From Sinisalibacter aestuarii (GTDB lineage: Bacteria; Pseudomonadota; Alphaproteobacteria; Rhodobacterales; Rhodobacteraceae), in NCBI RefSeq assembly GCF_027923545.1, contig NZ_BROH01000001.1, positions 558,001 to 622,000 on the forward strand: DNA of 64,000 nucleotides, written 5' to 3'. The notes beneath the pieces were generated by a model that had not been told where the DNA came from, searched no databases, and saw only the letters and a program-made list of their open reading frames with translations. Shown piece by piece: positions 1-64,000 of the stretch; position 1 is the stretch's first letter, and every line of letters starts with the position of its first letter. Both the position numbers and the translations under genes were made by a program.

Positions 1-1
1 G

Positions 2-1195
2 CCGTTTCTGCCCTTCGTTCTCGGTGCGGCGGCGCTTGGCGGGGCGGCATTCTGGGGGCATCGGCGTGCGGTGCGGCGCCTGGCGGCGGAAGCGGCCGCG
101 CCCAGGGCGGATGAGGCGCCGGGCCTGCCGCGCGACTCGATGGGCGATGTGCTCGATCTCGACGAGATCCATGTGCAATTCGCCACCGATCTGGTGACGA
201 TGGTGCTCGATCCGGCGACGGGGCTCGACGCGCGGATCGCCAATATGCGCAACCATGTCGCCAGCGTTTACGGGCTGATCCTGCCGGAAATCCGGCTGAC
301 CGACGATCCGGCGCTGCCCGCGGGCAGCTATGTCGTGCGGATTCACGGTGTCGAGCAGGCGCGCGACCGGCTGGTGCCCGGCCAGGTGCTGGCGATCCTG
401 ACCGGCAGCGAGATCGCGTTGCCGCCGGGCGACGATGTGCAGGAGCCCGTTTACGGTGCGCCGGCGCGCTGGATCGTGCCGGCGGAGCAGGAGGCGGTGG
501 CGCTGCAGGGCGGCACGGTGGTGACTCCGGTGGAGGTGCTGGCGACCCATGTGCTCGAAGTCATGAAGCGCAATTTCGCCCGCCTGCTTAGCCTGAAGGC
601 GCTGCGCCGGCTGCTCGATGAATTCACCAACCTGTCGGATCCGGGGCGGGCCGAGGCCAACCGGCGGCTGCTCGACGAGCTGGTGCCCGACAAGGTGCCC
701 GTCGATCTGTTGCTGACGGTGCTGCGGCTGCTGCTCGAAGAGCGCGTTTCGATCCGCAACCTGCCGCTGATCCTCGAAGCGGTGGCGGAGGCGCGGCCCG
801 TCTATCCCACGCCCGATGCGATCTGCGAACATGTGCGCCAGCGGCTGGGGTTTCAGCTCGTGGCCGAACTCAGGCGCGAGGATGGCACGCTGCCGCTCGT
901 CCAGCTTGCGCCGGAATGGGAAGAGACCTTCACCACCTACCAGATGGATGGCGACCGCGGCGGGCAGGATATTGCCCTGCCGCCCGACGCCTTCACGCGG
1001 CTGGCCGATGGCGTGGCCGAGCGCGTGGCGCGGGCCGGCGAGAATGGCGTTTATCCCGCGATTGTCACATCGGTGCGGCGGCGGCGGTTCCTGCGCACGG
1101 TGCTGGCGGCCAAGGGGATTGCCAACCCGGTCTTGTCTTTCGAGGAGATCGGCACCGAGGCGCGCCCCTCGCTCGTCGGCATGGTGCCGGCATGA
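2..1195 (+). CDS. flhA: Flagellar export gate protein FlhA, C-terminal part (5' end outside window)
   Basis: The reading frame is open from the window edge, so about 397 residues of the roughly 690-residue family are present. The first residues (PFLPFVLGAAALGG) look like the last membrane span. A linker and then the large cytoplasmic domain follow. That domain docks export chaperone-substrate complexes at the flagellar type III export gate in the inner membrane. Recognisable stretches are MRNHVASVYGLILPEIR and the tail ending RRRFLRTVLA. The stop overlaps the fliR start (ATGA), which implies translational coupling inside an export-apparatus operon. The identification is firm; only the N-terminal membrane half cannot be checked here. 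Confidence 0.95.
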   Translation, partial: PFLPFVLGAAALGGAAFWGHRRAVRRLAAEAAAPRADEAPGLPRDSMGDVLDLDEIHVQFATDLVTMVLDPATGLDARIANMRNHVASVYGLILPEIRLTDDPALPAGSYVVRIHGVEQARDRLVPGQVLAILTGSEIALPPGDDVQEPVYGAPARWIVPAEQEAVALQGGTVVTPVEVLATHVLEVMKRNFARLLSLKALRRLLDEFTNLSDPGRAEANRRLLDELVPDKVPVDLLLTVLRLLLEERVSIRNLPLILEAVAEARPVYPTPDAICEHVRQRLGFQLVAELRREDGTLPLVQLAPEWEETFTTYQMDGDRGGQDIALPPDAFTRLADGVAERVARAGENGVYPAIVTSVRRRRFLRTVLAAKGIANPVLSFEEIGTEARPSLVGMVPA

Positions 1196-1968
1196 CGGCG
1201 GATCTGGCCATGCTGGCCAATCTGGGGCAGGGCTGGCTGGTGCTCGCCTTCGCCGTGTTCCTGCGGGTCGGGGCCGCGATGGCGCTGTTTCCCGCCTTCG
1301 GGGAACGCAGCGTGCCCGAACGGGTGCGGCTGGTGCTGGCGCTCGCCTTCACGCTGATCGTGCTGCCCGCCGTCGCCCCCGCGCTGCGCCCGGCGCTGGC
1401 GCAGATGGAGATGCCGGGGATCCTGCTGCTGACGGAGGCGGTGGCCGGGCTCGCCATCGGGGCGGTGATCCGGCTGTTCGTGCTGGTGCTGCAGATGGCC
1501 GGGTCGATGGCGGCGCAGGCGACCTCGCTGGCGCAGATCTTCGGCGGCCAGAACGCCGATCCGCAGCCGGCCATCGGCCATGTTTTGCTTGTGGGCGGGC
1601 TCGCGCTCGCGGTCATGCTGGATCTGCATGTGCGGCTCGCCGGGGTGCTGATCCTGTCCTATGAGGTGTTTCCGCCGGGTGCTTTGCCGGGGGCGGAGAT
1701 CCTGTCGGCCTGGGGGCTGGCGCGGGTGGCGCAGGCCTTTGCGCTGGCCTTCACGCTGGCGGCGCCCTTCGTCGTGGCCTCGCTCGTCTATAACGTCGCG
1801 CTCGGGGTGATCAACCGGGCGATGCCGCAACTGATGGTGGCCTTCGTCGGTGCGCCGGCGATCACCGCGGGGGGGCTGATCCTGCTGTTTCTGACCGCGC
1901 CGATCCTGTTGTCGGTCTGGGGCGAGGGGCTCTTGCGCCTGCTCGCCGATCCGTTCGGGGGCGGCTGA
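1192..1968 (+). CDS. fliR: Flagellar biosynthetic protein FliR
   Basis: The product is 258 residues, normal for FliR, an integral membrane subunit of the flagellar export gate that works with FliP, FliQ, FlhA and FlhB. The sequence is almost entirely hydrophobic helices. It has the family's N-terminal VFLRVGAAMALFPAFGE stretch and the QMAGSMAAQ region near the middle. I chose the ATG at 1192 because it overlaps the flhA stop (ATGA) and gives the usual FliR N-terminus; the frame stays open upstream, inside flhA, without any FliR-like sequence. The stop overlaps the flhB ATG by one base. flhA-fliR-flhB is a common alphaproteobacterial order. Confidence 0.95.
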   Translation: MTADLAMLANLGQGWLVLAFAVFLRVGAAMALFPAFGERSVPERVRLVLALAFTLIVLPAVAPALRPALAQMEMPGILLLTEAVAGLAIGAVIRLFVLVLQMAGSMAAQATSLAQIFGGQNADPQPAIGHVLLVGGLALAVMLDLHVRLAGVLILSYEVFPPGALPGAEILSAWGLARVAQAFALAFTLAAPFVVASLVYNVALGVINRAMPQLMVAFVGAPAITAGGLILLFLTAPILLSVWGEGLLRLLADPFGGG

Positions 1969-3077
1969 TGGCGGAGCCGCAGGAGGAGGACGACAAGCAG
2001 CACGAGCCGAGCCAGAAAAAGCTCGACGATGCCCGGCGCAAGGGCGATGTGCCGCGCTCGGCGGACCTGACCACCGCCGCGGCCTATGGCGGGTTCATCC
2101 TCGTGGCGCTGTCATTCGGCGCGTCCGGGCTGCAATCGACCGGCGCGTCGCTGGCCGGGCTGCTCGCGCGGGCGGGCGAACTTTCGCGTGAGATGTTTGC
2201 CGGCGGCGGGCGGGTGGTGACCGGCGCGATGATGGCCGAGCTGGGCCTGGGCCTGATGCCGTGGCTTCTGGTGCCCGCCGCCTTCGTGCTGATCGCCAGC
2301 ATCGCGCTGCGCAGCTTCACGGTTGCGCCCGAAAAGCTGCAGCCGAAGCTGAGCCGGATCGACCCGATTGCCAATGCAAAGAACAAGTTTGGCCGCGGCG
2401 GGCTGTTCGAGTTTGGCAAGAGCTTCGCCAAACTGACGATCTATTCGGTCGTGCTGGCCGTGTTTCTGTGGCGGCAATTGCCGGAGATGCTCGGTACGCT
2501 CGCGCTCACCCCGGCGCTGGCCACGGTCGTCCTGCTCGATCTCGGGGTGCGGTTCTTCTCGCTCGTGCTGGTGATCGCGCTCGCGATCGGTGGCGTGGAT
2601 TATCTGTGGCAGCGGCAGGAGCATCTGCGCAAGAACCGGATGTCGCGCAAGGAGCTGATGGACGAGGCCAAGCAGAACGAGGGCGACCCGGCGATGAAGC
2701 AGCAGCGCCGGCAGAAGGGCTACGACATCGCGATGAACCGGATGCTGTCGGATGTGCCCGGCGCCGATGTGGTGGTGGTGAACCCGACGCACTACGCCGT
2801 GGCGCTGAAATGGAGCCGGCTGCCCGGCGCTGCGCCGGTTTGCGTCGCCAAGGGGGTGGATGAGGTGGCCGCACGCATCCGCGAACTGGCTGCCGAGGCG
2901 GGCGTGCCGATCCACAGCGATCCGCCGACGGCACGGGCGATCCACGCGACGGTGGAGATCGGACAGGAGATCCGGCCGGAGCATTACCAGGCCATCGCTG
3001 CCGCGATCCGCTTTGCCGAGGAGATGCGCCGCAAGATGCGCGCCCGTCTGGGCGGCGGGCCGGGGGCAAGCCGGTGA
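1968..3077 (+). CDS. flhB: Flagellar export switch protein FlhB
   Basis: FlhB, 369 residues, is the export-gate subunit that switches substrate specificity from rod/hook to filament proteins. The N-terminus (EEDDKQHEPSQKKLDDARRK) and four hydrophobic spans are typical. The cytoplasmic domain carries the autocleavage motif NPTH at residues 272-275, where the family self-cleaves between Asn and Pro. All the residues needed for the switch therefore look intact. The ATG overlaps the fliR stop (TGATG), and the FlhB stop overlaps the next GTG start, so three consecutive genes appear translationally coupled. FliK, encoded at about 13.8 kb, is the expected partner that triggers the switch. Confidence 0.97.
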   Translation: MAEPQEEDDKQHEPSQKKLDDARRKGDVPRSADLTTAAAYGGFILVALSFGASGLQSTGASLAGLLARAGELSREMFAGGGRVVTGAMMAELGLGLMPWLLVPAAFVLIASIALRSFTVAPEKLQPKLSRIDPIANAKNKFGRGGLFEFGKSFAKLTIYSVVLAVFLWRQLPEMLGTLALTPALATVVLLDLGVRFFSLVLVIALAIGGVDYLWQRQEHLRKNRMSRKELMDEAKQNEGDPAMKQQRRQKGYDIAMNRMLSDVPGADVVVVNPTHYAVALKWSRLPGAAPVCVAKGVDEVAARIRELAAEAGVPIHSDPPTARAIHATVEIGQEIRPEHYQAIAAAIRFAEEMRRKMRARLGGGPGASR

Positions 3078-3475
3078 GCGCGGCACCGGGCAAAGACCTG
3101 GCGGCGCTGGAAGCGCTTGCCGGGATGGTGTTTGAGGCGGAACTGGCGCGGCTTGACGCATTGTCGCGCGCCCTCGCGGATCGCAAGGCCGATCTCGCCG
3201 CTCTGGACGGGGCGCGCAGGAAACGGGCCGAAGCCCTGGCCGGCGATTGCGGCGCGGACGATCTGGCGTTCATCACCGGGCAGGATGCCCGCTGGTCGGG
3301 CTGGCTCGGGCGTGAGCGCGCGCGGATTTCGCGCGAGGTGGCCGAGATCGCGGCGCGGCGCGAGGCGCAGCGGCTGCGGGCGCAGACGGCATTCGGCAAG
3401 CGCGATGCCCTGCGGATGATCCGCGAGCGGGAGGCGGCGCGGGCAAGGCAGGTGGCGGCGCGCGTGGCGGAGTAA
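3074..3475 (+). CDS. Small charged coiled-coil protein, FliJ-like by position
   Basis: The product is 133 residues, very rich in Arg, Ala and Glu, with long uninterrupted helix-forming stretches and no membrane segment. It starts at a GTG overlapping the flhB stop (GTGA), so it is almost certainly co-translated with flhB. The composition and size resemble FliJ-type export-gate stalk proteins, and FliJ is otherwise missing next to fliI in this window. FliJ sequences diverge strongly, so the identity is an inference from context and coiled-coil character. An unrelated flagellar accessory protein is the main alternative. The gene ends 15 bp from the convergent fliL stop, leaving little room for a terminator between the two operons. 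Confidence 0.6.
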   Translation: MSAAPGKDLAALEALAGMVFEAELARLDALSRALADRKADLAALDGARRKRAEALAGDCGADDLAFITGQDARWSGWLGRERARISREVAEIAARREAQRLRAQTAFGKRDALRMIREREAARARQVAARVAE

Positions 3476-3490
3476 TGGGCCGGGGCGGGC

Positions 3491-4000
3491 CTACATGTCT
3501 TGCCGGGCGATATCGGTGATCAGGATGCTTTTCACGCTCGCGCCCAGCTCGGCGCGGGCGGTTTCCAGCAGGCCGGTGCGCAAGGTGTCCATCTTGCGGC
3601 CCTCGGTGAAGGCACCGTTGAAGCCGCCGGAATTGGCGTGGTCGAACAGGACCTGAAGGAAGGCGTCGCGCAGTTTCGGCTCGCGCTGGTAGATCGGCTC
3701 GGAACCGCCGGTGGGCACTTCGAGGCTGATCGACAGCACCACCAGCGCCGCGATCCTTTCCTCCGTCACGACCGGGATCACGAACTGGTTGCTGAGCTTT
3801 ACGAAATCCGTGTCCGCCGGGCCGGCCTCGGCCTCCGGGTCGATCCCGGCGGCCTCCAGCGCCTCGGCCATTGCCGCGCAATCGCAGGGGCAGGTGCCAT
3901 CGGCGACCGCCGGGGCGGGGGCAGGCCGCAGGGCGAGCCCGGCGCCGGTGCCCGCGCCAAGCCCGACGATCGCAAGAAGAACGGGAAGGATCTTGCCCAT
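3491..4000 (-). CDS. fliL: Flagellar basal body-associated protein FliL
   Basis: FliL-family protein, 169 residues, last gene of the leftward basal-body operon. Residues 4-25 form one membrane span, followed by a short Ala/Pro-rich linker. The periplasmic domain has the FliL-like block FVKLSNQFVIPVV and a C-terminal half containing LRDAFLQVLFDH. FliL surrounds the stator and supports torque generation. The linker carries a CPCDC cluster (about residues 37-41), which I do not recognise as a standard FliL feature and which may form disulfides in the periplasm. It lies 8 bp downstream of flgH. FliL placed after flgH in a rod-gene operon is usual for alphaproteobacteria. Confidence 0.85.
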   Translation of the reverse strand: MGKILPVLLAIVGLGAGTGAGLALRPAPAPAVADGTCPCDCAAMAEALEAAGIDPEAEAGPADTDFVKLSNQFVIPVVTEERIAALVVLSISLEVPTGGSEPIYQREPKLRDAFLQVLFDHANSGGFNGAFTEGRKMDTLRTGLLETARAELGASVKSILITDIARQDM

Positions 4001-4008
4001 CGCGCGCC

Positions 4009-4743
4009 TCAGAACGGCATGACCATATCGGTCACCTGCTGGCCGAGCCGGGGCTGCTGCATATTGGTGATCTGGCCGCGCCCGCCATAGGAGATCCGCG
4101 CCGAGGCGATCTTGTCATAGGGGATTTCGTTCTGGCGCGAAATATCTTCGGGCCGCACGAAGCCGGTGACGAGCAATTCGCGCAGCTCGTAGTTAACCCG
4201 TACCTCCTGGCTGCCCTGAATCTGCAGGATGCCGTTGGGCAATGTGCCGACCACGGTGGCGGCGATGCGCAGGGTGATCTTTTCGTTGCGCCGGGTGGTG
4301 CCGTCGCCCGCGGCGGCGCTGGACGAGCTGGTCGAGAGGCCGGGGGCCAGTTCGAGCTCGGCCAGGGGCGCCTCTTCCTCGAAACCGAGCAGCGCGCCCA
4401 CACTCATATTCTCGCTGCCGCTGCGCCCGCGCTGTGAGCTGGCCGACAGTTCGGCCTGATCGTCGATCTCGATGGCCACGGTCAGGATGTCGCCCGCCTG
4501 GCGTGCCCGGCGGTCGCCAAGCAGCGACCGGCGGCCGGCGGTCCAGAGCGAGGCGCTGTCGATCTCGCGCCGGGCCGACACGTCGCGCGGCAGGGGCATC
4601 GTGCTCATCGCCTGCGCTTCGCGGCTGTCTTCGATCGAGGTCATGGAGGGCGGGCGGCCGAGATCGCGCACCTTGTCATCGCATCCGGTGAGGGCGAGGA
4701 GCGCGAAGGCGGTCAGGGCGAGGGGCATGGGTTTGGGCAGCAT
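4009..4743 (-). CDS. flgH: Flagellar L-ring lipoprotein FlgH
   Basis: FlgH, 244 residues, is the outer-membrane L-ring subunit. It has a lipoprotein signal peptide with lipobox LTGC (Cys at about residue 21), so it should be acylated and anchored in the outer membrane. The ASLWTAGRRSLLGDRRARQAGD region and the C-terminal blocks (NGILQIQGSQEVRVNYE, then GYGG-like RISYGGRGQI) match the family. Length is normal. It follows flgA by 9 bp and is followed by fliL, within the operon reading from flgB leftward. The P-ring gene flgI is not in this window, although FlgA, the P-ring chaperone, is encoded next door. Confidence 0.95.
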   Translation of the reverse strand: MLPKPMPLALTAFALLALTGCDDKVRDLGRPPSMTSIEDSREAQAMSTMPLPRDVSARREIDSASLWTAGRRSLLGDRRARQAGDILTVAIEIDDQAELSASSQRGRSGSENMSVGALLGFEEEAPLAELELAPGLSTSSSSAAAGDGTTRRNEKITLRIAATVVGTLPNGILQIQGSQEVRVNYELRELLVTGFVRPEDISRQNEIPYDKIASARISYGGRGQITNMQQPRLGQQVTDMVMPF

Positions 4744-4752
4744 GAGCGTCTC

Positions 4753-5202
4753 TCAGTTGACGGGAAGATCGGGAAAGCGGGTGGCGCCGGGGGCAACCGT
4801 GACGGTGCCGTCATCGCGCACGATGCCGGTGATCATCTGGCGCGAGGCGAGGTTCATCACGCGGAGCCTGTCGCCCACCCCGGCGCGGCCGAGCGCGCGG
4901 CCTTCGGCGGCGATCATCAGGCCGCCGGCGCGGTAGAACAGGGTGACGATCTGGTTGCGGGCGACGATGGCGGGCGGGCCGACCTCGTTGGAGCGGACCG
5001 GCCGCCCGGCATAGAGCACCACGCGCGCCTCCTGCCCGATCACCTCATCAAGGCTTACATAGGTGCCTGCGATATCCCCGGCGACGAGCGTGACATCGCC
5101 CGGTGTGAGGATCGACTGGGCGCGGATGGTGCGTGCGGCGATGACCGTATCGGCCTGGGCCGGCGTGGCCATGAGGGCGAGCAGGGCGAACAGGCGCGTC
5201 AT
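4753..5202 (-). CDS. flgA: Flagellar P-ring assembly chaperone FlgA
   Basis: FlgA acts in the periplasm as a chaperone for P-ring (FlgI) assembly. The product is 149 residues with a Sec signal peptide (LFALLALMATPAQA, cleavage predicted after residue 17 or so). This is shorter than enterobacterial FlgA (about 220), because it lacks the N-terminal domain and keeps essentially the SAF/beta-clip domain. The short form is usual in alphaproteobacteria. The C-terminal block (GDRLRVMNLASRQMITGIV) is the clearest family match. Its ATG overlaps the flgG stop, and flgH follows after 9 bp. No flgI is seen here. Confidence 0.9.
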   Translation of the reverse strand: MTRLFALLALMATPAQADTVIAARTIRAQSILTPGDVTLVAGDIAGTYVSLDEVIGQEARVVLYAGRPVRSNEVGPPAIVARNQIVTLFYRAGGLMIAAEGRALGRAGVGDRLRVMNLASRQMITGIVRDDGTVTVAPGATRFPDLPVN

Positions 5203-5987
5203 CAGCGCACCTGCGTGGTGGCGGCGAGCATCTGGTCGGCGGCGGTGATGACCTTCGAGTTGAGTTCGTAACCGCGCTGGGCCTCGATCAGCTCGGTGAT
5301 TTCCTTCACCGCATCGACCGAGCTTTGCTCCTTGTAGCCCTGCCGCAGCGTGCCGAGCCCGTTTTCGCCGGGCGCGTCGATCAGCGGCGGGCCGGAGGCC
5401 TCGGTTTCAAGGAAGGTGTTGGAGCCGATTGCCTCAAGCCCCTGCTCGTTGGTGAACTGGGCCAGGGTGAACTGGCCGAGCAGCTTGGCCTGCACCTCGT
5501 CGTTGAAATAGGCGTAGACCTCGCCATCGGCGTTGATCGAGATCGCGCGCGTTTCGATCGGGATGGTGATCTCGGGCACCACGGGGAAGCCTTCGGAGGT
5601 GACGATCAGCCCCTCGCCGTTGCGCTTCAGCCCGCCATCGCGGGTGTAGCCGGACAGGCCGGAGGGCAGGGTGATCTCAAGATAGCCGCGCCCCTCAATG
5701 GCGATGTCGAGGTCGCCGCCGGTCTGGTTGAGGGTGCCCTGGGCGATCTGCATCGAGACCGCGGCGGGCCGCACGCCGAGGCCGAGCTGCACGCCGGTGG
5801 GCAGCACGGTGCCATCGGTGGCGTTGATCGTGCCGGGCCGGGTCATCTGCTGATAGTGCAGATCGGCGAATTCGGCGCGCCGCGCGTTGTAACCCGTGGT
5901 GGACATGTTGGCGAGGTTGTTGGAGATCGTCTCCACCCGCATCTGCTGGGCCAGCATCCCCGTGGCGGCGATTTTCAGGGCGCGCAT
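5202..5987 (-). CDS. flgG: Flagellar distal rod protein FlgG
   Basis: FlgG, 261 residues, forms the distal rod. The N-terminal rod signature NNLANMSTTGYNARR (residues 23-37) and the C-terminal helix with EITELIEAQRGYELNSKVI are both intact, so the coiled domain of axial proteins is complete. The protein has no signal peptide, as expected for a type III export substrate. A purine-rich SD-like stretch (GGAAAGGAG) precedes the ATG. It lies 16 bp downstream of flgF and overlaps flgA by one base. Confidence 0.97.
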   Translation of the reverse strand: MRALKIAATGMLAQQMRVETISNNLANMSTTGYNARRAEFADLHYQQMTRPGTINATDGTVLPTGVQLGLGVRPAAVSMQIAQGTLNQTGGDLDIAIEGRGYLEITLPSGLSGYTRDGGLKRNGEGLIVTSEGFPVVPEITIPIETRAISINADGEVYAYFNDEVQAKLLGQFTLAQFTNEQGLEAIGSNTFLETEASGPPLIDAPGENGLGTLRQGYKEQSSVDAVKEITELIEAQRGYELNSKVITAADQMLAATTQVR

Positions 5988-6003
5988 GGCAGCTCCTTTC
6001 CGG

Positions 6004-6723
6004 TTACTTGCCGAGGGTTTCGATCACGGCGCGGATGCGCTCGTGCTCGCGGTCGAGGAAGGACTGGCCCTGCTCATAGGCGCGCTGGATCTCGATCATC
6101 CGGGCGACTTCGCCAATCGGGTCGACGTTCGAGGCTTCGAGATACCCCTGCAGGATCGTGGCGCCCTCGATCAGAGGTTCGGCGCCGCCCGGCACCTCGA
6201 AGCGCACGCCGTCGCGGTGGCGCATGTCGAGCGGGTCGGCGGGCAGCCAGAGGCCGATCTGGGCGAGCGGCTGGCCGTCCGCCGACATGGTGCCATCGGC
6301 GGCGATGGCGATCTGCCCGCCATCGGGCGGGGCGAAGACGGGGGCGCCGCCGGCATCGAGCAGGCGGTAGCCGTCAAGCGTGGTGAGCTCTCCCGTGGGT
6401 GCGGGCGTGAAGGCGCCGGCGCGGGTGAGCATCGGCCCCTCGGGGCCCTCGATCATGAAAAACCCCTCGCCCTCGATGGCGAGGTCGAAGCTGCCATTGG
6501 TCTGGGTCAGCGGAGCCTGGTCGAGCCGGGTATCGCGCACGCTGGCGGTGGCCATCGACAGCGACGGATCGCCGGGGGCGAGGGCGCGCACGAATTCGGA
6601 GAAAACCACGCCTTCGCGCCGGTAGCCGGTGGTGGAAGCGTTGGCGATGTTATGCGCCACGGCCTGCATTTCGGCCATCAGGCCCGATTGGCGGGTGAGG
6701 GTGGTGTAACCGGCATTGTCCAT
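6004..6723 (-). CDS. flgF: Flagellar proximal rod protein FlgF
   Basis: FlgF, 239 residues, is a proximal rod subunit. The axial-protein signature HNIANASTTGYRREG is present near residues 24-38, and the C-terminal helix contains VARMIEIQRAYEQGQSF. It resembles FlgG but has the shorter central part and the FlgF-like N-terminus (MDNAGYTTLTRQSGL). It lies immediately after fliQ, with one base between the fliQ stop and its ATG, so the export gene and the rod genes are translated from one message. Exported by the flagellar type III system; no cleavable signal. Confidence 0.95.
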   Translation of the reverse strand: MDNAGYTTLTRQSGLMAEMQAVAHNIANASTTGYRREGVVFSEFVRALAPGDPSLSMATASVRDTRLDQAPLTQTNGSFDLAIEGEGFFMIEGPEGPMLTRAGAFTPAPTGELTTLDGYRLLDAGGAPVFAPPDGGQIAIAADGTMSADGQPLAQIGLWLPADPLDMRHRDGVRFEVPGGAEPLIEGATILQGYLEASNVDPIGEVARMIEIQRAYEQGQSFLDREHERIRAVIETLGK

Positions 6724-6724
6724 C

Positions 6725-6994
6725 TCATCCCCCCGCGATCAGGGGCACGATGGTGCCCTGGAAATAGGCGGTGAGCGTGTCGGACATGAAGCCCATCGAC
6801 AGCCAGAACACTCCGAGGATTGCCGCGAGTTTCGGCACGAAGGTGAGCGTCATTTCCTGGATCGAGGTGAGCGCCTGGAACAGGCCCACGGCGATCCCGG
6901 CGACGAGGGCGACGGTGAGGATCGGCAGCGAGACGATCACCGCGTTCCACAGCCCTTCGCGCAGGGTGTCGTAGAAGATGATCTCGTTCATCAT
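6725..6994 (-). CDS. fliQ: Flagellar export gate protein FliQ
   Basis: FliQ, 89 residues, has two membrane helices (about residues 16-38 and 53-75) and the family block LFQALTSIQEMTLTFVPKL. It is a small subunit of the export gate in the inner membrane, assembling with FliP and FliR. Instead of following fliP, it sits between fliE and flgF within the rod operon. Its ATG overlaps the fliE stop (ATGA). The placement suggests that gate and rod proteins are made together. Confidence 0.95.
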   Translation of the reverse strand: MMNEIIFYDTLREGLWNAVIVSLPILTVALVAGIAVGLFQALTSIQEMTLTFVPKLAAILGVFWLSMGFMSDTLTAYFQGTIVPLIAGG

Positions 6995-7284
6995 ACCGGC
7001 ATCCTCAGGATTTCCTGGTAGGCTTCGACCACCTTGTTGCGCACCGTTACCGCCGTTTCGACGGCAAGCTCGGTCTGGGCGAGGGCCTGAACCAGCGCGT
7101 GCGGATCGGCGTTTCCGATCATCGACGCGCTGGCCACCTGTTCGCCCCGGTTGAGCGTTTCGGCGAAATCGCCCGCCAGCCGGGCGAAGGCTTCGCCCGC
7201 GCCGCCACTTTCTCCGGCTTTCGGCTGGGTGGCGGGCCGTGTTGCGGCATAGCCCTGAGCGGCGAGGGTGGATTTGATGTCCAT
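6991..7284 (-). CDS. fliE: Flagellar hook-basal body complex protein FliE
   Basis: FliE, 97 residues, links the MS-ring to the proximal rod and is among the first exported axial proteins. The C-terminal half (VQALAQTELAVETAVTVRNK, then VVEAYQEILRMPV) is the conserved part and is intact, including the terminal MPV. The N-terminal 35 residues are low-complexity and variable, as in other members. It follows flgC by 9 bp and overlaps fliQ by four bases. Confidence 0.95.
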   Translation of the reverse strand: MDIKSTLAAQGYAATRPATQPKAGESGGAGEAFARLAGDFAETLNRGEQVASASMIGNADPHALVQALAQTELAVETAVTVRNKVVEAYQEILRMPV

Positions 7285-7293
7285 TCAGGCCTC

Positions 7294-7689
7294 CTATTTC
7301 CGGAGCAGATCGAGCAGCCCGCGCGACATTTGCCGCGCCTGCTCGAACATCTTGAGGTTCGCCTCGTAGCTGCGCTGCGCTTCGCGCGCGTCGGCGATCT
7401 CGATCACGAGATCGACATTCGATCCTTGGTAATAGCCGCTGTCATCGGCCATCGGGTGAGAGGGGTCGTAGATCATCGGCAGGGTGGTCCGGTCGAGCCG
7501 CACCGGGCCGGTTTCGACCAGCCCCGTCATGCGCCCGCCCTCGACCATCTGTTCGAAGGCGACGATCTTGCGCCGGTAGCCCGGCGTATCGGCGTTGGCG
7601 ATGTTTTCGGAGGTATGGCGCAGGCGGGTGGCCTGCGACTGCATCCCGCTCATCGCGGCCTGTTTGGCGGAAGAGAGAAGATCGCCCAT
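7294..7689 (-). CDS. flgC: Flagellar proximal rod protein FlgC
   Basis: FlgC, 131 residues, is a proximal rod subunit of normal length. It carries the axial signature ENIANADTPGYRRK at about residues 28-41, the central GSNVDLVIEIADAREAQRSY region, and a C-terminal helix ending SRGLLDLLRK. Second gene of the leftward basal-body operon, 3 bp after flgB and 9 bp before fliE. The order flgB-flgC-fliE is the canonical start of such operons. Confidence 0.96.
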   Translation of the reverse strand: MGDLLSSAKQAAMSGMQSQATRLRHTSENIANADTPGYRRKIVAFEQMVEGGRMTGLVETGPVRLDRTTLPMIYDPSHPMADDSGYYQGSNVDLVIEIADAREAQRSYEANLKMFEQARQMSRGLLDLLRK

Positions 7690-7692
7690 CGC

Positions 7693-8085
7693 CTACCCTC
7701 GCCCGCCCACGGAACTGCGCAGGATCGTCATCGCCGAGCGGTAGATGGCGAGCGCCCGGTCGTGCTCGCCCTTTGCCTCGGCGGCGGCGAACATCTCCTG
7801 CTCCAGCGATACGGTGTTGCCGTTCGGCGCGGCGGCGTTGGGCCGGTGGACAGCCTGCGCCTGCCGCGCCGGCTCGTCAGGGCGGGTGAGATCGTGGCCC
7901 GGGCGGGTGGCGTGCAGCGCGCCCGTGGCATTTGCCCGAAAGGTCTCGCCGAAGGAGGCGAGATCGCGGGCGCGGTAACCGGGGGTATCGGCATTGGCCA
8001 CATTCCCGGCGATCACGGCCTGGCGTGCGGCGGAATGCGTCGCCATCGCCTGCGCCATCGAAAAGATACCAAGATTTTCAAACAT
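7693..8085 (-). CDS. flgB: Flagellar proximal rod protein FlgB
   Basis: FlgB, 130 residues, is a proximal rod subunit and the first gene of the leftward basal-body operon. The signature GNVANADTPGYRARD is present at about residues 27-41, and the C-terminal helix contains LAIYRSAMTILRSSVG. An in-frame ATG lies 90 bp further upstream. I chose the ATG at 8085 because a good ribosome-binding site (GGAGAAG) lies 5-6 bases before it and MFENLGIFSMA is a typical FlgB start. The divergent fliI starts 88 bp away, so the promoter for this operon should lie in that short gap, where a CtrA-like box is visible. Confidence 0.95.
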   Translation of the reverse strand: MFENLGIFSMAQAMATHSAARQAVIAGNVANADTPGYRARDLASFGETFRANATGALHATRPGHDLTRPDEPARQAQAVHRPNAAAPNGNTVSLEQEMFAAAEAKGEHDRALAIYRSAMTILRSSVGGRG

Positions 8086-8108
8086 CGGGGCTTCTCCCGC
8101 GATTTCGT

Positions 8109-8123
8109 TCAACCAAGGCTTAA
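8109..8123. promoter_or_regulatory. CtrA-like box between flgB and fliI
   Basis: On the minus strand this reads TTAA-N7-TTGA, one mismatch from the CtrA full-site consensus TTAA-N7-TTAA. It lies 24 bp upstream of the flgB start codon and about 50 bp upstream of fliI, in the only space available for both promoters. CtrA is an established regulator of flagellar genes in Rhodobacteraceae. One near-consensus site is weak evidence by itself, and the location is the main support. Confidence 0.4.
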
Positions 8124-8173
8124 CCCTGATTCCTTTAGAAACGGTTTCAGGCACCCCAAGCCGGAGAAAAATC

Positions 8174-9514
8174 ATGGCCCATATCGGATTCGATCAGCTC
8201 AACGCCGAAATCGCCGCCGTTTCGCCCATGCGCGATGTTGGCCGGGTCGCGCGGATCGGGCGCGGCACGATCGAGGTGTCGGGCCTCAGCCATGTGGCGG
8301 CGCAGGGCGACATGGTCGAGATCGACACGCCGGGCCATGTGCGGCGGCGCGGCGAGGTGCTGAACCTTGCGCAAGACCACGTCACCGTGCTGCCGGACGG
8401 CGACATCGAGGGGCTTACCATTGGCGCCGCGGTTGCGCTGATCGGCGCGAGCCAGATTGCCCCCGACGATAGCTGGATCGGCCGGGTGATCGACCCGATG
8501 GGCCAGGCGCTCGACGGGCGGGCGATCCTGCGCGGGCCGGTGGCGCGCCCGCTCAGGGGTGTGCCGATGAACCCGACCGAGCGGCGGGTGCTGGGCGCCC
8601 GGCTGGAGACGGGGCTTGCCGTGTTCAACACGCTGTTGCCCATCGTCCGCGGCCAGCGGATCGGGCTTTTTGCCGGGTCCGGCGTGGGCAAATCGACCCT
8701 GCTCGCCAAACTCGCGCGCGGGGTGCATGCGGATGTGGTGGTGATCGCGCTCATTGGCGAGCGCGGGCGCGAGGTGCGCGAATTCGTCGAGCGGGTGCTG
8801 GGCGCCGAGGGGATGCGGCGCGCGGTGGTGGTCGCGGCCACCTCCGACCAGTCGCCGCTGGTGCGCCGCCGCTGTGCCTGGACGGCGATGGCGGTGGCCG
8901 AGCACTTCCGCGATCAGGGCAAGCATGTGCTGTTTCTCGCCGACAGTGTGACGCGATTTGCCGAAGCGCACCGTGAGATCTCGCTGGCGGCGGGCGAGGG
9001 AGGCAGCCTGCGTGGCTTTCCGCCGTCGACGGCGCATCAGATCACCGCCCTGTGCGAGCGGGCGGGCCCGGGTGCGGGGACGGCGGGCGATATCACGGCG
9101 GTGTTTTCCGTGCTTGTGGCCGGGTCCGACATGGAAGAGCCGGTGGCCGATATTCTGCGCGGGGTGCTCGACGGGCATGTCGTGCTCGACCGGTCGATAG
9201 CCGAGCGCGGGCGCTTTCCGGCGATCGACCTGTTGCGTTCGGTGAGCCGCGCCCTGCCCGGCGCCGCGAGCGAGGCGGAGAATACGCTGATTTCGGCCGC
9301 AAGGCAGCGCCTCGGGGCCTATGACCGTTCGGAAATGATGATCCGCGCCGGGCTCTATGCCGCCGGCTCCGACCCTGCGCTGGATGCGGCGATCGAGAGC
9401 TGGCCGAAGCTCGATGCCTTCCTGTCGGAAGATGAATGGGAGGATACGAAGGCCAGCTTCCGCAGGCTGGCGGCGTGTTTGGCGGGGGAAGCGCGGGCGC
9501 AGGGCGAGGGCTGA
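8174..9514 (+). CDS. fliI: Flagellum-specific export ATPase FliI
   Basis: FliI, 446 residues, is the cytoplasmic F1-beta-like ATPase that energises and feeds the flagellar type III export gate. The Walker A motif GSGVGKST is at residues 168-175. The Walker B region reads HVLFLADSVTRFAEAHREI, and the catalytic-loop region GSLRGFPPSTAHQI is normal. I placed the start at 8174 because it has a GGAGAA ribosome-binding site 7 bases upstream and gives the standard family length; the upstream in-frame extension crosses flgB on the other strand. It is divergent from flgB. FliH and an annotated FliJ are not adjacent. Confidence 0.96.
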   Translation: MAHIGFDQLNAEIAAVSPMRDVGRVARIGRGTIEVSGLSHVAAQGDMVEIDTPGHVRRRGEVLNLAQDHVTVLPDGDIEGLTIGAAVALIGASQIAPDDSWIGRVIDPMGQALDGRAILRGPVARPLRGVPMNPTERRVLGARLETGLAVFNTLLPIVRGQRIGLFAGSGVGKSTLLAKLARGVHADVVVIALIGERGREVREFVERVLGAEGMRRAVVVAATSDQSPLVRRRCAWTAMAVAEHFRDQGKHVLFLADSVTRFAEAHREISLAAGEGGSLRGFPPSTAHQITALCERAGPGAGTAGDITAVFSVLVAGSDMEEPVADILRGVLDGHVVLDRSIAERGRFPAIDLLRSVSRALPGAASEAENTLISAARQRLGAYDRSEMMIRAGLYAAGSDPALDAAIESWPKLDAFLSEDEWEDTKASFRRLAACLAGEARAQGEG

Positions 9515-9645
9515 CCGATGCCGGACCGCCACCGGCGAGGCCCTGTTTCAACGGCTCGCCAAAGTGCGATTTGCGGTGCGCTTGTCTGCCGGCACCTTGC
9601 TTGGATACCGGCCAGACCTTGGTGCTTGCCGCCCGCCTACTCGGC

Positions 9646-10437
9646 TTACCGGGTCTGCAGCAACGTGAGCGCGATGGAGCCCGACGACATTGCGGCGCGC
9701 CCTGCGTTGATCTGGGATCGGACGAGGAACAGCCGGTTCAACTCGTCACGCGCATGCGGATCGGCAAACTGCGCCACCTCGCCGCTGCCGAAGATCGCCT
9801 TGGCCCGGTCGCGGAACATGGTGAGCTGATCGTCGATGTCGAGGGCCGCGAGCGTCGATGGCAGGCCGAGGGCGGTTTCGAACATCTGGCGCAGGGGTTC
9901 GTTGCCCATGACCGCATACCACTTGCCGTTGGCGGTGTTGTCAGCGTCGACAATTGCGCCCAGATCGCGCTCCATCGACAGGGCGAGGCGCATGTCGTTG
10001 TCCTGCGCGCCAACGGCGATCTCGAACTGGCGGGTCTTGTAGGCGTCGAGGATTCGCGCGGGGAAGTCGGAAAGCGCGGTGTTCGGGGTGCCGAGATCGA
10101 AGCCGAAAGCTTCCGTCAAAGCGAGGTAGCGCTTGTCGACCATCCGGTTGGCGAAACTGGTAGGATCGAGCGCGCCTTCTTCGAGCACTTTGCGGATGAA
10201 GGCCTTGTTCGGCAAATCATCGTCGAGGCCGAAGGCGCCGAGCGCCACTTTCAGCAGCCGGTAATCGCCGACGAGATCCTCGGCGCTTGTGACCTCGCCG
10301 ATCTTCTCGGCAAAATATTCTGTGTCGCGCCGGATCTCGGGCGCGGCGTTGAACGCCTGTTTCTGCGCCTCCTGTGTGCGTTGCAGAAAGGTCCAGCCGG
10401 CCATGCCGCCGAAGGGAAGGATCGGCTGAAACCCCAT
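9646..10437 (-). CDS. DUF1217 flagellar-associated protein
   Basis: The product is 263 residues and matches what I know as the DUF1217 family, found in Rhodobacterales and relatives almost only inside flagellar loci. It has no signal peptide or membrane span. The N-terminus (MGFQPILPFGGMAGWTFLQR) and the repeated DLVGDYRLLKVALGAFGLDDD, NKAFIRKVLEEG and ADKRY-like blocks are typical. Its function is not established; a cytoplasmic or exported flagellar accessory role is inferred from context. It starts 2 bp after flbT, so it belongs to the flagellin-flaF-flbT unit. About 130 bp without features separate it from the convergent fliI. The start at 10437 gives the conserved N-terminus. Confidence 0.8.
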   Translation of the reverse strand: MGFQPILPFGGMAGWTFLQRTQEAQKQAFNAAPEIRRDTEYFAEKIGEVTSAEDLVGDYRLLKVALGAFGLDDDLPNKAFIRKVLEEGALDPTSFANRMVDKRYLALTEAFGFDLGTPNTALSDFPARILDAYKTRQFEIAVGAQDNDMRLALSMERDLGAIVDADNTANGKWYAVMGNEPLRQMFETALGLPSTLAALDIDDQLTMFRDRAKAIFGSGEVAQFADPHARDELNRLFLVRSQINAGRAAMSSGSIALTLLQTR

Positions 10438-10439
10438 CG

Positions 10440-10847
10440 CTACATCTCCCGCGCCGCCGCGAGCAGCCGCTCTTCGCGCGGCAGCAGGGCGCGCAGGGCC
10501 TTGAGCGCCTGGTAGAACTGGGCTTCCAGCACTGCCGAGGTGGCCTGTTCCAGTTGCATCCGGCTGTCGTGGTCGGTGAACACCTGGCTGAGCTGTTCGA
10601 TGCCGCGCAGCAATTGCAGGCGGGCTTCGTCCGGGTCGGCATCGCCCGACAGGACGAGCTGGGCGATATAGCTGACGCGGCGCACCGGCGTGTTGACCTG
10701 ATCGGGGTGGATCGCGTCGCGCAGGCGCAGGATATTGGCGCCCGGCGTGACGATGGAGATCCGCGACCGGCGGTCGCCGTTTTCGAGGACGGCGCCGTTG
10801 ACGAGAACCCGCTCGCGCGGGCCGAGCTTGAGGACAAGGCCGCTCAT
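10440..10847 (-). CDS. flbT: Flagellin synthesis repressor FlbT
   Basis: FlbT, 135 residues, is the post-transcriptional regulator that in Caulobacter binds the 5' untranslated region of flagellin mRNA and lowers its stability and translation until assembly is ready. The opening MSGLVLKLGPRERVLVNGAV and the later PRRVSYIAQL-like region and LRALLPREERL tail are typical. Its ATG overlaps the flaF stop (ATGA), and DUF1217 follows after 2 bp. The target here should be the flagellin gene two positions upstream, whose leader contains a hairpin (12880-12896). Confidence 0.92.
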   Translation of the reverse strand: MSGLVLKLGPRERVLVNGAVLENGDRRSRISIVTPGANILRLRDAIHPDQVNTPVRRVSYIAQLVLSGDADPDEARLQLLRGIEQLSQVFTDHDSRMQLEQATSAVLEAQFYQALKALRALLPREERLLAAAREM

Positions 10848-11221
10848 GCCGGCTCCGCCCCGTTGCGCAGGCCCCGCATGAGGGCGGTGTTGATCTCGAC
10901 AAGCACGTCCACCGTTTCGGCGCCGCGCAAGACCTTGCGGCTGTGCTGCGCGGTGAATTCGGCGAGGTAGAAGATCCGGGCGCGCAGATCGGGCGGCAGG
11001 CCATTGGTGTTCTCGGCCACATCGGCGGCGAGCATCGTCCAGAGCTGGCGGTTTCGGTGCAGCGCTTCGGCGAGCTGGCCGAAGCCCATCGCGCCCTTGG
11101 CGGCGGCGGCGCTGAGGCTGTGCGTGACATGGGCGAAGGCATCGTATTCGGTGCCGCGCGGGGTTCTGATCGGGGCCTTGTTCGAGGCATAGGCCGTTTT
11201 GGCCATCTGGAGGGCGTTCAC
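10844..11221 (-). CDS. flaF: Flagellin biosynthesis regulator FlaF
   Basis: FlaF, about 125 residues, promotes flagellin synthesis or export and acts opposite to FlbT in Caulobacter. Core blocks are LQMAKTAY at the start, REYDAF-like GTEYDAFAHVTHSL, and ENTNGLPPDLRARIFYLAEF. An ATG exists 21 bp upstream (11242), giving 132 residues. I prefer the GTG at 11221 because an AAGGAA ribosome-binding site sits six bases before it and the product then begins directly with the conserved NALQMAK. The gene lies 83 bp downstream of flagellin and overlaps flbT by four bases. Confidence 0.9.
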   Translation of the reverse strand: MNALQMAKTAYASNKAPIRTPRGTEYDAFAHVTHSLSAAAAKGAMGFGQLAEALHRNRQLWTMLAADVAENTNGLPPDLRARIFYLAEFTAQHSRKVLRGAETVDVLVEINTALMRGLRNGAEPA

Positions 11222-11267
11222 GGGAGTTCCTTCCGCTGACATGAGGGCTCAGGCGAGGGCGGTGTGG

Positions 11268-11294
11268 GGCGGGGCGCCGTCCGGGCGCCCCGCC
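11268..11294 (-). terminator. GC-rich hairpin between flagellin and flaF (attenuator or mRNA stabiliser)
   Basis: A perfect 11-bp stem (arms 11268-11278 and 11284-11294) with a 5-base loop starts 10 bp after the flagellin stop. No run of U follows on the transcribed strand, so it is not a classical intrinsic terminator. It could be a partial terminator that lets flaF-flbT be made at a lower level than flagellin, or a 3' stabiliser for abundant flagellin mRNA. Structure is seen; function is inferred. Confidence 0.5.
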
Positions 11295-11304
11295 GGTGCT
11301 TGGC

Positions 11305-12858
11305 TTAGCGGAACAGCGAGAGGATGTTCTGCGGCGCCTGATTGGCGATGGAAAGCGCCTGGGTGCCGAGCTGCTGCTGCACCTGGAGCGCCTGCAGCCG
11401 GGCCGAGGCGGCCTCCATATCGGCATCGACAAGCGAACCGATCCCGGCCTTGAGCGAGTCGGTGAGGCTGGAAATGAACTCGTTCTGAGTCTCCACCCGC
11501 CCGGCGGCCGAGCCGAAATCGGCGGCGGCGTCGATCGCGGTGTTGATCATCGTCTCGATATTGTCGAGCGCCGCGGCCGCCCCCGCATCCGTGGTCACAT
11601 CCACCGAGTCGAGGCCGAAGAGGCCGCCCGATGCGGTGCCGTCCTGGGTCACCGAAAAGGCGAAATCCCGACCGCCGGTTTCATCGTCCACGGCGAGCGA
11701 CCACTGTCCGGTGTCACTGTCGAACTGCACCCTGGTCGATACGCCATCCGGCAGGTTCGAATCGATGGCAGTCTTCAGGCCGCGGGCCACGTCTTCCATC
11801 GTTTCGCCCTTGCCGGCGACGTAGTCAAACAACGACTGGCTGCCGACCGTGACCTTGAAGCTGTCGCCTTCAGCGACGCCGGCGGCAGCGGAGAAGTCGA
11901 TCGTTTCGGCGCGCTGTTCGATCGTGCCGGCATTCGGATCTGTCGGCGCGCCGGCACCGTTCACATCGGTGATTTCAAGTTCGCTGTCAGTCGACGAGGC
12001 GACGTTGACGTTGACGGAGGAAAACGCGCGCGTGTTCGAGATTTCCAGATCGGCCGCGGTGGCATCCGCGCTGATCCCTTCAATGCCCAGCGCATTGATC
12101 TCACTCATGAAATAGGCCGCAACATCATCGTTGGTGTCGCCAGCGGCTGCGGTGTAGTTCAGCTTGCTGCCATTGATGTCGATCTCGAAGGTTTCACCCC
12201 CGACCGCCGCGGCGGCCATGCCAAAGGTGAGCGTGGCGGACTTGCCGGCTGCGTCGGTGGTCGTGCCCGTTGCAGCGGCCGTGCCACCCGGGGCGGTGAT
12301 CGAGCCATAGGATGTGATCGAGGCCACCGCGGTGGTGCCCGCGGTGCCTGCGCTCGTAGTCAGATCCTGGCGCGCCACGGCAATGTTCGAGGCTGACACC
12401 GTGCCGTTCGACGAGCGGTCGAGCGACGACAGGATGTTAACATCGTCGAAGCCCTGAACCATGTTGAGGCCGTTGAACTGCGCGGCGCCCACCACCGAGG
12501 CGATCTGGTCGCGCAAGGCATTGATATCGGTCTGGAGCTTCTCGCGGTCGACGTTCTCTTCCTGCGCCGCAACGATCTTGCCCTTCATGTCTTTCAGAAG
12601 ATCGGTCACCGTCTCCGATGCCTTTTGGGCGACGGCAAGGGTCGATTCGCCGAGCGACAGGCTGTCGGAGATCGCGGTGAAGCCGTTCACATCGGCTTCC
12701 ATCACCTTCGAGATCGCCCAGACGGCGGAATTGTCCTTCGCCGAGGCGATGGCCTTGCCGGTGGAGATTTCGTTCTGGGTTTGCGCCAGGTTCGAGTTGA
12801 TCGACTTGAGCGTTTGCAGCGCGACCATTGCGCTGGTGTTGGTCAGAATGCTGGACAT
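11305..12858 (-). CDS. fliC: Flagellin
   Basis: Flagellin, 517 residues, is the filament subunit exported by the flagellar type III system. The N-terminal D0/D1 region (MSSILTNTSAMVALQTL onward, about residues 1-150) and the C-terminal region (MEAASARLQALQVQQQLG to LSLFR) are well conserved. Between them, residues 150-430 form a large Ala/Thr/Gly-rich variable domain expected to be surface-exposed, which makes the protein much longer than minimal alphaproteobacterial flagellins of about 270-300 residues. Only one flagellin gene is seen here. A GAAGGAAC ribosome-binding site precedes the ATG, and a leader hairpin lies at 12880-12896. flaF and flbT follow, an arrangement typical of FlbT-regulated flagellins. 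Confidence 0.95.
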   Translation of the reverse strand: MSSILTNTSAMVALQTLKSINSNLAQTQNEISTGKAIASAKDNSAVWAISKVMEADVNGFTAISDSLSLGESTLAVAQKASETVTDLLKDMKGKIVAAQEENVDREKLQTDINALRDQIASVVGAAQFNGLNMVQGFDDVNILSSLDRSSNGTVSASNIAVARQDLTTSAGTAGTTAVASITSYGSITAPGGTAAATGTTTDAAGKSATLTFGMAAAAVGGETFEIDINGSKLNYTAAAGDTNDDVAAYFMSEINALGIEGISADATAADLEISNTRAFSSVNVNVASSTDSELEITDVNGAGAPTDPNAGTIEQRAETIDFSAAAGVAEGDSFKVTVGSQSLFDYVAGKGETMEDVARGLKTAIDSNLPDGVSTRVQFDSDTGQWSLAVDDETGGRDFAFSVTQDGTASGGLFGLDSVDVTTDAGAAAALDNIETMINTAIDAAADFGSAAGRVETQNEFISSLTDSLKAGIGSLVDADMEAASARLQALQVQQQLGTQALSIANQAPQNILSLFR

Positions 12859-12879
12859 ATGGTGGTTCCTTCAGTCGTG

Positions 12880-12896
12880 CGGCGCCGTTTGCGCCG
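12880..12896 (-). promoter_or_regulatory. Hairpin in flagellin mRNA leader, candidate FlbT site
   Basis: A 6-bp perfect stem (CGGCGC / GCGCCG) with a 5-base loop lies 21 bp upstream of the flagellin ATG, just 5' of the ribosome-binding site. FlbT of Caulobacter acts through the flagellin 5' untranslated region, and flbT is two genes downstream, so this is a reasonable site for that control. A further inverted repeat (GTGTCG / CGACAC, 13045-13065) lies about 187 bp upstream. I see no convincing sigma-28 or sigma-54 promoter in 12897-13083. Confidence 0.4.
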
Positions 12897-13083
12897 GGTT
12901 TGAGGTCCGCCCGTTGCGGGGCAGGTTCAGAGCCATTCTGACCTCTGCGGATCGTGCTATTCCCAATCCGCGCCACCCCCTCAGGATGCGCGTGCAGCCT
13001 GAGGCTGAAGTGCCTAAAGAACGGTGAAGAGCTGAGGGCGAAATGTGTCGGATTTTAGACGACACGGGCGCGCTGCGAAGGAA

Positions 13084-13437
13084 TCAGGCGCGATGGTTAA
13101 TGCCATCTGCGGCGTGCGTTTGGCCAAGATCCCGGCGTGCGCCATCGGCGCTGTAGGTGCTGAGGCGCACAGGCGGTTCCCCGATGTGGGCAAGGCGTTG
13201 GCGCGCGGCCTCGATCCCGCGCACGGCACCTTGCAGAAGCCGCTGATTTCGTTCGGCTTTGGCGCGGATGCGGGTGAGTTGCGCCGTGTCGGCCGCGCCC
13301 GCGAGCCGCGCGATCAGCTGCGCCTTGTGCCGGGTGGCGCGGTCAAGCTGCGCGATCCGGCCTTCGATGAGCAAAGCACGTTCCCGGTCGAGCAGATCTT
13401 CCAGCGCGTCGGCCGCGCCGGGGCGGTCAAACAGCAT
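13084..13437 (-). CDS. FlgN-like small coiled-coil flagellar protein
   Basis: The product is 117 residues, all-helical in appearance, without membrane segments. It begins LFDRPGAADALEDLLDRERALLIEG, and a long heptad-like helix runs through residues 5-80. This fits FlgN, the export chaperone for the hook-filament junction proteins FlgK and FlgL, in size and helix pattern. FlgN sequences diverge, so the name rests mainly on context. The start ATG lies within the last 11 bases of the FlgJ-like gene, so the two are coupled. flgK and flgL themselves are not in the window. The frame is open further upstream, but that part overlaps the FlgJ-like gene. Confidence 0.65.
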   Translation of the reverse strand: MLFDRPGAADALEDLLDRERALLIEGRIAQLDRATRHKAQLIARLAGAADTAQLTRIRAKAERNQRLLQGAVRGIEAARQRLAHIGEPPVRLSTYSADGARRDLGQTHAADGINHRA

Positions 13438-13717
13438 TGTCGGCCCTTTCCTTAAGTGCGTCGAACAGGCTCCGGGCAAGCCCGATACCGCCGGCGCCAA
13501 CCATCGCGCGGGCCTGTTCGAGCCGCAGAAAAGAGGCGAACTGCTCTTCGCCCGCACCGCCGCCGAAGGCGTCTGGCATATCGCCCAGCCCGGCGGATTT
13601 GAGCATTTCGGCGAGGAAGCTCGCCTCCAGCTCCCGGGCGGCGGTGTGCAAGGCGGCGTCGCGCCGTGCCGTGTCTGGCCGTGGGGCGGGGGTGGCGAAT
13701 GCGTCAAGCGGGGTCAT
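13427..13717 (-). CDS. Rod-binding protein, FlgJ N-terminal domain type
   Basis: The product is 96 residues and corresponds to the rod-cap domain of FlgJ only. It has the block ARELEASFLAEMLKSAGLGDMP and the following LEQARAMV-like helix seen in alphaproteobacterial rod-binding proteins. No peptidoglycan hydrolase domain is present, so hole-punching in the wall during rod growth must be done by another enzyme. The stand-alone short form is usual in this group. It is divergent from fliK, with 76 bp between start codons, and overlaps the FlgN-like gene by 11 bases. Confidence 0.8.
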   Translation of the reverse strand: MTPLDAFATPAPRPDTARRDAALHTAARELEASFLAEMLKSAGLGDMPDAFGGGAGEEQFASFLRLEQARAMVGAGGIGLARSLFDALKERADNAV

Positions 13718-13793
13718 GGCGAATCTTTCGAATTGACCGAAATCGCCGGTAGTTTGCCCGCTGCGGGTAAAGAATCGGTAACTCCTCTCTGAC

Positions 13794-15605
13794 ATGGTCG
13801 TGCCATCGGAGTCAGAATACCCGGACCGGATCATGCACCTGCCCCTGCTCGCCCTCATCCTGCCCGCCACGGAGGCGGACGCGGCATGTGCCCGAACCGG
13901 CGATGTCGGCGAAAGCGCGTTCGACCGGGTTTTTGCCGGTGATGGTGGCCGGGCGATAGTGGCCGGGGAACGGCTGGCGGCCATCCCCGAAGCCGGGCCG
14001 CTGCGCGGCGATATGGCAGCTAGGGGCCGGTCGGGCTTCGGCGAGGTGCTTGCCGAGGAGAATGGGCGGGAGCCGATGGCCGATCCGGGCAGGGTGCGGG
14101 GGCAGGAGCCGGGCCGGCAGGCATGCCTGTCCTGCGATCGTGCCCCACCGGCTCCCACCGGGTGGTGGTCAATGGAGCCGGTCCGTCTTGTGGCGGTGGC
14201 CGACCCGGTGGCGTGGCGACCGGAGCGTGAGGTGCGAATGCCTGACGGCGATCTGCAGGCAGCCGGCCCCGATACTGGCTCTGCCGATCTGCCCGATGAG
14301 ACCGCGCCGCCGACGGACCGCGCTGCCGATGCCGGCGGCGAGGCGGTGGTTTTTGATGCCGGGTATGCCGGGATCGTCATGCCCTTGCCGGCGGCGGATG
14401 GGCCGGCGCGCGCTGTGAACGATGTTGCAGAGCCGGGAAAGGGCACGGACCATGCCGTATCGGCTCTTCGCCCGGATCGCGGGGCCTTGTCCGAACAGGC
14501 GGAGCCTCGCGCCATGAGCGTTTCGGTGCCCGAGACGGATGTGCCGGTGCGGGCGGGAACATCGAGTGAGCGCCGGGAGCCCGCACAGCCGGGACAGGCC
14601 GTGCAGGGGGGCAGGCCGGAGGCATCGTCTGGCGGTGCCTCTGCCAACCGCGACGGTGCCGCCCGGCAGTCCGTTGCGGCGTTGGCGCCAGCGCAGCCGG
14701 CTCCGCGCGCCTTGGCGATGTGGATGCACGATGGGGCCGTGCCGGCGCTCCGGCCCGTGGCGGAGGCCGTGGCCGATCTTTCGCCCGATCCAGCGGTTGC
14801 GGCAGATCCCGCTGGCCGGGAGCGCGCGCTTTCCGCGCAGCCCGGCCCGGCCTGGCGGGGAAGCTCAGCGCTTGTTGGTCCGGCCCTGGCCGTGGAGCGG
14901 GTGCCAATGCCGCGCGCGGCACCTCTTGCGGAGCCGGACATGGGCGATATGACCGATGCGCCGGCGCCCGTTCGCGCTGAGGTGGCGCAGGTGCAACGCA
15001 CCGGCCCGGCGACGCCCGCGATGGCCGGCCAGATTGCCGCCGCGCCGCCACCCTCCGACCGGCTGCCTGCCGTGATTGAGGTGGGTATCGGCGCCGAGGG
15101 GGATCGCGGTGAGCCGCAGGGTGAGGTGCCACTTGCCGAACCACGGTTGGCGCATCCTGCAGGCCATGCGCCGCTGGCGGCGCCCACGCCGCGGCCCGAG
15201 CTTGCCCGCGCCGTGGCGGTGCAGATCGCCGAGGTCGTCGCGCAGAACCATGAACGCGGGGTTGAGTTGCGGTTGCAGCCCGAGGAACTTGGGCGCGTCA
15301 GCCTGACGATGTCGGCCGATGGCGGTGTGTTGTCGGTGGCGCTGGCGGCAGACCGGGGCGACACGCTCGATCTGATGCGCCGGCATATCGAGATTCTGGG
15401 CGATGAGTTGCGCAAACTGGGCTACAGCTCGGTCGCATTCTCCTTCGCGGGCGGCGGGGACGGGCATGGCACTGGTGCTGCCCGCACCGGGCCGGCGCCT
15501 GCCCCCGGCACCGATGGCGACGACACCGAGGCAGGCCCCGTTGCGGCGGCCCTGCCCGATCCGGGCGCCAACCGCAAATCCAACGGCATTGATATGCGTC
15601 TTTGA
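13794..15605 (+). CDS. fliK: Flagellar hook-length control protein FliK
   Basis: FliK is the molecular ruler that measures hook length and triggers the FlhB switch. The product is 603 residues. Residues 1-460 are low-complexity and rich in Ala, Pro, Arg and Asp, without recognisable domains, as usual for the secreted ruler part. The conserved C-terminal domain spans about residues 470-565. It has the family block VELRLQPEELGRVSLTMS starting at residue 490 and then LDLMRRHIEILGDELRKLG. The tail is disordered. The start is uncertain: no good ribosome-binding site precedes 13794, and an ATG at 13833 is possible. It is followed by flgD after 13 bp. Confidence 0.88.
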   Translation: MVVPSESEYPDRIMHLPLLALILPATEADAACARTGDVGESAFDRVFAGDGGRAIVAGERLAAIPEAGPLRGDMAARGRSGFGEVLAEENGREPMADPGRVRGQEPGRQACLSCDRAPPAPTGWWSMEPVRLVAVADPVAWRPEREVRMPDGDLQAAGPDTGSADLPDETAPPTDRAADAGGEAVVFDAGYAGIVMPLPAADGPARAVNDVAEPGKGTDHAVSALRPDRGALSEQAEPRAMSVSVPETDVPVRAGTSSERREPAQPGQAVQGGRPEASSGGASANRDGAARQSVAALAPAQPAPRALAMWMHDGAVPALRPVAEAVADLSPDPAVAADPAGRERALSAQPGPAWRGSSALVGPALAVERVPMPRAAPLAEPDMGDMTDAPAPVRAEVAQVQRTGPATPAMAGQIAAAPPPSDRLPAVIEVGIGAEGDRGEPQGEVPLAEPRLAHPAGHAPLAAPTPRPELARAVAVQIAEVVAQNHERGVELRLQPEELGRVSLTMSADGGVLSVALAADRGDTLDLMRRHIEILGDELRKLGYSSVAFSFAGGGDGHGTGAARTGPAPAPGTDGDDTEAGPVAAALPDPGANRKSNGIDMRL

Positions 15606-15618
15606 GTGAGGAAGCTGA

Positions 15619-16299
15619 ATGGACGTCACTTCAACCCAGACCACCACGGCAACCGGGGGCACGGCGAAAAGCGATGCGGGATCGACCGGCAGCGCCATGA
15701 TCTCTTCGGATTTCGAGACCTTCCTGAAGATGCTCACCGTCCAGATGGAAAATCAGGATCCGCTGAACCCGATGGAGAGCACGGATTTCGCGGTCCAGCT
15801 CGCTACCTTCTCCGGCGTCGAGCAACAGGTTCAGACCAATGCATTGCTGGAGGCGATGGCCGGCCAGCTTGGGGCGATGAGCATGTCGGATCTGGCGGGC
15901 TGGGTCGGGATGGAGGCGCGCGCGGTCAGCGCGGCCTGGTTCTCCAACACCCCGCTCACGCTCAGGGCCGAGCCGGCGAGCGGGGCCGAGCGTGCCTATC
16001 TGGTGGTGCGCGATTCGGCCGGGGCGATCGTCGACCGGGTGGAGGTTCCGGTCTCGGACGAGCCGCTGCAATGGGCGGGCGTGTCGGGCGGTGGCGATCC
16101 GCTGCCGGCGGGGCTCTACAGCTTCAACCTGGAGAGCTATTCGCAGGGCAAGATGATCGCCGACAGGCAGATGGCGGTTTATTCCGAAGTGGTCGAGGCC
16201 CGGGTGGAAAACGGCGAGACGATCCTTGTGCTGCAAGGCGGCGCGGAGGTTGCGGCCTCGGAGGTCGATGCGCTGCGGATGCCGGAGCTGCCGGGCTGA
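15619..16299 (+). CDS. flgD: Flagellar hook-capping protein FlgD
   Basis: FlgD, 226 residues, caps the growing hook and is needed for hook polymerisation. The conserved N-terminal scaffold (FETFLKMLTVQMENQDPLNP and then STDFAVQLATFSGVEQQ) lies at about residues 32-70. The C-terminal half has the FlgD Ig-like/tudor-type pattern with GLYSFNLESYSQG. A GAGGAAG ribosome-binding site lies 3-9 bases before the ATG. It is the last flagellar gene of the window. The hook gene flgE, which often follows flgD, is absent; the next gene is an unrelated kinase-like gene. Confidence 0.95.
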   Translation: MDVTSTQTTTATGGTAKSDAGSTGSAMISSDFETFLKMLTVQMENQDPLNPMESTDFAVQLATFSGVEQQVQTNALLEAMAGQLGAMSMSDLAGWVGMEARAVSAAWFSNTPLTLRAEPASGAERAYLVVRDSAGAIVDRVEVPVSDEPLQWAGVSGGGDPLPAGLYSFNLESYSQGKMIADRQMAVYSEVVEARVENGETILVLQGGAEVAASEVDALRMPELPG

Positions 16300-16375
16300 C
16301 GCCGCGCTTTGAGCCGCCGCGCCTTGCCGATGCGGGCGCAGCGCCCTAGCTTGGCGCGACTTCAGCGAGGATGAC

Positions 16376-17323
16376 GTGACAGCGACAGGGCACAACGAGG
16401 CGCCTTCCGGCGCGCAAGTGCAGGCGCAGGCCGGAGGCGGAGAGGGCGCGACCGCGCTCGCCGCCTTCTGGGCCGCGCATCGCCCGGAGGTGTTTGCCGG
16501 GGCGGCGAACTGGACGGCGCTGTCGGGCGGGCGGACGAATGCGGTTTGGCGGGTGCAGACCCCGGCAGGGGCGCTGGTCGTCAAGCTGTACCGGGCCGAT
16601 GCCGCCACGCCGCTTTTCGCCAACGATCCGGAGGCCGAGGCGGCAAGCCTGGCGGCCCTTGCGGGAACGGGGCTCGCGCCCGACCTTGTCGCCACGGCGC
16701 TGACGCCGCAGGGGCCGAGCCTTGTCTACAGTCACATTGCGGGGCGGCCATGGCAGGCAGCGGATAACCCATCGCTCGTGGCCGAGGCACTGGCGCGGCT
16801 TCATGCGCGCGCGCTGCCCGATGGCCTGCCGATGCGCCCGCCCGGCGCCGACCGGCTGCGCGCGGAGGCGCTGGCGATGCTCGACGATCTCGGGCCGCAA
16901 GGCGCCGCACTGGCTGCGCTGAGGCCGGGGGCGTTGCCCGATCCCGGCGATGCGCCCCCGGCCTTCATCCATGGCGACGCGACGGCGGCCAATGCGCTGG
17001 TGACCGGGGCGGGGCTGACCTTCATTGACTGGCAATGCCCGGGCGGCGGCGATGCGGCGGACGATCTGGCCGTGTTCCTCTCGCCGGCGATGCAGGCGGT
17101 TTCGGGCAATGCGCCGCTGACGGCCGCGGGCGAGGCGGCGTTTCTGGCGAGCTATCAAGCGGCGGGGGCCGATCATGCACGCACGGTGGCGCGTTACCAT
17201 GCGCGCGCGCCGCTCTATCACTGGCGGATGGCGGCCTATGCCACCTGGCGCGCGGCGCGGGGGGATGACGCATACGCCGCCGCCGCCGCGCTGGAGACCG
17301 CGCGGCTCAAAGCAGCGAAATGA
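16376..17323 (+). CDS. Phosphotransferase of the APH/choline kinase fold
   Basis: The product is 315 residues with the APH-type kinase fold. The catalytic loop HGDATAAN is at residues 199-206 (Asp201, Asn206), and the metal-binding Asp218 lies in FIDW. The N-lobe has a short glycine-rich loop (LSGGRTNAVWRV) and a conserved Lys in LVVKLYR. Family members phosphorylate small molecules such as choline, thiamine, homoserine or aminoglycosides; the substrate cannot be told from sequence. The composition resembles thiamine/choline kinase-like proteins more than drug-resistance enzymes. It starts at GTG. The gene stands alone, and its 3' end overlaps the convergent ubiB by 17 bp. Confidence 0.75.
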   Translation: MTATGHNEAPSGAQVQAQAGGGEGATALAAFWAAHRPEVFAGAANWTALSGGRTNAVWRVQTPAGALVVKLYRADAATPLFANDPEAEAASLAALAGTGLAPDLVATALTPQGPSLVYSHIAGRPWQAADNPSLVAEALARLHARALPDGLPMRPPGADRLRAEALAMLDDLGPQGAALAALRPGALPDPGDAPPAFIHGDATAANALVTGAGLTFIDWQCPGGGDAADDLAVFLSPAMQAVSGNAPLTAAGEAAFLASYQAAGADHARTVARYHARAPLYHWRMAAYATWRAARGDDAYAAAAALETARLKAAK

Positions 17324-18836
17324 CCAGTACGAGAGCCAGGGTGGCCAGGCTGCCGAGCGAGAAATACCCCAGAGCGCGGAGCGGGCGGTGGGTCGAGCGC
17401 TGCGGCGGCACGCGGCTTTGGCGGATCAGTGTCGCCTCGGCGATCTGTGGCAGGCGCGGGCCCAAGCGCGACAGAATCCGCGCCGCGTGGGCAAGGTCGC
17501 GCACCATCGCTTTCGGCCCCATCGCGTCGGTGATATAGGCCTCCACCACCGGGCGGGCGACTTCCCAGATGTTGATATGCGGATTGAGCGAGCGCGAGAC
17601 GCCCTCGACCACCACCATCGTGCGCTGCAGCAGAATCAGCTCGGTGCGGGTCTGCATGCCGAACCATTCGGTGACTTCGAACAGGTAGTGCAGGAGCCGG
17701 CCCATCGAGATCTGGGTGGCGTCCATGCCGAAGATCGGCTCGCCCACCGCGCGCAGCGCCTTGGCGAATTCTTCCACGTCCTGATCGGCGGGGATGTAGC
17801 CCGCCTCGAAATGCACCTCGGCCACGCGGCGATAATCGCGCTTGATGAAACCGAACAGAATCTCGGCATAGACCCGGCGGGTAAAATCGTCGATCCGGCC
17901 CATGATGCCGAAATCGAGCGCGATGACATCGCCATTCGGCGCGACCTTCAGGTTGCCCTGATGCATATCGCCGTGAAACAGCCCGTCGCGCAGCGCGTGG
18001 CTGAGGAAGAGGTGCAGCACACGGTTGCCAATGGCTTCCATGTCATGCCCGGCGGCGCGGATCTTTTCGACCTCGTTGGCCGGGATGCCCTCGCCCCAGT
18101 CGAGCGTCATCACCCGCTTGGAGGAGAGCGACCATTTTACGGCGGGCACGACAAAGCCCGCGTCCTTCGCGGTGTTTTCGGCAAATTCCGAAGCCGAGGC
18201 ACATTCCAGCCGCAGGTCGAGCTCGCCCAGCACCACGCTCTCGAAATGCGCGACCACATCCGATGGGCGCAGCCGGCGCGATTGCGGCAGCAGAAACTCA
18301 AGAACGGCGGCGGAGAAGTGGAAGGCGTCGAGATCGGTGCGGAAGGCCCGTTCGATCCGCGGGCGCAGCACCTTCACCGCCACCTCGCGGCCATCGGCGG
18401 CGATGCGGGCGCGGTGAACCTGCGCGATCGAGGCGGCGGCAACCGGCTCGGAAAACTCCGAGAACACCTCGTCGACCTTGATCCCAAGCTCCTCCTCGAT
18501 CGTCTTGCGGGCGATCTCGGTGGAGAAGGGCGGCAGCTTGTCCTGCAGATAGGTCAGTTGCAGGGCCAGCTCGTCGCCGACCACGTCGGGCCGGGTCGAG
18601 AGGATCTGGCCAAACTTGATATAGGCGGGGCCGAGCGCCGTCAGCGCGCGTGTGATCGGCGGCAGCGACGGGTCGCCGCGCTTGCCGAGGAAGGCGAAGG
18701 TCCAGCTCACAGCGCGGGCGGTGGTGCGCAGGAGCGGCGGCGCGTCCATCGCGTGCAGCACTTCGCCGAGCGCGCCGGTGCGCGCGAAGGTGGCGCCGGT
18801 GCGGACGAGCCGCCAGATGTTGTGGGGACCGCGCAT
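17307..18836 (-). CDS. ubiB: Ubiquinone biosynthesis atypical kinase/ATPase UbiB
   Basis: UbiB, 509 residues, belongs to the ABC1/ADCK atypical kinase family needed for ubiquinone synthesis; it is thought to use ATPase activity to make membrane-bound intermediates accessible. The family-specific KxGQ motif is present (IKFGQILSTRPD, about residues 71-83). Other kinase-fold blocks are VAVKVLRPRIERAFRTDL and FHGDMHQGNLKVAPNGDVIALDFG. A C-terminal hydrophobic segment (LGSLATLALVLVISLL) anchors it in the inner membrane. The ATG overlaps the ubiE stop, so ubiE-ubiB is a coupled pair, as in many proteobacteria. Confidence 0.95.
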   Translation of the reverse strand: MRGPHNIWRLVRTGATFARTGALGEVLHAMDAPPLLRTTARAVSWTFAFLGKRGDPSLPPITRALTALGPAYIKFGQILSTRPDVVGDELALQLTYLQDKLPPFSTEIARKTIEEELGIKVDEVFSEFSEPVAAASIAQVHRARIAADGREVAVKVLRPRIERAFRTDLDAFHFSAAVLEFLLPQSRRLRPSDVVAHFESVVLGELDLRLECASASEFAENTAKDAGFVVPAVKWSLSSKRVMTLDWGEGIPANEVEKIRAAGHDMEAIGNRVLHLFLSHALRDGLFHGDMHQGNLKVAPNGDVIALDFGIMGRIDDFTRRVYAEILFGFIKRDYRRVAEVHFEAGYIPADQDVEEFAKALRAVGEPIFGMDATQISMGRLLHYLFEVTEWFGMQTRTELILLQRTMVVVEGVSRSLNPHINIWEVARPVVEAYITDAMGPKAMVRDLAHAARILSRLGPRLPQIAEATLIRQSRVPPQRSTHRPLRALGYFSLGSLATLALVLVISLL

Positions 18837-19588
18837 CAGATCTTCCAGCCCGAATGCAGCGCGGCGATACCCATCGACAGGTTGCGGTAGCTGACGTTTT
18901 CAAAGCCCGCCGAGCGGATCATGCCGGCGAAGGTGTCCTGGTCGGGGAACTTGCGGATCGATTCGACGAGATACTGATAGCTCGCCGCGTCGTTGGCGAT
19001 CAGCTTGCCCATCTTCGGGATGATGTTGAACGAGTAAAGGTCATAGACCTTCTGCATCAGATCGTTGGGGATCTGGCTGAATTCGAGCACCATGATCCGC
19101 CCGCCGGGGCGCAGCACGCGGAAGGCTTCGTTCAGCGCATCCTGAATGCGGGTCACGTTCCGGATGCCGAAGGAGATCGTGTAGACGTCGAAGGTGCCCG
19201 CCTCGAAGGGCAGCGCCATCGCGTCGCCCACCACCCAGTTGAGGCTCGATGCCATCTGCCCGGCCTCGGCGCGCTTGCGGCCCTCGACGAGCATGCTCTC
19301 GGTCATGTCGAGCACGGTGGCATGGGCGCCGGGGGCGCGGCCGAGGAAGCGAAACGAGATATCGCCGGTGCCGCCTGCCACGTCGAGCAGATCCTGTCCG
19401 GGGCGTGGCGCGAGCCAGTCCATCATCGCGTCTTTCCAGATCCGGTGGATGCCGAGGCTCATCGCGTCGTTCATCACGTCGTATTTCGAGGCGACATTGG
19501 TGAAAACGCCGTGGACCATGCCGGCCTTCTTGTCTTCGTCGACGGTCTGAAATCCGAAATGCGTGGTTTTCTTGTCGTTGGCGGTCAT
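18836..19588 (-). CDS. ubiE: Ubiquinone/menaquinone biosynthesis C-methyltransferase UbiE
   Basis: UbiE, 250 residues, is a class I SAM-dependent methyltransferase that C-methylates the benzoquinol ring in ubiquinone synthesis. The SAM-binding motif [16 protein letters not shown] lies near residues 66-81. The UbiE signatures [17 protein letters not shown] and [15 protein letters not shown] are intact, and the protein ends [11 protein letters not shown] as in other members. It is divergent from mutM across 75 bp. Only the quinone head-group genes ubiE, ubiB and (at 58.6 kb) ubiA appear in this window. Confidence 0.97.
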
Positions 19589-19663
19589 CGGCCCTTGCCC
19601 AATCGGGGAAACTGACCCCTCATATAGCGCCCGGAAGGGGCAGACAATGGAAGGGGGCGCGGA

Positions 19664-20515
19664 TTGCCGGAATTACCGGAAGTCGAGACGGTTCGTCGCG
19701 GGCTGGCGCCGGTGATGGAGGGGCAGCGGATCGCCCACGCCGATGTGCGGCGCGAGGGGCTGCGCTGGCCCTTTCCCGAGCGGATGGCCGAGCGGCTGAC
19801 GGGCGCGCGGATCGACCGGCTTCGGCGGCGGTCGAAATACATTCTGGGCGATCTGGACAGCGGCGAGACGATGCTCATCCATCTCGGCATGTCGGGGCGG
19901 ATGCTGATCTCGGGCACGCCGCTTGGCAAGTTCCACCATGACCACCCCGCGCCGGAAAAGCACGATCATGTGGTGCTCGACATGGAAAGCGGCGCGCGGA
20001 TCACCTTCAACGACGCCCGCCGCTTCGGTGCGATGGACCTGTTCGCCACCGGCACGGACGACGCCCACCCGCTGCTGGCGAAGCTCGGGCCGGAGCCGCT
20101 GGGCAACGCGTTCAACGAGGATCACCTGGTGGCGGCGCTGCATGGGCGGAACACCCCGATCAAGACCGCGTTGCTCGATCAGCACATCGTTTCGGGGCTT
20201 GGCAATATCTATGTCTGCGAGGTGCTGCACCGCGCCGGGATCAGCCCGAGGCGCAAGGCGGGGCGGATCGCCGCCGGCAAGGTCGCCGCGCTGGTGCCGG
20301 TTATCCGCGAGGTGCTGGCCGAGGCGATCGCTTCGGGAGGATCGTCGCTCAAGGATTACCGGCAGGCCGATGGCGAGCTGGGCTATTTCCAGCACGCCTT
20401 CCGCGTCTACGACCGCGAGGGTGCGCCATGCCCCACGCCGGGATGTACCGGCACCGTGCGGCGCATCGTGCAAAGCGGCCGGTCGAGCTTCTACTGCCCT
20501 GTTTGTCAAAGATGA
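19664..20515 (+). CDS. mutM: Formamidopyrimidine-DNA glycosylase MutM (Fpg)
   Basis: MutM, 283 residues, removes oxidised purines such as 8-oxoguanine and nicks the strand by beta,delta-elimination. The start must be the TTG at 19664: mature Fpg needs the N-terminal Pro as catalytic nucleophile, and only this start gives [14 protein letters not shown]. The proton donor Glu and the conserved Lys in RRSKYIL are present. The C-terminal zinc finger has the pattern C-x4-C (CPTPGC) and CPVC, with an SGRSSFYC segment for DNA binding. A purine-rich AAGGGGG stretch precedes the TTG. It appears to be a single-gene unit divergent from ubiE. Confidence 0.96.
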
Positions 20516-20592
20516 CTTGAAAGCGGCCCGCAGGTTCGCTTAGGACTCGGCACTTGATGGCAACGCAAGAGACAGCCCCGGGGAGGGCGCGC

Positions 20593-21369
20593 ATGGCCTA
20601 CAAGAACATCATCGTCGACATCGAGGATAACGTCTGCCTGATCCGACTGGACCGGCCGGACGCGATGAACGCGCTCAACCTCGATCTTCTGCGCGAGCTC
20701 GGCAAGGCGCTGGGCGAGGCGCAACAGAACGACAAGGTGCGGGCCTGCGTCATCACCGGCTCGGAGAAAGCCTTCGCCGCCGGGGCGGACATCAAGATGA
20801 TGAGCGAAAAGAGCTTCGTCGACGTGTTCACCGAAGATCTCTTCACGCCCGAGGAGCAGGCGATCAGGCGCATCCGCAAGCCGATCATCGCGGCGGTGTC
20901 GGGCTATGCGCTGGGCGGCGGCTGCGAGCTGGCGATGATGGCGGATTTCATCATCGCGGGCGACAATGCCAAGTTCGGCCAGCCCGAGGTCAACCTGGGC
21001 GTGATGCCGGGCATGGGCGGCTCGGCGCGGCTGACCAAGCTGGTGGGCCGGGCCAAGGCGATGGATATGGCGCTGACCGGGCGGATGATGGACGCCGAGG
21101 AAGCCGAGCGCGCGGGGCTGGTAAGCCGTGTCGTACCGGCCAAGAAGCTGGTCGAAGAGGCGCTCGCCGCCGCCCGCAAGATTGCCGAGAAGGGCGCGAT
21201 CAGCGTCATGGCGATCAAGGAGGCGGTCAACCGGGCCGACGAGATGCCGCTGGCCGAGGCGCTGCTGTTCGAACGCCGCCTGTTCCACGCGCTCTTCGCC
21301 ACCGAGGACCAGAAGGAAGGCATGACGGCCTTCATCGACAAGCGCGAGCCGCAATTCCGCGACAGGTGA
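20593..21369 (+). CDS. Enoyl-CoA hydratase
   Basis: Crotonase-fold protein of 258 residues, the normal length for short-chain enoyl-CoA hydratases. It has FAAGADIKMM (CoA and oxyanion region), the catalytic-glutamate segment ALGGGCELAMMADF, and the second glutamate in FGQPEVNLGVMPGMGG. Both catalytic glutamates are present, so hydratase activity on 2-enoyl-CoA thioesters in fatty-acid beta-oxidation is likely. An in-frame ATG lies 39 bp upstream. The start at 20593 is preferred because of the GGGGAGG ribosome-binding site and the family-typical start (MAYKNIIVDIE). It lies between mutM and rpsT without an obvious operon partner. Confidence 0.9.
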   Translation: MAYKNIIVDIEDNVCLIRLDRPDAMNALNLDLLRELGKALGEAQQNDKVRACVITGSEKAFAAGADIKMMSEKSFVDVFTEDLFTPEEQAIRRIRKPIIAAVSGYALGGGCELAMMADFIIAGDNAKFGQPEVNLGVMPGMGGSARLTKLVGRAKAMDMALTGRMMDAEEAERAGLVSRVVPAKKLVEEALAAARKIAEKGAISVMAIKEAVNRADEMPLAEALLFERRLFHALFATEDQKEGMTAFIDKREPQFRDR

Positions 21370-21385
21370 TGGCGCGATTCGGGGG

Positions 21386-21414
21386 TTCACAACCGGGGCG
21401 AAAGGCCTTATACG
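21386..21414 (+). promoter_or_regulatory. Sigma-70-type promoter for rpsT
   Basis: TTCACA (21386-21391), a 17-base spacer and TATACG (21409-21414) make a good housekeeping promoter. It would give a leader of roughly 105 bases before rpsT. The leader contains a GC-rich inverted repeat (CCCGGCCGGG) and an AAGGGA ribosome-binding site. Confidence 0.6.
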
Positions 21415-21527
21415 CCGCCCGATCATGCGTGTGAGGCCCGCTTTGGCCGGATCAGCCGGTAAGGAACCCGGCCGGGTCGGTTTCGGCATGCAGACGACAT
21501 TCTAACGACCCGGGAAAGGGAACCGAC

Positions 21528-21791
21528 ATGGCCAATTCGCCTCAAGCCAAGAAACGCGCTCGCCAGAACGACCGCCGTTTCCAGATCAACAAAGCCCGCC
21601 GTTCGCGCATCCGCACCTATCTGCGCAAGGTCGAGGAAGCCATCGCTTCCGGCGACAAGGACGCCGCCGCCGCCGCTCTCAAAGCCGCCCAGCCGGAACT
21701 GATGCGCGGTGTGACCAAAGGCATTTTCCACAAGAACACCGCGTCGCGCAAAATGTCGCGCCTGTCGGCTCGTGTGAAAGCGCTCGGCTGA
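21528..21791 (+). CDS. rpsT: 30S ribosomal protein S20
   Basis: S20, 87 residues, is a small basic helical protein that binds 16S rRNA early in 30S assembly. The start [17 protein letters not shown] and the later [21 protein letters not shown] are diagnostic. It is a one-gene transcription unit with its own promoter at 21386-21414 and a strong intrinsic terminator at 21822-21853. rpsT upstream of dnaA is a frequent arrangement in Rhodobacterales. Confidence 0.99.
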
Positions 21792-21821
21792 GCGCCCTGA
21801 AAGCGGGCATTTTTGCCACGT

Positions 21822-21853
21822 AAACGGCGCGTCTTCGGGCGCGCCGTTTTTCT
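21822..21853 (+). terminator. Intrinsic terminator after rpsT
   Basis: A 10-bp perfect stem (arms 21822-21831 and 21840-21849) with an 8-base loop containing TTCGG is followed by a T-rich run. It sits 30 bp after the rpsT stop. This is the clearest intrinsic terminator in the window. Confidence 0.85.
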
Positions 21854-22323
21854 TTGAACGCATGTTTTTCTCAAGAAAATCGCATTTGTGAAACCGCCCC
21901 GGGATTCGTTTCACCAAAAACAGAGTCAAGCGAAGAGATCGGTTGCGGCAGCGGCGGGGCTCTGGCTACGTTGCCGGGGCGATTCACAGTCGCCGACTTG
22001 GGAAAAATTCGGACAGCAGAGGCAGGATCGGGACAAACCCGCCGCCCGAGCCCCGAACGGAGTGGTCTGAGGGGACGCTTCGGCACAGTTTTGACACGGT
22101 CAAGCATGCAAGGGCTGGGGAGCCCGGCGCGTGCTGTCGCCCGGGCGTATCCATACGTGCCCGGCTGGCCGTGGCGTTTTTCCGATTCGGCATGGCCCGG
22201 TGGGCCGATCGCATGCGCCGCAACCGCGGCGGGGTATCAGCGCGCCGTCAGGCATTGGGCGCAGTTTATGAGTGCTTGGGACAGGCCACGATGCCGTGGC
22301 GAAGAATGCGGGTCGAAAACGAT
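21854..22323 (+). other. Gene-free region upstream of dnaA
   Basis: This 470-bp stretch between the rpsT terminator and dnaA holds no gene I can support. The dnaA frame stays open far upstream, but the extra N-terminus does not resemble DnaA. I see no cluster of DnaA boxes and no perfect TTATCCACA, so it does not look like the replication origin. One short inverted repeat (CGTAT-CC-ATACG) lies near 22147. It presumably contains the dnaA promoter and leader, but I cannot place the promoter with confidence. Confidence 0.5.
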
Positions 22324-23688
22324 ATGACGAATGAAACATGGGGCCGGGTTCGGGAAATTCTGCGAGAGGAAGTCGGGCAGAACAACTATCGGAACTGGAT
22401 TGAACCCCTGGAATTCGCCGAGCTTGAAGCCGGCGTGGCCACTTTCCTTGTGCCTACGAACTTCATGGGCAATTGGGTCGAGCGGAACTTTGGCGACAAG
22501 ATCCTGCGGCGGATGATCGAACTGGGCGAGAAGGTTTCGCGCCTCGTTTTCGTCGTGGCCGAGACCGGCCGGGCGAAGCCCGCGGCCGCCAAAGCCGCGA
22601 ACGGGGCCGCGCCCGCAGCAGCCCGCGCCAGGGCGGAGTCCGAAGAGCTTCCCGGCGCACCGCTCGATCCGCGCTTTACCTTCGATAGTTTCGTGGTCGG
22701 CAAACCCAACCAGCTTGCCCATGCCGCCGCGCGCCGCGTGGCCGAGGGCGGCCCGGTCACCTTCAACCCGTTGTTCCTGTATGGCGGCGTCGGCCTCGGC
22801 AAGACTCACCTGATGCATGCCATCGCCTGGGAAATTCAGGCCCGCAACCCCGAGCTGCGGGTGGTCTATCTCTCGGCGGAGCAATTCATGTATCGCTTCG
22901 TTCAGGCGCTGCGCGAAAAGCAGATGATGGATTTCAAACACCTGTTCCGCTCGGTCGATGTGCTGATGGTGGACGATGTGCAATTCATCGCCGGCAAGGA
23001 TTCGACGCAGGAAGAGTTTTTCCACACGTTCAACGCGCTGGTGGACCAGAACAAGCAGATCATCATCTCCGCCGACCGTGCGCCGGGCGAGATCAAGGAT
23101 CTGGAAGACCGGATCAAGTCGCGCCTGCAATCGGGCCTCGTGGTCGATCTGCACCCGACCGATTACGAGCTGCGCCTCGGCATCCTGCAAACGAAGGTGG
23201 CGCGCTACCGCGAGCAATATCCCGATCTGGTGATCGCCGATGGCGTGCTCGAATTTCTCGCCCATCGGATCAGCACCAATGTGCGCGTGCTCGAAGGGGC
23301 GCTGATGCGGCTCTTTGCCTTTGCCTCGCTGGTAGGGCAGGAGATCACGCTGGAGAAGGCGCAGGACGCGCTGTCCGATATCCTGCGCGCCTCCGACCGC
23401 AAGGTCACCGTGGAAGAGATTCAGCGCAAGGTGGCCGAGCATTACAACATCCGCATGTCCGACATGATCGGGCCGAAGCGCCAGCGTTCGATCGCCCGGC
23501 CGCGTCAGGTGGCGATGTATCTCGCCAAGACGATGACCACGCGCAGCCTGCCCGATATCGGCCGCCGCTTCGGCGGGCGCGACCATACCACGGTGATGCA
23601 TGGCGTGCGGCGGATCGACGAGCTCAAGGTAGGCGATACCCAGCTTGCCGAAGATCTCGAAATGCTGCGCCGCTCGCTGGAAGAATAA
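22324..23688 (+). CDS. dnaA: Chromosomal replication initiator DnaA
   Basis: DnaA, 454 residues, binds and melts the replication origin. Domain I begins TWGRVREILREEVGQNNYRNWIEP. Residues of about 90-115 form a variable Ala-rich linker. The AAA+ domain has Walker A GGVGLGKTH near residue 154 and Walker B VLMVDDVQFIAGKDSTQEEF. Domain IV has the DNA-binding signature ending GRDHTTVMHGVRRI, so the origin-binding helix-turn-helix is intact. The start at 22324 gives the normal family N-terminus; an in-frame ATG at 22306 is possible, with a slightly better upstream purine stretch. dnaN and recF follow. Confidence 0.98.
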   Translation: MTNETWGRVREILREEVGQNNYRNWIEPLEFAELEAGVATFLVPTNFMGNWVERNFGDKILRRMIELGEKVSRLVFVVAETGRAKPAAAKAANGAAPAAARARAESEELPGAPLDPRFTFDSFVVGKPNQLAHAAARRVAEGGPVTFNPLFLYGGVGLGKTHLMHAIAWEIQARNPELRVVYLSAEQFMYRFVQALREKQMMDFKHLFRSVDVLMVDDVQFIAGKDSTQEEFFHTFNALVDQNKQIIISADRAPGEIKDLEDRIKSRLQSGLVVDLHPTDYELRLGILQTKVARYREQYPDLVIADGVLEFLAHRISTNVRVLEGALMRLFAFASLVGQEITLEKAQDALSDILRASDRKVTVEEIQRKVAEHYNIRMSDMIGPKRQRSIARPRQVAMYLAKTMTTRSLPDIGRRFGGRDHTTVMHGVRRIDELKVGDTQLAEDLEMLRRSLEE

Positions 23689-23746
23689 GCCGCACCGGGC
23701 GGCCCCTTGACGGCCCCGCCGAAGCGACGGAAAGTCCTGAAAAATC

Positions 23747-23774
23747 TTGCGTGCGGCGGCGACCGGTCTATGGT
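23747..23774 (+). promoter_or_regulatory. Candidate promoter upstream of dnaN
   Basis: TTGCGT (23747-23752), a 16-base spacer and TATGGT (23769-23774) resemble a sigma-70 promoter 30 bp before the dnaN ATG. The match is moderate. It would allow dnaN to be transcribed apart from dnaA. Confidence 0.35.
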
Positions 23775-23804
23775 TGCCGTCCCAATACTTGCCGGGAGAG
23801 GGTC

Positions 23805-24923
23805 ATGAAGATTTCCATCGAACGCGCCGTGCTGCTCAAGGCCGTGGGCCAGGCGCAATCGGTTGTCGAGCGGCGCAACACGATCCCGATCCTCGCCAAC
23901 GTGCTGATCGAGGCGGACGGGGCCGATGTGACCTTCCGCGCCACCGACCTCGATATCGAAGTGGTCGACAAGGTGCCGGCGATGGTCGAGCGCGCCGGAG
24001 CCACCACGGTGAACGCGGTGATGCTGCACGAGATCGTGCGCAAGCTGCCCGATGGCGCCACCGTTTCGCTCTCGTCCGACGATGCGACGGGCCGGCTCTC
24101 GATCGAGGCCGGGCGCTCCAGCTTCTCGCTCGCCACGCTGCCGAAGGAAGACTTCCCGGTGATGGCCTCGTCGGAATACACGGCGAATTTCTCCGCCGCT
24201 GCGCCGGTGCTGCGCCGGCTGTTCGACAAATCGAAATTCGCGATCTCCACCGAGGAGACCCGCTATTATCTCAACGGTGTCTACCTGCATGTGAGCGAGG
24301 CCGAGGGTGGCCGTGTGCTGCGCGCGGTGGCGACCGATGGCCACCGGCTGGCGCGGGTCGATGCCGATCTGCCGCCGGGCGCCGAGGAGATGCCGGGCGT
24401 GATCGTGCCGCGCAAGACGGTGGGCGAGCTGCGCAAGCTGCTCGACGACGACGAGGCGCAGATTGCCGTGAGCGTGAGCGAGACCAAGGTGCGCTTCGCC
24501 ACGCCGGGGATCACCCTGACCTCGAAGGTGATCGACGGCACCTTCCCCGACTATACCCGCGTGATTCCGACCGGAAACACCAAGAAGATGGAAGTGGACG
24601 CACAGGAATTCGCCAAGGCCGTCGACCGGGTTGCCACCGTGTCGAGCGAGCGGAGCCGTGCGGTGAAGCTGCAGCTTGACGAAGACAAGCTGGTGCTCTC
24701 GGTGAACGCGCCCGATGCGGGCGCGGCGGAGGAAGAGCTGGTGGTGGCCTATGGCGACGACCGGCTGGAGATCGGCTTCAACGCCAAATACCTGCTTGAG
24801 ATCGCAAGCCAGGTGGACCGCGAGAATGCGGTGTTCATGTTCAATTCGTCGGGCGAGCCCGCGCTGATGCGCGAGGGCAACGACACCAGCGCGATCTACG
24901 TCGTCATGCCGATGCGCGTGTGA
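23805..24923 (+). CDS. dnaN: DNA polymerase III beta sliding clamp
   Basis: DnaN, 372 residues, forms the dimeric ring clamp that tethers polymerase III and other enzymes to DNA. The start MKISIERAVLLKAVGQAQSV, the central ATDGHRLAR motif and the C-terminal ending SAIYVVMPMRV are all diagnostic, and the three repeated clamp domains fit the length. I chose the ATG at 23805 for the GGGAGAGG ribosome-binding site and the family-typical N-terminus. It lies 116 bp after dnaA and 69 bp before recF. That second gap holds a repeated Rhodobacterales-type intergenic motif. Confidence 0.98.
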   Translation: MKISIERAVLLKAVGQAQSVVERRNTIPILANVLIEADGADVTFRATDLDIEVVDKVPAMVERAGATTVNAVMLHEIVRKLPDGATVSLSSDDATGRLSIEAGRSSFSLATLPKEDFPVMASSEYTANFSAAAPVLRRLFDKSKFAISTEETRYYLNGVYLHVSEAEGGRVLRAVATDGHRLARVDADLPPGAEEMPGVIVPRKTVGELRKLLDDDEAQIAVSVSETKVRFATPGITLTSKVIDGTFPDYTRVIPTGNTKKMEVDAQEFAKAVDRVATVSSERSRAVKLQLDEDKLVLSVNAPDAGAAEEELVVAYGDDRLEIGFNAKYLLEIASQVDRENAVFMFNSSGEPALMREGNDTSAIYVVMPMRV

Positions 24924-24942
24924 GCGAGCCTGGGGCGATAAC

Positions 24943-24981
24943 TTTCTTGCCTCCGGCGGGGATATTTTCAGCAAGATGAAA
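24943..24981 (+). repeat. Rhodobacterales-type intergenic motif in the dnaN-recF gap
   Basis: The 39-bp stretch contains the core GCCTCCGGCGGGGATATTT, followed by TCAGCAAGATGAAAG. From memory this is a short motif seen repeatedly between genes in many Rhodobacterales genomes; I see one copy in this window. It includes small self-complementary parts (GCCTCCGGC). Its role is unknown to me. It occupies most of the gap and ends beside the recF ribosome-binding site. Confidence 0.5.
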
Positions 24982-24992
24982 GGGGGCCGGGT

Positions 24993-26111
24993 ATGACGGG
25001 CCTCTTTTTGCGGGAGTTGATGCTCAGTCATTTCCGCTCGCACAAGCGGGCGGTGCTGGCGCTGGATGGCCGGCCGGTGGCAATCCATGGGCGCAACGGG
25101 GCGGGCAAGACCAATATTCTCGAAGCGGTGTCGCTGCTCTCGCCGGGGCGGGGGCTTCGGCGCGCGGTGGCGGACGAGATCGCGCGCCGGCCCGAGGCGC
25201 TGGGCTGGAAGGTGACGGCGCTTCTGCAATCGCTGCATCAGCTTCACGAGGTCGAGACCTGGGCCGAGGCGGGCAATCCCCGGCAGGTGAAGATCGACGA
25301 CAAGCCGGCGCCGCAGGTCGCGCTCGGCCGGATCGCGCGGGTGGTCTGGCTGGTGCCGGTGATGGACCGGCTCTGGACCGAGGGCGCGGAGGGGCGGCGG
25401 CGCTTTCTCGACCGGATGGCGATGAGCTTCGAGCCGGGCCATGCGCAGGCGGTGCTGGACTACGAAAAGGCGATGCGCGAACGCAACCGGCTGCTTAAGG
25501 ACGGTCAGCAGGACAGGCACTGGTATCACGCGCTGGAGGCGCAGATGGCAAAGGCCGGAGCCGAGATCCAGGCCAACCGCGCCTTCACCGTCGAGCGCCT
25601 GACGGCGGCGCAGGCGGAAGCGGAAACGAGCTTTCCCACCGCCGAGCTGCAATTGCTCCATGCCGAGGGGGCGCTGGACGGGCCGGAAGGCGAGGCGGCG
25701 CTGGCCGGGGCCTACGAGGCCGGACGCCGGGCCGACCTTGCGGCGGGGCGCACGCTGGCAGGGCCGCACCGGGCCGATCTGGCGGCCAGCTACGCGGCGA
25801 AGGGGGTGGCCGCGAAGGATGCCTCGACCGGCGAACAGAAGGCGCTGCTCGTCTCTCTGGTGCTCGCCAATGCCCGGGCGCTGGCGATGGATTTCGGCGC
25901 CCCGCCGATCCTGTTGCTCGACGAGGTGGCGGCGCATCTGGACGCGGGGCGCCGCGCGGCGCTTTATGATGAAATCTGTGCGCTCGGAGCGCAGGCGTTC
26001 ATGACCGGCACCGGGCCGGAACTGTTCGAGGCGCTGGGCGGGCGGGCGCAGTATTTCGAGGTGCGCGAGGCGGAGGGCCTCAGCGCGGTTGAGGAAAGGA
26101 ACGGGCCATGA
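24993..26111 (+). CDS. recF: DNA replication and repair protein RecF
   Basis: RecF, 372 residues, is an SMC-like ATPase that helps load RecA at single-strand gaps through RecFOR. Walker A GRNGAGKT is at residues 33-40, the ABC-type signature STGEQKALL is near residue 276, and Walker B ILLLDEVAAHLD follows. Length and motif order are normal. It starts 69 bp after dnaN with an AAAGGGGG ribosome-binding site. Its stop overlaps the next gene (ATGA). recR, whose product works with RecF, lies at 46.3 kb; recO is not seen. Confidence 0.96.
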   Translation: MTGLFLRELMLSHFRSHKRAVLALDGRPVAIHGRNGAGKTNILEAVSLLSPGRGLRRAVADEIARRPEALGWKVTALLQSLHQLHEVETWAEAGNPRQVKIDDKPAPQVALGRIARVVWLVPVMDRLWTEGAEGRRRFLDRMAMSFEPGHAQAVLDYEKAMRERNRLLKDGQQDRHWYHALEAQMAKAGAEIQANRAFTVERLTAAQAEAETSFPTAELQLLHAEGALDGPEGEAALAGAYEAGRRADLAAGRTLAGPHRADLAASYAAKGVAAKDASTGEQKALLVSLVLANARALAMDFGAPPILLLDEVAAHLDAGRRAALYDEICALGAQAFMTGTGPELFEALGGRAQYFEVREAEGLSAVEERNGP

Positions 26112-26530
26112 CCCTGCCGATGAACCGGGTGACCTTCATCACCCTCGCCGTGGCCGATCTGGCCCGTGCCCGCGCCTATTACGAGGCGCTTGGCTGGGAG
26201 GTCGAAACTGCGATGGACGAGGTGGCCTTCTACGCGATGCGGGGCCAGAAGCTTGGCCTGTTCACGCTGGAGGGGCTGGCGAAGGAAACCGGAAGGCGGG
26301 TGGATGACCTCAGGACCGGAGCGATGACGCTGGCGCAGAACCAGCCAAGCCCGGAGGCAGTGGACGCAGCCTTTGCCCATGCCGTTGCCTGCGGGGCGGC
26401 GGCGGTGACGGCGCCGTTCAAGACCGATTGGGGCGGCTATTCGTCCTACGTGGCCGACCCGGACGGGCATTTGTGGGAGTTTGCCTACAACCCCTTCTCG
26501 CCGCTCGATGACGAGGGCCACATCGCGTGA
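26108..26530 (+). CDS. VOC (glyoxalase/bleomycin resistance) family protein
   Basis: The product is 140 residues with the VOC fold, made of two babb modules. The first starts RVTFITLAVADLARARAYYEALGW, and the second contains WGGYSSYVADPDGHLWEFAYNP. The metal-ligand positions usual in active glyoxalases are only partly filled, so I would not claim glyoxalase I activity. Family members include lyases, dioxygenases and binding proteins. It is coupled to recF by an ATGA overlap and to the LysE gene by a GTGA overlap, so it is co-transcribed with recF, with no obvious functional reason. Confidence 0.8.
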   Translation: MTLPMNRVTFITLAVADLARARAYYEALGWEVETAMDEVAFYAMRGQKLGLFTLEGLAKETGRRVDDLRTGAMTLAQNQPSPEAVDAAFAHAVACGAAAVTAPFKTDWGGYSSYVADPDGHLWEFAYNPFSPLDDEGHIA

Positions 26531-27147
26531 CCGTCACCCTCGTTGAGCTTGCGCTCTATGCCGTCGCCATGGTCGTTCTCACGATCACGCCGGGGCCGGT
26601 CTGGGTGGCCACCATCGCGCGGGCGCTTTCGGGCGGTTTCGCCCAGGCCTGGCCGCTGACGCTCGGCGTGGCGCTGGGCGATGTGGCCTGGTCGGTGCTC
26701 GCGGTGCTGGGCGTGGGCTGGGTGGCCTCGACCTTTGGCGATGTCATGGCCGTGTTCCGCTTCGTGGCGGCGGCGATCTTCCTGGTGCTGGGGGTGCTGG
26801 TGCTGCGCCATGCGGGCGATCCGATCGGGCGCGACGGCCGGCTCACGCGGCCCGGCATCTGGGCCGGTTTCGCGGCCGGGCTGGTGGTGATCATCTCCAA
26901 CCCGAAGGCGATCCTTTTCTATATGGGCTTTCTGCCGGGGTTCTTCGATCTCTCCCGGCTGACGCCGCTCGACGTGGTTCTGATCGCCACCGTGAGCTTT
27001 GCGGTGCCGATGCTCGGCAATCTCGGGCTGGCGCTTCTGGTGAGCCATGCGCGTGGCCTTCTTACCTCGCCGCGCGCGGTGAAACGAATGAATGTCGCGG
27101 CGGGTGTGCTGCTGATTCTCGTGGGGCTGGTGATCCCCTTTACCTGA
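26527..27147 (+). CDS. LysE/RhtB family exporter
   Basis: The product is 206 residues with about six hydrophobic spans and the family's N-terminal block LTITPGPVWVATIARALSGG, followed by GVALGDVAWSVLAVLG and the SNPKAILFYMGFLP motif. LysE/RhtB proteins export amino acids or their derivatives through the inner membrane; the substrate is not predictable. It starts at a GTG overlapping the VOC stop. The gene lies between recF and gyrB, so it interrupts the common recF-gyrB adjacency. An 80-bp gap with a possible promoter separates it from gyrB. Confidence 0.9.
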   Translation: MTVTLVELALYAVAMVVLTITPGPVWVATIARALSGGFAQAWPLTLGVALGDVAWSVLAVLGVGWVASTFGDVMAVFRFVAAAIFLVLGVLVLRHAGDPIGRDGRLTRPGIWAGFAAGLVVIISNPKAILFYMGFLPGFFDLSRLTPLDVVLIATVSFAVPMLGNLGLALLVSHARGLLTSPRAVKRMNVAAGVLLILVGLVIPFT

Positions 27148-27170
27148 CCCTAAATCTTGTGGCGCGACGC

Positions 27171-29663
<2,493 letters not shown>

Positions 29664-29684
29664 GGATCTGACCTTCGGCATGAT

Positions 29685-29709
29685 GGGGTAGCGTTGCGGC
29701 GCTTACCCC
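29685..29709 (+). terminator. Hairpin after gyrB without U-tract
   Basis: GGGGTAGCG pairs with CGC-T-TACCCC, leaving one bulged base and a short loop, 21 bp after the gyrB stop. It lacks a proper T-run, so it may act as a pause or stabiliser ahead of the next hairpin. Confidence 0.4.
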
Positions 29710-29738
29710 GTTCTCTGTTGTCCGCCGGGCTCCTGCGT

Positions 29739-29761
29739 GGCGGGATGACGGCCGCCTTTTT
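29739..29761 (+). terminator. Probable intrinsic terminator after gyrB
   Basis: A 5-bp GGCGG/CCGCC stem with an 8-base loop is followed directly by five T. It is short but properly arranged, and it separates gyrB from the hpa operon promoter. Confidence 0.5.
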
Positions 29762-29804
29762 CTCCCGTCCAAGTGATTGACGTTTGGAGGCAGTCGCCCG
29801 GTGC

Positions 29805-29836
29805 TTGACATCGACAGATAAACTTAACATGTTAAG
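29805..29836 (+). promoter_or_regulatory. hpa operon promoter with perfect palindromic operator
   Basis: A consensus -35 TTGACA (29805-29810) is followed after 12 bases by the perfect 14-bp palindrome CTTAACATGTTAAG (29823-29836). The palindrome covers the expected -10 region or transcription start, a repressor-type position. It lies 20 bp before the TTG start of hpaF. Homoprotocatechuate operons are commonly controlled by the MarR-type repressor HpaR, and the site's symmetry and size suit a MarR dimer. No hpaR gene is in the window, so the regulator is inferred. Confidence 0.6.
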
Positions 29837-29856
29837 CAAAATTTTTGGAGGCTGAT

Positions 29857-30240
29857 TTGGCGCACCTCAAGATCGAATATTCCGCCGGCGTCGAAGGCGA
29901 TATTGCCGGTGTCTGCCGTGCGGGTCATCGCGCGATGCTGGAGGCGGGTATATTCCCCGTCGCGGGCATCCGCGTGCGGGCCTACCGCGCCGATCATGCC
30001 ATCGTGGCCGACGGGCTGCCGGAGAACGGCTTCGTCGCCATGACCGTCAGCGTCGGCGCGGGCCGCAGCACCGAGGCGCTGCGCCAGGCGGGCGATGCGA
30101 TCTTCGCGGCGGTGCAGGCCGCGCTGTCAGGCCCGCTGGCCACCGAGCATTTCGCGCTTTCTCTCGAAATCCGGGTGATCGACCCGGATCTGTCGTGGAA
30201 AGACACACCGATCCACCGCCGCCTCTCGGCCAAGACCTGA
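29857..30240 (+). CDS. hpaF: 5-carboxymethyl-2-hydroxymuconate delta-isomerase HpaF, with Ala in place of catalytic Pro
   Basis: The product is 127 residues and matches the CHM isomerase branch of the tautomerase superfamily. It has HLKIEYSAGV at the start, MLEAGIFPVAGIRVRAYRAD in the middle and VGAGRSTEALRQAGDAIF later. It would isomerise 5-carboxymethyl-2-hydroxymuconate in homoprotocatechuate meta-cleavage. The TTG at 29857 is the best start, with a TGGAGG ribosome-binding site five bases upstream. The residue after Met is then Ala (GCG), where the family has the catalytic base Pro-1. A single base change from CCG would explain it. A second in-frame TTG at 29845 lacks a ribosome-binding site and does not restore Pro. 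First gene of the hpaF-E-D-G-H operon. Confidence 0.85.
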   Translation: MAHLKIEYSAGVEGDIAGVCRAGHRAMLEAGIFPVAGIRVRAYRADHAIVADGLPENGFVAMTVSVGAGRSTEALRQAGDAIFAAVQAALSGPLATEHFALSLEIRVIDPDLSWKDTPIHRRLSAKT

Positions 30241-30248
30241 GGACATTC

Positions 30249-31760
30249 ATGACCATACTCGATCAGAACATCGCCAGGGCTACCGAGTATACGGCCCGGT
30301 TCCGCACCGAGGGCGTGCTGAACCATATTGCGGGCGAAAACGTGGCCGCCCTCTCGGGCGAGACCTTCGACAGTATCTCGCCCGTCGATCTTTCGGTGCT
30401 GGCGCCGGTGGCGAAGGGCGGCGCGGCGGATATCGACCGCGCGGTGGCCGCGGCAAAGGCGGCCTTCAAGGGGTGGTCGAAGATGCCGGGGGCGGAGCGG
30501 CGCAAGATCCTCATCAAAGTGGCCGAAGCCATCGAGGCCCGCGCCGAAGAGATCGCCTTTACCGAATGCCTCGATACCGGGCAGGCGCTGCGCTTCATGT
30601 CGAAGGCGGCGATCCGGGGAGCGGCCAATTTCCGCTACTTCGCCGATCAGGCGCCGGGCGCGGAAGACGGGCTGAGCCTGCGCAACCCGACGCAGCTCAA
30701 CGTCACCTCGCGCCGCCCGATCGGCCCGGTGGGCGTGATCACGCCGTGGAACACGCCGTTCATGCTGTCGACCTGGAAGATCGCTCCGGCGCTGGCAGCG
30801 GGCTGCACGGTGGTGCACAAACCGGCCGAGTTCAGCCCGATGACGGCGAAGCTTCTGGTGGAGATCGCCGAGAGCGCGGGCCTGCCGCCCGGTGTGCTCA
30901 ACGTGGTCAACGGCTATGGCGAGGATGCGGGCAGGCGGCTCACCGAACACCCCGATATCAAGGCCATCGCCTTTGTCGGCGAAAGCCGCACCGGCTCGAT
31001 GATCATGGCGCAGGGGGCGGCGACGCTGAAGCGCGTGCATTTCGAGCTTGGCGGCAAGAACCCGGTGATCGTGTTCGACGACGCCGATCTGGACCGCGCC
31101 GTCGATGCCGCCACCTTCATGATCTATTCGCTGAATGGCGAGCGCTGCACCTCGTCCTCGCGCCTGCTGGTGCAGGATACGATTTACGACGCGTTCACCG
31201 CCCGCGTCGCCGAGGTGGCGAACCGGATCAGGATCGGCCACCCGCTCGATCCCGAAACGGTGGTCGGCCCGCTCATTCACCCCGAGCACGAGGCCAAGGT
31301 GCTCTCCTATTTCGACAAGGCCCGCGCCGAGGGGGCGACCGTTGCGGCGGGCGGCGAGAAGGCGGGCAGCGAGGGCTGCTATGTGCGCCCGACGCTGTTT
31401 ACCAATGCCACCAACGAGATGGCCATTGCGCAGGAAGAAATCTTCGGCCCGGTGCTGACGGCGATCCCGTTCAAGGATGAAGAGGAGGCGCTGGCCATCG
31501 CCAATGGCGTGCAATACGGCCTCGCCGCCTATCTCTGGACCAGCGATCTGGGCCGCGCGATGCGGATGACCGATGAGCTGGAGGCGGGCATGATGTGGGT
31601 GAATTCCGAAAACATCCGTCACCTGCCTACGCCGTTCGGTGGCGTCAAATCGTCGGGCATCGGGCGCGATGGCGGCGACTGGTCGTTCGACTTCTACATG
31701 GAGACGGTCAACGTCTCCTTCCCGCGCCAGATTCACAAGACCCCGCGTCTGGGCGGCTGA
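30249..31760 (+). CDS. hpaE: 5-carboxymethyl-2-hydroxymuconate semialdehyde dehydrogenase HpaE
   Basis: The product is 503 residues, an NAD-dependent aldehyde dehydrogenase of the HpaE/HpcC type that oxidises the ring-cleavage product CHMS to the dicarboxylate. The catalytic Cys300 lies in GERCTSSSRL and the general-base Glu266 in FELGGKNP. The cofactor region contains GVITPWNTPFMLSTWK and VGESRTGSMI, and the C-terminus has the WVNSENIRHLPTPFGGVKSS-type substrate loop. All expected catalytic residues are present. The start at 30249 lies 8 bp after hpaF and gives the usual length. Confidence 0.93.
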   Translation: MTILDQNIARATEYTARFRTEGVLNHIAGENVAALSGETFDSISPVDLSVLAPVAKGGAADIDRAVAAAKAAFKGWSKMPGAERRKILIKVAEAIEARAEEIAFTECLDTGQALRFMSKAAIRGAANFRYFADQAPGAEDGLSLRNPTQLNVTSRRPIGPVGVITPWNTPFMLSTWKIAPALAAGCTVVHKPAEFSPMTAKLLVEIAESAGLPPGVLNVVNGYGEDAGRRLTEHPDIKAIAFVGESRTGSMIMAQGAATLKRVHFELGGKNPVIVFDDADLDRAVDAATFMIYSLNGERCTSSSRLLVQDTIYDAFTARVAEVANRIRIGHPLDPETVVGPLIHPEHEAKVLSYFDKARAEGATVAAGGEKAGSEGCYVRPTLFTNATNEMAIAQEEIFGPVLTAIPFKDEEEALAIANGVQYGLAAYLWTSDLGRAMRMTDELEAGMMWVNSENIRHLPTPFGGVKSSGIGRDGGDWSFDFYMETVNVSFPRQIHKTPRLGG

Positions 31761-31789
31761 GGCCGCTGACGCAAACCGAGGAGGACAGA

Positions 31790-32656
31790 ATGGGAGAGAT
31801 CGTTCTCGCCGCGAAGATGACCCATGTGCCGACGCTTCAGATGTCGGAGCAGGACGGGCCGATCAAGGGCAAGCGCCAGGCGGCGATTGACGGGCATCTG
31901 GAGATCGCGCGCCGGGCCAAAGCGCTCGGCGCCGATACCGTGGTGATCTGCGACACGCATTGGCTGGTGAATGCCGGTTTTCACATCAATGCCAACAGCC
32001 GGTTCGAGGGGCTGCTGACATCGTCGGAATTCCCCCAGTTCATCCGCGACATGCCCTATAGCCACGAGGGCAACCCGGGCCTGGGCGACGCCATTGCCGA
32101 AAAGGCGACCGAGATGGGCGTTTATACGCTGTCACACCGGCTCGACAGCCTCGATCTGGAATATGGCACGCTGGTGCCGATGGCGTTCATGAGCCGGGAA
32201 CACAAGATGAAGGTGGTGTCCGTCGCCGCCTTCTGCACCGTGCATGACCATGACGAATCGAAGGTGCTGGGCGAGGCGATCCGCGCCGCCGTCGAGGCAT
32301 CCGATTCGAAAGTGCTGCTCGTCGCTTCCGGCTCGCTCAGCCACAAGATCTGGTCGAACAAGGAATACGCGCCGAATAACGGCACCTTCACGATCAGTTC
32401 GGAGTTCAACCGGCAGGTCGATCTCATGGTGCTGGAGATGTGGCAGCGGGGCGATCACGCCACCTTCCTGAAGATGCTGGGTGATTACGCGGTGCACTGC
32501 TCCGGCGAGGGCTCGATGCACGATACCGCCATGCTTTACGGCGCGCTCGGCTGGGATCGCTACACCGGCAAATGCGAAGTCGTGACGGAGTATTTCCCGT
32601 CCTCCGGCACGGGGCAGGTCAACGTGATCTTCCCGGTCGAGGGGATGCCGGCATGA
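31790..32656 (+). CDS. hpaD: 3,4-dihydroxyphenylacetate 2,3-dioxygenase HpaD (class III extradiol)
   Basis: The product is 288 residues in the LigB-type class III extradiol dioxygenase family. It would open the ring of homoprotocatechuate between C2 and C3 using Fe(II). The N-terminal AAKMTHVPTLQMSEQDGP, the metal-ligand region DTHWLVNAGFHINA, the central GTLVPMAFM and the segment SGSLSHKIW fit HpaD. I chose the ATG at 31790 for its strong GAGGAGG ribosome-binding site. The stop overlaps the next ATG (ATGA). Homologous enzymes in vertebrate-type or vicinal-oxygen-chelate families are ruled out by the fold motifs. Confidence 0.92.
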   Translation: MGEIVLAAKMTHVPTLQMSEQDGPIKGKRQAAIDGHLEIARRAKALGADTVVICDTHWLVNAGFHINANSRFEGLLTSSEFPQFIRDMPYSHEGNPGLGDAIAEKATEMGVYTLSHRLDSLDLEYGTLVPMAFMSREHKMKVVSVAAFCTVHDHDESKVLGEAIRAAVEASDSKVLLVASGSLSHKIWSNKEYAPNNGTFTISSEFNRQVDLMVLEMWQRGDHATFLKMLGDYAVHCSGEGSMHDTAMLYGALGWDRYTGKCEVVTEYFPSSGTGQVNVIFPVEGMPA

Positions 32657-33525
32657 GCGCGCTTCCCCCCCGTCTTGCCGCCTTCCACGCCGCTGGCCGC
32701 GACCGGATCGGCGTCGTGACCGATGCCGGGATCGTCGATCTGACCGAGAGCGTGCCCTGGCGCGGGCTGAAAGAGGCGGTCGAAGCGGGCGCGCTGGGCG
32801 AGATGATCGCCGCCGCCGAGGGCCGCGCGCCGGATTTCGCCGAGAGCGAGGTGCACTGGCTGATCCCGGTCGCCGATCCCGAAAAGCTGATCTGCATCGG
32901 CGTGAACTTCCCCGACCGCAATGCCGAGTACAAGGACGGTCAGGAAGCGCCGGGCAAGCCGTCGATGTTCATCCGCTTCCCGCGCAGCTTCGTCGGTCAT
33001 GGCGAGCACCTCGTGCGGCCGCCGGAAAGCGCGCAGCTCGACTATGAGGGCGAGGTGACCATCGTCATCGGCAAGGGCGGGCGGCGCATTCCGCGTGAGG
33101 AGGCGTATGACCATATCGCCGCAATCACGCTGTGCAACGAAGGCACGATCCGCGACTGGGTGCGGCACGCGAAGTTCAACGTGACGCAGGGCAAGAACTG
33201 GGACAGATCGGGCGCCATCGGCCCCTGGCTGGTGCCCTTCACCGACCCGGCCCAGCTTGACGATATCCGGCTTGAGACGCGGGTGAACGGCGAGGTGCGC
33301 CAGCAGGACCGCACCGGGCGGATGATGTATGATTTCCGCTACATCGTGAACTACATCTCGACCTTCACCACGCTGGTGCCGGGCGATGTGATCGTCTGCG
33401 GCACCCCGACGGGCGCGGGCGCGCGGTTCGACCCGCCGGTCTGGCTGAAGCCCGGCGACGTGATCGAGGTCGAGGCCGAGGGCATCGGCATCCTGCGCAA
33501 TGGCGTCGAGGACGAGGCGTGCTGA
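32653..33525 (+). CDS. hpaG: FAH-family isomerase/decarboxylase HpaG (single domain)
   Basis: Fumarylacetoacetate hydrolase-fold protein of 290 residues. In the pathway it should decarboxylate 5-oxopent-3-ene-1,2,5-tricarboxylate and/or isomerise the product. Motifs include EKLICIGVNFPDRNAEY, the acidic metal-binding block SAQLDYEGEVTIVIGKGGR and the C-terminal VPGDVIVCGTPTGAG. The enteric HpaG is a tandem duplication of about 430 residues, whereas here there is only one FAH unit, so both activities may reside in one domain or another protein may help. The start overlaps the hpaD stop by four bases, and the 3' end overlaps hpaH by seven. Confidence 0.88.
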   Translation: MSALPPRLAAFHAAGRDRIGVVTDAGIVDLTESVPWRGLKEAVEAGALGEMIAAAEGRAPDFAESEVHWLIPVADPEKLICIGVNFPDRNAEYKDGQEAPGKPSMFIRFPRSFVGHGEHLVRPPESAQLDYEGEVTIVIGKGGRRIPREEAYDHIAAITLCNEGTIRDWVRHAKFNVTQGKNWDRSGAIGPWLVPFTDPAQLDDIRLETRVNGEVRQQDRTGRMMYDFRYIVNYISTFTTLVPGDVIVCGTPTGAGARFDPPVWLKPGDVIEVEAEGIGILRNGVEDEAC

Positions 33526-34319
33526 ACGCGGCGGAGATCGGGCAGGCGGCGGCGGATCTGCTCGGGGCCGAAGCCGCCCGCCGCCAGATCGGCCTTCTGA
33601 GCCTGCGCCATCCCGGCATCACGCTCGATGATGCCTATGCGATCCAGCTGGCCCAGATCGAGCGCAAGCTGGCGGCCGGCCGGCGGATCGTCGGCTGGAA
33701 GATCGGGCTGACCTCGAAGGCCATGCAGGAGGCGCTGGGGATCGACACGCCCGATTCCGGCGTGCTCTACGACGATATGGTTTTCGAAACCGGCGGCACG
33801 GTGCCAGCGGGCCGGTTCATCCAGCCCCGGATCGAAGCGGAGATCGCCTTCGTGATGAAAGCGCCGCTGGCGGGCGAGGTGACCCGCGGCGAGGTGTTGG
33901 CGGCGACCGATTACGTGGCGCCCTCGATTGAAATTCTCGACACCCGCATCCTGCGGGCCGATCCCGAAAGCGGGCGCCCGCGCCGGATCTTCGACACCGT
34001 GGCCGACAACGCCGCCAATGCCGGCATCGTGCTCGGCGCGGAGTGTCACGCGCCGGAGGCCGTGGATCTGCGCTGGGCGGGGGCGATCGTGAAGAAGGAT
34101 GGCGCGGTGGTCGCCACCGGCCTCGGCGCGGCGGTGCTGGACGATCCGGTGACCGGGCTGGTCTGGCTGGCGCGGCGGATGGGGCACTATGGCCAGCGGA
34201 TCGAGGCAGGGCAGGTGGTGCTGTCGGGGTCGTTCATCGGGCCGGTGGAATGCCCGCCCGGCACCGAGATTCGCGCCGATTTCGGCCCGTTCGGGTCCGT
34301 GGCCATCGACTTCGACTGA
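33519..34319 (+). CDS. hpaH: 2-oxohept-4-ene-1,7-dioate hydratase HpaH
   Basis: The product is 266 residues in the hydratase/decarboxylase branch related to MhpD and HpaH. It adds water to 2-oxohept-4-ene-1,7-dioate to give the substrate of the HpaI aldolase. Family blocks are RRIVGWKIGLTSKAMQ, the metal-site stretch QPRIEAEIAFVMK, and APSIEILDTRI. It starts at a GTG overlapping hpaG by seven bases, so the two are coupled. It is the last intact gene of the operon; ten bases downstream begins what looks like a truncated hpaI. Confidence 0.9.
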   Translation: MLNAAEIGQAAADLLGAEAARRQIGLLSLRHPGITLDDAYAIQLAQIERKLAAGRRIVGWKIGLTSKAMQEALGIDTPDSGVLYDDMVFETGGTVPAGRFIQPRIEAEIAFVMKAPLAGEVTRGEVLAATDYVAPSIEILDTRILRADPESGRPRRIFDTVADNAANAGIVLGAECHAPEAVDLRWAGAIVKKDGAVVATGLGAAVLDDPVTGLVWLARRMGHYGQRIEAGQVVLSGSFIGPVECPPGTEIRADFGPFGSVAIDFD

Positions 34320-34329
34320 GAAAACCGCC

Positions 34330-34470
34330 ATGCCCGCCGCGAACTCTTTCAAATGCCGGCTCGCTTCTGGTGATACGCAGATCGGCCTGTGGATCGGCCT
34401 CGGCGAGCTGCGTGATGTGTTGGCGCAACAGCGCGCGCTGGGCATCCGCAGCCACCCGGCGGTGGCCTAG
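34330..34470 (+). pseudogene. hpaI: Remnant of hpaI (4-hydroxy-2-oxoheptanedioate aldolase), N-terminal part only
   Basis: A 46-codon frame starts 10 bp after hpaH. Its first 25 residues (ANSFKCRLASGDTQIGLWIGL) match the conserved start of HpaI aldolases, which read NSFK...L..G..QIGLW.GL. After this the similarity stops: the next 21 residues (GELRDVLAQQRALGIRSHPA...) do not continue into the GFDWLLIDGEH core of the family, and the frame ends at TAG. HpaI is about 250-260 residues, so more than 80% is missing. The position directly after hpaH is where hpaI is expected. An internal deletion that fused the start to another sequence is the simplest reading. The stop shares the CTAG bases with the convergent gene's stop. 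Confidence 0.75.
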
Positions 34471-35213
34471 AATGCAAACACCGCCGCGGTCATGAAGGAG
34501 CGGGTGGCGAAGCGCTCGTCATCGGTTGGCGCATCGTGCTCCAGCACCCAGTGTTCGACATCGGCCTCTTTCAGCGCCGGCAAGACCCTGTTGTAATTCA
34601 CCGTGCCGCTGCCGAGATCGGCCCAGCCCTCTTCCTCCGCGTTCTCGCCCGGCGCGGCGCGGTCCTTCAGATGGGCCGCGACGATCTTGCCGGAGAGCCT
34701 GCGCACCCAATCCGCCGGGTCGTGCCCGGCGGCGTGAATCCAGCCCAGGTCCAGCTCAAGGTCCACCCCCGGCGCGGCGGCGATCTCCTCGATCGGCAGG
34801 CAGCCATCGGCGGTGAGGGTGAATTCGTAATCGTGGTTGTGCCAGGCAAAGCCCAGGCCGGCGGCGCGGATCGGCGCACCGGCTTGTGCCAGCCGCCGGG
34901 CGATCTCCTGCCAGCCGGCGCGGTCTGCAGGGCGGTCTTGCGGCGCCAGCCACGGGGCGATGACCGTTTCCACCCCCAGCAGCTTCGCCGCCGCGATCAC
35001 CCGGTCCGGGCTGCTCTCGATCCGGTCGAGCGAGGCATGGGCGGTGGGCATGGCGAGACCGTGCTTGTCGAGCAGCGCCCGGGTTTCGTCCGGCGTGGCG
35101 AGCTGCGGGTCGCATCCCTCGACATATTCAAAGCCCAGATCGGCCAGCATCTCCAGCGTGTCGTCGAGCGGATGTCTGCGCGACGAATAGAGCTGGTAGG
35201 AAATCTCGGGCAT
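34467..35213 (-). CDS. Sugar phosphate isomerase/epimerase-like TIM barrel protein
   Basis: The product is 248 residues of the xylose-isomerase-like/AP endonuclease 2 superfamily. It starts PEISYQLYSSRRHPLDDTLEML. Metal-ligand-type residues appear in LGFAWHNHDYEF, LELDLGWIHAAGHDP and AAHLKD, consistent with a divalent-metal TIM barrel. Members act on sugars, inositol or hydroxypyruvate; the substrate is not clear here. It has a good AAAGGAAA ribosome-binding site. It is convergent with the hpa operon, ending inside the hpaI remnant's stop. No sugar transporter or dehydrogenase neighbours are seen, so the context gives little help. Confidence 0.8.
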   Translation of the reverse strand: MPEISYQLYSSRRHPLDDTLEMLADLGFEYVEGCDPQLATPDETRALLDKHGLAMPTAHASLDRIESSPDRVIAAAKLLGVETVIAPWLAPQDRPADRAGWQEIARRLAQAGAPIRAAGLGFAWHNHDYEFTLTADGCLPIEEIAAAPGVDLELDLGWIHAAGHDPADWVRRLSGKIVAAHLKDRAAPGENAEEEGWADLGSGTVNYNRVLPALKEADVEHWVLEHDAPTDDERFATRSFMTAAVFAF

Positions 35214-35240
35214 CGGGTTTCCTTTCGCGGGCAGGTCGGC

Positions 35241-36338
35241 TCAGAGCGGATCGGTGCGGTAGAGCGTGACTTTCAGCCCGCCATGGGCAATCGGCGGTCC
35301 GGGCGGCAGGAAGGGAAGGCCGGTGGCCTTCGCCAGCCCGCCATCATTGGTGACGAGCCCGACGCGCCAACCGGCGAAGCGTTCGCGCAAGACGGTGCCG
35401 AGCGCGCCGTGCAGCCCGAACAGCAGCTTGCGGTCGCCGATCCGCCCGCCATAGGGCGGGTTGATGAAGACAAGGCCGGGCGGGTCGTCGGGCCGCGCCA
35501 CCTCGCTCACCGGCGCGCGGGTGAACCGGGTGAGCGCGCCCACCCCGGCGCGTTCGGCGTTTTCGGTCGCGCCCCTGACCGCGCCCGCATCCCGGTCGGA
35601 GCCGTAGAAGCGCAGCGCGGTGTCGCGGCGCGGCACGTCTTTCATCGCGGCGAAGGCCGCGGCGTCGAAGCCTGCAAGATGTTCGAAGGCAAATCCCCGG
35701 TCGCGCCCGGGCAGCAGCCCGGCGGCGATTTCGGCGGCCTCGATGGGAAAGGTGCCCGAGCCGCACATCGGGTCGAGCACCGGCTCGGCGCCCGTGTAGC
35801 CGCAGGCGCGCAGCATGAGCGAGGCGAGGGTTTCGCGCATCGGCGCCTTGCCGGTGAAGAGCTTGTGGCCGCGCTTGTGCAGGCTCTCGCCGGAAGTGTC
35901 GACGCTGAGCGTGACGAGGTTGTCGTCGATCCGTGCCTTGATCTGCACCGGGGCATCGGCGGCGATGGGCGCGCCCAGTTCCTCGCCGATTGCCCGTTCG
36001 ATCCGCTGGGTCGCGGCTCCGGCATGGTAGATCTTCGACCGTTTCGTGCTCGCCTCGACCCGCACCGGCACATCGGGGCGCAGCACCGAGGCCCAGTCGA
36101 ATTTGCGCGCCCGCTTGTCGAGCTGGGCGAGGTGGAAGGCGCGGAATGTGCCGATCCGGGCCAGTACGCGGGTGGCGCCGCGCAAGCTGAGATTGGCGCG
36201 CCAGACATCTGGCCAGCCCCCCTCCAGCGTCACCCCGCCCGGCAGCGTGCCGGTTACGGTAAAGCCCGCCGCGCGCGCCTCATCGGCGAGCACGGTTTCC
36301 AGCCCCGGGGGCGCGACGAGGAAAATCTCGAAAGCCAT
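35241..36338 (-). CDS. THUMP-domain class I rRNA methyltransferase, RlmL-type
   Basis: The product is 365 residues. An N-terminal THUMP region (about residues 45-155) is followed by a Rossmann methyltransferase. The SAM-binding motif DPMCGSGTFPIEAAE starts near residue 191, and the catalytic motif NPPYGGR is near residue 291, characteristic of N2-guanine RNA methylation. This matches the N-terminal half of enteric RlmL, which makes m2G2445 in 23S rRNA, or related Trm14-like enzymes. The fused RlmK half is absent. It is 27 bp upstream of the sugar-isomerase-like gene on the same strand, so the two may be co-transcribed. Confidence 0.85.
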   Translation of the reverse strand: MAFEIFLVAPPGLETVLADEARAAGFTVTGTLPGGVTLEGGWPDVWRANLSLRGATRVLARIGTFRAFHLAQLDKRARKFDWASVLRPDVPVRVEASTKRSKIYHAGAATQRIERAIGEELGAPIAADAPVQIKARIDDNLVTLSVDTSGESLHKRGHKLFTGKAPMRETLASLMLRACGYTGAEPVLDPMCGSGTFPIEAAEIAAGLLPGRDRGFAFEHLAGFDAAAFAAMKDVPRRDTALRFYGSDRDAGAVRGATENAERAGVGALTRFTRAPVSEVARPDDPPGLVFINPPYGGRIGDRKLLFGLHGALGTVLRERFAGWRVGLVTNDGGLAKATGLPFLPPGPPIAHGGLKVTLYRTDPL

Positions 36339-36370
36339 GCGCGCGGTCTAGCTGGAATTGCCGGCGCGGG

Positions 36371-36814
36371 CTAGCCGATGATGCGGGCGAAGAGGCCCTT
36401 CTTTTCCGGCTCGTCCGGCAGGAGTGGCAAGGCGTCCGGCGCGATCCGGCTGAAGATCCAGCGCGGCATCACCCGTTCGCCCGATCCGCCGCAGACGCCG
36501 CCCATCTTCCATGGGTCGAAAACCTTGACGAAGCCGGGATTGGCCAGGTCGTCGGCAAAGACCGCGCCGCAATAGGAGCGCATCCGGCGCACCTGGTCGA
36601 CGCAGGCATGCGCTTCGGCCAGCACCTCTGCCAGATCTGTTTCCGGCCCCGCTGGCGCCTCGCCCGAGGGGTCGAACACATACCAGTCGCCGCCGCTCGC
36701 GGCGAAGACCTGCCAGAACCTGTCGAAGCCGTCCCATGTGGGGATGCCCGCGAACCTGCCGTTATAGGCATGCCAGAACGGGGTATCGGGCAGGGGGCCG
36801 TTGGTATCGCGCAT
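36371..36814 (-). CDS. Hypothetical protein, 147 residues
   Basis: I do not recognise the family. The product is soluble and rich in Trp, Phe and Gly. It opens LPDTPFWHAYNGRFAGIPTWDGFDRFW and has the stretches GGDWYVFDPSGEAP and NPGFVKVFDPWKMGGVCGG; Cys residues occur at about positions 71, 83 and 108. There is no signal peptide or membrane span. It is divergent from the iron/heme operon, with the palindromic promoter region (36888-36909) in between, so it could share iron regulation. It lies 32 bp upstream of the RNA methyltransferase gene. Confidence 0.7.
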   Translation of the reverse strand: MRDTNGPLPDTPFWHAYNGRFAGIPTWDGFDRFWQVFAASGGDWYVFDPSGEAPAGPETDLAEVLAEAHACVDQVRRMRSYCGAVFADDLANPGFVKVFDPWKMGGVCGGSGERVMPRWIFSRIAPDALPLLPDEPEKKGLFARIIG

Positions 36815-36887
36815 TCGGGAACCTCCGGGGAGCAGATTGCCGGGGTGGGGGCGGTGCGGTCAAGCGGGCAATAAGCCCGACTAAAAA

Positions 36888-36909
36888 ACTCGGATTGACA
36901 AGTCCGAGT
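36888..36909. promoter_or_regulatory. Palindromic promoter/operator of the iron-heme operon
   Basis: Perfect 7-bp arms ACTCGGA and TCCGAGT flank an 8-base centre that contains a consensus -35 TTGACA (36895-36900). A repressor bound here would cover the promoter. It lies in the only sizeable gap (174 bp) before the hemP-imelysin operon. Rhodobacterales iron genes are known to be controlled by regulators such as Irr, RirA or IscR-type proteins, but I cannot assign this site to one of them. The -10 is not obvious (TATCAG at 36915-36920 is too close). Confidence 0.5.
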
Positions 36910-36988
36910 GTTTCTATCAGAAAAGGTGGCGCCGAGCCACCCCGATCTGATTGTGGGAAGCCAGAGCCCGACCGAAGGAAGAGCCCTG

Positions 36989-37144
36989 ATGCCGAACAAC
37001 GACCAGACCAAAGAGGCACCCGAGTTGTGCCCGGATGCAACCCGGCGGGAAATCCTGACGATCCTGTCCGAATCCGGCCTGACGCCGGGGCAGGGCATCG
37101 AGGGGATGATCGACCGTTTTATCCGTGGGGGGGCCGCGAGATGA
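36989..37144 (+). CDS. Hypothetical 51-residue protein, first gene of iron-heme operon
   Basis: Small acidic-to-neutral protein (MPNNDQTKEAPELCPDATRR...) with no signal peptide, no membrane span and a single Cys. The second half, TILSESGLTPGQGIEGMIDRF, looks helical. A GAAGGAAG ribosome-binding site lies seven bases before the ATG, and the stop overlaps hemP (ATGA), which supports translation. I do not recognise it. Its place in front of hemP suggests a small regulator or partner in heme or iron handling, but that is inference only. The frame can be extended upstream into the palindromic promoter, which I consider unlikely. Confidence 0.6.
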   Translation: MPNNDQTKEAPELCPDATRREILTILSESGLTPGQGIEGMIDRFIRGGAAR

Positions 37145-37290
37145 CCCCCGAAATGAACGAGGCTGCAGCCGTGCCCGAATATCGCGCGGAAGATCTGACC
37201 AAGGGCGCAGGCGAGGCCCGCATCACGCTGGGCAGCCAGGTTTACACCTTGCGCATCACCCGCGCCGGCAAGCTCATCCTGACCAAGTGA
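37141..37290 (+). CDS. hemP: Hemin uptake protein HemP/HmuP family
   Basis: The product is 49 residues. The C-terminal half LGSQVYTLRITRAGKLILTK is the hallmark of the HemP/HmuP family, in which the ending LRITRxGKLILTK is nearly invariant. HmuP of Bradyrhizobium is a co-activator needed for expression of heme-uptake genes; in other bacteria the protein is linked with heme-receptor operons. No heme receptor or heme ABC transporter is encoded in this window, and hemP instead leads an imelysin/ferritin operon. It overlaps the preceding 51-residue gene by four bases. The imelysin gene starts 34 bp downstream. Confidence 0.88.
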   Translation: MTPEMNEAAAVPEYRAEDLTKGAGEARITLGSQVYTLRITRAGKLILTK

Positions 37291-37324
37291 CCCAACGATC
37301 CAAAGTGACCCGAAAGGACCTGAC

Positions 37325-38587
37325 ATGAATTTCAAGACTCTCGCCACGAGCGCGCTGGCTCTCTCGCTGGCCACCGGCGTGGCCCGAGCCGAAACCGGCG
37401 CCGCCGATGTGATCGGCACCTATGCCGATATCGCGGCCGCGGCCTATGGCGACAGCCTGAGCACCGCGCAGGCCCTGTCGGATGCGGTGGATGCACTGAT
37501 CGCCTCGCCGTCGGAGGCCACGCTGGAGGCCGCGAAGGCGGCTTGGAAAGCGTCGCGCGTGCCTTATCAGCAGACCGAGGTTTACCGCTTCGGCAACGCC
37601 ATTGTCGACGATTGGGAGGGCAAGGTGAATGCCTGGCCGCTCGATGAGGGCCTGATCGACTATGTCGATGACAGCTACATCGTTTCGGACGAAAACGAAT
37701 ATGCCGATCTCAACATCATCGCCAATCCGCAGGTGAGCATTGCCGGGGCCGATGTGGATGCCGGCACGATCACGCCCGAACTGATCGGCGAGGTGTTGAA
37801 CGAGGCTGACGGGATCGAGACCAATGTGGCGCGGGGCTATCACGCGATCGAGTTTCTGCTCTGGGGGCAAGATCTCAACGGCACCGATCCCGGCGCGGGC
37901 GCCCGCCCCTATACCGATTTCGTCACCGGCGACGGTTGCACGGGCGGCAATTGCGACCGGCGCGTCGCCTATCTGCGCGCGGCAACCGATCTTCTGGTTG
38001 CCGATCTGCAAGAGATGGCCGCGAATTGGGATGAGGGCGGCGCGGCGCGAGCCGAGGTGGAATCGGACCCCGACGGGCTCCTGCGCATTCTGACCGGGAT
38101 GGGCAGCCTCTCCTATGGCGAACAGGCGGGCGAGCGGATGCGGCTCGGCCTGATGCTGAACGACCCGGAAGAGGAGCACGATTGCTTCTCGGACAACACC
38201 CACTGGTCGCATTACTACGATGGGCTGGGGATTCAGAACGTCTATCTCGGCCACTACACCCGTGTTGACGGAACATTGGTCGAAGGCCCGGCTTTGGCCT
38301 CGCTGGTGGCGGATATCGACCCGGAACTCGATGCCGAGATGCGGGCCAGGCTGACGACCACCATGGAAGCGCTGCAGGCGCTGGCCGACGCGGCGGAAGG
38401 CGGCTTTGCCTATGACCAGATGCTCGCGCCCGGCAATGCCGAGGGTGAGGCGCTGATCATGGGCGGCGTGAACGGGCTGATCGACCAGACCAAGTCCATC
38501 GAGCGCGTGGTTACCGCGCTTGGCCTCGCCGGGATCGAGGTCGAGGGCTCCGACAGCCTCGATAACCCGTCGGCGGTGTTCCAGTAA
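37325..38587 (+). CDS. Imelysin family periplasmic iron-regulated protein (IrpA-like)
   Basis: The product is 420 residues with a Sec signal peptide (LATSALALSLATGVARA, cleavage near residue 22). It belongs to the imelysin (peptidase M75) family and has its signature GxHxxE as GYHAIEFLLWGQD, with His173 and Glu176. Such proteins are iron-induced and thought to bind iron or iron complexes in the periplasm; true peptidase activity is doubtful. A short segment near residues 205-220 (GDGCTGGNCDRR) contains two Cys. An AAAGGA ribosome-binding site precedes the ATG. It is the first large gene of the operon with bfd, bfr, DUF1111, a second imelysin and DUF1513. Confidence 0.9.
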   Translation: MNFKTLATSALALSLATGVARAETGAADVIGTYADIAAAAYGDSLSTAQALSDAVDALIASPSEATLEAAKAAWKASRVPYQQTEVYRFGNAIVDDWEGKVNAWPLDEGLIDYVDDSYIVSDENEYADLNIIANPQVSIAGADVDAGTITPELIGEVLNEADGIETNVARGYHAIEFLLWGQDLNGTDPGAGARPYTDFVTGDGCTGGNCDRRVAYLRAATDLLVADLQEMAANWDEGGAARAEVESDPDGLLRILTGMGSLSYGEQAGERMRLGLMLNDPEEEHDCFSDNTHWSHYYDGLGIQNVYLGHYTRVDGTLVEGPALASLVADIDPELDAEMRARLTTTMEALQALADAAEGGFAYDQMLAPGNAEGEALIMGGVNGLIDQTKSIERVVTALGLAGIEVEGSDSLDNPSAVFQ

Positions 38588-38600
38588 GGGGTGCGGGGGA

Positions 38601-38861
38601 ATGATCGTCTGCCACTGTCAGAACATCACCGATCGCGACATTCACGCCGCGATCGACTGGATGCGCGCGGCGGATGCGGGGGCGTTCATCACCCCCGGCA
38701 AGATCTATCATGCACTCGGCAAATCGGCGGATTGTGGCGGGTGCATGCCATTGTTCTTGGCGACCATGCGCCAGAATGACAACCTCGGGGTGCCCGACGC
38801 GCTGCGCGGGCTGACATCGGGGAGCGACACACACAGGGAGACACAGGATGCGCGGAGATGA
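38601..38861 (+). CDS. bfd: Bacterioferritin-associated ferredoxin Bfd-like protein
   Basis: The product is 86 residues. The [2Fe-2S] ligands are Cys4 and Cys6 (CHC) plus Cys45 and Cys48 (CGGC), the CxC...CxxC pattern of the Bfd fold. Bfd donates electrons through bacterioferritin heme to reduce and release stored iron. Its direct link to bfr, with a 14-base overlap, supports that partnership here. The C-terminal extension (after about residue 65) is polar and partly encoded in the overlap with bfr. The ATG at 38601 has a GGGGGA stretch upstream; further upstream in-frame sequence belongs to imelysin. Confidence 0.9.
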
Positions 38862-39333
38862 AAAGGTCATCGACTATCTCAACCGGGCGCTTCGGGCCGA
38901 GTTGACGGCGGTGAGCCAATACTGGCTGCATTTTCGACTGCAGGAGGATTGGGGCCTGGTCGGCATGGCGAAGAAGAGCCGCGAGGAAAGCATCGAAGAG
39001 ATGCACCACGCCGACAAGCTGATCGCCCGCATCCTGTTTCTGGGTGGTCACCCGAACCTGCAAAAGCTCGATCCGCTGAGGATCGGCCAGACCCCGAAGG
39101 AAACGCTGGAATGCGATCTGGCGGGCGAGGAAGAGGCGATCAAGCTCTACAGCGAGGCGCGCCGGCATTGTCAGGACGTTGGTGACTACGTCAGCATGAA
39201 AATCTTCGAGGAGCTGCTCGTTGACGAAGAGGGGCACACCGATTTCCTGGAAACCCAGCTCGACCTCATGTCGCGGATCGGAGAGGAGCGCTATGCGCAG
39301 CTCAATGCCGCGCCGATGGACGAAAGCGAATAA
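38848..39333 (+). CDS. bfr: Bacterioferritin
   Basis: Bfr, 161 residues, forms a 24-subunit heme-containing iron-storage shell. All ferroxidase residues are in place: Glu18, Glu51, His54, Glu94, Glu127 and His130. The heme ligand Met52 is also present (EEMHHADK), so this is a heme-binding, catalytically competent form. Length matches the family. It starts inside the end of bfd, and its last 41 bases overlap the start of the di-heme oxidoreductase gene. This makes the three genes likely to be translated together and gives storage (Bfr) and release (Bfd) in one unit. Confidence 0.97.
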
Positions 39334-40831
39334 CGCACTCGTTCTCGCCCTGATCGTGGCCGGGCGGGCTGCGCTCGCCACCGATGGTCCGGCCCCGGCC
39401 GATACGCCGCGCCCCGCCGACGAGGCCGCGCGCGTGGCCGCCGTGACTGCACCCGCCACCTCGTTCGACGCTGCCGAGGCCTATGAGGTCAATGCCGGCG
39501 GCGCGGGCACTTACGTGGCGCCTCGCCCTGAAACGGCGTTCATGCATCCCCCGGCCAATATCACGGCGGCGGGCGATCTCGATTTCATTTCCGGGCAGGC
39601 GCTGTTCGAGAAGATCTGGGTCGCCGCGCCGACGGCCACCCAGGCCTCAGATGGACTCGGGCCGCATTACAATGCGCGGGCCTGCGTGCTCTGCCACGTG
39701 AATAACGGGCGGGGCCATCCGCCAGCCGGGCCGGACGACAGGTCGAACGCGCTGGTGATGCATATCGCCGTGCCGGGACCGGCGCCGGACGAGATGGCGG
39801 CGGTCGAGGGCTGGCTGGCGAACCTGCCCGACCCGATCTATGGCCGTCAGGTCCAGACCTTCGCCACAATCGGTCTCGACGCCGAGGCGCGGCTGCGGGT
39901 GACCTGGGAGGAGGCAGCGGCGACGCTGGGAGATGGCAGCGTCGTTTCCCTGCGCCGCCCGACCTACAGCCTCGACGATCTCGCGCAGGGACCGCTTGCG
40001 GCGGAGACCATGCGCTCGCCGCGTGTGGCGCCGCAGATGATCGGGCTGGGGCTGCTCGAAGCGATCCCGGCCGATGAGATCCTTGCACGCGAAGACCCGG
40101 ATGACCGCGATGGCGACGGGATATCGGGCCGGGCGAACATCGTCTGGTCGGACGAATACGCGCAGCCCATGCTGGGCCGCTTCGGCTGGAAGGCGGGCCA
40201 TGCCACGGTGCGCCACCAATCGGCCACGGCCTTCGCCAACGATATCGGCATTTCCACGCCCGTCCACCCGGCGGGCTGGGGCGATTGCACCGGGGCGCAG
40301 GCGGCCTGCCGCGCCGCGCCCCATGGCGATGGAGATGCGCGGGTGTTCGAGGCCGATGCCGAAACCCTCGACCTCACCACCTTCTACGCCGCCAACCTCG
40401 CCGTGCCCGCCCGCCGCGACGTGAACGACGCGCAGGTGCTCGCCGGCAAGCGGCTGTTCTATGACAGCGGCTGCATCGCCTGCCATACGCCCAAACATGT
40501 CACCGCCCGGATCGCGGACCGGCCCGAAAGCAGCTTCCAGCTGATCTGGCCCTATACCGATCTGTTGCTGCACGATATGGGCCCCGGTCTTGCGGATGGC
40601 TACAGCGAAGGGCTGGCGAACGGGCGCGAATACCGCACCCCGCCGCTCTGGGGGATCGGGTTGACACGCGCCGTCTCCGGCGAAACAAGCTTCCTCCATG
40701 ACGGGCGGGCGCGCACGCTGCTGGAGGCGATCCTCTGGCACGGGGGCGAGGCGCAGGCCGCCCGTGACAGAGTGGCCGCGATGGCCGCAGCCGACCGCGA
40801 CGCCCTGATCCGCTTTCTGGAGAGCCTGTGA
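39293..40831 (+). CDS. Di-heme c-type cytochrome, DUF1111 family oxidoreductase
   Basis: The product is 512 residues. An N-terminal signal segment ([16 protein letters not shown]) directs it to the periplasm. Two c-type heme motifs are present: CVLCH at 131-135 and CIACH at 394-398. The family is annotated as putative thiol oxidoreductase or di-heme oxidoreductase (DUF1111) and is often found beside imelysin genes; its substrate is unknown. I chose the ATG at 39293 because of the GAGAGGAG ribosome-binding site and the signal peptide, although this puts the first 41 bases inside bfr. Its stop overlaps the second imelysin start. A role in periplasmic iron redox chemistry is inference. Confidence 0.85.
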
Positions 40832-41811
40832 TGCGCCATTTCCTAGCCGCCGCCCTTCTCGCCGCCAGCCCCGCGCTGGGCGGCGTGACCGAAGCGTTGG
40901 ACGCGCATATCCTGCCGGGCTATGCCGGCTTTGCCGAGGCCAGCGCCGCGCTGGCGGAGGCCGCCGGGGCCGATTGCACCGCCCCCGCCCTCGCCGCGCC
41001 CTACCATGCCGCCTTCGACGCCTGGATGCGCGTCGGCGATATCCGGATGGGGCCATCCGAGCACGGGGCGCTGGCGATCGTGTTCTGGCCCGATGCGCGC
41101 GGCTTCACGCAGAAAACGCTGCAGCGCCTGATCGCCGCGCAGGACCCGGTGATCGACGATCCTGCCGCCTTTGCCGACGTGTCGATTGCCGGGCGCGGGC
41201 TCTTCGCCCTCGACATGCTGCTGTTTGACACGGCCTTTTCCGGTTACGCGCCGCAGAGCTATGCCTGCCGCCTCGCCCAACGGCTGACCGCCGATCTGGC
41301 GGCGCAGGCGGCGGCGCTGGATGCCGAATGGGCCGATAGCTTTGCCGCCGTGCTGCGCAGCGCCGGCGCGCCGGATAACGCGACCTATCTGAGCGAACAG
41401 GAAGCGGTGCGCGCGCTCTACACGCAGATCCTGTCATCGCTCGAATTCACCCGCGACAGCCGCCTGGGCAACCCGCTCGGCACGTTCGAGCGGCCGCGCC
41501 CGGCACGGGCCGAGGCGCGCCGCTCCGGCCGCAGCCTGCGCAACGCGGTCGCGGCCACCGACGCGGCGGTGGAATTTGCCGAGGCGCTGGCCGATTGGGA
41601 ACTGCCTGCGACGCGGGCCGCGCTCGATCTGGTGCACGAGGCGGCCGACAAGATCGGCGATCCGGCCTTTGCCGATATCGACGACCTCGGAGAACGCTTC
41701 AAGGTCGAGGTTCTGCAGCAGAAGATCCAGGGCGTCGAGACCGCCATCGAGGAAGAGATCGGCCTCGTGCTCGGGCTTCAGCCGGGCTTCAATTCGCAGG
41801 ACGGAGACTGA
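40831..41811 (+). CDS. Second imelysin-like periplasmic protein, lacking the GxHxxE motif
   Basis: The product is 326 residues with a signal peptide (FLAAALLAASPALG). It is imelysin-like: helical, with the block FDAWMRVGDIRMGPSE and a later LEFTRDSRLGNPLG. At the place of GxHxxE it has GLFALD (residues 123-128), so His and Glu are replaced by Phe and Asp. It may therefore bind metal differently or play a structural part. The start is ATG 40831 (TGATG overlap with the previous stop); a GTG at 40828 is equally possible. It sits between DUF1111 and DUF1513, an arrangement I know from other alphaproteobacteria and gammaproteobacteria. Confidence 0.82.
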   Translation: MRHFLAAALLAASPALGGVTEALDAHILPGYAGFAEASAALAEAAGADCTAPALAAPYHAAFDAWMRVGDIRMGPSEHGALAIVFWPDARGFTQKTLQRLIAAQDPVIDDPAAFADVSIAGRGLFALDMLLFDTAFSGYAPQSYACRLAQRLTADLAAQAAALDAEWADSFAAVLRSAGAPDNATYLSEQEAVRALYTQILSSLEFTRDSRLGNPLGTFERPRPARAEARRSGRSLRNAVAATDAAVEFAEALADWELPATRAALDLVHEAADKIGDPAFADIDDLGERFKVEVLQQKIQGVETAIEEEIGLVLGLQPGFNSQDGD

Positions 41812-41812
41812 C

Positions 41813-42886
41813 ATGACCACCCGCCGCGCCTTTCTCGCCAGCCTTGCCGCCGCGACGGCCACGCCCCGCCTGGGCTGGGCCGCGGTGGGCAACCCTTCCT
41901 ATATCGCGGCGGCGAAGCGGCCAGACGGCAGCTATGTGCTTGCCGGGTTCGATACAAAGGGCGCCGGGCTGTTCCGCCTGCCGCTGCCGGCGCGCGGCCA
42001 TGCCGGCGCCGCCCATCCGCAGCGGGCCGAGGCCATCGCCTTCGCGCGCCGTCCCGGCTACTACGCGGTGGTGATCGACGCGGTCTCGGGCAAGGCGCTG
42101 CATGAGCTGACGCCGCCGGACGGGCGGCAGTTCAACGGCCACGGCTTCTATATCGACGGCGGCGCCACGCTGCTGACCGTCGAGCAACTGGCGCAGGGCA
42201 GCGATGGGCTGATCGGCGTGTGGGATGTGGCTTCGGGCTATACGCGGATCGGCGAATTCGCCACGCACGGGATCGGCCCGCATGATGTGCGGTTGATGCC
42301 TGACGGGCAGACGCTGGTGGTCGCCAATGGCGGTATTCAGACCGACGCCAGCGACCGCACCAAGCTCAATATTCCCGACATGCGGCCGAGCCTCGTCTAC
42401 CTCTCGCTCGCGGGCGATCTGCTGGAAGAGGTGCGGCTGGACGACGAGTTGCACCAGAACTCGATCCGCCACCTCGCCTTGCGTGAGGATGGGCTGGTCG
42501 GCTTCGCGATGCAATGGGAGGGCGAGCCCGGCATGGCCTGGCCGCTTCTCGGCCTGCACCGGCGCGGCGCGGCCCCGGTGCTCGCCGAAGCGCCGTTGCC
42601 GGACGAGCTGGCGATGAAGGGCTATGCGGGCAGCATCGCCTTTTCCGCCGATGGCAGCGAAGTCGCCATCACCAGCCCGCGCGGCGGGCGGCTCAACCGT
42701 TTCTCGTCTGAGGGCGTCTTCCTGGGGGGGCAACGGCGCGACGATGTTTGCGGGCTGGCCGCGCATCCGGAGGGGCTGGTGGCGTCGGACGGCTTTGGCG
42801 GGCTGATCGTGGTCGGCCCCGATGGCGCGCGTCCGCTCGCGCTGTTTGACGATCTCGCCTGGGACAACCACATCGTCGCGCTCTGA
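41813..42886 (+). CDS. DUF1513 beta-propeller-like protein with Tat signal
   Basis: The product is 357 residues. The N-terminus TTRRAFLASLAAATATPRLG has the twin-arginine pattern followed by a hydrophobic stretch, suggesting Tat export. The rest has repeated beta-propeller-type blades (GHGFYIDGGATLLTV, GIGPHDVRLMPDGQTLVVAN and IAFSADGSEVAITSPRGG). DUF1513 proteins regularly accompany imelysin and DUF1111 genes, and their function is unknown. It follows the second imelysin by one base. It is the last gene of the iron-heme operon; I see no clear terminator after it. Confidence 0.82.
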   Translation: MTTRRAFLASLAAATATPRLGWAAVGNPSYIAAAKRPDGSYVLAGFDTKGAGLFRLPLPARGHAGAAHPQRAEAIAFARRPGYYAVVIDAVSGKALHELTPPDGRQFNGHGFYIDGGATLLTVEQLAQGSDGLIGVWDVASGYTRIGEFATHGIGPHDVRLMPDGQTLVVANGGIQTDASDRTKLNIPDMRPSLVYLSLAGDLLEEVRLDDELHQNSIRHLALREDGLVGFAMQWEGEPGMAWPLLGLHRRGAAPVLAEAPLPDELAMKGYAGSIAFSADGSEVAITSPRGGRLNRFSSEGVFLGGQRRDDVCGLAAHPEGLVASDGFGGLIVVGPDGARPLALFDDLAWDNHIVAL

Positions 42887-43317
42887 CAGGTTGACCTGCG
42901 GCGCTCACGGAGGCTGCCGCCGGGATGCGAGCCGTTGCGCCTGTCCGGTTCGCCGGCCCCGGGCAAACGGTCTGGGCGGGCTGACCGACGTCGCGCCGCG
43001 GCAGCCCTGCCGAACCCTGCGCTTGCGGGTTTGCCGGTTTGGCGGCACCCGTCTCCGGGGCACGTCTTTGGCGCTTGTCCTTACGGCGTAATCGGCCACC
43101 CGGTCGGCTGGCATCTTGTCCCGACCCGAAGACAGGACCATGCTGCCGAGCCTTGGGAGCAGGCCCCAGAACTCTAGAATCCTAGCGCTGTGGTGCGGCC
43201 TGCCCGAAGGTTATTTCATAAATTTCAACGGCTTATATTTTCCCGCTGTTCAGCCTTTGTTAGTGAATCGGGGCGCAGGATGTTTGCCGCAATACCAGGG
43301 ATTCATCACAGCAGGAT
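42887..43317 (+). other. Gene-free spacer before the ArsR-type regulator
   Basis: No gene is supportable in these 431 bp. The first 300 bp are GC-rich, with small inverted motifs around CCGG and no T-tract terminator. Bases 43190-43260 are distinctly AT-richer and include TTATATTTT near 43233, a possible -10 region for the downstream regulator. Confidence 0.5.
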
Positions 43318-43677
43318 ATGGCCATGACCAATGACGAACGTATCGCCGCGGCGTTTACCGCGCTCTCGCATCCCCGCCGGGTTCACCTGTTCCGGCTGCT
43401 CTGCGAACAGCCGGAGCTTGGCCGCAGTTTGCTCAGCCTGCGGCGCGCGACCGGGTATAAAGAGGCGCCCCTCATCCACCATCTGCGGGTGATGGAGCGG
43501 GCCGGGCTGATCTGCCGCAAGCGTACCGGGGCAACGATGCGCCACAGCCTCACGCCGGGGCGACTCGGCGGCGCGATGGAATCGGTCACCGCGCTGAAGA
43601 GAGGTGCCCGGTTGATCGCACGCGCCGCGCCGGAAGATCGCACCGGGGTGGTGGACGCCATCGGCGTCAGCCACTAG
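43318..43677 (+). CDS. ArsR-type winged-helix transcriptional regulator
   Basis: The product is 119 residues with a winged helix-turn-helix. The start is AAFTALSHPRRVHLFRLLCEQP, typical of ArsR-family regulators, and the recognition region is YKEAPLIHHLRVMERAGLI, followed by a basic wing (CRKRTGATMRHSL). No obvious metal-binding Cys pair (such as ELCVC) is present; Cys29 and Cys61 are far apart, so it is probably not a classic arsenic or metal sensor. A second ATG six bases downstream is possible. It lies between the iron-heme operon and dnaX and could regulate either neighbour or distant genes. Confidence 0.8.
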   Translation: MAMTNDERIAAAFTALSHPRRVHLFRLLCEQPELGRSLLSLRRATGYKEAPLIHHLRVMERAGLICRKRTGATMRHSLTPGRLGGAMESVTALKRGARLIARAAPEDRTGVVDAIGVSH

Positions 43678-43709
43678 GTTTGGCCCGTCACCAGCCCGCG
43701 GGGAGCAGC

Positions 43710-45449
43710 ATGTCCGAATCCGGCGATAAAGCCTATCAGGTTCTCGCGCGCAAATACCGGCCCGAGACCTTCGCCGACCTTGTCGGGCAGGAAGCGATGG
43801 TGCGCACCCTGAAAAACGCCTTCGAGGCGGACCGGATCGCGCAGGCCTTCATCATGACCGGCATCCGGGGCGTGGGCAAAACCACCACCGCGCGGATCAT
43901 CGCCAAGGGGATGAACTGTATCGGCCCGGATGGCACGGGCGGGCCGACCGTCGAGCCCTGCGGTGTCTGCGAGCATTGCGTGGCGATTGCCGAGGGCCGC
44001 CATGTCGATGTGATGGAGATGGACGCCGCCAGCCGCACCGGCGTCGGCGATATCCGCGAGATCATCGAGAGCGTGCATTACCGGGCCGCCTCGGCGCGCT
44101 ACAAGATCTACATCATCGACGAAGTTCACATGCTCTCGACCAGCGCCTTCAACGCGCTATTGAAGACGCTGGAAGAACCGCCGGCACATGTAAAGTTCAT
44201 CTTCGCCACCACCGAGATCCGCAAGGTGCCGGTGACGGTGCTCAGCCGCTGCCAGCGGTTCGATCTGCGCAGGATCGAGCCGGAAGACATGTTGGCCATG
44301 CTGCGCCGGATCGCCGATGCGGAGGGCGCTGAGATCGCCGATGATGCGCTGGCGCTGATCACCCGCGCCGCCGAGGGTTCGGCCCGCGATGCGCAGTCGC
44401 TGCTCGATCAGGCAATTTCCCATGGCGCGGGCGAGACCAGTGCCGACCAGGTGCGCGCCATGCTGGGGCTGGCGGACCGGGGCCGGGTGATGGACCTGTT
44501 CGACATGATCCTGAAAGGCGACACCGCCGGCGCGCTGAACGAGCTGGCGCGGCAATATGCCGATGGGGCCGACCCGATGGCGGTGCTGCGCGATCTGGCC
44601 GAGGTGACCCATTGGATCAGCGTGGTGAAGATCACGCCGGAGGCGGTGGACGATCCCACCGTTTCGCCCGATGAGCGTGCGCGCGGGCAGGCGATGGCGG
44701 CGGCGCTGCCGATCCGGGTGCTGAGCCGGATGTGGCAGATGCTGCTCAAGGCGATCGAAGAGGTCGGGCAGGCGCCGAATGCGATGATGGCGGCCGAGAT
44801 GGCGGTGATCCGGCTCACCCATGTGGCCGATCTGCCCAGCCCGGAAGAGCTGGTGAAGAAGCTGAGTTCCACCCCGCCGCCGCCGATGCCGCCTGTGGGC
44901 GGTGCGCCGGCGCCGGGTGGCGGCGGCGGCGTCGAGGCGCGCGGGCCGATGAGCGGACCCGGCGGCAATGGCGGCGGGGCGACGGCTTTGGCGCTGGCGA
45001 CGGAGACGGCGCTGGCGCATTACGCGCGGTTCGAGGATGTGGTTGCCCTGATCCGGGCGAACCGCGATGTGAAGCTGCTGGTGGAGGTCGAGACCGGGCT
45101 GCGGCTGGCGCGCTATGCGCCTGGCAAGATCGAATTCACCCCCACCGATGACGCGCCCGCCGATCTGGCGCAGCGGCTGGCTCAGCGGCTGCAGGGCTGG
45201 ACCGGGGTGCGCTGGGGGGTGACGCTGGTGGGCGGCGCGGCGGCGGCGACGATTGCCGAGACGCGGGATGCGGAGAAGGTGGCGCTGGAGGATGAGGCGA
45301 GGGCGCATCCGCTGATGCAGGCGGTGCTGGCGGCCTTTCCGAAGGCGACGATCACCGGGATCCGCACGGCTGAGGAGATGGCTGCCGAGGCGGGGGCCGA
45401 GGCGCTGCCGGAGGTGGATGAGGAATGGGATCCGTTCGAGGATGGCTGA
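43710..45449 (+). CDS. dnaX: DNA polymerase III subunits tau/gamma, DnaX
   Basis: DnaX, 579 residues, is the clamp-loader ATPase that also couples polymerases at the fork. The start is SGDKAYQVLARKYRPETFADLVGQ. Walker A GIRGVGKTTTAR lies near residues 51-62, a Cys-rich zinc module follows, and the DEVHMLSTSAFNALLKTLEEPP block and the SRCQRF sensor region are intact. After about residue 390 comes a Pro/Gly-rich linker and then the tau C-terminal domain. I see no A-rich slippery site, so frameshift production of gamma is not supported. A GGGGAG ribosome-binding site precedes the ATG. ybaB and recR follow, the classical dnaX-ybaB-recR order. Confidence 0.97.
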   Translation: MSESGDKAYQVLARKYRPETFADLVGQEAMVRTLKNAFEADRIAQAFIMTGIRGVGKTTTARIIAKGMNCIGPDGTGGPTVEPCGVCEHCVAIAEGRHVDVMEMDAASRTGVGDIREIIESVHYRAASARYKIYIIDEVHMLSTSAFNALLKTLEEPPAHVKFIFATTEIRKVPVTVLSRCQRFDLRRIEPEDMLAMLRRIADAEGAEIADDALALITRAAEGSARDAQSLLDQAISHGAGETSADQVRAMLGLADRGRVMDLFDMILKGDTAGALNELARQYADGADPMAVLRDLAEVTHWISVVKITPEAVDDPTVSPDERARGQAMAAALPIRVLSRMWQMLLKAIEEVGQAPNAMMAAEMAVIRLTHVADLPSPEELVKKLSSTPPPPMPPVGGAPAPGGGGGVEARGPMSGPGGNGGGATALALATETALAHYARFEDVVALIRANRDVKLLVEVETGLRLARYAPGKIEFTPTDDAPADLAQRLAQRLQGWTGVRWGVTLVGGAAAATIAETRDAEKVALEDEARAHPLMQAVLAAFPKATITGIRTAEEMAAEAGAEALPEVDEEWDPFEDG

Positions 45450-45491
45450 CGGTTTGGGCGAGGTCGCACGCCCGGGCAACTATTTGAAATA

Positions 45492-45497
45492 TATAAT
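45492..45497 (+). promoter_or_regulatory. Perfect -10 element upstream of ybaB
   Basis: TATAAT occurs in an AT-rich patch about 107 bp before ybaB. No good -35 is found at the proper distance (CGCCCG at 17 bases), so it is only a candidate for an internal promoter for ybaB-recR. Confidence 0.3.
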
Positions 45498-45604
45498 GGT
45501 AGCGCTAACGTAAATCTTTGCCGCCGTGGCGATATCGGTGCGCGGCGGCTTGCCGGGGCGGGCGCGCGCGCCTATCTTCGCCACAACCCGAAAAGGAGAG
45601 CGAC

Positions 45605-45952
45605 ATGCTGAAAGGATTGGGCGGTCTTGGCGATATGGCCAAGATGATGAAAGCCGCGCAGGAGATGCAGGGCAAGATGGAAGAGGCGCAGGAGGCGCTG
45701 GACCGGATCACCGTCACTGGTGAGAGCGGCGCGGGCCTGGTCAAAGCCACCGCGACCGCCAAGGGCGATCTGACCGGCCTCGATATCGACCCGACGATCT
45801 TCAACCCGGATGAGAAGGAAGTGGTGGAAGACCTCATCCTTGCCGCGATCAAGGATGCGCAGGCCAAGGCCGCCGAGCGGATGCAGCAGGAAATGGCCAA
45901 GGTCACCGAAGGGCTGGGCCTGCCTGCCGGCATGGCGAATCCGTTTGGCTGA
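45605..45952 (+). CDS. ybaB: Nucleoid-associated protein, YbaB/EbfC family
   Basis: The product is 115 residues. It begins LKGLGGLGDMAKMMKAAQEMQGKMEEAQEAL, a helical dimerisation region, and continues with a beta-sheet segment (GLVKATATAKGDLTGLDIDP) typical of YbaB. The family binds DNA as a small dimeric nucleoid protein and is usually encoded between dnaX and recR, as here. An AAAAGGAGAG ribosome-binding site lies five bases before the ATG. Length is normal. Confidence 0.95.
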   Translation: MLKGLGGLGDMAKMMKAAQEMQGKMEEAQEALDRITVTGESGAGLVKATATAKGDLTGLDIDPTIFNPDEKEVVEDLILAAIKDAQAKAAERMQQEMAKVTEGLGLPAGMANPFG

Positions 45953-45954
45953 CG

Positions 45955-46317
45955 ATGGCCGGGCTGCTGAGCTTCACGCGCAATGACGCGGCGGCGCTGC
46001 CGCTGACGCCGGAGGGTATCGCCATCGTCATCGCGGCCACGCGCCGGGCGATCCTTGCCCGGCTGGGGCTTGCCGTTGCAATCTCCGCCGCGCTGCTGCT
46101 GCTGGCGCGCGCGACGGGCGGCATGCTGTCGCTCGCCTTTGCCGGGCTTGGGCTGCTCTCGCTCTGGGGCGTGCTGGCGGGCCTGCTTGCGGCCTGGGAT
46201 CATGCCCGTGCCAGCGCCGCGCTGCGCAGGCATATCCCGGCCAACATTGCCCGTGAGAGCGACCCGGTGAAATTCTGGCGGGCCTATCGCGGGTTGTTTC
46301 CCTATAGCTGGAGCTAG
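45955..46317 (+). CDS. Hypothetical small membrane protein, 120 residues
   Basis: I do not recognise a named family. Two adjacent hydrophobic helices are visible (about residues 34-54 and 58-80), followed by a basic cytoplasmic tail ending [14 protein letters not shown]. It starts 2 bp after ybaB and ends 5 bp before recR, so it is part of the ybaB-recR transcript. No motif suggests a function in DNA repair, and the spacing simply shows co-expression. Confidence 0.75.
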
Positions 46318-46322
46318 ACCGA

Positions 46323-46919
46323 ATGCATGAAGCCCCGCGCGAGATCGAAGAACTGATCGACCTCATGGCCAAGCTGCCGGGGCTCGGGCCCCGTTCGGCG
46401 CGGCGCGCGGTGCTCTATCTGATCCGTAAACGGGGCATCCTGCTGCATCCGCTGGCCGATGCGATGCACGCGGTTGCCGCCACGGCGCGCGAATGCGTGG
46501 TCTGCGGCAATGTCACCACCTCCGAAATCTGCGAAATCTGTTCCAGCGAGAAGCGCGCGACGGGCGAGCTTTGCGTGGTGGAAGACGTGGCCGACCTCTG
46601 GGCGATGGAGCGCGCCGGGGTGTTCAAAGGCCGCTATCATGTGCTTGGCGGCACCCTTTCGGCGCTCGATGCGGTGGGGCCGGAAGAGCTGCGCATCCCG
46701 AAACTGGTGCAGCGGGTGGCCGATGAGGGGATCAGCGAGGTGATCCTTGCGCTGAACGCCACGATCGACGGACAGACCACCGCGCATTACATCGCCGAAG
46801 AGCTGGACGGGCGCTGCGACGTGACCTCGCTCGCGCAGGGCGTGCCGATCGGCGGCGAACTCGATTACCTCGACGATGGCACCATCACGGCTGCGATGAA
46901 GGCCCGCAAGGCGCTGTAG
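46323..46919 (+). CDS. recR: Recombination mediator RecR
   Basis: RecR, 198 residues, is the ring-forming partner of RecF and RecO that promotes RecA loading at gaps. A helix-hairpin-helix region ([19 protein letters not shown]-like, residues 13-34) leads into the zinc finger with Cys58, Cys61, Cys70 and Cys73. The Toprim-type segment includes [15 protein letters not shown], and the Walker-like [17 protein letters not shown] follows. It is the last gene of the dnaX group. About 98 bp without features separate it from the ABC exporter. Confidence 0.97.
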
Positions 46920-46980
46920 GCGCCAGGGCGTGACGCGCCGCGCGAGGCGGGGTGCAAATGCGCTGGCCCCGGCCTGCCGA

Positions 46981-46994
46981 TTGACATAATGTCG
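46981..46994 (+). promoter_or_regulatory. TTGACA with overlapping palindrome before ABC exporter
   Basis: The sequence TTGACATAATGTCG combines a consensus -35 hexamer with an 11-bp palindrome GACAT-A-ATGTC (46983-46993). It ends 24 bp before the GTG start, which is too close for a normal -35 with a full promoter. It may be an operator or just chance. Confidence 0.3.
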
Positions 46995-47017
46995 CACCCC
47001 TGACGAGGGAGCGAGAC

Positions 47018-47947
47018 GTGTCATCCATTGTATCGGTTACGGGTCTGCGGAAGACCTATGCGGGCGGGTTTCAGGCGCTCAAGGGCGTCGATCTGGAGAT
47101 CGCGGAGGGCGAGGTGCTGGCTCTGCTCGGCCCGAACGGCGCGGGCAAGACCACGCTGATCTCGACCATCTGCGGCATTTCCACCATCACCGAAGGCGCG
47201 ATCACGGTGGGCGGGCATGACGTGGTGCGCGACTTCCGCGCGGCGCGCAACATGATCGGGCTGGTGCCGCAGGAGCTGCATGTCGAAGGGTTTGAAAGCG
47301 TGTTCAGCACGGTGCGCTTTACCCGTGGCCTGTTCGGCAAGCGGCGCGACGATGCGCTGATCGAACAGATTCTGCGCGACCTCGCGCTGTGGGACAAGCG
47401 CGATGAAAGGATCATGGCGCTGTCGGGCGGGATGAAGCGGCGGGTGATGATCGCCAAGGCGCTGGCGCATGAGCCGCGCATCCTGTTTCTCGACGAGCCG
47501 ACGGCGGGCGTGGATGTGGAGCTGCGCCAGAGCATGTGGGAGGTGATGCGCGGGCTGAAGGCGCGGGGCGTCACCATCATTCTGACCACCCATTACATCG
47601 AGGAGGCCGAGGCGATGGCCGACCGGGTGGGGGTGATCAACAAGGGCGAGCTTCTGCTGGTGGAGGAAACCGGCACGCTGATGCGCCAGATGGGCAAGAA
47701 GACCCTGACCGTCGAGCTTGGCGCGCCGCTGGAGGCGCTGCCGCCCGCGCTGGCGCGCGACGGGATCGTGCTGGGGCCGGATGGCGCGAGCCTGATCTAC
47801 AGCTACGACACCGCCGCCCGGCAGACCGGCATCACCGATCTGCTGGCCGATATCAGGGGCGCGGGCCTGCAGATGGTGGACCTGCATACAACGCAATCGA
47901 GCCTGGAAGACATCTTTGTCGGGCTTGTGAAGGGAGGCAGGCGATGA
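47018..47947 (+). CDS. ABC transporter ATP-binding protein (YadG-like exporter)
   Basis: The product is 309 residues. Walker A GPNGAGKT is at residues 38-45, the signature [10 protein letters not shown] lies near residue 139, and Walker [13 protein letters not shown] follows with the H-loop in TTHYIEEAE. The C-terminal extension of about 80 residues is typical of drug/polysaccharide-type ABC-2 exporters. The closest described type is E. coli YadG. It starts at GTG with a GAGGGAGCGAG stretch upstream. Its stop overlaps the permease ATG (ATGA), so the two form a dimeric half-transporter unit. Substrate unknown. Confidence 0.93.
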
Positions 47948-48705
47948 ACCTTGCCGCGATCCGGGCGATCTACATTTTCGAGATGTCGCGCACCTTCCGC
48001 ACGATCTGGCAGAGCCTCGTCTCGCCGGTGCTTTCGACCTCGCTTTACTTCGTCGTCTTCGGCACCGCGATCGGCAGCCGGATCGAGACCGTCGAGGGCG
48101 TGAGCTACGGCGCCTTCATCGTGCCGGGGCTGATCATGCTGACCGTGTTGCAGCAATCGGTGGCGAATGCCGGGTTCGGCATCTACTTTCCGAAATTCGT
48201 CGGCACGATCTACGAATTGCTCTCGGCCCCGGTGACGGTGCTTGAAATCGTGATCGGATATGTGGGCGCGGCGGCGACCAAGGCGCTGATGATCGGGCTG
48301 ATCATTCTCGCCACATCGACCTTCTTCGTCGATATCCGGATCGCGCATCCGGTCTGGATGCTGGCCTTTCTGGTGATGACCTCGTTCAGCTTTGCCATGC
48401 TCGGCTTCATCCTCGGGATCTGGGCGAAGACTTTCGAGCAACTCAACCTGGTGCCGATGCTGCTGATCACGCCGCTGGTGTTTCTCGGCGGGTCGTTCTA
48501 CTCGATCTCGATGTTGCCGCCGGTGTGGCAGACGATCACCATGTTCAACCCGGTGGTCTATCTGATCTCGGGATTCCGCTGGTCGTTCTTCGGGCTGGCG
48601 GATGTGCCGGTGGCGGCATCGCTGGCGGCGATCTCGGTCTTTGCCGGGCTTTGCCTGCTGGCGATCTGGGCGATCTTCCGCACCGGCTGGCGGCTGCGGA
48701 CCTGA
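47944..48705 (+). CDS. ABC-2 type transporter permease (YadH-like)
   Basis: The product is 253 residues with six predicted membrane spans and the ABC-2 layout. It begins [23 protein letters not shown], with [14 protein letters not shown] in the first loop and the typical [20 protein letters not shown] stretch. It pairs with the ATPase encoded just upstream. The substrate is unknown; the related E. coli pair YadGH is also of unknown specificity. No periplasmic or membrane-fusion partner is encoded next door. Confidence 0.92.
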
Positions 48706-48781
48706 CGCAGAAAAACAACGCGGGCGGCTTTCGGCGGGGCTGACCTTGCGGCCTCCCGGCAGCGCCTCTACATGGCATCGC

Positions 48782-49579
48782 ATGAAGCGCTTCGTTCCTT
48801 TCCTCGACCGCTCGCCGCGGGTGGCCGTGATCCGGCTGCATGGCAGCATCTCCACCGGCACGCGGGGGCAGTTGAATGACGTGGCGCTGGCCCCGATCAT
48901 CGAGCGCGCCTTTCGGCGCGGCAAGCCGGCGGCGGTGGCGCTTTCGATCAACTCGCCCGGCGGTTCGCCGGTGCAGAGCGCGCTGATCGCCGCGCGCATC
49001 CGCCGGCTGGCGGACGAGAAGGAGGTGCCGGTCATCGCCTTCGTGGAAGATGCCGCCGCCTCCGGTGGCTACTGGCTGGCCTGCGCGGCGGACGAGATCT
49101 TTGCCGACCGGTCGTCCATCGTCGGCTCGATCGGTGTGATCATGTCGAGCTTCGGGCTCGACCAGTTTATCGGCAAGCACGGGGTGGAGCGGCGGGTTTA
49201 CACCTCGGGCGAGAGCAAATCGCAGCTTGACCCGTTCCGGCCGGAAAACCCCGAGGATGTGGCCCGGATCAAGGCCATCGGCAGCGAGATCCATGCCGCC
49301 TTCATCGAGCATGTGAAGGCCGCGCGCGGCGACCGGCTGGCCGAGGATGCGCGGCTGTTCACCGGCGAGTTCTGGACCGGGCAGAAAGCGCGGGAGCTGG
49401 GCCTGATCGACGGGATCGGCCACCTCGTGCCGGTGCTGAAAGAGCGCTACGGCGACAAGCTGCGCTTTGCCGTTTACGGGCCGAAACGCTCGCTCTTCCG
49501 CCGCTTCGGCGCGACGCTGGCGGGCGATGTGTTCGACGCCGCCGAGGAGCGCGGCCTCTGGGCGCGGTTCGGGCTCTAG
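48782..49579 (+). CDS. S49 family signal peptide peptidase (SppA/SohB type)
   Basis: The product is 265 residues, the short single-domain SppA form. The nucleophile is Ser94 in AAASGGYWLAC and the general base Lys146 in SGESKSQLDPF, giving the Ser-Lys dyad of S49 peptidases. The NSPGGSPVQS turn is at about 58-67. No N-terminal signal peptide or membrane span is clear, unlike E. coli SppA. The protein may act at the inner face of the membrane or be periplasmic through an unseen signal. It is followed directly by a 54-residue gene with no gap. Confidence 0.9.
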   Translation: MKRFVPFLDRSPRVAVIRLHGSISTGTRGQLNDVALAPIIERAFRRGKPAAVALSINSPGGSPVQSALIAARIRRLADEKEVPVIAFVEDAAASGGYWLACAADEIFADRSSIVGSIGVIMSSFGLDQFIGKHGVERRVYTSGESKSQLDPFRPENPEDVARIKAIGSEIHAAFIEHVKAARGDRLAEDARLFTGEFWTGQKARELGLIDGIGHLVPVLKERYGDKLRFAVYGPKRSLFRRFGATLAGDVFDAAEERGLWARFGL

Positions 49580-49744
49580 ATGTATTTCAAGCTGATCACC
49601 CTGTTTCTCGTCGCCATGATGGTGCTGGCCTTTTTCGGCAAGCTGCGCTTTCCCGGCCAGAAGAAGATCGAGGCGATGAAATGCCCCAAATGCGGGCGCT
49701 ATCGCATCGGGTCGGGGCCGTGCCGCTGCGAGAAGAGGGGCTGA
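49580..49744 (+). CDS. Small membrane protein with C-terminal zinc ribbon-like motif, 54 residues
   Basis: The ATG follows the stop of the peptidase gene without any gap, and the stop lies three bases before the next gene, so the frame fits tightly in the operon. The product begins MYFKLITLFLVAMMVLAFFG, one membrane span, then a basic linker. Its C-terminus contains CPKCGRYRIGSGPCRC, a CxxC...CxC pattern that could hold zinc. I do not know its function. It may assist the S49 peptidase or the antiporter. The tight packing and the paired Cys make it likely to be a real gene despite its small size. Confidence 0.65.
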   Translation: MYFKLITLFLVAMMVLAFFGKLRFPGQKKIEAMKCPKCGRYRIGSGPCRCEKRG

Positions 49745-49747
49745 GCC

Positions 49748-50782
49748 TTGGATTTCGTCTATGCCACGCTCGGGCTGCTGATCCTTCTGTTTGCCGGTGA
49801 CAGCCTGGTGCGGGGCGCGGTCAACCTCAGCCTGCGGCTCGGGGTGCCGGCGCTGATCGTCTCGCTCACCATCGTCGCTTTCGGCACCTCGGCGCCGGAG
49901 CTGCTGATCTCGGTGCAGGCGGTGCTCGACCATGTGCCGGGGCTGGCGCTGGGCAACGTGGTCGGGTCCAACACCGCCAATATCCTGCTGGTGCTCGGGG
50001 TGCCCGCTCTGCTGACAGGGCTGGCTACGGCGGGCTGTGATACGCGGCGCAACTATATCGCGATGATGGCGGCGACGGCGCTGTTCATGCTGCTGGCGGC
50101 GGCGGGGCAGCGGTTTGGCTTCGTGCAGGGCATCGTTCTGCTCGCCGGGCTGGGGCTGATGCTGAGCTCGGCCTTCAACGAGGCGCTCACGCATCGCCGG
50201 CAGGTGGCGGCGGAGCGCCGGGCGGCGCTGGCGGCGGAAGGCGAGATTGCCGATCCGGCGGCGCTGGAGGCCGAAGCGGAGGCGGAAGCCGAGGCCGAGG
50301 AAGAAGGCGAGATCGAGGGCGCCGATCCCGATATGCCCTGGCTCAAGGTGATCATGTTCCTCGCCCTTGGCCTGATCGGCCTGCCGATCGGCGCCAATAT
50401 CCTGGTTGAAGCCGCCACCTCCATCGCCCGTCATTACGGTATGTCGGAAACGGTCATCGGCCTTACGCTCGTCGCGGTCGGCACCTCGCTGCCGGAACTG
50501 GCGACCACGGTGATGGCGGCGATCCGCAAGCAGGCCGACGTGGCGCTGGGCAACGTGATCGGGTCGAACATGTTCAACCTGCTGGCGATCATCGGCGTGG
50601 CCTCGCTGGTCGGCCCGATCCCGGTGGACCCGATGATGCTGCGGCTCGATCTGTGGGTGATGTTCATGTCATCGCTGCTGATCGCGCCCTTCGTCTTCCG
50701 GGGCTGGTATATGGGGCGGCGCTGGGGCATCGTCTTTGTCGGTCTTTACCTGATCTACGTGCTCTCGCTGCTGGGGGAATGA
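49748..50782 (+). CDS. Calcium/sodium antiporter, CaCA family (YrbG-like)
   Basis: The product is 344 residues with about ten membrane spans in two inverted halves. Each half has the CaCA alpha-repeat: GTSAPELLISVQA (residues 46-58) with GNVVGSNTANILL, and GTSLPELATTVMAA with GNVIGSNMFNLLA. The two halves are joined by a cytoplasmic loop that contains an acidic Ala/Glu run (about residues 175-197), which may affect Ca2+ sensing. The start is TTG at 49748, with AGAGG upstream, and gives the usual CaCA N-terminus. The stop is followed by the FolM-like gene after one base. Confidence 0.93.
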   Translation: MDFVYATLGLLILLFAGDSLVRGAVNLSLRLGVPALIVSLTIVAFGTSAPELLISVQAVLDHVPGLALGNVVGSNTANILLVLGVPALLTGLATAGCDTRRNYIAMMAATALFMLLAAAGQRFGFVQGIVLLAGLGLMLSSAFNEALTHRRQVAAERRAALAAEGEIADPAALEAEAEAEAEAEEEGEIEGADPDMPWLKVIMFLALGLIGLPIGANILVEAATSIARHYGMSETVIGLTLVAVGTSLPELATTVMAAIRKQADVALGNVIGSNMFNLLAIIGVASLVGPIPVDPMMLRLDLWVMFMSSLLIAPFVFRGWYMGRRWGIVFVGLYLIYVLSLLGE

Positions 50783-50783
50783 C

Positions 50784-51569
50784 ATGGATGCTGGCCGGGC
50801 TTTGGTAACGGGCGCAGGCGCGCGGCTGGGCCGGGCGATGGCCGTCTGGCTCGCCGGGCGCGGCTGGGATGTGGCGGTGCATTACGCCGGTTCCGCCGAG
50901 GGCGCCGCCGAAACCGTGGCGCATTGCGAGGCGGCCGGCGTGCGCGCCGTGGCGCTGCAGGCCGACCTGCTCGACATGGCCGCCACCGAAACGCTGGTGC
51001 CCCGCGCCGCCGAGGCGCTGGGCGGGCCGCTGACGCTGCTCGTCAACAACGCCTCGATCTTCGAATATGACCGGCTCGACACGGCCACACCCGAAAGCTG
51101 GGACCGCCATATCAACTCGAATCTGCGCGCACCCTTCTTCCTGACGCAAGCCTTCGCCGCGCAGGCCCCGGAGGCGGCCGCCAGCGACAGCGGCGAGCCG
51201 CGCGCCACCGGGCTGGTGGTGAACATGCTCGACCAGCGGGTGCGCAAGCTGACGCCCGAATTCGCCACCTACACACTTGCGAAGATGGGGCTTTGGGCCT
51301 TCACCCGCACTGCCGCGCAATCGCTGGCGCCGCATATCCGGGTGAACGCAATCGGCCCCGGCCCGACGCTGATCGGCGCCCGCCAGTCGGAAGAGCACTT
51401 CACCCGCCAGCGCGCCAACACCGTTCTGGGCCGCGGCGCGGACCCCGACGACATCACCGCCGCGCTCGGCTATCTGATCGAGGCGAAAGCCGTGACCGGG
51501 CAGATGATCGCGGTCGATGGGGGGCAGCATCTGGGGTGGAAAACGCCCGACATTCAGGGCCTGGAATAG
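50784..51569 (+). CDS. SDR oxidoreductase, FolM/pteridine reductase type
   Basis: The product is 261 residues with the short-chain dehydrogenase fold. The cofactor motif is TGAGARLG (residues 9-16), that is TGxxxRxG with Arg, the pattern that marks pteridine reductases and FolM, rather than the usual TGxxxGxG. The catalytic pair is Tyr163 and Lys167 (YTLAK), and NNAS is normal. Enzymes of this type reduce dihydromonapterin or dihydropteridines with NADPH and may replace or supplement dihydrofolate reductase. It is coupled to the antiporter upstream (1-bp gap). Exact substrate is inferred from the motif. Confidence 0.8.
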   Translation: MDAGRALVTGAGARLGRAMAVWLAGRGWDVAVHYAGSAEGAAETVAHCEAAGVRAVALQADLLDMAATETLVPRAAEALGGPLTLLVNNASIFEYDRLDTATPESWDRHINSNLRAPFFLTQAFAAQAPEAAASDSGEPRATGLVVNMLDQRVRKLTPEFATYTLAKMGLWAFTRTAAQSLAPHIRVNAIGPGPTLIGARQSEEHFTRQRANTVLGRGADPDDITAALGYLIEAKAVTGQMIAVDGGQHLGWKTPDIQGLE

Positions 51570-51870
51570 CCGATTGCGGCCAAACGCTGCGACAACTTGT
51601 GCACCCCGCCTCCGGCTTGCCGAAATCCCACACGTTTTCTTGAATGAATTCAGAAGTTTACCAAAACGTCATAATTAAATACCGCATTTTCAGTATGTTA
51701 CGGAAGCGCCTAAATATTAGGCAGCGCCTTGAACTGCGCCGGAAACAACAGGAAATCCGTGCTCGCCGGCCAATGTCCACGGAGTTATCCACAGATTCTG
51801 TGGGCACGTTTGGCCTTGAATTCGAAGGCGCAAGATTGCAGCCAGCGCGGGGAATCAGTAGGCAGATCAT
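51570..51870 (+). other. AT-rich, palindrome-rich spacer before uvrC
   Basis: This 301-bp gap is unlike its surroundings. Bases 51640-51720 are AT-rich (for example CATAATTAAATACCGC). The perfect palindrome GCCTAA-ATA-TTAGGC lies at 51708-51722, a perfect DnaA box at 51785-51793 and a second palindrome at 51789-51803. GAAC-N7-GAAA at 51731-51745 is one mismatch from the alphaproteobacterial SOS box (GAAC-N7-GAAC). A 76-codon frame (51644-51874) crosses the spacer but looks accidental. It may be an origin-like or regulatory region for uvrC. Confidence 0.45.
51785..51793 (+). promoter_or_regulatory. Perfect DnaA box
   Basis: TTATCCACA matches the DnaA-box consensus exactly and is the only perfect copy I find in the window. 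Its last bases form one arm of the palindrome CCACAGA-T-TCTGTGG (51789-51803), whose other arm gives a weaker reverse-oriented CCACA core. Confidence 0.6.
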
Positions 51871-53748
51871 ATGAGCGACGCGACCGACCAGACCGAGGCG
51901 ATCTCCCCCAAGCGCGGGCATCGGCTGATCGCGGATTACGTCAAGCGGCTCGACGGGTCGCCGGGCGTTTACCGGATGCTCGATGACAAGGGCCGGGTGC
52001 TCTATGTCGGCAAGGCGAAGAACCTCAAAAAGCGGGTTTCGAACTACGCCAAGCCCACCGGCCATTCCGCCCGGATCGCCCGGATGATCTCGCAGACCGC
52101 CGAGATGATGTTTCTGACAACGCGGTCGGAAACCGAGGCGCTGCTGCTGGAGCAAAACCTGATCAAGCAGCTCAAGCCGCATTTCAACGTGCTGCTGCGC
52201 GACGACAAATCCTTCCCCAACATTCTCGTCACCGATCATCCCTTTCCGCAGATCCGCAAGCATCGCGGCGCGAAGAAGGACAAGGGGAACTATTACGGCC
52301 CCTTTGCCAGCGCCGACGCGGTGAACCGGACGCTGAACCAGTTGCAGAAGGTGTTCCTGCTGCGCAACTGCTCGGATGCGATGTTTGAGAGCCGCACCCG
52401 GCCCTGCCTGCTCTACCAGATCAAGCGCTGCGCCGGACCGTGCGTGGGCAAGGTGAGCGAGGCGGATTATGCCGGCCTTGTGCACGATGCCGAACGCTTC
52501 CTCTCCGGGCGCACCACGGCGGTGCAGGAACAGCTTGCCGCCGAGATGCAGGCGGCGAGCGAGGGAATGGAATTCGAGCGCGCGGCGGTGCTGCGCGACC
52601 GGATCCGGGCGCTGACGCAGGTGCAGTCGAGCCAGGGGATCAACCCGCGCGGCGTGGCCGAGGCGGATGTGATCGCGCTGCATATGGAGGGCGGGCAAGC
52701 CTGTGTGCAGGTGTTCTTCATCCGGGCGCATCAGAACTGGGGCAACCGCGATTTCTACCCCCGCACCGGCGCGGGCGCGGGCGAGGCGGAGGTGCTGCAG
52801 GCATTCATCGGCCAGTTCTACGACCAGAAGGAGCCGCCGCGCCTGCTGCTGCTCAGCCACCCGATCGAAGACCTCGACCTGATGGCCGAGGCGCTTTCGC
52901 AGAAAGCCGGGCGAAAGGTGGAGATCGCGGTGCCGCTCCGGGGCGAAAAGGCCGAGCTGGTCGCGAGCGCGGCGCGCAATGCCCGCGAAAGCCTGGGGCG
53001 CAAGATGGCCGAGACGGCGACGCAGGCGAGGCTGCTCGACGGGCTGGCCGAAGCCTTCGGGCTGGACGAGGCGCCGGCGCGGATCGAGGTTTACGACAAC
53101 TCCCACATTCAGGGCGCGCACGCCGTGGGGGCGATGATCGTGGCGGGGCCGGACGGCTTTATGAAAAGCCAGTACCGCAAGTTCAACATCAAGGGCGAAG
53201 AGCTGACCCCGGGCGACGATTTCGGGATGATGAAAGAGGTGCTGACGCGCCGCTTCAAACGGCTTCTGAAGGAAGACCCGGACCGCGAAAGCGAGCACTG
53301 GCCGGGGCTGCTGCTGATCGACGGCGGGGCCGGTCAGGTGAGTGCGGTGAACGGCATTCTGGAGGATCTCGGGGTGGAAGACGTGCCGATGATCGGCGTT
53401 GCCAAGGGGATCGACCGGGATGCGGGCAAGGAGGAGTTTCACCGGATCGGGCAACGCCCCTTCGCGCTGAAACGCAACGACCCGGTGCTCTATTTCATCC
53501 AGCGGCTGCGCGACGAGGCGCACCGCTTCGCCATCGGCACGCACCGGGCGAAGCGCGCCAAGGCGATCGGCGCGACCCCGCTTGACGAGGTGCCGGGGGT
53601 GGGGGCCAGCCGCAAGCGGGCGCTGCTGCGGCATTTCGGTTCGGCCAAGGCGGTGGCGCGGGCGAGCCTCGACGATCTGAAGGCGGTGCCCGGCATCTCG
53701 GCGGCCCTGGCCGAGGCGATCCACGGCTATTTCCAGGAGCATGGCTGA
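51871..53748 (+). CDS. uvrC: Excinuclease ABC subunit C
   Basis: UvrC, 625 residues, makes the dual incisions of nucleotide excision repair. The N-terminal GIY-YIG nuclease starts [24 protein letters not shown] Cys-containing region ([17 protein letters not shown]) and the UVR motif ([16 protein letters not shown]) follow. The C-terminal endonuclease half contains [20 protein letters not shown], and a helix-hairpin-helix tail ([18 protein letters not shown]) ends the protein. All domains are intact. The ATG at 51871 has no strong ribosome-binding site (CAGATCAT precedes it), so the start is moderately sure. pgsA begins 152 bp downstream. Confidence 0.97.
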
Positions 53749-53900
53749 GGCCGTCCGCTTCGGGGTTCGTGAAGCGTGCCGGGGCTTGGCCCGCTGCGCC
53801 CGCACGCGACGGAACGCGCGGCGCGGCACGTAGAAGCCTCATGCGCCCGCCGCGCTTCCCCCGGCTTCCCCCGTGCCCCGGAACAGGATATTGAACCGAC

Positions 53901-54518
53901 ATGAAATGGACGCTGCCCAATATCCTGACCATCGCCCGGCTTGTTGCCGTGCCGCTGATTCCGGTGATGTTTTTGTTCTTCGCCCGGCCCTGGGCCGACT
54001 GGTATGCGATGATCCTGTTCATCGTCGCCGCCGTCACCGATTATCTCGACGGCTATCTCGCCCGCGCCTGGAAGCTCGAAACGCTGTTCGGCGCGGCGAT
54101 GGACCCGATCGCCGACAAGGCGCTGGTGATGATCGCGCTTCTGGTGATCAACGGCTATGCCGGGCTGACGCCCTGGATCATGCTGCCCTCGGCGATCATC
54201 ATCTATCGCGAGGTCTTCGTTTCCGGCCTGCGCGAGACGCTGGGCGACCGGGCACGGGCGCTCAAGGTGACGAACCTCGCCAAGTGGAAGACGACGGCGC
54301 AGATGGTGGCGATCACGCTGATCTTCGCCAAGGGGGTGCTGGAGCATCACGCCAAGCTGGAAACCGGCGGCGAGCGGGCCGGGCTGCTGGACTGGTCGGC
54401 GATTGCCGGCAATGGCGGGATCGTGCTGCTTTGGGTGGCCGGACTCCTTACAATCGTGACCGGATGGGATTACTTCAGAAAGGCGATGCCGTTTCTGAGG
54501 GAGACGCCCGATGCTTGA
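53901..54518 (+). CDS. pgsA: CDP-diacylglycerol-glycerol-3-phosphate 3-phosphatidyltransferase PgsA
   Basis: PgsA, 205 residues, makes phosphatidylglycerol phosphate, the first step to phosphatidylglycerol. It is an inner-membrane protein with several spans. The complete CDP-alcohol phosphotransferase motif is visible: Asp47, Asp50-Gly51, Ala54-Arg55, Gly64, Asp68 and Asp72. The start is MKWTLPNILTIARLVAVPLIP, as in the family. The gene overlaps moaD by eight bases, and uvrC-pgsA-moaD-moaE appears to be one unit, with the odd mix of repair, lipid and molybdopterin genes common in Rhodobacterales. Confidence 0.95.
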   Translation: MKWTLPNILTIARLVAVPLIPVMFLFFARPWADWYAMILFIVAAVTDYLDGYLARAWKLETLFGAAMDPIADKALVMIALLVINGYAGLTPWIMLPSAIIIYREVFVSGLRETLGDRARALKVTNLAKWKTTAQMVAITLIFAKGVLEHHAKLETGGERAGLLDWSAIAGNGGIVLLWVAGLLTIVTGWDYFRKAMPFLRETPDA

Positions 54519-54759
54519 TGTTCTCTATTTCGCCTGGGTCCGCGAGCGGATCGGGGAGCCGCGCGAGCGGGTCGAGACGCAGGCCGCCACGGTGGCGGAG
54601 CTGGTCGACGAGCTGCGTGCCCGCGAGGCGCGTTATGCGCTCGCCTTTGCCGATCTTTCGGCGCTGCGGGTGGCGGTGGATCAGGAGCTGACGGAGTTCG
54701 ACGCGCCGCTGTCGGGCGTGCGCGAGGTGGCCTTCTTCCCGCCGATGACCGGGGGCTGA
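54511..54759 (+). CDS. moaD: Molybdopterin synthase sulfur carrier subunit MoaD
   Basis: MoaD, 82 residues, is the ubiquitin-like small subunit of molybdopterin synthase. The product ends FFPPMTGG; the double Gly is the site that becomes a thiocarboxylate and donates sulfur. The beginning (LDVLYFAWVRERIGEPRERV) and the V-ALRVAVDQEL-type middle fit MoaD. It overlaps pgsA by eight bases, and moaE follows after one base. The rest of the molybdopterin pathway (moaA, moaC, moeB) is not in the window. Confidence 0.94.
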   Translation: MLDVLYFAWVRERIGEPRERVETQAATVAELVDELRAREARYALAFADLSALRVAVDQELTEFDAPLSGVREVAFFPPMTGG

Positions 54760-54760
54760 G

Positions 54761-55198
54761 ATGGGCCGGGTGCGCGTCCAGCGGGAGCCGTTCGACTCGG
54801 GAAGCGAGCTTGAGGGCTTCGGCGCCGGGGGCGATGTGGGCGCGATTGCGACCTTCACCGGCATCGTGCGCGGCACCGGCGGGATGAGCCGGATGGAGAT
54901 CGAGCATTATCCGGGCATGACCGAAGCGGCGATTGCGAAGATCGTGGCCGAGGCCGAGGCGCGCTGGGGGCTTGAGGATTGTCTGGTCATTCATCGCCAC
55001 GGGGCGATGGCGCCGGGCGAGCGGATCATGATGGTCGCCACCGCCAGCCGTCACCGCGCCGCGGCCTTCGAGGCGGCGGAATATCTGATGGACTACCTCA
55101 AGAGCCGCGCGCCGTTCTGGAAAAAGGAATTCGGCCCCGATGGTGCGGCCTGGGTGGCGGCAAAGGACGAGGACGAAGACGCGCTGAGCCGCTGGTAG
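54761..55198 (+). CDS. moaE: Molybdopterin synthase catalytic subunit MoaE
   Basis: MoaE, 145 residues, is the large subunit that transfers sulfur from MoaD to precursor Z. Conserved blocks are GAIATFTGIVRG, IEHYPGMTEAAIAKI, CLVIHRHGAMAPGE, and the active-site segment MDYLKSRAPFWKKE with its lysines. Length is normal. It begins one base after moaD. Together they form the complete synthase. The next gene starts 68 bp downstream and is unrelated by sequence. Confidence 0.96.
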   Translation: MGRVRVQREPFDSGSELEGFGAGGDVGAIATFTGIVRGTGGMSRMEIEHYPGMTEAAIAKIVAEAEARWGLEDCLVIHRHGAMAPGERIMMVATASRHRAAAFEAAEYLMDYLKSRAPFWKKEFGPDGAAWVAAKDEDEDALSRW

Positions 55199-55266
55199 CG
55201 GTTGCCTCGCGCGCGCGAAGCCTGTTTTCTGCATCCGACCCGGAAGCCAGCCCGAGACGCCCGATC

Positions 55267-55977
55267 ATGACGCCCCGCTTCATCTTCGACGGAGAGCACC
55301 TGCGCGCCACCGCGCTTGGGGACCATCCCGACAAGCTGATCATCACCTTCGACCACTGGGCGAGGGACAAGGATGGCTTTGCGCCGGTGCGCCGCGATTC
55401 ATCCTATGTGGACAAGGGGTTCAGCCATCTTCACATCGCCACGAACCGCAACGACTGGTTTCTGAACCGCGACCTGCCCGGCGCGCTCGACGCGATTGCC
55501 GGTTTTGCGGCAGGCTACCGGCGTGCCGTGTCGCTGGCGTTCAGCATGGGCGGCTATGGCGCGCTGCTGGTCTCGCGGGTGGTGACGTTCCGGCAGGTGC
55601 TGCTGGTTTCGCCCCATTCGACCTATGCGCAGGACTTTCCGCCGTTCGACGACCGCTTCGAGACCGATATCGCCGATCCCGACTTTGCCGCCGCCGCCCA
55701 CGCCGCTATTCTGGATGGCAAGGCGTCGAAGGCGGCCTGCACCGTGCTTTACGATTCGTCCATGCCGTTCGACACCGATCACGCCGAGGTGGCGGGCAAC
55801 ATGTTTCGCAATCCGCGGCGGATCGACCTTGAAGGCGGGGGCCACCCGGCGACCCGGCTTCTGACGGATAACAACCGCTTTGGCATGATCATGAAGGCGA
55901 TCACCGCCGACGATCTGGATGTGAGCCGGATCGAGGCCCAGCACGCCCGCTACAGAGAGGCGCAGCGGGCCGGTTAG
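55267..55977 (+). CDS. Alpha/beta hydrolase-like protein, function unknown
   Basis: The product is 236 residues without signal peptide. A nucleophile-elbow-like motif (LAFSMGGYGALL) with Ser at about residue 93 suggests an alpha/beta hydrolase fold. A later His in GGGHPATRLL could complete a triad. The N-terminal half (TFDHWARDKDGFAPVRRDSSY) is not typical of well-known esterases. No named family is recognised. It lies 68 bp after moaE and overlaps the convergent membrane/coiled-coil gene by four bases at the stops. Confidence 0.65.
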   Translation: MTPRFIFDGEHLRATALGDHPDKLIITFDHWARDKDGFAPVRRDSSYVDKGFSHLHIATNRNDWFLNRDLPGALDAIAGFAAGYRRAVSLAFSMGGYGALLVSRVVTFRQVLLVSPHSTYAQDFPPFDDRFETDIADPDFAAAAHAAILDGKASKAACTVLYDSSMPFDTDHAEVAGNMFRNPRRIDLEGGGHPATRLLTDNNRFGMIMKAITADDLDVSRIEAQHARYREAQRAG

Positions 55978-56300
55978 CTCTGGTTCATCCGCTCGATATA
56001 GGCGCGCAGCTCTTCGGCTTCCTGCCGGGCGTCGCGCAGGCCGTCCATCGCCGCGCGCAGCTCGGCCTCGGTCTGGTGGAGCTGGTTCGACATCTCGGAT
56101 TCGCGCTGCTGGAGGTAGGTGATCGCCTGATCGCGGGTTTCTTCGGCCTCATGCAGCGATTGCGCCATGCGGTCGATCTCGCTCATGTCGCCCGAAGCCA
56201 CGCGGGTGAAGCGGTGGATGAGCCAATGGGCGAACCACCCGAGACCGAAGGCCACGAACAGGATGATGGCGGTGACGATGATGAACTCGGTTCTGTTCAT
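55974..56300 (-). CDS. Membrane-anchored coiled-coil protein, 108 residues
   Basis: One N-terminal membrane span (about residues 6-28, FIIVTAIILFVAFGLGWFAHW) is followed by a long charged coiled coil (residues 40-105, with repeated E/A/Q heptads). No cleavable signal is apparent, so the coil should be attached to the inner membrane. Its function is unknown. It starts 3 bp after the OmpA-type gene and is co-transcribed with it, which suggests a shared role in the envelope. Its 3' end overlaps the convergent hydrolase-like gene. Confidence 0.75.
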   Translation of the reverse strand: MNRTEFIIVTAIILFVAFGLGWFAHWLIHRFTRVASGDMSEIDRMAQSLHEAEETRDQAITYLQQRESEMSNQLHQTEAELRAAMDGLRDARQEAEELRAYIERMNQS

Positions 56301-56303
56301 GTC

Positions 56304-58550
56304 CTACTCCGTTGCGGCTTCGCCGTCTTGCGCGGGGCGCGGTTTCGGGCGGATGCCCGCAAGCTCGGGATCGACCACCACCGGCTCGTCGGCCGGTTCG
56401 GCTTCGGCCTCGGCTTGCGCCGTGTCGGCTGTGCCGGTGTCTGCCGTCTCGCCAGTGTCCGCCCCGGCGGCTTCGGTGGCCGCCTCGTCGCCGGTGGCGG
56501 TATCCTCTGCCGTCGCGGTGGCATCGTCTTCGGCGGGCGTGTCTTCTTCCACGGCCTCCGCCGCATCTTCGCCGGTGCTCTCCGCCGCATCGTCGGGGCG
56601 GGCTTCGGGCCGGATGTCGGGCAGTTCGGCGGCGCCGTCTTGTTCGGGGGTATCGCCGGTGCCGTCTTCCGCCGCCGGCTCGCCCTCCGCCGCGACGGGT
56701 TCGCCCTCGGCGCCGATCAGGCGGAATTCGATCCGGCGGTTCGCTTCGCGGCCCTCTTCGGTGCCGTTATCGGCAATCGGGTTTTCTTCGCCATAGCCAT
56801 GCGCCGAGAGGTTCGTCGTCAGCACGCGGCGGGCCAGCAGGGCCGAGAGCACCGCCTCGGCACGCCGCTGCGACAGGGCCTGGTTCATTTCCTCGCGGCC
56901 CTGGCTATCGGTATAGCCGCCGATTTCCATCGCCACATCGGGGCAGGTTTTCAGAATCTCCGCGATCCGGTCGACGGTCCGGCCCGAGGCAAGCTCGATC
57001 TCGGCGGAGCCCGGTGCGAAGGTGATCTTCTGGTCGGTCATCGCGGTGTTGATCCCGGCCACGCATTCCTGCGGCGTGGGCAGGGCCGCCTGCGGATCGT
57101 ATTTTTCCTCGTAGCTGACATTGACGCGGAAATCCTCGGCCTCGCCCAGCTTTTCCGACAACAGCCGCGAAATCTCGGCGGAGGCTTCCTGATCGCCGGT
57201 GACGCCGCGCACATCGACAACGAGCGGTTGCACCACCACCGCGCCGTTGGCGAGCTGGTCGAGCGCTTCGAGCGCCGCCAGCGTGCGCACCGACCAGCCG
57301 CGCGGCAGGTCCGGATCGAGGCGCATGGCGGAATAGACCTTGTCGATCCCGAACCGCGCCCGGGCGAAGCTTTCGACAATCGTGCGCTCCTGCTCGTCGG
57401 CCACACGCCCGCGCAGCTGCACCTGCCCTTCCGGGCTGAGCGTGGCGACGAATTCGGGCGGCCCCGAGGCTTCGCCGGTGCCCGAAATCGAGACCGGCTC
57501 GGGCAGAACCGCGTGCAGCGAGAAAACGTCGGGCAGATCGGCCTCAAGCTCGCCGATGACGCGATCATAGGTATCCTGCGGTGTGCCTTCGGCGGCGACC
57601 AGCGTCACATCGGCATCGGCGAAGGTGAGCGAGCCGCCGCCCATTTCGCGCAGCGCGCCGATCCCGCGCGAGACGGCATCGGGCCAGTCCGGCGAGGGCA
57701 CGCCAAGGCCGATGGTGCAATTGGGCCGCCCGCGCACGCCCGCCGCGATCCCGGCGGCGACGATCTTGGTGCGCCCCGCTTCGGTATGGGCGGTGCAGGC
57801 ATCGAACCGCGCGCCGTTTTCGTCGATGGTGAAGCGCAGGGTGAAGGGGGTGATCACCGGGCGCGGCGCCGAGATATCGAGCGTGAGCCGGACGCCGCCG
57901 GGCACCCGCTGGCGCAGCGTGCGCTCCCAGTTCGCCTTCTGATCGGCGCTGTCGGCGATGGCTTCGATGGCGACGCGGTCGGGCCGGATCGAGATCTTGG
58001 AGCGGGGCAGCATCGCCACCGCGTCGAGCGCGTAGTTCAGCGCCATATCCCACAATTCGGGCACCGGGTAATCGGCGGTTTCGAGCAGGTCGGTCACCGC
58101 GTGTTCAAGGTCGATCCGCTGGATGCGCTGGCCCAGATCCTCGCGGTCGGTGGCGGCGGGGATCAGGCCGATCATCGAGATCCCGGCCTCGTTGCGCAGC
58201 ATCTCGATGGAGAAGGCGGGCGGGACGATCGCGGCGGGCGGCGGCACTTCCATCCGGTCGATCACCCGTCCGGCATCGACCTCGCCACCGGCGATGGAGA
58301 GCGCGTGGAAGCGGGCGCTTTCGTTTGGCGCGGTGCCGGACAGCACGACCTGCAGCCCGTTGGTTTCGACCTGCGCCCAATCCTCGCCCTCAAGCAGCAG
58401 GCCGCGGTCGATGGCGCTTTTCGAGACCGCCTCGATCGCGGTCATGGCGCCCCAGGCGACCGATACCGAGATCAGCGCCGCCAGCGCGAAAACCACGGCG
58501 ACCAACACGCTTGGCATGTTGCGAAGTTCGGAAATACGCGGCAGGCGCAT
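56304..58550 (-). CDS. OmpA-family protein with BON-like repeats and acidic tail
   Basis: The product is 748 residues. An N-terminal hydrophobic segment (about residues 14-34) anchors or exports it. BON-like modules follow, for example TNGLQVVLSGTAPNESAR near residue 65 and EGQVQLRGRVADEQERT near residue 385. The OmpA/MotB peptidoglycan-binding domain spans about residues 505-610 (ITFAPGSAEIELASG, IGGYTDSQGREEMNQALSQR and ANRRIEFRL). The final 138 residues are an acidic Ala/Glu/Asp/Thr-rich tail. The combination links the membrane to the cell wall. It is transcribed with a coiled-coil membrane protein. ubiA is 65 bp upstream on the same strand. Confidence 0.85.
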   Translation of the reverse strand: MRLPRISELRNMPSVLVAVVFALAALISVSVAWGAMTAIEAVSKSAIDRGLLLEGEDWAQVETNGLQVVLSGTAPNESARFHALSIAGGEVDAGRVIDRMEVPPPAAIVPPAFSIEMLRNEAGISMIGLIPAATDREDLGQRIQRIDLEHAVTDLLETADYPVPELWDMALNYALDAVAMLPRSKISIRPDRVAIEAIADSADQKANWERTLRQRVPGGVRLTLDISAPRPVITPFTLRFTIDENGARFDACTAHTEAGRTKIVAAGIAAGVRGRPNCTIGLGVPSPDWPDAVSRGIGALREMGGGSLTFADADVTLVAAEGTPQDTYDRVIGELEADLPDVFSLHAVLPEPVSISGTGEASGPPEFVATLSPEGQVQLRGRVADEQERTIVESFARARFGIDKVYSAMRLDPDLPRGWSVRTLAALEALDQLANGAVVVQPLVVDVRGVTGDQEASAEISRLLSEKLGEAEDFRVNVSYEEKYDPQAALPTPQECVAGINTAMTDQKITFAPGSAEIELASGRTVDRIAEILKTCPDVAMEIGGYTDSQGREEMNQALSQRRAEAVLSALLARRVLTTNLSAHGYGEENPIADNGTEEGREANRRIEFRLIGAEGEPVAAEGEPAAEDGTGDTPEQDGAAELPDIRPEARPDDAAESTGEDAAEAVEEDTPAEDDATATAEDTATGDEAATEAAGADTGETADTGTADTAQAEAEAEPADEPVVVDPELAGIRPKPRPAQDGEAATE

Positions 58551-58615
58551 GGATATTTATCGTCCGGTTGCGGGTCTGGTTGGGTTTCCTTACGGCCTGC
58601 GGCTGCGGGGCGCAA

Positions 58616-59584
58616 TCACAGGAGCGCCGCTGCGGCAAGAAACAGCACAGGGATCAGCCCGGCATCGCGGTTGGCGCGGAACAGGCGCAGGCAGGTATCG
58701 GGATCTTCGGTGTCGAGCGCGCGGAGCTGCCACGACATGTGCCAGCCCATGAACCATGCGCCGCCGAGCGCCACCACCAGCGCCAGCGCCGAGCGGTCCG
58801 GCATGAAGGCGAGGGTGATGGCCAGCGCCATCAGCACCACGGTGAGGATCAGGAAGGCGCGCAGCCAGGGCACGGTGTTTTCGCCAAACAGCCGGGCGGT
58901 GGATTTGACGCCGATCAGCGCGTCGTCTTCCTTGTCCTGGTGGGCGTAGATCGTGTCGTAGAACAGTGTCCAGGCAATGCCGGCGAGGTAGAGCGCGACG
59001 GCGGGCCAGCCGAGATGGCCGGTATGGGCGGTATAGGCGAGCAGCGCGCCCCAGTTGAAGGCAAGGCCGAGGAAGATCTGCGGCCACCAGGTGAAGCGCT
59101 TGGCGAAGGGGTAGATCGCCACCGGCCCCAGCGCGACAAAGCCCAGCAGGATGGCGTTGGGGTGGAAGGTGAGCAGGATCAGGAAGGCGACAAGCGATTG
59201 CCCGACGAGCCAGCCGAGCGCCTGCGTCACGCTGACCTGCCCCGAGGGGATCGGGCGGCTGCGGGTGCGCTCGACGGCGGCGTCGAAGTCGCGGTCGGTG
59301 ATATCGTTCCAGGTGCAGCCGGCGCCGCGCATGAGCCATGCGCCGATGGCGGTGCCGAGCGCGATCCAGGCATCCTGCCAGCCGATATCGCCGGTCTCGC
59401 CGATCCCGAGCAGCAGGCCCCACCAGCAGGGCAGCAGCAGCAGCCAGGTGCCGATCGGGCGGTCGGCGCGCGACAGGCGCAGATAGGGCCGGCTCCAGGC
59501 CGGGGCGCGGTGATCGACCCAGTTGCCCTTCACCGCGTCGGCCACCTGTCCGTGTGCCTCTGGCATGTTTCGGTCCGCCGCCAT
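58616..59584 (-). CDS. ubiA: 4-hydroxybenzoate octaprenyltransferase UbiA
   Basis: UbiA, 322 residues, is an integral membrane prenyltransferase that attaches the polyprenyl tail to 4-hydroxybenzoate in ubiquinone synthesis. The first Asp-rich motif is NDITDRDFD (Asn93, Asp94, Asp97, Asp101), and the second is YDTIYAHQDKEDD. About eight to nine membrane spans are visible. The N-terminal 30 residues are polar and may be longer than the true start; MPEAHGQ (six codons later) is an alternative. It is divergent from rsmE with only 11 bp between the two start codons. Confidence 0.95.
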   Translation of the reverse strand: MAADRNMPEAHGQVADAVKGNWVDHRAPAWSRPYLRLSRADRPIGTWLLLLPCWWGLLLGIGETGDIGWQDAWIALGTAIGAWLMRGAGCTWNDITDRDFDAAVERTRSRPIPSGQVSVTQALGWLVGQSLVAFLILLTFHPNAILLGFVALGPVAIYPFAKRFTWWPQIFLGLAFNWGALLAYTAHTGHLGWPAVALYLAGIAWTLFYDTIYAHQDKEDDALIGVKSTARLFGENTVPWLRAFLILTVVLMALAITLAFMPDRSALALVVALGGAWFMGWHMSWQLRALDTEDPDTCLRLFRANRDAGLIPVLFLAAAALL

Positions 59585-59595
59585 ATCGTGCCCCC

Positions 59596-60321
59596 ATGAT
59601 GAGCCGTGAGAAAATCCGCCTCTTTGTAGACGCAGCGCTCGGTGAGGGGCAATCCGTCGATCTGACCCGCGAGCAGGCGCATTACCTGTTCGGGGTGATG
59701 CGGCTTGGTCAGGGCGCGCGGGTGGCGCTGTTTAACGGCCATGCCGGCGAGTGGACGGCGGAGGTGGCCGAGGCGGGCAAACGCGGCGGGCGGCTTGCCG
59801 TGCTGGGCCAGTCCGCGCCGCAGCTCGACCCGCCGGACCTGTGGCTGATCTTCGCGCCGATCAAGAAGGCGCGCACCGATTTCATCGTCGAGAAGGCCGC
59901 CGAGATGGGGGCGGCGCGGATCATGCCGGTGCAGACCGCGTTTACCAATTCCGAGCGTATCCGGCAGGACCGGCTGCAGGCTCATGCCGTCGAGGCTGCC
60001 GAGCAATGCGGCGGCACCTTCGTGCCGGCGGTGGAGGAGTTGCAGCGGCTCGACCGGCTGCTGGAGGGCTGGCCCGACGATCGGCAGATCATGTTCTGCG
60101 ACGAGGCGCTGGTGGGTGCGCGCGAGGTGCTGGGCGCCGCAGGGGGCGGGAAATGGGCGATCCTGATCGGCCCGGAGGGCGGCTTTTCGGACAGCGAGCG
60201 CAAGCGCCTGCAGGCGATGCCGCAGGCCCATGCCGTGAGCCTCGGCCCGCGCATCCTGCGCGCCGATACCGCCGCCGTCGCCGCGCTGACGCTGTGGCAG
60301 TCGACGCGCGGGGATTGGTGA
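59596..60321 (+). CDS. rsmE: 16S rRNA (uracil1498-N3)-methyltransferase RsmE
   Basis: RsmE, 241 residues, methylates U1498 of 16S rRNA. An N-terminal PUA-like region (LTREQAHYLFGVMRLGQGARVALFNG) precedes the SPOUT domain with its knot motifs LIGPEGGFSDSE and SLGPRILRADTAAVAAL. These are diagnostic. The ATG at 59596 is 11 bp from the divergent ubiA start, with no room for a ribosome-binding site of normal distance from a separate promoter, so its transcript may be nearly leaderless or start inside ubiA. A second ATG three bases downstream is equally possible. The stop overlaps the next gene (TGATG). Confidence 0.95.
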   Translation: MMSREKIRLFVDAALGEGQSVDLTREQAHYLFGVMRLGQGARVALFNGHAGEWTAEVAEAGKRGGRLAVLGQSAPQLDPPDLWLIFAPIKKARTDFIVEKAAEMGAARIMPVQTAFTNSERIRQDRLQAHAVEAAEQCGGTFVPAVEELQRLDRLLEGWPDDRQIMFCDEALVGAREVLGAAGGGKWAILIGPEGGFSDSERKRLQAMPQAHAVSLGPRILRADTAAVAALTLWQSTRGDW

Positions 60322-61172
60322 TGCTGCGCCCGGCCAGGGCCGGTGACGAGGCGGCGATGGAGACCTTCCTGGCCGCCCATGCCGAAACCTCGATGTTCCT
60401 GCGCGGCAATCTGCACAATTTCGGCCTGTTCGAGCGGAACGACCCGCATGGCACCGAATACTGGATTGCGGAAACGGGCGGCGAAATCGCCGCGATCTTC
60501 GGCATTTCCAACGGGGGGTTCGCCATGAGCCAGGCGCCCGGCGCGCCCGACAGCTTGTGGGACGCCTTCGCCGGTTGCCTGCGGGGCCGTGAACTGGCCG
60601 GACTCAGCGGGGAAGAGGCGCAGGTGGCCCAAAGCAAACGCGCGCTGGGCATCGGGCGGGCCGCGCTTTCGCTCGACGATCCGGAGCCGCTGTTTCGTCT
60701 TTCGTTGGACAGGCTGCGCCTCCCCGATGGCACCGGAGGCATTCGCCGCCCCATCGAGGCCGACCGCGCCCTTCTGGAACGCTGGAACGCGGCCTATGTC
60801 ACCGAGTTGCGGATGGGCACGCCCGGACGGGTCGCCACCGAATCCCGCGAACGGGCGGAGCGCGCCATCAAGGGCGATGACACCCGGTTGCTGATCAGCG
60901 ACGGCACCCCCGTCGCGATGACGGCGCTCAACGCCCGCCTGCCCGACATGGTGCAGATCGGCGGCGTCTACACGCCGCCGGACCTGCGCGGCCGGGGCCA
61001 TGCCCGCCGGGCGGTCGCGCTGCACATGGACGAGTTGCGCGGTGACGGGGTGACAACCGCGATCCTCTTCGCCTCCGGCCCCGCCGCCTGCCGCGCCTAT
61101 GAGGCGATTGGCTTCGAGCGGATCGGCACCTATGCGCTGGTCTTCCTGAAAGAGCCGGTGGTGATCGGCTGA
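60321..61172 (+). CDS. GNAT family N-acetyltransferase
   Basis: The product is 283 residues. The C-terminal GNAT domain has the acetyl-CoA motif VYTPPDLRGRGHARRAVAL (R/Q-x-x-G-x-G/A) and ends ACRAYEAIGFERIGTYALVF. The N-terminal half (LRPARAGDEAAMETFLAAHAETSMFLRGNL) appears to be a second, degenerate GNAT-like unit, as in two-domain members. The acceptor substrate is unknown. It starts at ATG 60321, overlapping the rsmE stop; a GTG three bases upstream is possible. The next gene overlaps by one base, so it belongs to the rsmE operon. Confidence 0.85.
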   Translation: MLRPARAGDEAAMETFLAAHAETSMFLRGNLHNFGLFERNDPHGTEYWIAETGGEIAAIFGISNGGFAMSQAPGAPDSLWDAFAGCLRGRELAGLSGEEAQVAQSKRALGIGRAALSLDDPEPLFRLSLDRLRLPDGTGGIRRPIEADRALLERWNAAYVTELRMGTPGRVATESRERAERAIKGDDTRLLISDGTPVAMTALNARLPDMVQIGGVYTPPDLRGRGHARRAVALHMDELRGDGVTTAILFASGPAACRAYEAIGFERIGTYALVFLKEPVVIG

Positions 61173-61993
61173 TGGTTGCCCCGCGCCTGCATATCATGAC
61201 GGCGACGGCGAGCGATTATGCGGTCATTCTCCGCCGCGGCCCGACGCAGCAAGTGGCAAGCATCGGCTGGCACCGCGCCAGCGACTCGTTCGAGCTCGGT
61301 CAATGGCTGCATGGCCGCATCTACGAACATCGCGCCGATCTGTCGCCTGACGGGCGGCACATGATCTATTTTGCGGGCAAGGGCGGCGTGCGGGAAGGCC
61401 GCGCGCCGTGGTGGACCGCGATTTCGCGCGCGCCCTATCTGCACGCGATCGCCTTTCTGCCGCAGGACAGCACATGGGGTGGCGGCGGTGCGTTCACCGA
61501 ACAAGGCGAGGTGTTTCTGAACGGCGGCGGCCCCCTGCCCAACGATGCCGATGGTCTGGTTCCGGCGGCAAACACGGCGATGCCGCACAGCACCGACGGG
61601 TTTCACATGGGTGGGCTTTACGCTGCGGCGATGCAGCGGCGCGGATGGCAGGCCGACAGCGTGCCCGGCTATGGCGCAGGGCTGTGGCGCGAACTGGCCG
61701 GTGGCTGGCGGATCGAATTGCGGTTTGAGACGCAGGCCGCCAACCGGTCGATCGTCGCCAACCGTTACGCGCTGGTTTTGCCCGGCAAAGCGCGGGTCGA
61801 TCACCCGGACTGGGAATGGGCCGATATCTGGCAGGACGGGCTGCATTTCGCCGCGCAAGGCGGGCTGCATTTCGCCCGGATCGGGCCAGACGGGCAGTTG
61901 CACGATCACCGCCCGATCCGCAATTTCTCCGATATGTCATTCGAACGTATCCGCGCACCGTATGACGACCGGAACAAGGGGGATCACCGATGA
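61172..61993 (+). CDS. Hypothetical protein, 273 residues
   Basis: I do not recognise a named family. The product is soluble, Trp/Gly/His-rich and beta-strand-like in appearance (for example AVILRRGPTQQVASIGWHR, MIYFAGKGG, WTAISRAPYLHAIAFLPQ and GGGAFTEQGEVFLNGGG). It lacks a signal peptide and membrane spans. Repeated aromatic-rich strands suggest a beta-propeller or jelly-roll type fold, which is only a guess. It overlaps the GNAT gene by one base and the following membrane-protein gene by four, so all three are co-translated. Confidence 0.7.
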   Translation: MVAPRLHIMTATASDYAVILRRGPTQQVASIGWHRASDSFELGQWLHGRIYEHRADLSPDGRHMIYFAGKGGVREGRAPWWTAISRAPYLHAIAFLPQDSTWGGGGAFTEQGEVFLNGGGPLPNDADGLVPAANTAMPHSTDGFHMGGLYAAAMQRRGWQADSVPGYGAGLWRELAGGWRIELRFETQAANRSIVANRYALVLPGKARVDHPDWEWADIWQDGLHFAAQGGLHFARIGPDGQLHDHRPIRNFSDMSFERIRAPYDDRNKGDHR

Positions 61994-62514
61994 GCTTTCT
62001 GCGCCCCGAGGCGATCATCGCGCTGCGGCGCTGGCGCGGTGCCATCGCGGCGGCTGCGGTGCTGGCGCTCGGGCTGTGGTGGGGGCTGACCTCGCTTGGG
62101 CTGATCCGCTGGATCGGCTGGGCGCTGGTGCTGGGGGGCGCGGCGCTGCTCTGGGCGTCGGCGCAGCGGGCGCGCTTTCATGGCGGGCATGGCGGGCTTG
62201 GCGTTGTCGAGGTGGATGAACGCCAGATCGCCTATTTCGCCCCCGTGGGTGGCGGGATCGTCTCGCTCGATATGCTCTCGGAGGTGGCCATCGGGCCGGA
62301 CCGGGCGGGCTTGCCTGTCTGGCGTTTCACCGCCGGGGGCGAGATCCTGCGCGTGCCGGTGAGCGCGGAGGGGACGGAAGCGCTGTTCGATGCGCTGACG
62401 GCTCTGCCGGGCGTGGATATCGAAGCCGCGATCCGGGCGAGCCGCTCAGGCCCGGCGGGCCTCACGGTGATCTGGCGCGCGCCGCCGCGGCCGGGGGTGC
62501 ACCGGCTCCACTGA
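61990..62514 (+). CDS. Hypothetical membrane protein, 174 residues
   Basis: Two hydrophobic helices (about residues 17-36 and 38-57) are followed by a soluble domain of about 110 residues, including VVEVDERQIAYFAPVGGGIVSLDML. The layout resembles small bacterial PH-like membrane proteins, but I cannot assign it. It overlaps the preceding hypothetical gene by four bases (ATGA), so the two are probably functionally linked. About 158 bp separate it from the MscS gene. A weak hairpin with a pyrimidine-rich tail (62574-62610) may end this operon. Confidence 0.7.
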   Translation: MSFLRPEAIIALRRWRGAIAAAAVLALGLWWGLTSLGLIRWIGWALVLGGAALLWASAQRARFHGGHGGLGVVEVDERQIAYFAPVGGGIVSLDMLSEVAIGPDRAGLPVWRFTAGGEILRVPVSAEGTEALFDALTALPGVDIEAAIRASRSGPAGLTVIWRAPPRPGVHRLH

Positions 62515-62672
62515 CATCCGGCGGCGCGGCGCCGGGGCTTTGTGCGGGTGGATACCGGGCGGGTTTTGCCGAGAAGCGGGCGGGCCCGGGCGCTTCTTCC
62601 TCTTGTTTCAAAGCCTGCGCGATGCCACAGGGTAGGCGCCAACGGGTTTGACGCAAGTAAGGGGTGCACGGG

Positions 62673-63977
62673 ATGGACAACCTGATCGAGAAGGCGCTGG
62701 CGGCTGCGCAGGATGGCTGGGAGATCGCCCAGGGCTGGCTGACCTCGCCTGCCGCATGGTCGCAATTCGCGCTGCTGGTGCTGGCCTATCTCGCCGCATT
62801 TTTCGCGGCCAAGCGGCTTGGCCCGGTGCTGAAGCGGGTGATCGCGCCGCCGGAGGCGCAGCGCCACATCGTTGCGCGGGCGCGCCGCTTCGTGCTGATC
62901 TTTCTGCCGCTGCTGCTGCCGCTTCTGGCCTATGCCTTCACCGCGATGGGCGAACAGGTGACGCGCTCGCTCTTCGGCTCCGGCGCGGTGATCGCCTTCG
63001 GCAAGCGGGTGTTCCTGTTCCTCGCCGCGCGCATTCTGGTGAAGCACATCGTCACCGACCCGTTCCTGCGCCTGCTTGGCCGCTATATCCTCGTGCCCGT
63101 CGCCGCGCTCTACGCGCTTGGGCTGACCGACGAAATCGTCGTCTGGCTTGCCGGGCTTACGGTGACGATGGGCAATATCTCGTTCTCGGTGCTGTCCATC
63201 GTGCGCGGGGTGATCGCGGGGGGCGTGCTGTTCTGGCTCGGGCGCTGGTCGAACGATCAGTCGGCGGCCTTTATCGGCCAGCAGCAAGACCTGCGCCCGG
63301 CCACCCGCACGCTGGCGATCAAGGCGGCGGAGATCGCGATTTTCGGCGCCGCCTTCCTTTTGCTGATGAACATCATGGGTATCTCGCTGACCTCGCTCGC
63401 CGTGCTTGGCGGCGCGATCGGTGTGGGCCTTGGCTTCGGGCTGCAGAAGATCGCGTCGAACTTCATTTCGGGGGTGATCCTGCTGCTCGAAGGGCAGGCG
63501 ACCGTGGGCGATTATGTGGAGCTGGATGGCGGCGAGGCGGGCACCATCGTGAAGATGACCGCGCGTGCCGCGATTCTGGAAACCTTCGACGGGCGCTGGA
63601 TCGTGGTGCCGAACGAGGATTTCATCGTCACCCGGGTGACGAACTATTCCGATTCGGGCAGCGCCAACCGCTATGAGGCGCCCTTTTCCGTCTCCTACAA
63701 GACCGACATCAACCGCGTGCCGGCGATCATCGAGGCGGCGGTGGCGAAGCTCGATTTCGTTCTCACCGATCCGGAGGGCCCGGATTGCGAGCTGCGCGGC
63801 TTTGGCGAGTCGGGCATTGATTTTGCCTGCGAATTCTGGGTGAACGGCATTGACGACGGGCGCAACAAATACACGTCTCAGGTGCTTTTCGCGATCTGGA
63901 ACGCGCTGAAGGAGGCCGATATCGAGATCCCCTATCCGCATCGGGTGATCGAGATAAAGGGCGGCGGCGCGGCGTGA
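62673..63977 (+). CDS. MscS family mechanosensitive ion channel
   Basis: The product is 434 residues. Four or more membrane spans precede the MscS core. The pore-lining helix reads LGGAIGVGLGFGLQKIASNFISG (starting near residue 247), followed by the beta-domain start GVILLLEGQATVGDYVELD. The cytoplasmic alpha/beta region ends ADIEIPYPHRVIEI. It opens under membrane tension to release osmolytes. Longer than E. coli MscS (286) because of extra N-terminal spans. An in-frame GTG nine bases upstream of the chosen ATG is possible; AAGGGG lies before both. The stop overlaps the next start. Confidence 0.92.
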   Translation: MDNLIEKALAAAQDGWEIAQGWLTSPAAWSQFALLVLAYLAAFFAAKRLGPVLKRVIAPPEAQRHIVARARRFVLIFLPLLLPLLAYAFTAMGEQVTRSLFGSGAVIAFGKRVFLFLAARILVKHIVTDPFLRLLGRYILVPVAALYALGLTDEIVVWLAGLTVTMGNISFSVLSIVRGVIAGGVLFWLGRWSNDQSAAFIGQQQDLRPATRTLAIKAAEIAIFGAAFLLLMNIMGISLTSLAVLGGAIGVGLGFGLQKIASNFISGVILLLEGQATVGDYVELDGGEAGTIVKMTARAAILETFDGRWIVVPNEDFIVTRVTNYSDSGSANRYEAPFSVSYKTDINRVPAIIEAAVAKLDFVLTDPEGPDCELRGFGESGIDFACEFWVNGIDDGRNKYTSQVLFAIWNALKEADIEIPYPHRVIEIKGGGAA

Positions 63978-64000
63978 GCCGGGCGCTGGTCATCGGGGCC
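63974..64000 (+). CDS. Start of an unidentified gene (cut by window end)
   Basis: A GTG overlaps the mscS stop (GTGA) and opens a frame of nine codons reading MSRALVIGA. This could be the start of a Rossmann-fold (SDR-type) dehydrogenase, for which L-V-I-G-A is a common first strand, but too little is visible. Confidence 0.5.

Follow-up and report, generated by a model that had tools for sequence, protein, structure and literature searches.

A probable hpaI pseudogene at the end of the hpa operon of Sinisalibacter aestuarii

HpaI/HpcH (4-hydroxy-2-oxoheptanedioate aldolase; TIGR02311; PF03328) acts at the last step of the homoprotocatechuate pathway, and its gene usually lies directly after hpaH. 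Incomplete versions of the pathway have been described. In the excerpted text of a report on two Sulfitobacter genomes, homoprotocatechuate genes are present and the pathway "seemed to be incomplete" (PMC4031333). The excerpted text of another report gives two of the seven homoprotocatechuate genes for strain O3.65 (PMC5064897). Within the literature on hpaI and homoprotocatechuate that was within our reach, which takes in few of the subscription journals, repeated loss of hpaI did not turn up as a described pattern.

We analyzed a window of 64,000 nucleotides from Sinisalibacter aestuarii, in which the place of hpaI is occupied by a frame of 46 codons (34330-34470, forward strand), separated from the hpaH stop by 10 bases. 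We conclude, with a probability of about 0.93, that hpaI survives in this frame only as a dead remnant, a pseudogene; the figure applies to the pseudogene reading and not to a rescue of the lost step. By itself, the remnant is an ordinary pseudogene, and the pattern that it belongs to across the family is slightly interesting. Annotation pipelines would score the homoprotocatechuate pathway as broken in S. aestuarii.

The hpa operon and the frame after hpaH

Five forward-strand genes precede the frame. The first, hpaF (29845..30240), has counterparts of 38-74% identity over nearly its whole length at 12 of the 18 loci listed; its name comes from the sequence-only reading of this DNA, and we take it to encode 5-carboxymethyl-2-hydroxymuconate isomerase. 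It is followed by hpaE (30249..31760; TIGR02299, 764 bits against a cut-off of 638), hpaD (31790..32656; TIGR02298, Fe type, 449 bits against 316), hpaG (32653..33525) and hpaH (33519..34319; TIGR02312, 358 bits against 351.5). At 17 of the 18 loci listed, HpaG, presumably a decarboxylase/isomerase of the FAH family, has near whole-length matches of 60-83% identity. The starts of hpaE, hpaD and hpaG were placed by the codon model. The sequence-only reading had called all five genes intact, and this is borne out, with HpaE, HpaD and HpaH exceeding their NCBIfam cut-offs and HpaF and HpaG matching relatives over nearly their full length. On the other side of the frame is a convergent sugar isomerase/epimerase-like gene (34467..35213, reverse strand), intact to its C terminus. 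The longest matches from relatives extend to residue 246 of its 248, hence the gene is whole. Its similarity to IolE is weak (39.8 bits, where the cut-off is 290), and we take its product to be a TIM-barrel protein.

The frame corresponds to C1:592330 in the genome, well within a contig of 979 kb, and lies directly 3' of hpaH, where hpaI is expected. Its front piece (34330..34404, forward strand) corresponds to HpaI residues 1-26, with 25 residues owing to one fewer near the start. The first residues match TIGR02311 positions 1-22 in a profile search (E 0.014), and the front piece alone matches a profile built from the aldolases of 68 relatives (E 2e-8 in a three-sequence search), in agreement with the earlier claim that the first 25 residues resemble the start of HpaI. 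The same reading had described the last 21 residues as unrelated to HpaI, and this part has to be withdrawn. These residues form a second piece (34405..34467, forward strand; ELRDVLAQQRALGIRSHPAVA) that aligns with HpaI residues 52-72. Remnant residues 26-45 are 70% identical to the hpaI copy on contig C15 of the same genome (E 0.024 alone). Against 20 randomly chosen HpaI sequences, the second piece reaches a best ungapped score of 53, which none of 2000 shuffles equalled (top shuffle 48), and it has 14/21, 14/21 and 13/21 identities in the three top-scoring relatives. Its final residue is A, with R in all ten relatives listed. Alone, it matches the profile at positions 52-72 with just 4.3 bits, a low score as expected for 21 residues. 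Both pieces thus match HpaI and do so in order, in a frame whose 46 residues cannot come near the whole-protein TIGR02311 cut-off. Within the 4 kb after position 34300, no further HpaI pieces rose above chance (best E of the other fragments 0.011).

Two joins account for what is missing. The internal join (34404..34406, forward strand, with a 3-base ambiguity) marks the absence, in frame, of 75 bases (25 codons) relative to an intact hpaI. When the frame is aligned with the 68 loci whose hpaH is immediately followed by an aldolase, the counterparts of the two pieces are 25 residues apart in 66, and the DNA of genome G207 gives a two-part, colinear match to the region (query 1-127 on G207:C8 220069-220192, and query 125-158 on 220265-220298). 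It follows from this spacing and the two-part match that hpaI lost 25 codons in frame. The 3' truncation join (34467..34470, forward strand) is a CTAG common to the stop of the remnant (34468-34470) and that of the convergent gene. HpaI residues 73 to about 256 are absent, and the loss extends to no more than three bases from the stop of the convergent gene. The 46-codon hpaI remnant claimed for the end of the operon is therefore confirmed as a deletion remnant. Alignment with hpaI of relatives, which had been proposed for finding the deletion join, placed it at 34404-34406; the 3' truncation is a second loss.

Compared with intact orthologues, then, the frame bears the lesions of a pseudogene, a 25-residue gap relative to 66 of 68 relatives and a lost 3' end. 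A working HpaI has a full barrel of about 250 residues, and this frame has 46, from which HpaI residues 27-51 and 73 onward are missing. The lost residues presumably include the catalytic histidine and the metal-binding acids of HpaI, with the roles they have in the E. coli enzyme. With the catalytic-histidine piece, so assigned, and the rest of the barrel gone, the remnant cannot be an aldolase. On the pseudogene reading, one in-frame deletion took 25 codons (HpaI residues 27-51) and a larger one took the stretch from about codon 73 through to the convergent gene's stop.

Codon changes relative to the C15 copy number 9 synonymous and 4 nonsynonymous in 21 codons of the front piece, 8 and 7 in 21 codons of the second piece, and 82 and 41 in 265 codons of hpaH. 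The nonsynonymous fractions (11/42 in the remnant and 41/265 in hpaH) give a Fisher p of 0.12, on only 42 remnant codons. The remnant codons show no visible decay, which means either that hpaI was lost recently or that too little of it is left to tell. No close hpaH occurs in the six other genomes of the same genus that were searched (best 48% identity), and near relatives therefore cannot date the loss of hpaI.

A frame that keeps its start, its stop and its position after hpaH, and that stays open across the internal join, could instead encode a small functional protein that is conserved in its own right. We consider this scarcely credible in light of searches for the same short form, which was found neither by protein in 99 other genomes (46-residue query) nor by DNA in 393 other genomes of the family (241-base query). 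The seven protein matches outside the S. aestuarii genome that have E values of 0.012 or less span only residues 2-28, and the six of them that were run against the HpaI profile all lie within full-length HpaI-family frames. The 241-base region matches 24 of 394 family genomes, its own included, and only in its own is the whole remnant covered. Relatives with the same 46-residue gene had been named as the observation that would speak against a remnant; none was found, and the five weak places spanning the join that were examined are at chance level. Three are protein matches (G011, G012 and G056) without an HpaI profile match, among weaker matches across the join with E of 0.03 to 1. The other two are DNA matches (G190 and G153; E 8e-4), which are gapped and likewise have no HpaI profile match. 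The join sequence was absent from the viral_contigs set, as expected.

Other aldolases in the genome

The PF03328 profile finds seven places in the S. aestuarii genome, belonging to six genes. The HpaI/GarL type accounts for three of these genes: those on contigs C4 and C19, which are intact, and that on C15, which is frame-broken. Contig C15 carries a sister hpaG-H-I set. Its HpaH is 85% identical to that of the window, and the two are sisters in a 47-row tree (support 98/86). A working second copy of hpaI would have an open frame; the C15 copy has a frame change near C15:55424, possibly a sequencing error. In a 61-row tree, the part of the C15 hpaI beyond the break sits on a short branch (0.087), as would follow from either a recent break or an error in sequencing. 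A succinate-semialdehyde dehydrogenase gene (gabD), two genes upstream of the C15 hpaH, is also split in two frames (C15:52102-53576; L038 6103-7577). Recombinase, transposase and phage-like genes seem, from open reading frames judged by eye, to surround the C15 set. Its source did not emerge from a search of plasmids. Identities were 69.7-72.1% among the matches listed (20 of 329 records); 18 of these 20 are from Rhizobium, and in 10 the annotation places hpaH, hpaI and gabD together in a single stretch. By best-place identity, the 329 records divide into 69 at 80-90% and 260 at 60-80%.

The C15 set bears on whether the contig is wrong at the remnant and hpaI is intact in the cell. The assembly consists of 50 contigs, a similar second hpa set could mislead an assembler, and the breaks in the C15 hpaI and gabD are themselves possible sequencing errors. 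We nevertheless regard an assembly or sequencing artefact as very unlikely. The remnant is far inside its contig, and the C15 copy, at about 82% DNA identity, is too distant for an easy collapse, with both remnant pieces differing from it. Two separate losses, one of them ending at the stop of a neighbor, are untypical of collapse. The codon model, trained on genes of the window, gives 15 open reading frames in 26.0-39.4 kb, with no split pair apparent by eye.

The aldolases on C19 and C4 score 301 and 293 bits against TIGR02311, below its cut-off of 368.8. That value does not discriminate here, as no hit exceeded it in two sets of related genomes (0 of 26 and 0 of 20), although an aldolase lies right after hpaH in 10 genomes of the first set and 3 of the second. 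They are 43-52% identical to the three HpaI proteins compared, and neither falls inside the operon-type HpaI clade with good support. The C4 gene adjoins a pair of open reading frames that we take to be dctBD-like. The C19 gene (C19:24001-24756) ends about 200 bases before the contig end. It is the last gene, after one for an HpaH-like hydratase (338 bits; cut-off 351.5), of a catechol-type meta-cleavage cluster (C19:12057-24756; L040 58-12757), which includes a catechol 2,3-dioxygenase (400 bits) and a 2-hydroxymuconic semialdehyde dehydrogenase (872 bits), both over their cut-offs. In the 61-row tree, the C19 aldolase groups with those of G436, G376 and G362 (100/100, inside a 97/83 group of five), all from genomes without an adjacent hpaI. 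The same group includes an aldolase, 66% identical, located directly after hpaH in Thioclava sp. JE_KL1 (L066). This placement hints, without proving it, that enzymes of the C19 type are able to act in the hpa pathway.

The sequence-only reading had offered a choice between an aldolase encoded elsewhere and a pathway that stops at a dead-end intermediate. The genome search bears out the first half to the extent of supplying candidates (C4 and C19 intact, C15 frame-broken), and it neither establishes nor excludes the second. That the pathway is truly cut, with 4-hydroxy-2-oxoheptanedioate as a dead end and the remaining operon heading for decay, is in our judgment unlikely. The frame break in the second hpaI copy and the modest identity of the C19 and C4 aldolases to HpaI would fit a cut pathway. 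Against it stand the intact HpaE, HpaD and HpaH, the two intact HpaI-family aldolases, and an HpaB-like oxygenase at C1:708.7 kb (429 bits against a cut-off of 480) with an adjoining flavin reductase frame, a pair by which the upper pathway looks present. A broad substrate range of HpaI-type aldolases would also count against a dead end. On the pseudogene reading, decay of hpaI was probably tolerated owing to other HpaI-family aldolases that are, or formerly were, in the cell (the C15 sister copy, C19 and C4). We infer the order of the two deletions and, with much less confidence, a past or present cleavage by the C19, C4 or C15 enzyme.

hpaI in related hpa operons

We examined 109 hpaH loci, made up of the best 80 of one scan and 29 from the G-numbered genomes; some genomes are in both sets (L137 and L059 are the same, with identical tree rows), so the sets are not additive. 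An aldolase frame starts within 240 bases of hpaH in 68 of the 109, among them L066 with its aldolase of the C19 type. At the other 41, searched up to 3 kb downstream, a whole HpaI is present in seven and an hpaI scrap in one, from Pseudooceanicola atlanticus. This scrap (L062 10812-10920) follows hpaH directly and reads MPAGCSSTRRVIDGDHRPDRLRDVLAQL...; it has a modest score of 13.2 bits against the profile (E 0.0055 among 2779 fragments).

Among the best 80 loci, examined up to 10 kb on each side (L107 only 1.4 kb downstream), the aldolase is adjacent to hpaH in 55 and nearby in 7, and the stretch holds none in 18. These 18 suggest that the last step has often moved to, or been taken over by, another aldolase. 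Genes hpaE and hpaG are also present in 13 of them. Seventeen of the 18 genomes (all but that of L107) were searched further, and 13 have an HpaI-like gene of more than 290 bits elsewhere. Zhengella mangrovi, an Ahrensia MAG, Oricola indica and a Rhizobiaceae MAG have none above 200 bits in assemblies that may be incomplete, and the first three of these have whole hpa operons (hpaF, E, D, G and H) without hpaI. No replacement aldolase was recognized by eye in the codon-model gene lists for the hpa neighborhoods of Zhengella, Ahrensia and Oricola. G190, in which the operon was read in part, has no HpaI-like gene above 140 bits. Of the 16 G-numbered genomes without an adjacent hpaI, 8 have an HpaI of the operon-type clade elsewhere; in S. 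aestuarii, the broken C15 copy is the sole one.

Several neighboring genes were noted at these loci. In Z. mangrovi, an HpaD-like dioxygenase gene (L057 10909-11757) follows hpaH in the usual place of hpaI. The Ahrensia MAG (L074 7721-9139) and O. indica (L083 7721-9139) have an extra gene just before hpaG that by eye resembles a PLP-dependent aromatic amino acid decarboxylase. In G305, a further HpaI-like gene (C24:79197-79933) is divided between two pieces that overlap but lie in different frames (profile 1-138 and 114-246); it is perhaps another frame-broken aldolase copy.

We propose, tentatively and at somewhat less than even odds, that hpaI has been lost repeatedly from otherwise complete alphaproteobacterial hpaF-E-D-G-H operons because a different aldolase, with its gene elsewhere in the genome, performs the cleavage. 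This aldolase would be of the C19 type in some genomes, and a yet-unrecognized enzyme in those with no close HpaI relative (Z. mangrovi, the Ahrensia MAG, O. indica and perhaps G190). Assigning the last step to an aldolase in these genomes would close a small gap, open to testing, in the textbook pathway.

Comparison with known aldolases and a second remnant

The S. aestuarii remnant resembles HpaI/HpcH in its two pieces and in the usual place after hpaH. It differs in that about 80% of the protein is missing, so that it cannot fold or act as an aldolase. The C19-type aldolase, represented by the copy in the same genome and by that of Thioclava JE_KL1, belongs to the superfamily of HpaI, is intact, and adjoins an HpaH-like hydratase in both places. 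It differs from HpaI in sequence (43-44% identical to the three HpaI proteins compared), and the S. aestuarii copy sits in a catechol 2,3-dioxygenase cluster. A counterpart of the remnant itself is the scrap in P. atlanticus, which is likewise a short piece of hpaI after an intact hpaH, with hpaF, hpaE and hpaG upstream. The cuts are in other places, however, and the P. atlanticus scrap retains a VIDG-H-P stretch that is absent from the remnant in the window; the differing cuts make it most likely that the two losses were independent.
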